Positions 1 through 38,198 of a DNA stretch of 38,198 nt are shown here, piece after piece. The stretch spans positions 1-38,198 of the forward strand of contig JAQVYC010000010.1 of NCBI GenBank assembly GCA_028708805.1, written 5' to 3'. The notes under the pieces were generated by a model. That model did no database searches, was not told the DNA's origin, and saw only the letters and a list, made by a program, of their open reading frames with translations. The translations under genes were made by a program, and so were the position numbers. This stretch comes from Clostridia bacterium (GTDB taxonomy: Bacteria; Bacillota; Clostridia; Christensenellales; UBA1242). The stretch's first letter is position 1; every line of letters starts with the position of its first letter.

Positions 1-1
1 T

Positions 2-226
2 TATAAAACACTAAATAAACATTTTAGAATTATATATGACGAAACAGGAAGTATTGGAAAAAGATATCGTCGTCAAGATGCAATTGGAACACCTTTTTGC
101 TTAACTGTTGATAACGAAACTCTTTCAAATAACACTGTTACAATTCGAAATAGAGATGATATGAAGCAAATAACAATCAAACTTGATGAGATAATTAAGT
201 TTATAAATATTAAACTTGATGAATGA
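2..226 (+). CDS. glyS: Glycyl-tRNA synthetase, C-terminal fragment (5' end outside window)
   Basis: Frame 2 reads ...RIIYDETGSIGKRYRRQDAIGTPFCLTVDNETLSNNTVTIRNRDDMKQ...DE*, the typical anticodon-binding C-terminus of single-chain GlyRS. Confidence 0.9.
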   Translation, partial: YKTLNKHFRIIYDETGSIGKRYRRQDAIGTPFCLTVDNETLSNNTVTIRNRDDMKQITIKLDEIIKFINIKLDE

Positions 227-240
227 AAAAATATAAAATA

Positions 241-272
241 AAAGACTCAGCTTGAAAACTGAGTCTTTTTTC
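241..272 (+). terminator. Intrinsic terminator after glyS
   Basis: AAGACTCAG-cttgaaaa-CTGAGTCTT followed by a T-run. Confidence 0.9.
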
Positions 273-323
273 AAAAAACAAAATTTATAAAGTCAAAAAT
301 TTTATAATTTCTGAAATTTTAAT

Positions 324-797
324 TTAATTATAAACTCCTGAAATTTTTAGGCATCTGATTTCTCTGGGGTTATACGCATTTAATAGTTTGTTTTTTACAT
401 TGTTTGTATGAGCTGTTACATAAATATTGCTGTTTTCTATTTTTGTTACTACTAAACTATGATTAAAATATGTGCTTTGTCTTATTTGTATAATATCTCC
501 TAGCTCTATTTCGTCAAGATAGCAAAGCATTGCAAATGGACCTTTTGATTTATTATTTAGAAGAAAAGTCTTTAAAAAATCAACTCCTGTCCAACTAGGG
601 CTTTTATTATTTGAGTTTATGTAATACCAGCCATTGTTTTTATTATAATTCATTATTCCGCTTCCAGCGAAAATACATTGAGAAACAAAGTTTGTGCAAT
701 CTCCGCCTAATCTGTCATAATTATAAAAGTTTGGATTTGTACTATTCCACCAAGTTAAAGCGTAGTCCACAACGCTTACTCTATTATATTGCTTCAT
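324..797 (-). CDS. Putative amidase-domain protein (Amidase_6-like)
   Basis: YDRLGGDCTNFVSQCIFAGSGIMNY...GWYY...SPSWTGV...LGDIIQI...NHSLVVTKI...VTAHTNN pattern. Confidence 0.8.
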   Translation of the reverse strand: MKQYNRVSVVDYALTWWNSTNPNFYNYDRLGGDCTNFVSQCIFAGSGIMNYNKNNGWYYINSNNKSPSWTGVDFLKTFLLNNKSKGPFAMLCYLDEIELGDIIQIRQSTYFNHSLVVTKIENSNIYVTAHTNNVKNKLLNAYNPREIRCLKISGVYN

Positions 798-864
798 ATT
801 AAAATATTATTCTAACAAGAGAATCAATGTTAAAAAATTCTTTTATAAAATAAAACCTTATAAA

Positions 865-890
865 AAAAACTAGAATAATTTCTAGTTTTA
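865..890 (-). terminator. Intrinsic terminator downstream of the Ppx/GppA-like gene
   Basis: Minus strand reads AAAACTAGAAATTATTCTAGTTTTTTTT. Confidence 0.7.
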
Positions 891-922
891 ATTCAGTTAA
901 ATAAATTTATTTCAAAGGCTTT

Positions 923-2437
923 TTAAATAATTTGAAAATCTTTGTTGAAAACCTTTTTAAATGCTGGGGAAACTTTTTCTGCTTCTGCCATTTCATAGCT
1001 GGCATCTGTGTTGGTTTTTACTTTTATTATTACAATTTCGCCTAAAATATCGCAGTTGACATCGCTTATTTTTTGTTGCTTGTTGCAGTCTAAACTTTCA
1101 GAAAGTTTTATTAAAACACCTATTTTCCTTGCAGCCATCAAATCATCTTCATCAACTATATTTTTATACTTTATCCATTCAGAAAGTTGAAAATTTTCTA
1201 AATTCTGAAACTGGCAAGCAAATGCCGCAGTGATAATATCTCTGTGAGAAGCCCCGTATATTTTGGAATTTAAAATTATATCTTTGCTATATTTTGAATG
1301 ATTTTCAAAAGAAACTCGCTTCCCGCAATCGTACATTGCCGATGCTATTCGCAGGGCTTTAAAGTGCTTTCTTGTAAGCTTATGAATTATGCTTGTTTGT
1401 TTAAATAAATTTCTGGTGAAATTGTAAACCCATTCAGCATTAGAATCTTCAATGTTATAATAAAATCTTATATTTTCAAGGCTTGTTTCTAAAACATCGG
1501 CGGTATTGGATTCAACCGTTGTTTCTTTTAAAATTTTGGAAGCAATGACTGCATCACTGATTTTCTTAGTTGTTATATGCAAATTTTCATTAGAGTATAA
1601 TTCAAAGAATGCTTCCATTATAACAAAGCTACTTATGATGTTATCTAGACGCTCATTTGAAATATTTGCAGCAAGTCGCTTTGTTCTATCAAAACCATTT
1701 TCTTTTAAAATATTAAAGGCTTTGTCAAAGTCTTTCTTATTTATACAAAAATTATTGTCTTGGTCTAATGGATAACGAGTTATTTTTCGAACTAATCTAC
1801 TGAGAGCTAAAAAATACTGCCCTGCCCCTATAACGCCTATTTCCTCAGAGTTAAATTCTAAATTAATCTTTTCAAATTGTTCTTTTATAATTGCCTTCAT
1901 TTCTTTAATAATATTTTCCGTGTCGGTTCTGTCTTTAAATTTAAATGCCAAAGAATTGGCCCCAAACTCTAATATATGTGTTGAAATTATGTTTCTTTTA
2001 GCAAAATTTACAACCAAAGTGTTATTTGGATTTATATATAAAATTACAGCCTTATTAGGTTCAACTGAGTTTAAAATTGCATTATATACATATTTGATTT
2101 CATCATCATCGCTTAAAATATTAAAATTAAAACCAGTTGATGTTACAATTTCCTCAAACAGACCACGGGCATTTTTCACATTTAAAAAAATAGGCGAAGC
2201 CGCGCAATAAATCCTTGTTATATTATTAAATTCGCACAACTGTTTAAACATATTAAGATGCTTAATACATTCGTTTAATTTTGCTATGTTTATTGATTGA
2301 TTTTCATATATATCTTCGTCAAACCTTATTGTTTCTGATATTTTGTTTGATTTTATTAAATATGCTCCGCCTATTAAGCTAATTGTTGTCATTTTTACTG
2401 ATGCTGGACACATTTCTATTAATGCTGCCTTTTCCAA
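923..2437 (-). CDS. Ppx/GppA phosphatase-family protein with C-terminal HD-like region
   Basis: 504 aa; N-terminal ASKHA-like segments (IYCAASPIFLNVKNA, LEFGANSLAF) and HD-like SAMYDCGKRVSFENHSKYSKDII. Rather divergent. Confidence 0.65.
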   Translation of the reverse strand: MEKAALIEMCPASVKMTTISLIGGAYLIKSNKISETIRFDEDIYENQSINIAKLNECIKHLNMFKQLCEFNNITRIYCAASPIFLNVKNARGLFEEIVTSTGFNFNILSDDDEIKYVYNAILNSVEPNKAVILYINPNNTLVVNFAKRNIISTHILEFGANSLAFKFKDRTDTENIIKEMKAIIKEQFEKINLEFNSEEIGVIGAGQYFLALSRLVRKITRYPLDQDNNFCINKKDFDKAFNILKENGFDRTKRLAANISNERLDNIISSFVIMEAFFELYSNENLHITTKKISDAVIASKILKETTVESNTADVLETSLENIRFYYNIEDSNAEWVYNFTRNLFKQTSIIHKLTRKHFKALRIASAMYDCGKRVSFENHSKYSKDIILNSKIYGASHRDIITAAFACQFQNLENFQLSEWIKYKNIVDEDDLMAARKIGVLIKLSESLDCNKQQKISDVNCDILGEIVIIKVKTNTDASYEMAEAEKVSPAFKKVFNKDFQII

Positions 2438-2450
2438 AGTATGCTCCTTT

Positions 2451-2669
2451 TTATTCTATTGTTATTGCTTGTGTTGGACATATCACAACACAACTGCCAC
2501 ATTTTATACATTTATTTTTATCTATTTGCGGTTTGCCGTCTTCTTCAAAACTAATTGCATTAACTGGACAAGTACTCACACAAGCACCGCATGCAATACA
2601 CTTGCTTTTGTCTATCATTAATTTATCCCCTATTTTATTCTTATGATTTACATCATAACATAAATTCAA
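2451..2669 (-). CDS. 2x[4Fe-4S] ferredoxin
   Basis: Two CxxCxxCxxxCP motifs: CIACGACVSTCP and CIKCGSCVVICP. The start is probably internal (MIDKSKCIACG). Confidence 0.93.
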   Translation of the reverse strand: MNLCYDVNHKNKIGDKLMIDKSKCIACGACVSTCPVNAISFEEDGKPQIDKNKCIKCGSCVVICPTQAITIE

Positions 2670-2682
2670 TATTTTGTAAACA

Positions 2683-2712
2683 AAAAAATATTTGTTTAAT
2701 CTTAAACAAATA
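2683..2712 (-). terminator. Intrinsic terminator downstream of TauE/SafE half-genes
   Basis: Minus strand TATTTGTTTAA-GA-TTAAACAAATA followed by TTTTTTTG. Confidence 0.65.
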
Positions 2713-2739
2713 ATTGAATAAGTTTATATTTCTTTGATA

Positions 2740-3108
2740 TTATTTATCTTTTTGAAAAAGTTTGTAAAACTCGTAAAAAGACAACAAAATTAAAAATCCA
2801 GCATAAATGTAATGCAAAATTTCAGATTCGATTACACTAATTAGCAAAGCACCTAAAATGCAAAAAGCAACGCCAAAAACATCTAAAATAATAACACTTT
2901 TTATATCTACCATCTTATTTTTTGTGTGCATGATTAAAACAAAAACCGCCATAACTAAAAAAGCTATTAAATTATATCCTTGTGCTAGCTTTTGATTAAC
3001 AGCTAAAAATATTGTCAATAATGGAATTAAAAGCGTTCCACCACCCATTCCCATACCGCCAAAAACTCCACCTATTAGACCAAAAAGTATTAATAAAAAA
3101 ATTTCCAT
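2740..3108 (-). CDS. TauE/SafE-family half-transporter (second half)
   Basis: Hydrophobic, ~123 aa with GLIGGVFGGMGMGGGTLLIPLL motif. AAGGAG precedes ATG at 3108, so the longer ORF start in the track is probably wrong. Confidence 0.8.
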   Translation of the reverse strand: MEIFLLILFGLIGGVFGGMGMGGGTLLIPLLTIFLAVNQKLAQGYNLIAFLVMAVFVLIMHTKNKMVDIKSVIILDVFGVAFCILGALLISVIESEILHYIYAGFLILLSFYEFYKLFQKDK

Positions 3109-3199
3109 TTTTCTCCTTGAATTCATCGTTGTTAATATTGTAAACCGCACAAATTTATTGTTAATTTATAAAACTGAAAAATTTCATAATATTGATATT

Positions 3200-3592
3200 T
3201 TAAACAATTACCATATAGATACCCGAACCAAGCATAAGGCAAGCAAAAATAATTCTCACAGCTTTTCCACTTAATTTTTTTAATAATAAACCGCCTACAA
3301 TTCCCCCAAAAGTTACACTTCCCGCCAATATGGCAACTGTAAGCCAATCAAACTCAATCGAAACCGTATAAACAAAAGCACTCACAAGAGAGAGTGGAAA
3401 AATGACAGCTATTGCGGTTGCGTGTGCCTTTTTGTTTTCCAGTTTTTTAACTTTCTCTAAAATAGGAACTGCTATCATTCCACCACCGCCACCTAAAAAA
3501 CCGTTTATAAATCCTATCAAACTACCAAAAATTGCATCTATATACCACTTTGTAAAAACTTTTTTCTTTTTCATAAAATTATTATTATGCAA
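3200..3592 (-). CDS. TauE/SafE-family half-transporter (first half)
   Basis: 130 aa with GSLIGFINGFLGGGGGMIAVPIL motif. Confidence 0.8.
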   Translation of the reverse strand: MHNNNFMKKKKVFTKWYIDAIFGSLIGFINGFLGGGGGMIAVPILEKVKKLENKKAHATAIAVIFPLSLVSAFVYTVSIEFDWLTVAILAGSVTFGGIVGGLLLKKLSGKAVRIIFACLMLGSGIYMVIV

Positions 3593-3672
3593 TTTTGAAT
3601 TTTTATTTGATTTTAGGCAAATTTTATTATATACTAATTTAGTTTTAAACTATATTAACAGAGGTTGAAAAG

Positions 3673-6600
3673 ATGAAAAAATTGAAAAACATAGGTTATA
3701 TTTTTTGTTTAGTGATTATTGCTCTTGTATTTAATGTTTACAATGCAAATTTAAATAACTATGTCCATGCATATAATAACTTAAATTTTGAGGTAGTTAA
3801 TTTAACTAATAAGGATTTTAATAACTCTCCTAATTCAGTGAATCTTGATTCGTATCCATACGGTTGGAGTAAATTAAAAAAATCTAGCTCGGCAACTAGC
3901 GGAATTATTAATGTAAGTGAAAATGCAAATAAATTTTCTGCTAATTGTTCAAAATATCAGTTGGAAGAAAATCAAAATCCAAAAACTATGAGTCCTACTT
4001 ATGATAGTCGTGTTTTAATGATAAATTCAAAAAATTCAGAAGGTATTGTAAATTCAACAATTCAAGGATACTCATCTAATACGATAAGTTTGGAAAAATA
4101 TTCTTTTTATGAAATCAGTGTGTTGGTTTGCACAATGGATAACGCTTATGCAAGCATTTATTTAAATGGGTTTGATAATTATGCTACTAAGCAAGCAGTT
4201 ACAGTAAATGATAATTTTAAAAACATTCGCACAGAGAATAACAGATGGGAGACCTACTCTTTTTATATTCAAACAAACTTTGAAAGCATTTCATCAAAAA
4301 TTAATCTTTATCTTGGACAATCAAGTAGCAAAGCCTCAACTGGGGTTGTGTTTTTTGATAATATTTCAATTTTGAAACTAACCGAAAGTAAATTCGCTTC
4401 CGAAGTAAGCTCGACCACTATTAAACCAGAAGTAAATAATATAATAAATATGAATATAAATTATGTTTTAGAATATGCTTCAGAAGATTATAACTTTAAT
4501 TTCGAAACAGGAACTACGGCGGATAGCTGGATAAAAAAAGGAGCATTTGATTCCACAAATACAATTGCTAATGTCTTAAACATTTCTACTCCTGAAATAA
4601 TGCAGGGTTTAAATTTGAATTATCTTGGAACAGATACAACACTAAATAATAAATATGGACTAGTTTTATCTACAACAGAAGGTTGTGTTGGATTTGCATC
4701 AAAAGATATCGCAATCAATCAGTTTGGGCTTTATAAAATTTCAGTAAATGTTAAATGTGATAATATTAATGGTAATGTTTATGTAAAGCTCGTAGAGAAT
4801 GATGATATTCTTTTAATGTATCCTGAGTATGCTGATGACGAGTTTTATAATCCAACAACAAACTCCTTGAAACTTTCTTCTAATCTTGGAGATGATTTAG
4901 TAAATAACTATTCAACATTGAGTTTCTATGTTTCAGGGCACTCTCTTTATGATTCTTCGGTTAAATTGGAGCTTTGGCTAGGTGCTGATGATGACCTATC
5001 TAGTGGCACAGTCGTTTTCGATAATATCACAGTTGAAAAATTGAATTACAATGAGTTTAAATCAGTTTCAGCTGGAAATACTAATAAGGTTATAAAACTT
5101 ACAACTATCACCTCTACCCCTTCAATTGAAAATGGCTTTTTTAACAGCGGTATAAATCAAGATATAAATACTTCATTTCCTATTCAAGCTGAACAATGGA
5201 CACAATCTGTTAAAGAAAGTTCAACTTCGAATGTTTGGGGAATTGTAAACACTAACGAAGATAAATGGAATAATAACGGTTTCGTCTTAGCAAACCCTAA
5301 AAATCCAACTATTAAAATTGGTGGAACTACTATTACAACACCAATAACCGATACAAATAATATTTTAATGATATATAACAATATTCAATCATATCAAACA
5401 ATTACAAGCCCAGAATTTAATACTGATAGCAACTCTTATTATTCTTTTGCCTTTGATTTTATGGCAATGAATTTTATTTCGAGTGGAAATTCTATTTTAA
5501 ATATTTATTTACAAGATAATGATGGCAAAATTCTTTATGAAGATTTTGATGTTTATTCTAGTGCGTGGGAAAATTATTCTATAACTATAAAAACAGAACA
5601 TTCTTCTAAAAAATTAAAGCTAATTTTGGAAGTTGGTAGTGAATCAGAACCCGCTTTTGGAATTGTTTATTTAGACAATGTTACTCTAACGAAACAAACT
5701 TTAAATGAAGAAGATTATACTGAAATAATTCAAAATAAAAATAATAATGTTTTAGACTTGTCTAATCTTGGCTTATATGTAAAGGGCAATGAGAAAAACG
5801 AATTCGGAATTTATGATGCCCTACTATTCAATGCCGAACTTGATATAGAAACCCAAGATACTCTTGCTATGGGCGGAGTTATAGATGAAGAAAACAATTT
5901 TAATATTAATTTCCCCGAAACAAATACAAACATTGTTAAAAATATGCTTGCTATATCAAATTTAGGGGTTGTTACTTATTCGTTAACTTCTAAGTCTGAT
6001 TTAAAATTAACTGCAAATTCTTATTATAAATTTAGTGTTTACATTAAAACAGAATTTACAGAAGAAGTTACAGAAGAAGCTGATGATGACGAAGATAAAA
6101 AACATAATTTTGGTGCCGAATTTACTCTTAACGGACTCAAAGATGCATCTATGACAAGTATTAAATCAAACGGTTTCAATGAATATGTAATGTATGTTTT
6201 GGCAAGCAAAGAAACAACAGTTCAAGTTAAATTTGCTTTTACTAGCGATTGCTATGCTACAACAGGAAATGCCTTTTTTGACAACTTTAAATTTGAAGAA
6301 ATTGATAAAGAACAATATGATAATGCAGTTGCTTCTGATACTGAGTTGATTTTAGCTGGCACTGATACAAGTGAAGATAATGAAGAACCAAAACCAGTTG
6401 AAGAAAACACTGGATTTGGTGCTGAAATTTGGATAGGAATTTCTACAATTATTATGACTGCTGCCATTATTCTTGCCGTTATACTTTCCTACCTTAGAAA
6501 ATTAGATTTGAAAAAATATAAAGCTAAGAAAAAAATTGTTACAACTTATAATAGAGCAACAACGGTTTCACGAGATGTTGTTATAAAAGAAGCTCAGAAC

Positions 6601-7026
6601 CGAAGAGATGCTGAAATTAAATTATTAAATGGTGATATCAAAGACCTTGAAAGTTATATCGAAAATCTTGAAGTGGATAACAAAGAAAGAATTGCAAAGC
6701 AACGAACTGAAAAGAAAATCACTAAAAAGTCTGAACGCGAATTTAAAATTTATGCTAATGCTCGTGGGAAAGCCTTAAAAGACATTGATAAAATTAAAGA
6801 AAAAATTAATAATATAAATTCACCAGAGTGGTTATTGCAACAAGAAAAATTAATAACGGCTGAGAAAGCAAAAGCCAAAAAAACAAATAATTTGAAAGAT
6901 ACTATTTTAAAGGACAAAAAAGATATTACTAAAAATGAAACTTTAAAAGAAAAAGAAGTTACTTTGGAATCTGAAACAAAAACAAATAAAGAAACAGAAA
7001 CAGAAACCAAAAACCAAAAACAATGA
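3673..7026 (+). CDS. Large secreted, membrane-anchored multidomain protein with four beta-sandwich/CBM-like repeats, a TM helix and a charged cytoplasmic tail
   Basis: Signal peptide MKKLKNIGYIFCLVIIALVFNVYNA. Four motifs: GVVFFDNISILKL, GTVVFDNITVEKL, GIVYLDNVTLTKQ, GNAFFDNFKFEEI. TM ISTIIMTAAIILAVILSYL followed by KKYKAKKK and a ~170-aa Lys/Glu-rich tail. RBS GAGGTTG. Confidence 0.8.
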   Translation: MKKLKNIGYIFCLVIIALVFNVYNANLNNYVHAYNNLNFEVVNLTNKDFNNSPNSVNLDSYPYGWSKLKKSSSATSGIINVSENANKFSANCSKYQLEENQNPKTMSPTYDSRVLMINSKNSEGIVNSTIQGYSSNTISLEKYSFYEISVLVCTMDNAYASIYLNGFDNYATKQAVTVNDNFKNIRTENNRWETYSFYIQTNFESISSKINLYLGQSSSKASTGVVFFDNISILKLTESKFASEVSSTTIKPEVNNIINMNINYVLEYASEDYNFNFETGTTADSWIKKGAFDSTNTIANVLNISTPEIMQGLNLNYLGTDTTLNNKYGLVLSTTEGCVGFASKDIAINQFGLYKISVNVKCDNINGNVYVKLVENDDILLMYPEYADDEFYNPTTNSLKLSSNLGDDLVNNYSTLSFYVSGHSLYDSSVKLELWLGADDDLSSGTVVFDNITVEKLNYNEFKSVSAGNTNKVIKLTTITSTPSIENGFFNSGINQDINTSFPIQAEQWTQSVKESSTSNVWGIVNTNEDKWNNNGFVLANPKNPTIKIGGTTITTPITDTNNILMIYNNIQSYQTITSPEFNTDSNSYYSFAFDFMAMNFISSGNSILNIYLQDNDGKILYEDFDVYSSAWENYSITIKTEHSSKKLKLILEVGSESEPAFGIVYLDNVTLTKQTLNEEDYTEIIQNKNNNVLDLSNLGLYVKGNEKNEFGIYDALLFNAELDIETQDTLAMGGVIDEENNFNINFPETNTNIVKNMLAISNLGVVTYSLTSKSDLKLTANSYYKFSVYIKTEFTEEVTEEADDDEDKKHNFGAEFTLNGLKDASMTSIKSNGFNEYVMYVLASKETTVQVKFAFTSDCYATTGNAFFDNFKFEEIDKEQYDNAVASDTELILAGTDTSEDNEEPKPVEENTGFGAEIWIGISTIIMTAAIILAVILSYLRKLDLKKYKAKKKIVTTYNRATTVSRDVVIKEAQNRRDAEIKLLNGDIKDLESYIENLEVDNKERIAKQRTEKKITKKSEREFKIYANARGKALKDIDKIKEKINNINSPEWLLQQEKLITAEKAKAKKTNNLKDTILKDKKDITKNETLKEKEVTLESETKTNKETETETKNQKQ

Positions 7027-7088
7027 TAAAAATTAACTTAATAAAAATTTTTTAATAAATTTTAAACAACATTAATGAATACTTGATT

Positions 7089-7130
7089 AAATGTGCATTT
7101 CTTAGATTTACTATGGATGCACATTTTTTT
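7089..7130 (+). terminator. Intrinsic terminator of the large surface-protein gene
   Basis: AAATGTGCAT ... ATGCACATTT followed by a T-run. Confidence 0.85.
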
Positions 7131-7163
7131 ATTTAATGAAAACTAATTAATTCGTAATATGTT

Positions 7164-7865
7164 TCAAGCATCATCATTAATGTTTTTAAGATGTTCTTTT
7201 ATAGTGGCAAGAGCCTTTGTTTCTAGCCTAGATATGTATGACCTTGAAATTCCTAGCTTCACAGCAACTTCTCTTTGCGTTAACGCAGGAATTCCGCCTA
7301 TACCATAACGCATTTTTAAAATGTCTGCTTCTCTTTTACTAAGAGTGCTATCAATCAATTTACATATCTTTTCGGTTACAATGTTATTCTCAACTATACC
7401 GTAAATTTCATCATCTAAGGATGGAATGATTTCTAATAATTCCACTTCGTTTCCGTCTTTATCTTGCCCTAGGTTTTCTTGAAGAGATATCACTTTTTTG
7501 TGTTTTTTGTTAACTCTTATTAGCATCAGAATTTCATTCTCAATACATCTTGCTGCATATGTGGAAAGCTGAGTCCCTTTACCGTATTCGAATGTGTTTA
7601 TTGCTTTAATTAACCCAATTGAGCCTACCGAAAGCAAATCATCTGCTTCACCAGCTCCTGAATATTTTTTAACAATATGTGCTACTAATCTTAAATTATG
7701 ATTGATTAAAATATCTTTCGCCTTTTTATCCCCACTCTTGAATTTACTAAAATACATTTTCTCTTCTTCCAGTGTTAACGGCTTAGGAAATCCTGATGCG
7801 TTATTAATAAATGAAGAGAATAATAATATTCTATTCATAAACAAGATAAAATTTTCAAAAACCAA
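7164..7865 (-). CDS. sigK: RNA polymerase sporulation sigma factor SigK
   Basis: FPKPLTLEEEKMYFSKFKSGDKKAKDILINHNLRLVAHIVKKYSGAGEADDLLSVGSIGLIKAI...GKGTQLSTYAARCIENEILM...TQREVAVKLGISRSYISRLE. TTG start with GGAGGA SD. Confidence 0.93.
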   Translation of the reverse strand: MVFENFILFMNRILLFSSFINNASGFPKPLTLEEEKMYFSKFKSGDKKAKDILINHNLRLVAHIVKKYSGAGEADDLLSVGSIGLIKAINTFEYGKGTQLSTYAARCIENEILMLIRVNKKHKKVISLQENLGQDKDGNEVELLEIIPSLDDEIYGIVENNIVTEKICKLIDSTLSKREADILKMRYGIGGIPALTQREVAVKLGISRSYISRLETKALATIKEHLKNINDDA

Positions 7866-7880
7866 ATCAGTCCTCCAAAC

Positions 7881-7912
7881 ATAAAAAATAGCACACCCTT
7901 TGGTATGCTATT
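7881..7912 (-). terminator. Intrinsic terminator between ftsY and sigK
   Basis: Minus strand AATAGCATACC-AAA-GGGTGTGCTATTTTTTAT. Confidence 0.9.
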
Positions 7913-8009
7913 ATATATGCTTTTTATTGTCGATTTTTGCTTGTACAGTGAAAACTATTGTTAAAAGTTTATCTTAAATTAAAATAATTTAGTCGAAAGT
8001 TTAAAAAAT

Positions 8010-8900
8010 TTAAAATAAATTATCAATAAAATCTTTGGAATCAAACGGTTCTAAATCATCAATTTCTTCACCTAAACCAACAAATACAACAGGCACTTCA
8101 TATTGATTTATAATTGCAATTACTACTCCGCCTTTGGCAGTGCCATCTAGTTTGGTTAAAATAACTCCATCTAATTTCACATATTCATTAAAGGTTTTTA
8201 TTTGTGAAAGTGCGTTCTGCCCTGTTGTTGCATCTAAAACAATAAATGTGTATTTATTTGCTTCGCTATATTCTCGGGAAATAACTCTGTCTATTTTGCT
8301 AAGTTCTTGCATCAAATTGGTTTTAGTGTGTAATCTGCCCGCCGTATCAATAATCAAAACATCTGTGTTTTTTGCTTTTGCACTTGAAATCCCGTCAAAC
8401 ACAACAGCAGCTGCATCGGCCCCTTCTGCCTGTTTAATTATTTTTATTTTATTTTTTATAGCCCATTGCGTAAGTTGTTCGGATGCAGCAGCACGAAATG
8501 TGTCGCCTGCAACAAGATTAACTTCTTTGCCTAAATTCTTAAAATAATGTGCTAATTTTCCTATGCTTGTGGTCTTGCCGACACCGTTGACTCCTACAAT
8601 TGTAATCACAGCAGGATATTTAAATTCAAAGACATCGTTTGACAAGTTCTTTAATAATATGCCTTTCAACAACTCTCTTGCATCGTTAGTTTTTTGGATT
8701 TTGTTCTTACGAATTTTTTCTTTAAGTTGGTCTATTATCAACTGACTTGTATGAATGCCTATATCACTTGTTATTAAAATTTCTTCCAGTTCTTCAAAAA
8801 AATCATTGTTTAGTTCACGCTTAAAAATTGCATCTAACCTTCGCTTTAAAGCATCCCTTGTTTTACTGAGTGCCTTTGCTATTTTTTTAAACAGCGCCAT
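8010..8900 (-). CDS. ftsY: Signal recognition particle receptor FtsY
   Basis: GVNGVGKTTSIGKLAHYF, AGDTFRAAASEQL, DTAGRLHTKTNLMQEL, LTKLDGTAKGG, PVVFVGLGEEIDDLEPF. Confidence 0.98.
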   Translation of the reverse strand: MALFKKIAKALSKTRDALKRRLDAIFKRELNNDFFEELEEILITSDIGIHTSQLIIDQLKEKIRKNKIQKTNDARELLKGILLKNLSNDVFEFKYPAVITIVGVNGVGKTTSIGKLAHYFKNLGKEVNLVAGDTFRAAASEQLTQWAIKNKIKIIKQAEGADAAAVVFDGISSAKAKNTDVLIIDTAGRLHTKTNLMQELSKIDRVISREYSEANKYTFIVLDATTGQNALSQIKTFNEYVKLDGVILTKLDGTAKGGVVIAIINQYEVPVVFVGLGEEIDDLEPFDSKDFIDNLF

Positions 8901-11900
8901 CTAAATTATCCTCCCCTTGCTCGCCTATATTCATTATTGCTTCACTTAATTTAACCGAAACAATCCTTGAAACACCTTTTTCTTGCATTGTAACCCCATA
9001 TAAGCTGTCGGCAAGCTCCATTGTTGGTTTTCTGTGCGTGATTACAATAAACTGAGTTTCATTGGCAAATCGTCGTAAGTATTGAGCAAATCTTTCCACA
9101 TTAGCTTCATCTAATGCCGCCTCAATTTCATCAAGCAAGCAAAACGGCATTGGCTTTAATTTTAATATTGCAAAAAGAATTGCAATTGCCGTTAAGGCTT
9201 TTTCGCCGCCACTTAAAAGCGTTATGTTTTGAAGCTTTTTTCCTGGTGGTTCAGCAATTATATCCACTCCTGCTTCTAACACATTTTCCGAACCGACAAG
9301 TTCGAGTTTTGCATTTCCACCGCCAAATAATTCTTTAAAAGTTATTTTAAAATTATCATTGATTTTTTGGAATTCCTGAGAGAATCGGCCAGTCATCTCC
9401 ATCGTGAGTTCGTCAATTGCTTTATTTGTATCTTCTTCGGCTTTTTCTAAATCTTGCACCTGAGATGACATATCTTCATATCTTTCATATACAATTTTAC
9501 TATCTTCAATTGCATTTACATTAACATAACCAAGTTTTGAAATTTCTTTCTTCAATGTGCTGATTTCACTTAATGCGTTAGGCATTTTGAAATCATCTTT
9601 TTTAAATTCTTTACAAGTGCTATAAGTGAGTTCATACTCCTCGTAAATTCTTTGTTGCATAGTTTCTGTGTCGGTTTCCAGTTTAGATAATTCTGTTTCC
9701 GCCTTGTATTTCTTATCATTAACACGGTTTATTTCCTGCAAAACTTGTTCTTTCTTATCATCAATAACTTTTAATTGTTCTTGATGCTTTGCCTTGTCTT
9801 TCTCTAAACTTTCCTGTTTTTGCTTTATGGTATCTAGCTTTTGTTGGCTTTCTACATCAGTGCTAGCTTCTTGGAGTTTCGAAATTTTATCCTCTTGAAT
9901 AACAATAAATTCATCATTGTCTTCAAATTGGCTCTTGTTTTGCTTTATGTTTTTTTCCGCTTCTTGAATTTGATTGTTAATTCTAATAAAATCTTGCTCC
10001 AAAGAATTTATTTCAGTTCTCATTTCAGCAATTTTTACAGCTTCGGTTAGTTGCGTGCTATTCTTTTTTTTATCTAGTTCTTCTGCCTGTTTTTTAACAT
10101 CTTCCAGTTTTTCATTTAAGGTTTTGATAAATATTTTCTTTTTCTCAAACTCTTCATTAGCTTTTTGAATTGCCGTGGCTAAAACATTTATTTCTCTTTC
10201 TCTACTAATTAAATTCACGGCATTTGATTTGCGAGAACCGCCCGTCATTGAACCTGTTGGGCTAATAACATCGCCATCTAAGGTTACAATTTTAAATGCG
10301 AAATGCGAGCCTTTCGCCATATTCACAGCGGTTTCCAAAGTGTCAACAATTACAGTTGCTCCTAATAAATTTCCAACAACATTTTTTATTGTATTATTAA
10401 AAGAGATTAAATCACTTGCGATTCCAAAGCAACCTGAAACAGATAATAATTTTTTGGTTTCCGCAGATAGAAATCTAGGTTTTATTGAATTGACTGGCAA
10501 AAAAGTTGCCCTGCCTAGCTTATTTTCTTTTAAATAATTAATTAGACTTTTTGCGTCTTCTTCATTGGTTGTAACTATGTTCTGAATTGCATTTCCAAGA
10601 GCAACTTCAATTGCAGTTTCATATTTTTCTGGCACTTTTATAAGAGAAGCCAAAATCCCAATCATTTTATTTTTTAAAGCACTGTTTTTCTGACTATCCT
10701 TTAAAAGTTTTCTGATTGCATAAGCATAGCCTTCAAATTCTGACTGCATTTCAGCAAGCAAGCGATGTCTGTTTTCATAAACTTGAATTTTAGCATTTAT
10801 ATTATATAAGTCTTCTTCTTCTTCTTTAACCTGAGCCATTAGTTTAATTACATTATTCTTTAAATTAGAGTGTTCTTTTAATAAATTTGAATATTCTCCA
10901 GAAGACTGCTCTAAAATTTTTATTTTTTCTAATAATTGTTTTTTGCGGTGTTCTTTTTGCTCGTTTTCCGCCTTATATTTTATTATACTGTTTTGATTAT
11001 TTAAAATGTCTAAATCAATTTTATCATTTTGTGCTTTCAGTCCGCCAATTCTCTCTTTAATTAAATTGATTTCGCCTGTTTGCTTTTCAAGTCCGACCGT
11101 TAAAACTAATAATTCATTATTTGAAAATTTAATTTGCTCATCTAACCGATGTATTTCATCCATTGAATTATTGTATTTTTGATTTAAACCAACAATTTCA
11201 GTTTGCCTTAATGAGAGTTCTTCTAAAATACCGCTCATTTTAGTTTTTATCTGCTCTTTTACTTCTCCCATATTTTCATATTGATATATGTAGGCATTAA
11301 TTTCTAAGTTTCTTAAATTATCCCTTAATTCTAAATATTTTTTAGCTGTTTCCGCCTGCTTTTTTAAAGGTCCTAGTTGTCTTTCAATTTCACCTAAAAT
11401 GTCTTTAAGTCGGCTTAAATTATCACGAGTACGCTCTAATTTGCGTTCGGCTTCTTCTTTTTTTGATTTAAACTTGGCAATACCTGCTGCTTCTTCAAAA
11501 ATTTTTCTTCTAACTTCGGGTTTACTTGAAATTATTTCATCCACTTTACCTTGACCTATAATTGAATAGCCATCCCGACCTATTCCCGAATCAAAGAATA
11601 AATTTATAATGTCTTTTAATCTGCACTGGTTTTTATTTATTAGATATTCACTTTCGCCACTGCGATACAGTTTTCTTGTAACTGCAAGTTCATCGTAATC
11701 AATGTTAAAATATCTGTCTGTATTGTTAAAATTTAAAGTAACTTCGCAATAAGAAAGGCTTTTTCTTTTTTCTGTTCCACTGAAAATAACATCTTGCATT
11801 GAAGTGCCACGAAGATTTTTAGAACTTTGTTCCCCTAGAACCCACCTGATAGCATCCGCCACATTACTTTTACCACAACCATTCGGTCCAACTATGGCAG

Positions 11901-11979
11901 TAATGCCGTTATCAAATTTAATTTGAATTTTCTCTGCAAATGATTTAAATCCGCTCAATTCTATTTTTTTAAAATACAT
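8887..11979 (-). CDS. smc: Chromosome segregation protein SMC (short coiled-coil arms)
   Basis: Walker A GPNGCGKSN; hinge EKYETAIEVALGNAIQNIVT...GSMTGGSRKSN; signature LSGGEKALTAIAILFAIL; Walker B CLLDEIEAALDEANV. 1030 aa; overlaps ftsY start by 14 nt. Confidence 0.98.
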   Translation of the reverse strand: MYFKKIELSGFKSFAEKIQIKFDNGITAIVGPNGCGKSNVADAIRWVLGEQSSKNLRGTSMQDVIFSGTEKRKSLSYCEVTLNFNNTDRYFNIDYDELAVTRKLYRSGESEYLINKNQCRLKDIINLFFDSGIGRDGYSIIGQGKVDEIISSKPEVRRKIFEEAAGIAKFKSKKEEAERKLERTRDNLSRLKDILGEIERQLGPLKKQAETAKKYLELRDNLRNLEINAYIYQYENMGEVKEQIKTKMSGILEELSLRQTEIVGLNQKYNNSMDEIHRLDEQIKFSNNELLVLTVGLEKQTGEINLIKERIGGLKAQNDKIDLDILNNQNSIIKYKAENEQKEHRKKQLLEKIKILEQSSGEYSNLLKEHSNLKNNVIKLMAQVKEEEEDLYNINAKIQVYENRHRLLAEMQSEFEGYAYAIRKLLKDSQKNSALKNKMIGILASLIKVPEKYETAIEVALGNAIQNIVTTNEEDAKSLINYLKENKLGRATFLPVNSIKPRFLSAETKKLLSVSGCFGIASDLISFNNTIKNVVGNLLGATVIVDTLETAVNMAKGSHFAFKIVTLDGDVISPTGSMTGGSRKSNAVNLISREREINVLATAIQKANEEFEKKKIFIKTLNEKLEDVKKQAEELDKKKNSTQLTEAVKIAEMRTEINSLEQDFIRINNQIQEAEKNIKQNKSQFEDNDEFIVIQEDKISKLQEASTDVESQQKLDTIKQKQESLEKDKAKHQEQLKVIDDKKEQVLQEINRVNDKKYKAETELSKLETDTETMQQRIYEEYELTYSTCKEFKKDDFKMPNALSEISTLKKEISKLGYVNVNAIEDSKIVYERYEDMSSQVQDLEKAEEDTNKAIDELTMEMTGRFSQEFQKINDNFKITFKELFGGGNAKLELVGSENVLEAGVDIIAEPPGKKLQNITLLSGGEKALTAIAILFAILKLKPMPFCLLDEIEAALDEANVERFAQYLRRFANETQFIVITHRKPTMELADSLYGVTMQEKGVSRIVSVKLSEAIMNIGEQGEDNLDGAV

Positions 11980-12133
11980 CGTTGTTCCCCTATTTTTAAT
12001 TACTTATAATTTCCTTGCTTTTATTTTTTAAATTTATAAATTAAAGCTTTTAATAATAAATAAAATCTTTACTATTCATTTAAACAAATCCCGTTTACTC
12101 TCTGATAAAAGTATGGCAGATTACTACCCACCT

Positions 12134-12160
12134 ACTCTGTGCAAAGCACAGGAGTTTTTT
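12134..12160 (+). terminator. Orphan plus-strand terminator-like hairpin (possible sRNA 3' end)
   Basis: ACTCTGTGC-AAA-GCACAGGAGT (one bulge) followed by TTTTTT, with no plus-strand ORF upstream. Confidence 0.55.
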
Positions 12161-12283
12161 ACTCTGTAAATAAGACTTTCAACTGAATTAAGCAAACTGA
12201 TTTAAGCCACTTGATACGAAAGCTAGCTAACTTAGTTAATATATTCTCACTTAAAGACTTTTACAGAATTTAAACTAATAAAT

Positions 12284-13312
12284 TTATTCCAAATCACTCG
12301 CTTCTATATTTAAAGAACTAATAATCTTTTCAATTTTGTCATTGGTGTTTTTATTAGCAACTCTAACAGCTTGCTTGATTGTAATTAAAATTGATATCGC
12401 ATCACTATTGCCGTGTGCTTTAAAAATCGGTTTCTTGCAACCTAAAAACTGTGAGCCACCATACTGTTTATAATCTAGTGAATTTTTTAATTTATTAAAG
12501 GACTTTCTCATGAACAAATATCCTAACTTAGAAAAAAAAGATGATTTAATCGTTTCTTTAAGATTATCTAATATAAATGAAATTGTACCTTCAATTGATT
12601 TAAGAATTAAGTTTCCCGAAAATCCATCAGTAACTAAAACATCATAATCTCCACTCAAACAATCACGAGCTTCTACATTGCCAACAAAATTTATCGGCAT
12701 TTTTTTAAGCATTTGAAAAGTATCTTTTGTTAATATATTTCCCTTAGCCTCTTCCACTCCAACATTTAAAAGAGCTACTCTTGGCTTCTCAACATCATAC
12801 ATCGAACTATAATAAACAGAACCCATTATTGCAAAATGACAAAGATTAATCGGCTTGCAATCGGCATTTGCTCCGCAATCTATAAGCAAAACACTCTTAT
12901 TTGAGATTTTTGTAGGGAGCGAAGGAGCAAGTCCTGGCCTAGAAACACCTTTAATTCTTCCTACTTTTAAAATACCGCCAGACAAAATCGCTCCTGTGCT
13001 ACCTGCTGAAATCAAGGCATCTATATCATTTCTTTTATTTAAAATATCAAGAGCCACCACAATTGAAGAATCTGGCATACTCCTTATTAGTTTTGCGGGA
13101 TTTTCTTCATCGCAAGATATTACCGTGTTTGCGTTAACAATTTCAATTCTATCGCCGCTATAATTAAGCTTATTCAAGCATTCATTTAGTTCTTTTTGTT
13201 TGCCCGTAATCACAATATTTAAATCATCAATTTCGTTAATTGCCATTACACAGCCTTTAACTATTTCATATGGAGCTTTATCTCCCCCATAACCATCTAC
13301 AACAATTTTCAC
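12284..13312 (-). CDS. plsX: Phosphate acyltransferase PlsX
   Basis: MKIVVDGYGGDKAPYEIVKG...ISAGSTGAILSGG...RPGLAPSLPT...LLIDCGANADCKP...NVGVEEAKGN. Confidence 0.97.
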   Translation of the reverse strand: MKIVVDGYGGDKAPYEIVKGCVMAINEIDDLNIVITGKQKELNECLNKLNYSGDRIEIVNANTVISCDEENPAKLIRSMPDSSIVVALDILNKRNDIDALISAGSTGAILSGGILKVGRIKGVSRPGLAPSLPTKISNKSVLLIDCGANADCKPINLCHFAIMGSVYYSSMYDVEKPRVALLNVGVEEAKGNILTKDTFQMLKKMPINFVGNVEARDCLSGDYDVLVTDGFSGNLILKSIEGTISFILDNLKETIKSSFFSKLGYLFMRKSFNKLKNSLDYKQYGGSQFLGCKKPIFKAHGNSDAISILITIKQAVRVANKNTNDKIEKIISSLNIEASDLE

Positions 13313-13463
13313 TTTAACCTCTTTTAAATTAATTTTTACTTTATAAATAAAAAATAATTGATATTAAAATAATATCATATTCAAAAGCTTAAATCAACTT
13401 TTTTCTATAAAGGCAATAAATTGAAAATATGCCCCAAATATCTACTTGCCTTAATTAAAGAAT

Positions 13464-13489
13464 AAAAAAAACCAATCAAAATATGATTG
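13464..13489 (-). terminator. Intrinsic terminator after rpmF
   Basis: Minus strand CCAATCATATTTTGATTGG followed by TTTTTTT. Confidence 0.8.
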
Positions 13490-13542
13490 GGTATTTATTA
13501 GAGAAGATTAAAAAAGACTAATTTAAATTTAGTCTAAAATTT

Positions 13543-13746
13543 TTAAACTGCTTCTTGTTTTTCTTTCTTTTTAGTTTCAATAACTTTTTTGCCCTTATAA
13601 ACTCCACATTTTAAGCATACTTTATGAGGTTGCTTTAACTCGTGACAAGATGGACATTCAATTAAGGTTGGAGCTGTAATTTTAGAATTCTCAGATTTTC
13701 TCGAATTTTTTCTTGCCTTAGAAATCTTATTTTTAGGAACTGCCAT
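13543..13746 (-). CDS. rpmF: 50S ribosomal protein L32
   Basis: MAVPKNKISKARKNSRKSE...TLIECPSCHELKQPHKVCLKCGVYKGKKV (C-x2-C, C-x2-C). Confidence 0.97.
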   Translation of the reverse strand: MAVPKNKISKARKNSRKSENSKITAPTLIECPSCHELKQPHKVCLKCGVYKGKKVIETKKKEKQEAV

Positions 13747-13896
13747 TTTTTATTTCCTCCTGAATTTTTTGTTTTTATTAATAGAAATTTTTTCTTAAAA
13801 CAAAATACATTTTTTGTATTTTTTTAGTAAGTCAAATTATACTTGAAATTTTACATATTGTCAAGTTTTTTATGTTAATATTGATGATATCTTAGA

Positions 13897-14907
13897 TTAA
13901 TTTAATTGAGCTTGAATTGATGTTATCGCAATTAGTAAGACAATCTCATTAATTGTTGTATTTCTGGTTATATCGTTAACTGGTCTTGCAAAGCCTTGCG
14001 TTACGGGGCCTATGTATGCAAAGCCGCTTATATTATGTAATGATTTTGCTAGTAAACTACCTGAATTAATATCTGGGACAATCAAAATATTCGCATCGCC
14101 CTTTATAGGTCCGTTTATATTTTTATTTTTACAAGCTTGTGGCGATACTGCCACATCAAGTTGAAGTTCGCCATCGGCAATTACATCGGGTGCTATCTGT
14201 TTAAATAACTCTGTGCTTTTTCGCATTTTGTCAACACTTTCGCCCTTTGCACTCCCCTTAGTCGAATAAGATAAAAATGCAACCTTAGGCTCTGATATGA
14301 ATAACATCTTCCAAAAATCAATCGAGTTCTTGGCTATTTCGACCAAATCTTCTTCATTAGGATTTTCCACTAATGCACAATCGGCAATTAGAATTGGACG
14401 AGTTTTAAACAAACCTTTTTTTATAAAAAACAGCATACTGGATGAAACCAACTTACTTGCAGGGGCACACTTTATTAACTGCAATGCAGGTTTAAATGTT
14501 GAAGCACTTGTGCTTTCACTTCCTGAAACCATACCATCAGCATAACCGTCTTTAACCATCATCGTAGCAAAACATATCGGGTCATCAATTAATTTTTCGG
14601 CTTCTTCTTTTGTTAAGCCTTTTGACTTTCTGGCTTCATACATTTCTTGAATAAATACTTCTCTAAGCTCGGAAGTTTTTGGATTTACAATTTGAAGATT
14701 TTTATCTTCTAATGAACTATATCTTAAAAACAACGCACTTTTATCGCCTAGAATAATTGCCCTTGCAAGCCCTTTTTGTGTGGCTATTTTTACCGCTTCA
14801 ATAATCCTGTCGCTAAAACCTGCCTCTGGAAATACAATTGTTTTTACATCTTGTTGTGCCATACTAAAAATTTGCTTCTTTATATTCATTATCGAATTGC
14901 CTCTCAT
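13897..14907 (-). CDS. pta: Phosphate acetyltransferase
   Basis: IVFPEAGFSDRIIEAV...DGYADGMVSGSESTSASTFKPALQLIK...ELQLDVAVSPQ...GDANILIVPDINSGS...IGPVTQGFARPVNDITRN. Confidence 0.95.
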   Translation of the reverse strand: MRGNSIMNIKKQIFSMAQQDVKTIVFPEAGFSDRIIEAVKIATQKGLARAIILGDKSALFLRYSSLEDKNLQIVNPKTSELREVFIQEMYEARKSKGLTKEEAEKLIDDPICFATMMVKDGYADGMVSGSESTSASTFKPALQLIKCAPASKLVSSSMLFFIKKGLFKTRPILIADCALVENPNEEDLVEIAKNSIDFWKMLFISEPKVAFLSYSTKGSAKGESVDKMRKSTELFKQIAPDVIADGELQLDVAVSPQACKNKNINGPIKGDANILIVPDINSGSLLAKSLHNISGFAYIGPVTQGFARPVNDITRNTTINEIVLLIAITSIQAQLN

Positions 14908-15058
14908 CTTAAAGTTTTATTTAACCTTATTACAATAATGCCACATTTTACATATTTTGCTTAACTATTTTGATTTATATGTTTTATAGTACCCTCATTT
15001 ATTTGGTTAATCATAATACATTGTAATAACTTTATTATTATAACTAATATACTAAATT

Positions 15059-16033
15059 ATGTCAAGAGTATTAAAAAAAGCATATTGGCTTTTATCTGGT
15101 CTAATAATTTTAATTATAATAGCATTGGCTTTAACTCCTGATATATATATTAATGCCTGCTTTCAAGGAATTCTAATTTGGGCCACAGTTGTTCTGCCGT
15201 CAATTTTCCCTTTTTTATTTTTTACCAAAATTCTAACAGACTTGCACATAATAAACATTATTGCAGAAAGATTTACTATTTTTACTAAACTATTCAGAAC
15301 TCCGCCTATCAGTGCATACGCGTTTTTAACCAGCATTCTTTCTGGTTATCCTGTTGGGGCAAAGATTGTTAGCGACTTATATGAAAATGGCAGTATTAAC
15401 AAGGAAGACGCCTTTAAAATAACCACCTTTACTTCCAATTCAGGACCTATGTTTATCTTAGGCTCTGTTGGGATTGGTATGTTATTATCTAGAAAACTTG
15501 GACTTATTATGTTGTTTTCTCATATTATAGGAGCTGTTTTAAATGGATTGCTATATAGAAATCATAAAGAAAAAATAAACTCTTTTAATTATGTTAATAA
15601 AAACATATACAAGAGTTCTTTTCAATTAGCACAAACAATGTGGAATTCTATTTCTTCAATTTTAATAGTGGGCGGATATATTTGTATTTTTTTTGTTTTA
15701 ATAGAAATGCTTAATTATCTTAATGTGTTTCCGATTATCTCATTGTTTTTTAGTTCAGTAACAAATTTAGATAATACTGTTTTACTTGGTATTTTAAATG
15801 GCATTGTAGAAATGACGCATGGTTGTATTGATATTGCAAAGCTAGGGTTAGAACAATTTTGGTCGACGATTATTTGTTGTGGGTTAATCACCTTCGGCGG
15901 AATTGCAACAATGTTACAAGCAATCACTTTTCTACAAAAATTTCAAATGAGATTTGGTTTTTTTATTAAACAAAAAATAACGCATACATTTTTTTCGGTT
16001 TTAATTTGCACTATGTTTCTTTTAATTTTTTAA
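15059..16033 (+). CDS. ylbJ: Sporulation integral membrane protein YlbJ
   Basis: 324 aa polytopic; ILIWATVVLPSIFPFLFF...FLTSILSGYPVGAKIVSDLYENGSI...FTSNSGPMFILGSVGIGML. Confidence 0.88.
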   Translation: MSRVLKKAYWLLSGLIILIIIALALTPDIYINACFQGILIWATVVLPSIFPFLFFTKILTDLHIINIIAERFTIFTKLFRTPPISAYAFLTSILSGYPVGAKIVSDLYENGSINKEDAFKITTFTSNSGPMFILGSVGIGMLLSRKLGLIMLFSHIIGAVLNGLLYRNHKEKINSFNYVNKNIYKSSFQLAQTMWNSISSILIVGGYICIFFVLIEMLNYLNVFPIISLFFSSVTNLDNTVLLGILNGIVEMTHGCIDIAKLGLEQFWSTIICCGLITFGGIATMLQAITFLQKFQMRFGFFIKQKITHTFFSVLICTMFLLIF

Positions 16034-16517
16034 TAGAACACTTACATTAAACTAACAACTAAATTATATAAATTTATTTTTTTTAGTCTTAAAAATTATT
16101 TTAAAAATTTAATCACTTTTTTTATATAAATTCATATTATGATAACAAGGAGCAAATGCAAAAAACTCCTTGGAAAGAACAGAAGCTTATTCTAATCTTT
16201 TCTAGCCTGCTTTAAAAATTATTGATTGTTTTTTAAGTTTTGTAATTTTGATTTTTAGTGTGCTAATATACAAAAAAATAATGATTATAAAATGTAGAAA
16301 ATTCAAAATTGAATTTTAGGTTAAAATTTTATGAAGGTTTGAAAATAAAATTTCAAAAATAAAATTTTTGCAAATACTGTAAATTTTATTAATAATGGTG
16401 CCGACAAGTGCACTTTGTAAAACACATTTACGGATTCATCTTCCCTTCCTTGAATTGCAAAATAAATACGAAAATATTTAAATTATTATATTTTAAATTT
16501 AAATATGTAAGAGAAAA

Positions 16518-17600
16518 CTAAACTTTGGGGTTATCTTTGGCGTTGTTGATTAGGGAATTTTTAAAATCCTTTTTGCCGAAAACGGTACTTTTCACTCCGA
16601 GATTATTCTCAAAATAAATAAATTTGAATATTAAAATTAAACCGAAAAGTCCAATTATAGGATAACAATAATTAACAATTTTTTCAAAGCCAAAAAGGCT
16701 AATTAGCAGAACGGCAGAACAACATAGAAATGCCGTTCTGTTTTTTTCTTTGCTTTTAAAAACAGAACATATCGTATACAAAGCAACGAATAAAGATGTG
16801 ATAATGCCGAGCAATAAAACAAACATAAATAAAAATGGAAAAGGTTCACCTAGTCTTAAAGTCAAAAGAACAAAAGGCATGCTAGCATCCATAGCAACCG
16901 CCCCGTTTGTAATTAAGCAAATTATGCAAATTAGCAATACAAAACAAATGATTAAAGTGGCGAAAAAACTAACTTTTTTTATTTCTTTTTGGTTCAAACT
17001 TCTGCCAGCTTGTATGGGAATAAAATATGAAAGCAATATATTTGCCATAACATAAATTATAATTGAAATAGGTAAAATGTAAGCGTGTGTTGAACTTGGA
17101 ATGTATGCAACATCGGTTACAGGATTAATCGTTGAATAGACCGAGTAAATAATCAAAAGGATTATTACCAACGGAATTAATATAACATTTATTTTATAAA
17201 GGCCTTTAAGTCCAGATTTTAAGACTAGAAAACTAATAATAAAAATAAATATATGAAATATAAATGTTGGAACCTCTATCAAGTTAGAACTTAAAACTTC
17301 AACCGCACCAGAGAACATAGCAGACGCATAAATTATAAAAATTGCTATGATTGTAATATTAAAAAATATTGAACAGTCTATTTTTTTATTAATGTCTAGA
17401 ATATTTTTATAACTATTCTTAGAACCAATAGTTAAAAACATTTTAAAACAGTAATAGAATAATATAAAAACAATAGGCAAAAAATATAAACTGGTGTAGC
17501 CAAATATAGCAAAAAACAACGAAAGCTCTCTCCCGCTTGCAAAACCTGCTCCAATTATACTACTAATAATCAAAAAGACGCTAGGTAAAATTTTTCTCAT
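16518..17600 (-). CDS. YkvI-like membrane protein (LeuT-fold-like transporter family)
   Basis: IGAGFASGRELSLFFAIFG near the N-terminus; ~10 TM helices over 360 aa. Confidence 0.75.
   Translation of the reverse strand: MRKILPSVFLIISSIIGAGFASGRELSLFFAIFGYTSLYFLPIVFILFYYCFKMFLTIGSKNSYKNILDINKKIDCSIFFNITIIAIFIIYASAMFSGAVEVLSSNLIEVPTFIFHIFIFIISFLVLKSGLKGLYKINVILIPLVIILLIIYSVYSTINPVTDVAYIPSSTHAYILPISIIIYVMANILLSYFIPIQAGRSLNQKEIKKVSFFATLIICFVLLICIICLITNGAVAMDASMPFVLLTLRLGEPFPFLFMFVLLLGIITSLFVALYTICSVFKSKEKNRTAFLCCSAVLLISLFGFEKIVNYCYPIIGLFGLILIFKFIYFENNLGVKSTVFGKKDFKNSLINNAKDNPKV
16707..16747 (+). terminator. Terminator-like hairpin, antisense within the ykvI-like CDS
   Basis: CAGAACGGCA-N14-TGCCGTTCTG (10 bp perfect) followed by TTTTTTT on the plus strand. 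Confidence 0.55.
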
Positions 17601-17723
17601 AGTATATTTATATGGTTGATTTTATTAATACATTACCAGCTTTTGAGTAAGCTTTTATGTCTTTTTAATGAAAATACTGGAAAAACTAAAATAATTAAAA
17701 TTAGTCAAAAAATTTCTGATTTA

Positions 17724-17750
17724 AAATAAAAAACACTAACAAAGTTAGTG
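17724..17750 (-). terminator. Intrinsic terminator downstream of tRNA-Glu
   Basis: Minus strand CACTAAC-TTT-GTTAGTG followed by TTTTTTATTTT. Confidence 0.8.
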
Positions 17751-17823
17751 ATTCTTTATTTTTTGAACTCAATTGAAAAAAGTCATAACAGATTATTAGC
17801 ATTAAGTTCGAATATGTAGTGCT

Positions 17824-17898
17824 TGGTACCCTCAAGGGGAATCGAACCCCTGATTCCACCGTGAGAGGGTGGCGTCTTAACCCCTTGACCATGAGGGC
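17824..17898 (-). tRNA. tRNA-Glu (anticodon CUC), encoded CCA
   Basis: Minus strand GCCCTCATGGTCAAGGGGTTAAGACGCCACCCTCTCACGGTGGAATCAGGGGTTCGATTCCCCTTGAGGGTACCA; anticodon loop CTCTCAC; folds as a cloverleaf. Confidence 0.93.
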
Positions 17899-18121
17899 AA
17901 AAAACCTGAGCTTTTCGAGAATAATAGCATATATATGATAACAAGTCAAGCCAAATTTTTTATATTTATATAAAAATCAACTGTTTTTATGTATGGATTT
18001 AATAACTTATATTAGTAATTTTTATTGCTTTTGAATTTATTTTAATTTATATTATAAATAATTAAATCATTCGGCTAAAAAGACATCTTTTTATAAACAA
18101 TTCTAATCAAAACAATCTTTT

Positions 18122-18204
18122 GAGCTAGTTAAACAGAAACAGAGAAAGCTCAGTGCCGTAATCAATTCGTTCGAATAAATTCTCACTTTGAAAGCCCTTA
18201 GCTC
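18122..18204. ncRNA. Candidate structured RNA between yraN and tRNA-Glu (strand unresolved)
   Basis: Closing stem GAGCTA/TAGCTC 72 nt apart, with inner hairpin ATTCGTTCGAAT and AGTG/CACT pairing; no ORF. Confidence 0.3.
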
Positions 18205-18232
18205 GTTTCAAGTTCTTGCAAGTTTATTTTGT

Positions 18233-18577
18233 TTAATGAAATGCTTCTTTAATATGGTTGATTTTTTCACCACAAATTTCAATAACATCAAAACGGATAT
18301 CACTAACTTCTGTTCTTGTTAGCCTCAGATATTCCAATGCGCCTTTTTTAATTTTGTTTTGCTTCGCTCTATTAACTTCTTCCTGCGGAAGTCCGTAATC
18401 TAAATTAGATTTAATTTTAACTTCAATAAAAACAATTTCTTTTTTTAAGCGGGAGATAATATCGATTTCGCCAAAAGAATTTGTAAAATTAACTTCCAAA
18501 ATTTTATAGCCTTTATCTTTCAAAAATTTAACGGCTTTTATTTCTCCAACTTTTCCTAAAATGTGTGGTTTATACAT
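18233..18577 (-). CDS. YraN family (UPF0102) endonuclease-like protein
   Basis: GKVGEIKAVKFLKDKGYKILEVNFTNSFGEIDIISRLKKEIVFIEVKIK. Confidence 0.93.
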   Translation of the reverse strand: MYKPHILGKVGEIKAVKFLKDKGYKILEVNFTNSFGEIDIISRLKKEIVFIEVKIKSNLDYGLPQEEVNRAKQNKIKKGALEYLRLTRTEVSDIRFDVIEICGEKINHIKEAFH

Positions 18578-18596
18578 AAAAATTTAGGCTTTTTAT

Positions 18597-19436
18597 TTAA
18601 AGCAAAGTTATGTTGCCTAATCTCCTTTTTCTAAAATCATCTAGAATCATTATCGAGATTCGGTCGTAATCTATGCTTCCGCCCTTTGTAACTAAATTTT
18701 TAGATATTGCAATTTGCTTAATTTTTTCATAAGGGGTTCCACTTAGCTCAACATTATATCTTAAATTTAAAGCATTTGGATACTGCAATTCAATATCTCT
18801 AATTAGTGCTACTGCAAGTTCGTTTATATCTAAAACCTTATCGCTAATACTTCCTATGTAAGCTAAAAACCTTGCTGATTTCTCATCACTTAAATTTGGT
18901 TGCAGTGTTCCGGGGGTATCTAAAATTTGTATTTCTCTGGAAATATTTACCCATTGTTTGCCTTTGGTAACACCGGGTCTATTCCCCGTTTGAGTTTTTG
19001 CCTTGCCACACAAATTATTTACAAAAGTACTTTTTCCAGAATTTGGAATTCCTAGAACCATTGCTTTTATATAGGTATTTAACCCTTTGTTTTTATTTTT
19101 TAAAATTTTTTCTTCACCTAGGATTTTTATTTTTTCAAGAACCTTTTTTACTGCCCCCGAAGCAGTACTGTTGACCTCTACAATTTGAAATTTGCTTTTA
19201 AAATGCAGTTTTAAACTTTCCTTAACTGCTGCTATTTTAGATGTATCCGCCATATCAATTTTATTTAAAACAACCAAGACAGGCTTGTTTGCAATTATTT
19301 TATCGAACTCAGGATTTAAACAGGCAAGCGGTGATCGGGCATCTAAAATATAAAGAACCACATCAACATTTTTCACTTCAACTTGCATTACCCTTAAAGC
19401 CCTTGTCATATGCCCCGGAAACCAGTTTATTTTCAT
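18597..19436 (-). CDS. rbgA: Ribosome biogenesis GTPase RbgA/YlqF
   Basis: NWFPGHMTRALR...LNKIDMAD...GIPNSGKSTFVNNL...GNRPGVTKGKQWVNI...LDTPGTLQP; circularly permuted GTPase. Confidence 0.97.
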   Translation of the reverse strand: MKINWFPGHMTRALRVMQVEVKNVDVVLYILDARSPLACLNPEFDKIIANKPVLVVLNKIDMADTSKIAAVKESLKLHFKSKFQIVEVNSTASGAVKKVLEKIKILGEEKILKNKNKGLNTYIKAMVLGIPNSGKSTFVNNLCGKAKTQTGNRPGVTKGKQWVNISREIQILDTPGTLQPNLSDEKSARFLAYIGSISDKVLDINELAVALIRDIELQYPNALNLRYNVELSGTPYEKIKQIAISKNLVTKGGSIDYDRISIMILDDFRKRRLGNITLL

Positions 19437-19512
19437 ATCTCACCTTTCGACCTTTAATATTTTATTATGTTTGATTTACTAATGAAAAACCAAAATACAA
19501 AGTTCAATTCGC

Positions 19513-20202
19513 TTAATCGTTTTTTAATTTTCTTATATATTTATTATATAAATCATTACGGCGTTCTTTTGTAATTTTTAAAGATTGCTCTTTTCGCCAC
19601 TCATTTACTTTTTGATGATTCCCAGAAATTAAAACCTCAGGCACTTTTAATCCCTGAAACTCTTGCGGTCTAGTATACTGCGGATATTCTAACAATTCAT
19701 TTGAAAAACTTTCTTCATCTAAGGAATTTTCACTTATAACATTAGGAATATATCTGCTAATTGAATCAATAATTGCTAGCGCAGGAATTTCCCCGCCGGT
19801 TAAAATAAAATCTCCTATCGAAACTTCTTCATCAACACAAAGGTCAATGATTCGCTCATCCACCCCTTCATAATGCCCGCAAATTATTATTAGATGTTCT
19901 ACACTAGACAAATTTTTAACTTTTTGCTGATTAAATATTTCGCCTTTTGGCGACATTAAAATGACCTTTGATTTTTCGGTTTTTAAACTATTAACAGAAT
20001 CAAATATCGGTTGCGGGCTGAGTATCATTCCAGAGCCACCACCATAAGGATAATCATCACATTTTTTGTGTTTATCTGTTGAAAAATCTCGGAAATTAAT
20101 TACATTAATATCAATTATTTTACTTTTTATTGCTCTGCCTAAAATGCTATATTCAATGCAATTAAACATTTCAGGAAAAAGCGTTAAAACATCAATTTTC
20201 AT
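19513..20202 (-). CDS. trmD: tRNA (guanine37-N1)-methyltransferase TrmD
   Basis: MKIDVLTLFPEMF...YPYGGGSGMILSPQPIF...CGHYEGVDERIIDLCVDEEVSIGDFILTGGE. Confidence 0.98.
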   Translation of the reverse strand: MKIDVLTLFPEMFNCIEYSILGRAIKSKIIDINVINFRDFSTDKHKKCDDYPYGGGSGMILSPQPIFDSVNSLKTEKSKVILMSPKGEIFNQQKVKNLSSVEHLIIICGHYEGVDERIIDLCVDEEVSIGDFILTGGEIPALAIIDSISRYIPNVISENSLDEESFSNELLEYPQYTRPQEFQGLKVPEVLISGNHQKVNEWRKEQSLKITKERRNDLYNKYIRKLKND

Positions 20203-20257
20203 TTTAATTTCCTTTGTTTTAGAGTTATTTTTAATTAATTTTATTTATTGCTTTATC

Positions 20258-20764
20258 TCAAACTTTATTTTCTTCATATAAATCTTGATTTATAATTGCA
20301 ATCTGATTTTTAAGGTCAACTCTTAAAAATATTTTTTTAATAAAAGGCACTGAAAATGTTGTATAAGATTCTTTGATTAAAAGAATATCTGTTGCTCCGT
20401 AATTTTCAATACTTAAAATATCCCCTATATATTTTCCACTAATATTTTGTACTTTCAAGCCTATTAAATCTTCAATAAAATAATTATCTGGCTCATTCTC
20501 TCCATATTCTTCTTTTGTTATGTATAAAATTTTATTTCTAAAATTTTCAGCCAAATCAATTGTGTTAATATTTTCTAATTGTATATAAGAAAATCCCAGA
20601 CGATAAATGCTTGAGATAACTTTATAATTTTTATTATTACATATAACATTGCTTAGGTTCGAAAACAAATCAAACTTTTCCGTTAGAACCTTGCATTTTA
20701 GCTCGCCCTTTAAGCCTTTTGGTTTTAAAACCTTGGCTATGGAAATTTTTTCCATTTTATTCAC
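20258..20764 (-). CDS. rimM: Ribosome maturation factor RimM
   Basis: IAKVLKPKGLKGELKCKVLT...PFIKKIFLRVDLKNQIAII; position between khpA and trmD. Confidence 0.93.
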   Translation of the reverse strand: MNKMEKISIAKVLKPKGLKGELKCKVLTEKFDLFSNLSNVICNNKNYKVISSIYRLGFSYIQLENINTIDLAENFRNKILYITKEEYGENEPDNYFIEDLIGLKVQNISGKYIGDILSIENYGATDILLIKESYTTFSVPFIKKIFLRVDLKNQIAIINQDLYEENKV

Positions 20765-20999
20765 CGACTTTAATTAAATATTTTTTGCCAGTTTTATTTG
20801 AAATAGATTTCACAATTGTTCGAACACTGTTTACAATTCTTCCACCTCTTCCTATAATTTTACCTAAATCATTTGAATTAACTTTAACCGATATTGTTAT
20901 GATATTGTTATTTTCTTCAGATTTTACTTCGACTTGCTCAGGTGAATTAACCAAATGCTTGGCAATGTAAAGAACTAATTCTTCCATAATCTTCTCCAT
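20757..20999 (-). CDS. khpA: KH-domain RNA-binding protein KhpA
   Basis: VNSNDLGKIIGRGGRIVNSVRTIVK KH signature. The real start may be the second Met at 20987 (GGAG SD). Confidence 0.93.
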   Translation of the reverse strand: MEKIMEELVLYIAKHLVNSPEQVEVKSEENNNIITISVKVNSNDLGKIIGRGGRIVNSVRTIVKSISNKTGKKYLIKVGE

Positions 21000-21283
21000 T
21001 ATTTTGTTACTAATTTAAATTTTTTACTGTCTTTTTCTTTTACAATAATACCAGCTTTGGCTAAAATGTCTTTTGCTGTATCTGTCGGTTTTGCACCATT
21101 GTTTATCCAAGTTTTAACTTTTTCGCCGTCTATTTTAATTTCAGCTGGATTTGTTAAGGGATTGTATGTTCCTAAAATCTCAATGAATTTTCCATCTCTC
21201 GGAGATTTGGAATCTGCTACTACTACTCTGTAAAAAGGTGATTTTTTATCCCCCATTCTTGTTAAACGAATTTTTACTGCCAT
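20999..21283 (-). CDS. rpsP: 30S ribosomal protein S16
   Basis: [42 protein letters not shown]. Start trimmed to 21283, preceded by GGAGG. Confidence 0.98.
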
Positions 21284-21363
21284 TTTTTTATTTTTCCTCC
21301 ATATTTTTTTATATATCTTCATTAATTTTTTTAATGTTAATATTGTTTTATTACCTTTAAATT

Positions 21364-22677
21364 TTAAAACTTAAAGGCACCTCTTTTATTTTTGAATTGT
21401 TTCATCATTTCTTTAGATTGCTCAAACTTTTTAATTAAAGAATTTACATCTTGAATAGTTGTTCCGCTACCTTTTGCAATTCTTTGTCTATGACTGCCTT
21501 TAATAATTTCAGGATGTCGGCGTTCTTTAATAGTCATACTTTGAATAATCGCTTTATTTTTTTTGATTTCGTTTTCATCCACATCAAAACCTTTAAGTTT
21601 CGAACTGATATTAGACGGCAACATTTGCATTATATCTTTAACATTGCCCATTTTTTTTAAGTTGTCAATTTGCTTTAAATAATCTTCAAAAGTAAAAGAA
21701 TTTTCTCTTAAACTTTTCTCTATCTCTCTTGCTTCTTCATCAGTTACGGCATCTTGTGCTTTCTCAATTAATGTAAGAACATCGCCCATACCTAGAATTC
21801 TGGAAGCTATTCTTTCGGGATAAAACGGTTCAATATCCCCCAACTTTTCACCTATACCGCTAAACTTAATAGGCTTATTTATAACCGACTTGATTGTAAG
21901 TGCTGCACCACCACGAGTATCACCATCTAACTTAGATAAAATAACACCAGTAATATCTAATTTATTATTAAATGCCTCTGCTACGGTTACAGCATCTTGC
22001 CCAGTCATTGCATCCACAACTAAAAGAATTTCAGTTGGTTTAATTTCTTTTTTAATTTGTTCAAGTTCTTTCATCAATTCGTCATTTATGTGTAAGCGAC
22101 CAGCAGTATCTATTAATACTGTATCAAGCCCTTGCTTTAATGCGTGTTCAATTGCCTGCTTTGCCGTTTTAACTGGATTTTGCATTCCTCGTTCAAGCAC
22201 TTCAATATTTGTTTGCTTGCCTATTACTTGTAATTGATTTATTGCCGCAGGACGATAAATGTCGCAAGCAACTAACAACGGTTTCTTACCTATCTTTTTG
22301 AGATAAGCGCCAAGTTTGCCACACATTGTGGTTTTTCCTGCACCTTGTAAACCGCATAAAAGAATTACTGTTGGTGGCTTTGAAGATACTTTTAATTTTG
22401 AATTTGTAGAGCCTAGAAGTTCAACCATTTCTTCATTTACAATTTTAATGACTTGTTGAGAAGGCGTTAAACTTTGCAAAACTTCGTTACCAAGTGCCTT
22501 TTCTGTTATTTTTGCAATGAAGTTTTTAGCAACCAGATAATTAACATCGGCTTCTAAAAGAGCCACGCGAACCTCACGCATTGCCTCTTTAATTTCAAGG
22601 GCAGTTAATTTGCCACGCTTTGACAACTTGCTAAAAATATGTGCTAATCTCTCGCTTAAATTAGAAAATAATGCCAA
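21364..22677 (-). CDS. ffh: Signal recognition particle protein Ffh
   Basis: [55 protein letters not shown]-domain [12 protein letters not shown]. Confidence 0.98.
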
Positions 22678-22680
22678 TGA

Positions 22681-23073
22681 TTATATCTCCTCTAAATTTT
22701 TAATTAAATTATTCGAATAATCTAATTTTATTAAAAACATATCAATTAAATTTGGGTTGGTACATTTTTTTTTGCTTTCAGAAATTAAATTTTGTAATTC
22801 ATAATTATTTTGATATAATTTTTTTGAAATGTTTTTTAGACTTTCAAGTTTCACACAAAACCCAAAATCATTTTCGAGTTTCTGCAATTTTTGTGTACAA
22901 AGAGTAATTAAATTAAAAATTGCTTGCCTAGTTACTTGTTTTATTTCTGCAATTTCAGAAATTTGTAAATTTTTATATAAATAATAATTTAAAATTTCTT
23001 GTTGATTTGAGTTAAAATTATTCTTATAAATATCATAATATTTTGTTAAATTAATTAAATCATCTAATTGCAT
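22681..23073 (-). CDS. ylxM: YlxM family HTH protein
   Basis: LTKYYDIYKNNFNSNQQEILNYYLYKNLQISEIAEIKQVTRQAIFNLI; directly upstream of ffh. Confidence 0.9.
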   Translation of the reverse strand: MQLDDLINLTKYYDIYKNNFNSNQQEILNYYLYKNLQISEIAEIKQVTRQAIFNLITLCTQKLQKLENDFGFCVKLESLKNISKKLYQNNYELQNLISESKKKCTNPNLIDMFLIKLDYSNNLIKNLEEI

Positions 23074-23157
23074 AATCTATCACTCCGTAAACACATTTTA
23101 GTTTACAAAACAAATATAGCATATTTGTTTTATTTTTGCAAGTTATTTATTAAAAAT

Positions 23158-24294
23158 TTATGGAATAAGTTTTAATATTATGGAATTTACAACTCCGAAA
23201 TATTCTTCATTTACGAACAAGTTTTTATTTGTAACAGATATTAAATGATTTTTTGTTAAAAAATTTATTTCGTTTTCTTTTTCTTTTAAAATATCGAAAC
23301 CTAAATCTTTTAAAACTTGCAAATTTATGCCCGACTTTATTCTTAGAGAAAGCATAATATACTCTTCTATAATTTGAGAATCCATTAAACTTTCTGTTTT
23401 TTTAATTTGTGATTTATCGGGTGTGCTAATATACTTTTGAATATCTGATGTGTTTTCAATTCTTTTGCCATCTATGTAACTGTGAGAAGCTACTCCAAAA
23501 CCTAAATATTCGCCACTATGCCAATAGTTTAAGTTGTGATTGCATTCATATCCACTTAAAGCAAAGTTGGAAATTTCATACCTATAAAAACCCAAGTTTT
23601 TTAAAATTTTAACAAGTTTATTGTATTGTGTTACACTCTCATCTTCCTTTAAAGGCTTAAACTTTTTATTTTGGAAATCAATATACAACTTTGTGTTTTC
23701 TTCCAGCATTAACATATAAACTGAAATATGTTTAAGCCCTAAATTTTTTAATTTTTCAATATTTATTATAAATTTTTCATAATCAATTTCGGTTACGCCT
23801 ATAATTAAATCAAGACTGATATTATTAAAACCAGCTTGCTTTGCCATTTGCACGGAACTAAAAATATGAGAAGATTTATGCTTACGACCTAGCAATATTA
23901 AAATTTCATCGTTAAAGCTTTGAGCCCCGAAACTGATTCTTGTAAAGCCTGAGTTTTTATATGCAGTTAGTTTTTCCATATCAACTGAATTAGGATTAAC
24001 TTCAATGCTTATTTCAGCATTATCATTAATATTGAAAGATTTTTTCAATAATTTAAGTATATTAAGAATATATTTTACATTAACACATGAAGGTGTTCCG
24101 CCGCCAAAATAAATTGAATTAACAGTTTTTTGTTTGCATAGTTTATTGTCAAGAATTTCTTTTTGAAGGTTCTCGAAATATTTCTCTTTTATTTCCTCAT
24201 CGTAAACACCAGAAACAAAATTACAATAGAAACATTTACTCTTGCAAAAAGGTATATGAATATAAATTCCAAAATTTTCTTTGTTAGTATTCAA
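23158..24294 (-). CDS. hemW: Radical SAM HemW (coproporphyrinogen III oxidase-like)
   Basis: IYIHIPFCKSKCFYCNF...IYFGGGTPSC...RISFGAQSFNDEILILLGRKH...YEISNFA...NLNYWHSGEYLGFGVASHSY. Confidence 0.96.
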   Translation of the reverse strand: MNTNKENFGIYIHIPFCKSKCFYCNFVSGVYDEEIKEKYFENLQKEILDNKLCKQKTVNSIYFGGGTPSCVNVKYILNILKLLKKSFNINDNAEISIEVNPNSVDMEKLTAYKNSGFTRISFGAQSFNDEILILLGRKHKSSHIFSSVQMAKQAGFNNISLDLIIGVTEIDYEKFIINIEKLKNLGLKHISVYMLMLEENTKLYIDFQNKKFKPLKEDESVTQYNKLVKILKNLGFYRYEISNFALSGYECNHNLNYWHSGEYLGFGVASHSYIDGKRIENTSDIQKYISTPDKSQIKKTESLMDSQIIEEYIMLSLRIKSGINLQVLKDLGFDILKEKENEINFLTKNHLISVTNKNLFVNEEYFGVVNSIILKLIP

Positions 24295-24452
24295 ACTTAC
24301 TTCCCTTTTTAAATTGCTATTCTACTAAAAGTCGAATAGTAATTTTTAACTAAACATACTTATTAAATTTAACTTTACCGTATTCGAATAACTTAAAAAA
24401 GCAATTATTCAAATCAATAATTCAAAATATTTAAATTTTATAATTTCTTTTA

Positions 24453-26258
24453 CTAATCTTCTGAATCAGTTTTAAGTATGCTCATAAAAGCCTCGTTAGG
24501 AATTTCTACATTTCCTATTTGCTTCATTCGCTTTTTACCTTCTTTCTGCTTTTCAAGTAATTTGCGTTTTCGCGAAATATCTCCTCCGTAACATTTAGCT
24601 AAAACATCTTTTCTCATCGCACCTATTGTTTCCCTTGCAATTACTTTATTGCCTATGCACGCTTGAATAGGCACTTCGAAAAGTTGTCTTGGTATTACTT
24701 TTTTAAGTTTTTCTGCAATAGCCCTGCCACGAGAATAAGCTTTATCTTTATGCACTATTAAGGAAAGAGCATCGCAAAGTTCATTGTTTAACAAAATATC
24801 TAAACGCACTAAATCACTTGTTTGAAACCCTATTAATTCGTAATCTAAACTTGCATATCCTTTTGTACGAGATTTAAGTAAATCAAAAAAATCATATACC
24901 ATTTCATTTAGTGGAAGTATATAATCTAGTCTAACTCGTTTTGTGTCTATATATTGCATATCTTTAAATATACCTCTTTTATCTTGGCAGAGTTCCATTA
25001 TTCCGCCAACAAATTCAGGAGGGGTAAAAATGCGTAAATCTACTATTGGTTCTTCAATTCTAATTATCTCCTGCACGGAAGGCAAGTTTGTGGGATTAGA
25101 CAATTGTATAATTTCATTATTTGTTTTGTAAACATTATAACTAACACTTGGCGCCGTTGTTATTATATCTAAATTAAATTCTCGTCTAAGTCGTTCAGTT
25201 ATTATTTCCATATGCAAAAGTCCTAAAAAACCGCAACGAAAACCAAAGCCTAACGCCTGAGAAACTTCGGGGGTAAAATCTAAGGAAGCATCATTTAGTT
25301 TTAGTTTTTCAAGGGCATCTCTTAAATCGTTGTATTTAGAACCATCAATTGAAAAAACTCCGCAAAAAACAACAGGCTGTACTTTTTTATAACCTGAAAG
25401 TGGATTTTTTGTTGGGTTTTCAGCATGCGTTATTGTGTCGCCTACTTTAATATCTGAAACATTTTTTATGCTACCTGCTAAATATCCAACATCTCCAGCC
25501 TTTAAAATGTTTGTTATTTTCATTGATGGTGTAAAAACGCCTACTTCGGTAACTTCATAAATTTTTCCTGTCATCATCATTTTTATTTTTGTACCTATTT
25601 TTACAGAACCATCAAAAATTCGAATAAAACTTATTGCTCCTTTAAAATTATCATAGTAGCTATCAAAAATAAGAGCCTTTAAAGGGGCAACTTCATCTCC
25701 TGAGGGAGATGGAACTTTTTTAATAATTTGTTCCAAAACAGATTCAATGTTAATTCCTTCCTTTGCTGAAACACAAGGAATATCATCAATAGGCAAACCT
25801 AAGGCCTCTTTTATTTCATTCTTAACTTCTTCCGTTCTGGCACTTGGCAAATCTATCTTATTAATCACTGGAATTATTTTTAAGTCATTATCAATGGCTA
25901 AATAGGCATTCGCCAAAGTTTGAGCCTCAACTCCTTGACTTGCATCAACAACTAAAATCGCTCCCTCACAAGCCGCCAACGAACGAGAAACTTCATATGT
26001 GAAATCTACATGTCCAGGTGTGTCAATTAAATTTAATGCGTATTCCTTTCCTTCAAAAGTATAAAACATTCTTGTTGGAGTTAATTTTATTGTTATGCCT
26101 CTTTCTCTCTCAATTTCCATACTATCTAAAATTTGTTTTTCCATATCTCTTTGAGAAACCGCACCAGTCTTTTCAATTAATCTATCAGCAAGAGTGCTTT
26201 TGCCGTGGTCAATATGTGCTATTATACAAAAATTTCTTATATTATCCTGTCTATTCAT
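24453..26258 (-). CDS. lepA: Elongation factor 4 (LepA)
   Basis: [29 protein letters not shown]...[40 protein letters not shown]...[26 protein letters not shown]. Confidence 0.99.
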
Positions 26259-26435
26259 TTTTTCCTTTTTAAAAAAGTGCCGCCTTTTTAGTTCTCTATA
26301 TTTTTTTAAAGTATTTTTTTCAGAACTTTAATATCTCAATAAGTTTTATTATACATAAAATTAATAATTTTTTCAATAAAATGAATGAAATAATTTTTTT
26401 AAATAAATTAAAATAAAGATTTTAAAAATGTTTGG

Positions 26436-26471
26436 TTAAAAAAATATTCAGGTTAGCCCTGAATATTTTTT
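26436..26471 (-). terminator. Intrinsic terminator downstream of rplL
   Basis: AAATATTCAGG/CCTGAATATTT perfect stem with flanking T-run on the minus strand. Confidence 0.9.
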
Positions 26472-26498
26472 CACACAAATTATATAACTTATAATAAA

Positions 26499-26873
26499 TT
26501 ATTTAAGTTCAACTGTTGCACCTGCTTCTTTAAGCTTGGTTTCCATTTCTTTTGCTTCTGCTGTTGCAACATTTTCTTTTATTGTTGAAGGAGCTCCGTC
26601 TACTAAAGCTTTTGCTTCAGATAAACCTAAGCCGGTTATTTCTCTTACTACTTTAATAACTGCTATTTTGTTAGCTCCAATTTCCTTTAAACTAACTGTG
26701 AATTCTGTTTTCTCTTCAGCTTCTGCTGCTGCTCCTGCTACTGGAGCTGCTGCCATAGCAACTGGTGCTGCTGCACTTACTCCGAATTCTTCTTCTAATT
26801 GTTTAACAAGTTCACTTACCTCAACTACGGTAAGTTTTTTAATTTCTTCTACTATTTTATTAATATCTGCCAT
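26499..26873 (-). CDS. rplL: 50S ribosomal protein L7/L12
   Basis: [34 protein letters not shown]...[34 protein letters not shown]. Confidence 0.98.
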
Positions 26874-26914
26874 TTTAATTCTCCTTTATATGACTTTTAA
26901 TTTTTTCGTTTTTT

Positions 26915-27430
26915 TTATTTTTTTGATATAGCATCTAATGCAGTAACTAATCCTCTCACTGGTGCATTTAGAACACGCACTGTTCTTGTGATTGGTTCTT
27001 GCAATAAGCCCAAAAGCATTGCAATAAGAGTTTCTTTTCCTGGTAATTTTGCAAGAATTTCAACTTTATTTGCTTCAATAACTTTGCCTGATAATATACC
27101 AAATTTAATTTTCAATTTTTTGTTTTTGTTAATTGTATTTAATAATATTTTAGGAATATTCACTTCGTCTTGATTAGAAAATGCAATGCCCGTGTTTCCT
27201 TCCAAAAACTTATCGCAACCGCTTATGCCTAATTGATTTAAAGCAATTAACATTAAACGATTTTTATAAACCTTATACTCGCCACCTGCTTCACGAAATG
27301 CTTTTCTCATTTCGAAATCTTCTTGAACTGTCATTCCAACATAGTCCACGAAAGCCACAGATTTTGCAGCAGTTATTTTGGTTTTTATTTCTTCTACAAT
27401 TAATTTTTTTGCTTCTAAATTTGCGCTCAA
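26915..27430 (-). CDS. rplJ: 50S ribosomal protein L10 (TTG start)
   Basis: SANLEAKKLIVEEIKTKITAAKSVAFVDYVGMTVQEDFEMRKAFREAGGEYKVYKNRL. AGGAGG is 8 nt upstream of TTG at 27430; the longer track ORF runs into the leader. Confidence 0.95.
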   Translation of the reverse strand: MSANLEAKKLIVEEIKTKITAAKSVAFVDYVGMTVQEDFEMRKAFREAGGEYKVYKNRLMLIALNQLGISGCDKFLEGNTGIAFSNQDEVNIPKILLNTINKNKKLKIKFGILSGKVIEANKVEILAKLPGKETLIAMLLGLLQEPITRTVRVLNAPVRGLVTALDAISKK

Positions 27431-27473
27431 AACAAACCTCCTTTCGTTTTTATTGAACTTTAATTTGTGTGGT

Positions 27474-27611
27474 AAAAAAACAATATCTTCCAAAGCCGAA
27501 AAAGAATGTTGGAAAATATTGTTAAGTTTCATAAATACATCTCTCTCTCGGCAAGTAACATTTAGTTTTACGCTAATTCAAGCACTTGCTGTCTTTGAAA
27601 TCAAAGATAAT
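27474..27611 (-). promoter_or_regulatory. Ribosomal protein L10 leader with attenuator
   Basis: Minus strand AAAGACAGCAAGTGCTTGAATTAGCG...TTACTTGCCGAG (L10-leader-like), then AACAATATTTTCCAA...TTGGAAGATATTGTTTTTTT terminator (27474-27523). Confidence 0.85.
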
Positions 27612-27818
27612 GTTTAAATACAAAAAGCATTATAAATCATTTTATTCTTGTTGTCAACACATTTTACTTACATTGCTAAATATTTGTTTGATTATGAATT
27701 TTTGTAGTATAATCATTAGTTTAAATAAGTTTTTCTTGTATTAATTACAGAAAAATAAAAATAATAAAAAATATTTAAAATCACAGAAAGACTTTTGACT
27801 TATTTATAGTGTCGGGTA

Positions 27819-27847
27819 TTGACAAATAAGCAAAACTAGTTTAATAT
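27819..27847 (+). promoter_or_regulatory. Near-consensus sigma-A-type promoter for orphan gene pair
   Basis: TTGACA - 17 nt - TAATAT, upstream of ORF at 27859. Confidence 0.7.
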
Positions 27848-27858
27848 AAGGGTGCTTA

Positions 27859-28797
27859 TTGAAGAAAAAATCAAAGCACTTAGAGGTATTAATGGAAAAT
27901 GACAATGTTGTTGATGTCGCAAAACAAATAAATGACACAACCTCGAATAGAATAAAACAAGAATTTTGTTTAATTATTCCTGATTTATTTAAAAAAATCC
28001 CAGATTATCAGCAAATTGAAAAAATAATTAAAAATCTTAATTCTTACAAAAACAAAAAATGCTTTTCTCATACCAGCAGAACAATTGATATTTATAAAAT
28101 TGACTCAGTATACGGAAATATTATCGTTTCTTCTAATCAGCCTATTGAAGGCACAAATAAAGAAAAAACAAAATACAGAGATGTTGGTCAGTTTAGAATT
28201 GATTATCTGTCAATTAATAAGCCTAAGATTATTTCACCAACGACTATTTCAATTGAATTAAACTTAAAAATATATGATGAAATCTTGTTGGATAAGCTAG
28301 GTTCTTATACCAGCTTATTAAAATTAGAAATATTTAAAAAGCCTAATGCTATTAAGAGCTATAATGACATTGTAAACACAAATGCTATTGTTAGGGTAAC
28401 AAAAGAAATGTCTTCTGATAAATCTTTTATTTATGAATACGGTTTAGGTGATGAGTTTAATAATGATGAACTAGATTTTGAAGATGACAGTTTTGAAGAT
28501 TATTCAGAAAGTCCTTTAAGCTTTTCAGAAATTGAAGAAGAAAACCTTGCAAGTGGTTTAGATTCTACAAAGATTATGTATTATGACGGTAAAGGGCAAT
28601 TGCTTGAAACAAGTAATAAAAAACATCAAGCAATTCAAATTCTAGGCTTTAAAAAACCTGATTTTGTTAAACAGATAGAAGAAATGATTGATGACTGGGA
28701 TGATGTGTATCAAGAAACATTAGCGGGAAACGCTTCTTATTATAAAGACCTGTATAAAAATTCAGATAGAAGAGATTCAAGAGATAGTCAAAGATAA
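27859..28797 (+). CDS. Hypothetical protein (orphan pair member 1)
   Basis: 312 aa, TTG start with weak SD (AAGGGTG). C-terminal NAIVRVT...FIYEYGL...IMYYDGKGQLLE...QILGFKKP resembles the next gene. Confidence 0.75.
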   Translation: MKKKSKHLEVLMENDNVVDVAKQINDTTSNRIKQEFCLIIPDLFKKIPDYQQIEKIIKNLNSYKNKKCFSHTSRTIDIYKIDSVYGNIIVSSNQPIEGTNKEKTKYRDVGQFRIDYLSINKPKIISPTTISIELNLKIYDEILLDKLGSYTSLLKLEIFKKPNAIKSYNDIVNTNAIVRVTKEMSSDKSFIYEYGLGDEFNNDELDFEDDSFEDYSESPLSFSEIEEENLASGLDSTKIMYYDGKGQLLETSNKKHQAIQILGFKKPDFVKQIEEMIDDWDDVYQETLAGNASYYKDLYKNSDRRDSRDSQR

Positions 28798-28833
28798 TGA
28801 AAATCTAAATTTATTGTAAAAAGGAAAAGCAAA

Positions 28834-29652
28834 ATGGGAAACAAAAGAAAGTTATATTCAAAATTGTTATCACTAACTAATTTATTTAAGCTAGAATCTG
28901 AAAAAGATAATGTTGATTTAATTATTAATTCTAAATTTCTTCCATCGTGGATAACAACTAATCCAAGTTTCGAAGGGGTTGAAAAGGTTTTAAACTCGGG
29001 GCATCCTTGCGGTTGGCAAAAAACTAAATTTGGAGAAAACGATATAGTTTATTCCGGTAAGGGCTATATAAAATGTAAACCAGAAATTGCAATGCCTGAG
29101 GAAAATTATTTAAATGAAAATGTTGAAGATTCTTTGGCTAGTTATAACTTTACAATACAAGCCTCAAAAAAAACTGGTGAAGTGTTGTTAGCTAACTTCA
29201 AGTTCGATATTTTAGATGAAGACTTAGATATGGCGTTATGTTCGTATCCTAAAAACATTCTTTTTGAAAAATTCAACAAACCAAAAACCGCTCAACTTAT
29301 AGATAAAATGCTAGATGAGAACACAAATTATATTTTAGATGTGAACCAAATAATTCGTGTTACTACTTATGATTCGGTTTATTGTGAATATGACCTTTTA
29401 TCATACAATAATGATAACAGAGTTAGTGTTAAAATTGATAAAGCTTATGTTTTATATTATGACAACAAAGGTAGATTTTTTAGCCCCTTTGAAGACGATT
29501 ATACATCCTTTGAAATTATAGGGCAAATGAAAACACCAGCGGCAGAAGTTGCTGAGAATACACTTAAAATTTGGGGTGTTGATACTTTGTTCACACAAAC
29601 ACAAAAACAAAAACCACAGTATTCACAAGAATATGAAACAATGTTTCAATAA
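28834..29652 (+). CDS. Hypothetical protein (orphan pair member 2)
   Basis: 272 aa, SD AAGGA. C-terminal NQIIRVT...VYCEYDLL...VLYYDNKGRFFS...EIIGQMKTP. Confidence 0.8.
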   Translation: MGNKRKLYSKLLSLTNLFKLESEKDNVDLIINSKFLPSWITTNPSFEGVEKVLNSGHPCGWQKTKFGENDIVYSGKGYIKCKPEIAMPEENYLNENVEDSLASYNFTIQASKKTGEVLLANFKFDILDEDLDMALCSYPKNILFEKFNKPKTAQLIDKMLDENTNYILDVNQIIRVTTYDSVYCEYDLLSYNNDNRVSVKIDKAYVLYYDNKGRFFSPFEDDYTSFEIIGQMKTPAAEVAENTLKIWGVDTLFTQTQKQKPQYSQEYETMFQ

Positions 29653-29679
29653 AAATTAATTTCAAACAAAAGATTATAT

Positions 29680-29709
29680 ACGGTACAGGTTTAATTGTAC
29701 CGTTTTTTT
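29680..29709 (+). terminator. Intrinsic terminator downstream of the orphan pair
   Basis: ACGGTACA-ggtttaat-TGTACCGT followed by TTTTTT. Confidence 0.9.
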
Positions 29710-29726
29710 ATTATTATATAATATAT

Positions 29727-30368
29727 CTAATCAGCTAAAACATTATATTTTTCAGCAACTTCATCTAAATTTATTCTACTTATTGAAATCTCATAGGCTG
29801 TTCTTGTTATAATACTACCATTCTCTAATTTCTTTTGGTAATCCCTACTTTGAATTCTTCCAACAATATTAATCTTTGAACCTATTTTCGCATCTTTGAT
29901 ATATCTTGCATTTCTGCCCCAAGCAATACAAGGCAAATAATCCGATTTATTATAAGCACGGTTAACAGCCACTAAAATATCGCAAATTTCTCGGTTGAAA
30001 GGTGTTGTTCTATACACTGGGTCTTTGCAAACAAAACCAGAAATTTCTACAATATTAGGATTCATAGTTTTATCGGAATTAATAATCTCTCGTGCGAACA
30101 CACTGAGAACAAGTTTGCTTTTACTTCCATTAATTTTGTTGAAACTTCTGAACTGTCCTTTTATCCCTATTTCTTGGCCTACAACAATATTTTTTAGCAT
30201 CTTTTCAGAAATTATCACAGGCAAAATGTCCATATGCTCAGATAATCTCGGCACAGAAAGTTTGACTTCATAAAAGCCTTCACCGAAGGTTTCGTGGCTG
30301 AAAATCGGTTCTTCTAGAATAGTTCCTATTAAAAAAGTTTTGTTGTTGTTTAATAATTCGTATTTCAT
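29727..30368 (-). CDS. Single-stranded DNA-binding-like protein with two OB-fold repeats
   Basis: Segment 1 FLIGTILEEPIFSHETFGEGFYEVKLSVPRLS...DILPVIIS; segment 2 VEISGFVCKDPVYRTTPFNREICDILVAVNRAYNKSDYLPCIAWGRNARYI...SKINIVGRIQSRDYQKK. Confidence 0.8.
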   Translation of the reverse strand: MKYELLNNNKTFLIGTILEEPIFSHETFGEGFYEVKLSVPRLSEHMDILPVIISEKMLKNIVVGQEIGIKGQFRSFNKINGSKSKLVLSVFAREIINSDKTMNPNIVEISGFVCKDPVYRTTPFNREICDILVAVNRAYNKSDYLPCIAWGRNARYIKDAKIGSKINIVGRIQSRDYQKKLENGSIITRTAYEISISRINLDEVAEKYNVLAD

Positions 30369-30492
30369 TTTTTTCTCCTATTTATTTTTTTTATATTTCT
30401 CTTTTTAAGTAATTATTCCATAATATATATTGGCTTTAATTTATATTATTATATTGTTTTTTTTGCTTATCTGTTTTTTTCCTTTTTTATGT

Positions 30493-31266
30493 TTATGTCC
30501 CTGGGGTTTTATGCTGAACACCATTTCTGTCTATTGTGTAATCACTACTATAAATCAATTCCCCCACTGAAACAATTTTATAACCACGCATTTTTAATCT
30601 TTCTAATACCATTGTTAATGCAGGAATTATATTGTCTGAATTGTTATGGCATAATATTATTGAACCATTCTTTACACCGTTAATAATTCTTGTTGTTATG
30701 TCACCCGCTGATAATCCTTTCCAATCCAAACTGTCAACATCCCATTGAATTGGTGTCATATTTAATGATTCTATTGTATCAATTACAGTGTTGTTATATG
30801 CACCGAATGGACATCTGAAAAGTTTTACATCATCGCCTGTTACACTTTTAATCATATCATTTGCCAAAGTTATTTCTTCTTTTATCCGTTCTCTACCTAA
30901 GGTTGTTAAGTCGGGATGAGTATTCGAATGACATCCAATTTCTAGCCCTGCTTCTTTTATAGCTCTAACTTTATCAGGGTATTTATCAACCCAAAATCCT
31001 ACTAGAAAAAATGTTGCGGTGGCATCGTATTCAATTAATGTGTCTATTATTTGCTGAGTTTTTTCTGCACCCCACGAAGCATCGAAACTAATCGCTACTG
31101 TTTTTTCGGTTGTGTCAACACTGTAAATAGGTAGTTTTTTAGTGGAATAGCCGAAGAATACTTGTGCGGACGCAACTCCGTTAATTCCTACTGTAAGCAA
31201 AATAGCCACTAAGAGCATTGCTAAGGTAAATTTAATTGTTTTTGATTTAACAATACAAAAATGCAT
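30493..31266 (-). CDS. pdaB: Polysaccharide deacetylase, PdaB-like sporulation family
   Basis: KTVAISFDASWGAEKTQQIIDTL...ATFFLVGFWVDKYPDKVRAIKEAGLEIGCHSNTHPDLTTL...RCPFGAYNNTVID...IQWDVDSLDWKGLS. Confidence 0.85.
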   Translation of the reverse strand: MHFCIVKSKTIKFTLAMLLVAILLTVGINGVASAQVFFGYSTKKLPIYSVDTTEKTVAISFDASWGAEKTQQIIDTLIEYDATATFFLVGFWVDKYPDKVRAIKEAGLEIGCHSNTHPDLTTLGRERIKEEITLANDMIKSVTGDDVKLFRCPFGAYNNTVIDTIESLNMTPIQWDVDSLDWKGLSAGDITTRIINGVKNGSIILCHNNSDNIIPALTMVLERLKMRGYKIVSVGELIYSSDYTIDRNGVQHKTPGT

Positions 31267-31448
31267 CTTGCCTCACTTTTAATATAAACTAATTTACTTA
31301 GTTAGTAAAATTAATTTTTTATAGATTTTTGTTATAATTTTTTATTCTTTGTCGTTTTTTCTTTACAAAACTAATATATTATGTTTTTTTTATGTTTATT
31401 ACATTTTTTCATTACTTTGTTGAAAAAGAATTAAACAATTAAAGTAAT

Positions 31449-32606
31449 TTATTTGTTTAGTTTTTCACTTTCATATTTTAATGCAATATTTTTTACCGCT
31501 TTTATTAATTTTGTTATATCTGTATATGTAGTGAAAAAAGACATTGAGACTCTGACTATTCCTTGATGTAAGGTTTTCAATTCGATATGTTTTAAAGGAG
31601 CACAATGCAAACCACTTCGAACCATAATGTCATATTTTTTGTCTAAAATTTCAGCAACATCTACTGAGGGCATATCCCCAATATTAAAACATAGAATGCC
31701 GTTTGCATTATCGGGATGAGTATAAACTTTGATATTTTTTATTTTTGATAATTCATAATTTAAAAAGGTTGTTAAGTCTTCGATTTTTTCGTTTATTTTG
31801 CTAAAATTTTGAATTACAAACCTTAAACCAGCCCCTAGCCCTAGAATACTAGGAGTTGGCAATGTTCCACTTTCAAAGCACTCAGGAGCATATTTGGGTT
31901 GTTCTACACTGAAAGATTCAGTCCCAGTTCCACCAAACCTTATAGGCCTTAATTTCGTTCTGGAACTAAAAGCTAAAACCCCTACACCTTGCGGAGCATA
32001 AAGTCCTTTATGTGGCGAAAAAGCAAGTAAATCAATTCTTTGTTTTAGCATATTTATTTGTTTATGACCAATACTCTGAGCGGCATCAACTAAAAAAGTT
32101 ATACACTTTTCATAACAAACTTTTCCTATATCATAAATGTCTGCTTCCATTCCGTCTACATTAGAAATATGGTTACAACAAATTAAATATGTATTAGGCT
32201 CAATACATTTCAAAATATCTTCCGCTCTTAATTTATCGTTCCTAGATGGCTTTGCAACTGTAACTTCAACCAATCCCTTAGACTTTAATTCAAAAATAGG
32301 TCTTAATGATGAATTATGGTCATTAGATGTGCAAATAATATGCCCGCCTTTTCGGCAAGAGCCTAAAATTGCAAGGTTTAAAGCATCTGTACATCCACTT
32401 GTAAAAATAACATTTTCAGGTGTTTCTGCCCCTATAAATTCGCTGATTTCAGCTCTAATACCAGCAACTTTCATTGCCGTTTTAACACTAAACGAATGTC
32501 CACTCCTTCCCGGATTTGCCCCGTATTTTGTAAAACTCTGATTAACTGCATTTATAACTTCTTTGGGTTTTGGAAAAGAAGTTGCACTATTATCTAAATA
32601 AATCAT
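31449..32606 (-). CDS. Aminotransferase class V / cysteine desulfurase family (EF2568-like)
   Basis: MIYLDNSATSFPKPKEV...NPGRSGHSFS...FTSGCTDALNLAI...DAAQSIGH...LLAFSPHKGLYAPQGVGVL...RSGLHCAPLKH. Confidence 0.93.
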   Translation of the reverse strand: MIYLDNSATSFPKPKEVINAVNQSFTKYGANPGRSGHSFSVKTAMKVAGIRAEISEFIGAETPENVIFTSGCTDALNLAILGSCRKGGHIICTSNDHNSSLRPIFELKSKGLVEVTVAKPSRNDKLRAEDILKCIEPNTYLICCNHISNVDGMEADIYDIGKVCYEKCITFLVDAAQSIGHKQINMLKQRIDLLAFSPHKGLYAPQGVGVLAFSSRTKLRPIRFGGTGTESFSVEQPKYAPECFESGTLPTPSILGLGAGLRFVIQNFSKINEKIEDLTTFLNYELSKIKNIKVYTHPDNANGILCFNIGDMPSVDVAEILDKKYDIMVRSGLHCAPLKHIELKTLHQGIVRVSMSFFTTYTDITKLIKAVKNIALKYESEKLNK

Positions 32607-32705
32607 ATCTTAACCTTTCAAATATTTTCTTACTATAATGATATGAAAGTAAAATTTATTTTGCTTTAAAACCAATAATTACACGAGTTACTTGAAGGAG
32701 AAACA

Positions 32706-32927
32706 ATGAATTACACATTAGCTGTATTCAGAGCAAGAACGCAAACATTATTGTTTGTAAAATTATTGAATTCTTATGGCATTGCGGTTTCTGTTATAAA
32801 TACACCAAGAAATTTAAATATTTCTTGCGGAATATCTGCCAAGTTTGCCTCTATATATTTAAACATTGCCGAAGACATTATAAGAAGACGAAAGTTTGAT
32901 AGCTTTGCAGGATTTTACTCTGTTTAA
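32706..32927 (+). CDS. DUF3343 protein (putative Se/S carrier-like)
   Basis: 73 aa; LAVFRARTQTLLFVKLLNSYGIAVSVINTPRNLNISCGISAKFA; SD GAAGGAGAAAC. Confidence 0.85.
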   Translation: MNYTLAVFRARTQTLLFVKLLNSYGIAVSVINTPRNLNISCGISAKFASIYLNIAEDIIRRRKFDSFAGFYSV

Positions 32928-32975
32928 GTAAGATAAATTTTACATATATTTAATAATAACAATTTCGGTTAAGTT

Positions 32976-33287
32976 TCAACTGAAAAATTCTATTATATTA
33001 TCAACACAAATTCCTCTTTCTTTTTGTGCTATTAATGCTTGTTTTATAATGCTTTTTTCATTTTCCGTTAAGTATATATTATTTAACTTGAAACTCTTTA
33101 AAATGCGAATTCCACCATTTCTACCTTGCTCACAAATAACAGGAATTCCAGCAGAAGTTAATGTATCTAAATATCTGTAAACCGTGCGTTTGCTTATCTC
33201 AAATTTTTCAGCAATGATTTTTGCCGTTATCTTTTCTTTTTGAATTATAAATAAAAATATCCCAAATACTAAATATTGTTTTAACAT
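32976..33287 (-). CDS. Short HTH_11/YafY-like transcriptional regulator lacking a WYL domain
   Basis: ITAKIIAEKFEISKRTVYRYLDTLTSAGIPVICEQGRNGGIRILKSFKL...LTENEKSII; stops at 103 aa. SD AAGGAG. Confidence 0.8.
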   Translation of the reverse strand: MLKQYLVFGIFLFIIQKEKITAKIIAEKFEISKRTVYRYLDTLTSAGIPVICEQGRNGGIRILKSFKLNNIYLTENEKSIIKQALIAQKERGICVDNIIEFFS

Positions 33288-33311
33288 ATATCTCCTTGAT
33301 ATCTATAATCT

Positions 33312-33360
33312 ATTATAAACATAAATATAGACAAAGTCAAACATATGTTCGAATGTTTGA
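33312..33360 (-). promoter_or_regulatory. Promoter with overlapping LexA/DinR-like box and 8-bp-arm palindrome
   Basis: Minus strand TTGACT-17-TATAAT; CGAACATATGTTTG (33338-33351) overlaps the -35; TCAAACAT-N8-ATGTTTGA (33337-33360). Confidence 0.6.
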
Positions 33361-33440
33361 TGATTGTTTATAATAATCAAATAAAAAAATTTGATATACT
33401 TCAAGCTTGAAATTTCGAAAAGGCAACATTTATTTAAAAA

Positions 33441-34583
33441 TTAGCTTTTTATTTTAATATTATTTTTTTTGCTTTTAAAATTGCTAAGAGCATAACTTTC
33501 ATAACTAAAACAGCATTGTTTTTTCTTTTCAAATTTCAAAAAAGCAATGTCAATTAATTTATCTAACAAGATTTTAAAATCCATATTATTCCATAAATAA
33601 TTTGCCAGCGAACCTGGAATGGTATTTATTTCATTTATAAAAATTTCATCTGTTTTACTGTTTACTAAAAAATCAACCCTCACTATCCCGCTACAACATA
33701 ATTTTGAAAAAGCCATTTTTGTAATATTTTTAATTTTATTTTTAATATCTTTGTTAAGCTTTACATTATCTTTCCTTTCATATTTAACTGTTGTAAAATT
33801 TAAATATTTTTGTTCAAATGATAAAAACTTATCCCACGAAATAGGCTCTTCAAGCTCTGAAACTTCTATTATTTTTTCTTCATGACCTAAGCATGCACAA
33901 TTGAATTCTCTTAAATTCTCCACCGCTTCTTCAACCAAAATCCTGTTATCATAATATTTAGCCACATCGACCGCCTTAATTAAATCAAGCTTGTTATTAC
34001 ATCTTGAAATGCCGATGCTACTTCCAAGATTCGCTGGTTTAACAATTAAAGGAAAACTTAAATCTTCTTTTATCTTGTTATAAATTTCTTCTTTTTTATT
34101 CGAGAAACTTTCGCTTGTAAACCAAGTATAATTTGTAACGGGCAAATTATTTATTTCAAAAATTTGCTTCATAATTATTTTATCCATGCAAATGCTACTA
34201 CCTAAAACTCCGCTAGATGAATAAGGAATATTTGATAGTTCAAGAAGCCCTTGCAATGTACCGTCTTCCCCGTTAAGACCATGGCAACAGATTATAGCGA
34301 CATCCAAAGTAGCAATTTTTTTAGTTAAAATTCCTATTTTTTGATATAGTACATTTTCGCCAGTAAGTAAAAAAACTTTTTTAAAAGAACTTTCATTAAA
34401 ATTTAAAAAAATATCTACATTATTAAACTTATTACTAAAAAACCATTTTCCCTTTTTTGTTATGTAAATTGGAAAAATGTTGTACTTTTTCTTATCAAGC
34501 GAACAGATTGTTTGAATTCCTGTTATAATTGAAATGTCGTGTTCACTGCTAACCCCACCAAAAAAAACAGCTATATTCTTCAT
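33441..34583 (-). CDS. D-alanine--D-alanine ligase-like ATP-grasp enzyme
   Basis: NIAVFFGGVSSEHDISIITG...CCHGLNGEDGTLQGLLELSNIPYSSSGVLGSSICMDKIIMKQIF...PLIVKPANLGSSIGIS...VDFLVNSKTDEIFINEINTIPGS. Confidence 0.9.
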   Translation of the reverse strand: MKNIAVFFGGVSSEHDISIITGIQTICSLDKKKYNIFPIYITKKGKWFFSNKFNNVDIFLNFNESSFKKVFLLTGENVLYQKIGILTKKIATLDVAIICCHGLNGEDGTLQGLLELSNIPYSSSGVLGSSICMDKIIMKQIFEINNLPVTNYTWFTSESFSNKKEEIYNKIKEDLSFPLIVKPANLGSSIGISRCNNKLDLIKAVDVAKYYDNRILVEEAVENLREFNCACLGHEEKIIEVSELEEPISWDKFLSFEQKYLNFTTVKYERKDNVKLNKDIKNKIKNITKMAFSKLCCSGIVRVDFLVNSKTDEIFINEINTIPGSLANYLWNNMDFKILLDKLIDIAFLKFEKKKQCCFSYESYALSNFKSKKNNIKIKS

Positions 34584-34813
34584 AAACTAAACTCCATTAT
34601 TATCTATGCAAATGAGTATTAGTTTTGTTAACTGCAAAGCTGTTTTGCTTTTTTTGAAAAAATCAAGCGGACGGTTATTCGTAAACAAAAGTTTATCCCT
34701 TTTTGAGCCTATGAATATTTAAATGCAATTCTAGAAAATATTTTTAAGCTTAGATTGCAATAAACTTATGTTAAAAATTAGATATTTCTAAAATTAAAAA
34801 ATTTTTATAAAAT

Positions 34814-36106
34814 TTATTTAAACTTTTTTCGAACTAAATTTTTTTCCTTTCCATTTGTACTAGGCTCATAATATATCCTGTCTTTTAATGAGTTAGGCAA
34901 ATATTGTTGTTTTATATATCCATTAAAATCGTGCGGATATTTATATTTCATGCCTTTTTGATTATTTAATACTGGATGATTTTTTAAGTAATCTGGAATG
35001 TTATCATCTTTAATATTTTGTGCATCGTTTTTTGCATAATTTAATGCCACAAATACAGAATTAGATTTTTCCGCCTCACAAGCATAAATAATTGCATGCG
35101 TTAAGGGTATCAACCCCTCGGGAGCTCCCATTTTTTCAATGGCATACATTGCACTTACAGAAAGCAAAAGTGCGTTAGAATCAGCCATTCCGATATCTTC
35201 ACTTGAATGAGCAACAAGACGGCGGGCAATAACCAAAGGGTCAATACCTGCAAGAAGCATTCGCTGAGAATAATACAAAGCCGCTTCTGTATCGCTTCCC
35301 CGAATTGATTTGCAAAATGCACTTAACATATCATAATATTGATTTTCATCTATTGACAATGCCTTTTTTTGAATGGATTGCTCGGCAGCACTTTTTGTAA
35401 TTATAATTTTTTTGTCTTTATTAAACGGAGTTGTTAAAACCGCGAGTTCAAGTGCATTTAAAGCCATTCTCACATCGCCCGAACTTGCCCACGCAAAATG
35501 TTTTAAAGCATCTTCTTCCACCTCTATCGGATAATCCCCAAGTCCTTTTTCGTCTTTAATTGCTCTCTTTAACGCTGAAATCACATCTTTATCATTTAAT
35601 GCTTTAAATTCAAAAATTCGACATCTGCTAATAATAGCTTTTGTCATTGATGTAAAAGGATTTTCGGTTGTTGCTCCAATAAACACAATTTCGCCATTTT
35701 CAATTGCAGATAATAAATAATCACTTTGTGCCTTGCTCCAACGATGACACTCATCCAAAAGCAGATATGTTTGAGTTCCAAACATTCGCTTATTTATATT
35801 TGCTTGTTGAATTATGTCCTTCACATCTGAAACACCGCTTGAAACAGCACTTAATTTTTTAAACTCGCCTTTCATAACTTTTGTAACAATGTTTGCCAAA
35901 GTTGTTTTTCCGCTTCCAGGAGGTCCAAAAAAAATGCAACTCCCTAATTGATTTGCCTCAATTGCCCTTCTTAATAAGCACTGCTTGCCAATGATATGTT
36001 TCTGCCCTACAAAATCTTCAAAATTTGTTGGACGCATTCTTTCTGCCAAAGGCGGTTTTGTATTAAGTTTTTCTTGAAACGCACTTTGATTATTTTCTTT
36101 TTCCAT
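34814..36106 (-). CDS. rarA: Replication-associated recombination protein A (RarA/MgsA)
   Basis: PLAERMRPTNFEDFVGQKHIIG...CIFFGPPGSGKTTLANIV...LLLDECHRWSKAQSDYLLSAIENGEIVFIGATTENPF...SRCRIFEF. Confidence 0.97.
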   Translation of the reverse strand: MEKENNQSAFQEKLNTKPPLAERMRPTNFEDFVGQKHIIGKQCLLRRAIEANQLGSCIFFGPPGSGKTTLANIVTKVMKGEFKKLSAVSSGVSDVKDIIQQANINKRMFGTQTYLLLDECHRWSKAQSDYLLSAIENGEIVFIGATTENPFTSMTKAIISRCRIFEFKALNDKDVISALKRAIKDEKGLGDYPIEVEEDALKHFAWASSGDVRMALNALELAVLTTPFNKDKKIIITKSAAEQSIQKKALSIDENQYYDMLSAFCKSIRGSDTEAALYYSQRMLLAGIDPLVIARRLVAHSSEDIGMADSNALLLSVSAMYAIEKMGAPEGLIPLTHAIIYACEAEKSNSVFVALNYAKNDAQNIKDDNIPDYLKNHPVLNNQKGMKYKYPHDFNGYIKQQYLPNSLKDRIYYEPSTNGKEKNLVRKKFK

Positions 36107-36224
36107 ATACTTATATTACCGCATTTTACTATAAAAGTAAATGAAATAATAATTTTAAGAAAATGTAATTCATTTGATTGTTTTGTTTTTAAGATTAAAC
36201 AATTATGCTAGTTGAAACAAAAAC

Positions 36225-36388
36225 AGCAAGGTTTCGCAAACAAATCTATTAATGAATTAATCGGTAAATATGCTCTTACTTAGTAACTTTTGTATTTTTT
36301 AGATTATAAATCTGTTAGGGAAGGTAGATTGAGCCCATAACCAAAGAATAAAAACATTCCAACTTAACAGAACTGAGGAGCTTCAAGA
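36225..36388 (-). ncRNA. Candidate structured RNA upstream of rarA (possible 6S-like; unverified)
   Basis: ~280-bp ORF-free gap between two minus-strand genes. Minus strand CTGTTAAGTTGGAATG...CTACCTTCCCTAACAG forms an extended interrupted hairpin. Confidence 0.25.
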
Positions 36389-37807
36389 TTACATTTGCAA
36401 GTCAAACTCATCATATTCTTTTAAGATTTTATTTGAAATATTTTGACAATTATAATAATTGATACCTCCAATAATCATTTTTTTTCGTTTACCTGATTTA
36501 ACATAAATTGTTTTTAACTCATTTTCAAAAAACAATTTTAACTCATAATTAGCTAGTTCAGTTTTATTTATATAAATAAATTTTTCTTTTAAAATTAAAA
36601 ACTTTTTAAACATAATTTCGTATATTTTAAGCGAACTCAAAGCCTTTTTTTTATGCAATTTAATTAAATCATAAAAAGTTATTTCTTTATTAAGTTTAAA
36701 AAAGTCATCATTTTTAATTGTGTTTGTGTTAATAATGCCTTGGTATTTATTTTTTATTCCTTCTAAAATTATCTGAGACGGAAGATATTTATTAAAGTAA
36801 AAATTTAATTTTTTATCGTTACTTCTAATTTTTAAATTAAACATTCTTTCCTGTTTTTTCAAAATAGAATTTTTAATATATTCATCACTTAAATTTAAAA
36901 CATTTTCAGTAATATCATTTCCAAAATAAATACAGTAAAAATTTTCTGAATTTTTTTCAATTTTTATTTCAAGTATGCAACTTAATTCATAACTGTTCGA
37001 ATTTTTTATTTTTGATAATTTAAAATTTTTTATTTTTGCTTTTGAATAAAAATGCCATTCAAAATTATTTATTAAACTTTTAATTTCATAATGGTTTCTT
37101 TTTTTTTGAAAATTTAGATAATCAAATTTATTAATATCAATAATTTTTATAAATTTTAGTTTGAAATATTTTACTTCTAATTCACTTTTTACATTAATAA
37201 AAAAATAATGTCCATTATAATAAGTCTGGTTTATTTCTAGGCAAATCTTTCTTTCTGTAAATTTTCTTTTTATGCAAAAATTCTCAAAGGTTATTTCCTC
37301 GTTGAATTTTCTAAGCGGGACAATTTCATCTGTCTTCTTTAAAACAATCGACTGTTTTCTTTCATAATTTATGTTTAAATTTATTAAATGCTCTTTCAAA
37401 TTTTTTGCTATATCTACAACATTAAAAAATTTTGCTTCATCTTTAAAAAATGCTTTATACTGATTGATATCATTTTCTGTGTTAAAAAAAACAATTAAGT
37501 TGAAATTCTGTATTTGTTTTGCCAACCACAAATTTTTCACATAGTTCATTGAAAGGCTGTCAAAATATTCTAAAAAAATGGGCTTATTTAATTTGATTCC
37601 CGTGGGCTCAATTAAACTTATATAATTTTTTTCTGTATAAGTACTAGGCTGATTATTTCTTAATTTATCTAAAATTTTTGATACTCCAATACAGGAAAAT
37701 TTACTTTCATTTGTTTTTTTCTTAAAGAAAAAATCATATTTCAATAACATACTTATTAGAAATAACAAACTGAAAATACAAATACTTAAATAAATTAAAA
37801 ATAACAT
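36389..37807 (-). CDS. Hypothetical membrane-anchored protein
   Basis: 472 aa; N-terminal TM LFLIYLSICIFSLLFLISMLLKY; Lys/Phe/Ile/Asn-rich; no confident family. Confidence 0.75.
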   Translation of the reverse strand: MLFLIYLSICIFSLLFLISMLLKYDFFFKKKTNESKFSCIGVSKILDKLRNNQPSTYTEKNYISLIEPTGIKLNKPIFLEYFDSLSMNYVKNLWLAKQIQNFNLIVFFNTENDINQYKAFFKDEAKFFNVVDIAKNLKEHLINLNINYERKQSIVLKKTDEIVPLRKFNEEITFENFCIKRKFTERKICLEINQTYYNGHYFFINVKSELEVKYFKLKFIKIIDINKFDYLNFQKKRNHYEIKSLINNFEWHFYSKAKIKNFKLSKIKNSNSYELSCILEIKIEKNSENFYCIYFGNDITENVLNLSDEYIKNSILKKQERMFNLKIRSNDKKLNFYFNKYLPSQIILEGIKNKYQGIINTNTIKNDDFFKLNKEITFYDLIKLHKKKALSSLKIYEIMFKKFLILKEKFIYINKTELANYELKLFFENELKTIYVKSGKRKKMIIGGINYYNCQNISNKILKEYDEFDLQM

Positions 37808-37930
37808 ACTAAAATTTTTAACTTTATATTTTTTTTTATTCCTGACTTTTTGAAAGATAAAATAATTATGCTTATGATATTGTCATAAAAGAATTTTATT
37901 TTTAATATATTTTATAAAAAGGATGTTTAT

Positions 37931-38176
37931 ATGGATAACACAATTAGCCTCATTAATCAAAAACATTTAAACATAACAGGCGTGGAAAAAGTGAAAAATG
38001 TAAGCCCGAATGAAATAATTACCGAAGTTGACGGGCAAACCCTATTAATTTCTGGAACAGATTTAGAAGTACAAACTTTAGATTTAGAAAATTCTACAAT
38101 TAGCGTTAACGGTTTAATAACATGCATTAAATTTGTTATAAAGAAACCTAATTTAATAAAAAGAATTTTTAAATAA
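37931..38176 (+). CDS. yabP: Sporulation protein YabP
   Basis: LINQKHLNITGVEKVKNVSPNEIITEVDGQTLLISGTDLEVQTLDLENSTISVNGLITCIKF; SD AAAAGGA. Confidence 0.92.
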   Translation: MDNTISLINQKHLNITGVEKVKNVSPNEIITEVDGQTLLISGTDLEVQTLDLENSTISVNGLITCIKFVIKKPNLIKRIFK

Positions 38177-38198
38177 AAAAAGAAATAATTTGATAAAA

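Follow-up and report, generated by a model that had tools for sequence, protein, structure and literature searches.

What are two adjacent genes without recognisable relatives doing at one fixed place in a genome of only 926 kb: encoding the subunits of a complex, persisting as redundant duplicates, travelling as mobile cargo, or hiding descent from a known family? Lineage-specific orphan genes are common in bacteria, and the locus considered here offers one such pair together with a relative in a second species. The stretch of DNA analysed (the window) comprises bases 1-38198 of a 41,172-base contig. The pair is flanked by rplJ (26915-27532, - strand) and, on its other side, by an ssb-like gene (29727-30368, - strand) that is convergent with the second gene; it consists of the following features:

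27819-27847, + strand: promoter of the pair, TTGACA-17-TAATAT, the sole exact match in the 38-kb window
27892-28797, + strand: ORF A, 301 aa from ATG 27892; listed by ORF-calling from TTG 27859, 312 aa
28834-29652, + strand: ORF B, 272 aa, pI 4.9, with an AAGGAA-type ribosome-binding site
29680-29711, + strand: intrinsic terminator (9-bp stem, T-run) separating B from the convergent ssb-like gene

As called (A, 27859-28797; B, 28834-29652), the two frames are open for 312 and 272 codons and are separated by a gap of 36 nt. In 200 random sequences of first-order composition and of the window's length, no stop-free frame exceeded 178 aa, so both lie beyond chance; G+C content by codon position in A and B (third position lowest) also matches the pattern of the neighbouring genes. 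Like B, ORF A encodes an acidic protein (pI 4.9).

Among eight genomes of the genus, one besides the window's own carries a tandem pair, namely congener G097 (MAG Clostridia bacterium STD2_135, JAQUUD010000003.1, locus L046), where rplJ, a first gene, a second gene and the ssb-like gene follow one another in the same order and orientation as in the window. In a third congener (G026), the ssb-like gene and rplJ are 448 bp apart, with no ORF of at least 50 aa between them; the remaining congeners with both genes have them on separate contigs and yielded no copy of the pair. Credible matches in 309 genomes of the family were confined to the window's genome and G097, an order sample (396 genomes) and a class sample (391 genomes) yielded nothing except the window's own pair, and no further family member appeared in about 1,080 other genomes. 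Genome contigs searched with B gave no match, and with the congener's protein they gave the congener alone. We found no published study of this locus. The pair is restricted to two species of one genus, at a fixed chromosomal site, and both genes occur together in both genomes that have them, a co-occurrence that the preliminary description had proposed to check.

Several weak matches were rejected as chance on the basis of neighbourhood and frame: one antisense to aspS (G035), one in a phage portal-like ORF (G062), one antisense to unrelated ORFs (G195), and two in large repeat surface proteins (G212 and G026). A further weak match in G097 (C52), which has internal stops and lies inside a ribosomal operon, was likewise rejected as chance.

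The comparison with the congener bears directly on how the pair is transcribed and where A begins. When up to one mismatch is allowed, about 0.94 chance matches to TTGACA-17-TAATAT are expected in the window; in the congener, identical hexamers with identical spacing (L046 7091-7119) lie 41 nt ahead of the first gene's ATG. In the window, the terminator, a hairpin at 29680-29703 with its T-run, has a folding energy of -11.9 kcal/mol (z -3.9), and the congener's pair is likewise closed by a strong hairpin and T-run (L046 8876-8916). The preliminary description had proposed a near-consensus promoter, two ORFs 36 bp apart and a strong terminator, together forming a self-contained unit; each of these elements is present, and with its own promoter and terminator the pair stands as an independent transcription unit. 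Just 11 nt separate the -10 box from TTG 27859 downstream of it, so the message would be nearly leaderless if translation started there. ATG 27892, by comparison, is 44 nt from the -10 box and is preceded by AGAGG, and the congener's first gene starts 41 nt from its -10 box and is preceded by AAGGAGG. Because of the upstream AGAGG and the near-equal promoter distance in the relative, we prefer ATG 27892, and A is probably a protein of 301 residues.

The surroundings of the pair hold some features of their own. Upstream of rplJ, a match to the Rfam L10 leader (RF00557; 27468-27616, - strand) scores 42.7 bits (E 1.1e-5) against a gathering score of 44, and a perfect TTGACA-17-TATAAT promoter (27657-27629, - strand) precedes rplJ; leader and promoter are both conserved in congeners. 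In congener G055, ORFs upstream of rplJ (L037:3536-4352, parts of which are masked) resemble antisense shadows of rRNA, unlike the window. The ssb-like protein (213 aa) matches Pfam SSB over residues 105-200 only, its N-terminal half being conserved in the genus and without assignment, and a second, more distant SSB-like match is present elsewhere in four congeners. Further away, an ORF of 472 aa at 36389-37807 (- strand) has a hydrophobic stretch at its N-terminus and matches nothing in Pfam. A surface-type protein of 1117 aa, encoded at 3673-7026 (+ strand), begins like a signal peptide and has a C-terminal membrane segment and, after it, a tail rich in Lys and Glu; its only domain match, to MAM, is sub-threshold.

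A and B are homologous to each other. BLASTP aligns them over the C-terminal half (E 9e-5), and the whole-protein comparison gives Z 6.3. When the halves are compared directly, the C-halves reach Z 8.3 and the N-halves only Z 0.7; 217 of 1000 shuffles attain the score of the N-halves, and none of 1000 that of the C-halves. The C-halves are in fact alike in every pairwise comparison (0/1000 shuffles reach the score). The congener's second protein (L046:8001-8774, 258 aa) matches both B (E 5e-15) and A (E 3e-13) over nearly the full length, and its N-half matches the N-halves of A (1/1000 shuffles) and of B (0/1000). Because this protein links both N-halves, A and B are full-length paralogs whose N-halves have drifted furthest (i.e., a lineage-specific tandem paralog pair). 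The earlier proposal of paralogs with related C-termini is thereby borne out, whereas the accompanying claim that the N-terminal halves differ is right only in that A and B show no direct similarity there; by way of the congener's protein, these halves too are homologous.

The pair in STD2_135 shares with that of the window the rplJ/ssb-like site, orientation, promoter hexamers and spacing, terminator and full-length homology, but the proteins are only 24-31% identical, the acidic insertion in the C-half of A is absent from the other three copies, and the first gene of STD2_135 is truncated by a frame break. The frame of this gene (L046:7161-8000) ends after a YDKNG motif near the 3' end, and a C-terminal remnant, AIECVGISTPK, is found about 90 nt beyond the break in another frame; it should be noted that the coverage of the contig is about 5.5x and that the break could be an assembly error. 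The range of 24-31% identity holds both between and within the two species, whereas the flanking proteins of the same species are 75-85% identical (rplJ 75.6%, rplL 84.9%, ssb-like 82.2%, deacetylase 81.4%, lepA 83.7%), which means that the pair evolves very fast. A tree of the four sequences prefers, though not significantly, the grouping of first with first and second with second (AU 0.77, against 0.31 and 0.18 for the other topologies). The duplication is thus probably older than the split of the two species, a dating that the tree favours but does not prove.

The preliminary description had recognised no family for either protein, and the searches agree: nothing above noise was found for the pair in Pfam, NCBIfam, PHROGs, PADLOC or the PDB, or in the phage, plasmid (searched with B) and IMG/VR collections considered below, and neither protein was assigned to a characterised family by HMM. 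The best matches to curated families fall far under their cut-offs (MCEL_GT_NTPase, 15.1 of 27 bits; OTCace, 11.8 of 29.4; NF003207, 16.6 of 250; phrog_3604, E 0.029; best PADLOC match, 0.0066), and the pair belongs to none of them. Also as first described, neither protein has a TM-like stretch, hydropathy over 19 residues peaking at 0.73. Among solved structures, a low sequence E-value was obtained only for the designed WD40-like propellers Ika8/Ika4 (PDB 6g6o, 6g6q; E 3e-9 for the whole chain), in a profile match of the pair's C-half motif. We rejected this match as a repeat-sum artefact: the score sums identical artificial repeats, of which the best single stretch reaches about 0.5 and none is significant.

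Structure models were obtained for B (pTM 0.64, mean pLDDT 59) and for the congener's second protein (pTM 0.49, mean pLDDT 54). Secondary-structure elements run in almost identical order in the two, H-H-EEEE-H-E-EE-H, with helices first, then four strands, a short helix, a single strand, two more strands and, at the C-terminus, a last helix. This agreement is not independent, as both models were built from the same four sequences, and it comes at low confidence. Foldseek searches of both models against the PDB and viral models returned nothing at E <= 0.001 and no shared top match. Judging from the models, the proteins may be soluble, with a fold of helices and antiparallel sheet that has no significant match in these collections. 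Unrelated C-terminal folds, which would speak against the paralogy, were not seen, a comparison that covers B and the congener's second protein.

What can be stated securely is that the tandem pair is confined to one genus, diverges fast and occupies a fixed site as a transcription unit of its own. To account for it, we tentatively favour an accessory operon of diverged, specialised duplicates, plausibly forming one heteromeric complex through their C-halves. One promoter would drive two tandemly duplicated, fast-diverging genes, whose products would be soluble, cytosolic, about 30-35 kDa in size and alike in fold, with a helical N-terminus, an antiparallel sheet and a helix at the C-terminus, an architecture presumed for A as well. 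With a duplication before the species split, the first-gene and second-gene positions would each have been kept as a specialised subunit; the two products may bind each other, or a common partner, via the conserved C-half, and the N-halves may carry the faster-changing specificity. In favour of this are the same site, promoter element, gene order and terminator in two congeners and the rplJ-ssb-like interval without the pair in a third; the full-length homology by way of L046:8001-8774, with C-half similarity throughout; and the preferred but not significant quartet tree and the similar order of elements in the models. Against it stand the alternative tree topologies, which are not rejected, and the low confidence of the structures. 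If the break in the congener's first gene is real and no assembly error, it suggests that this species can do without an intact first subunit, and it counts against an obligate heteromer. A bolder version, in which two specialised paralogous subunits with a fold unlike solved structures form a heteromer under strong diversifying pressure, as in a conflict-type function, found only in one genus of small-genome Clostridia, strikes us as improbable.

The same broken copy is what would be expected if the genes were redundant, that is, if a fast-evolving accessory gene had been duplicated in tandem, perhaps independently in each species, with products that act alone or as a homomer and a second copy that is expendable. 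This explanation, which we consider somewhat unlikely, also draws on the fact that in the congener each copy has the other as its closest relative (31% identity, score 207) and on the independent-duplication topology, which is not rejected (AU 0.31), but two copies in like order are present in both genomes, and the favoured tree groups them by position rather than by species. The empty site in one congener, the patchy distribution within the genus and the very fast divergence beside well-conserved neighbours could instead point to recently gained phage, plasmid or genomic-island genes that landed between rplJ and ssb and have a part in conflict, for instance in defence or immunity.

Such an origin is unlikely in our judgement: A and B have no relative in 50,697 phage records, B has none in 72,556 plasmid records, pattern scans of IMG/VR viral contigs found none, and no defence family was matched. 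There is no adjoining integrase or transposase and no convincing pair of flanking repeats, only short A+T-rich matches; of the signs of mobile cargo looked for, the empty site in a congener is the only one seen. Because the site is the same in both species, the genes are not a recent gain in either. The very high rate of change also means that homologs outside the genus could escape detection, and the pair might then be the highly diverged descendants of a known family, invisible to profile methods since only four sequences exist. The clear order of secondary structure in the models speaks for this, but the failure of Foldseek to find anything at E <= 0.001 among the PDB and viral models, with matches that differ between the two models, makes it a still more doubtful proposition. 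Specialised subunits of an accessory operon stay our candidate explanation.

Though real, the pair is a rather ordinary instance of lineage-specific genes that evolve fast, with no relatives outside its lineage in the genome samples and the phage, plasmid (B) and viral-contig collections searched. With orphan (ORFan) genes in general it shares the lack of relatives beyond one genus, fast divergence and the absence of a known domain; what sets it apart is that two diverged genes stand in tandem at a fixed site, with a conserved promoter and terminator of their own. Its practical value is modest until its function is known. A bacterium with a genome of about 1 Mb would be expected to lose its accessory genes, and a promoter-driven pair that diverges far more quickly than the genes around it, yet has been retained at the same place in two species, marks a function under unusual selection. 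Because a congener with an empty site exists, the pair also offers a clean small system for the origin and duplication of orphan genes.
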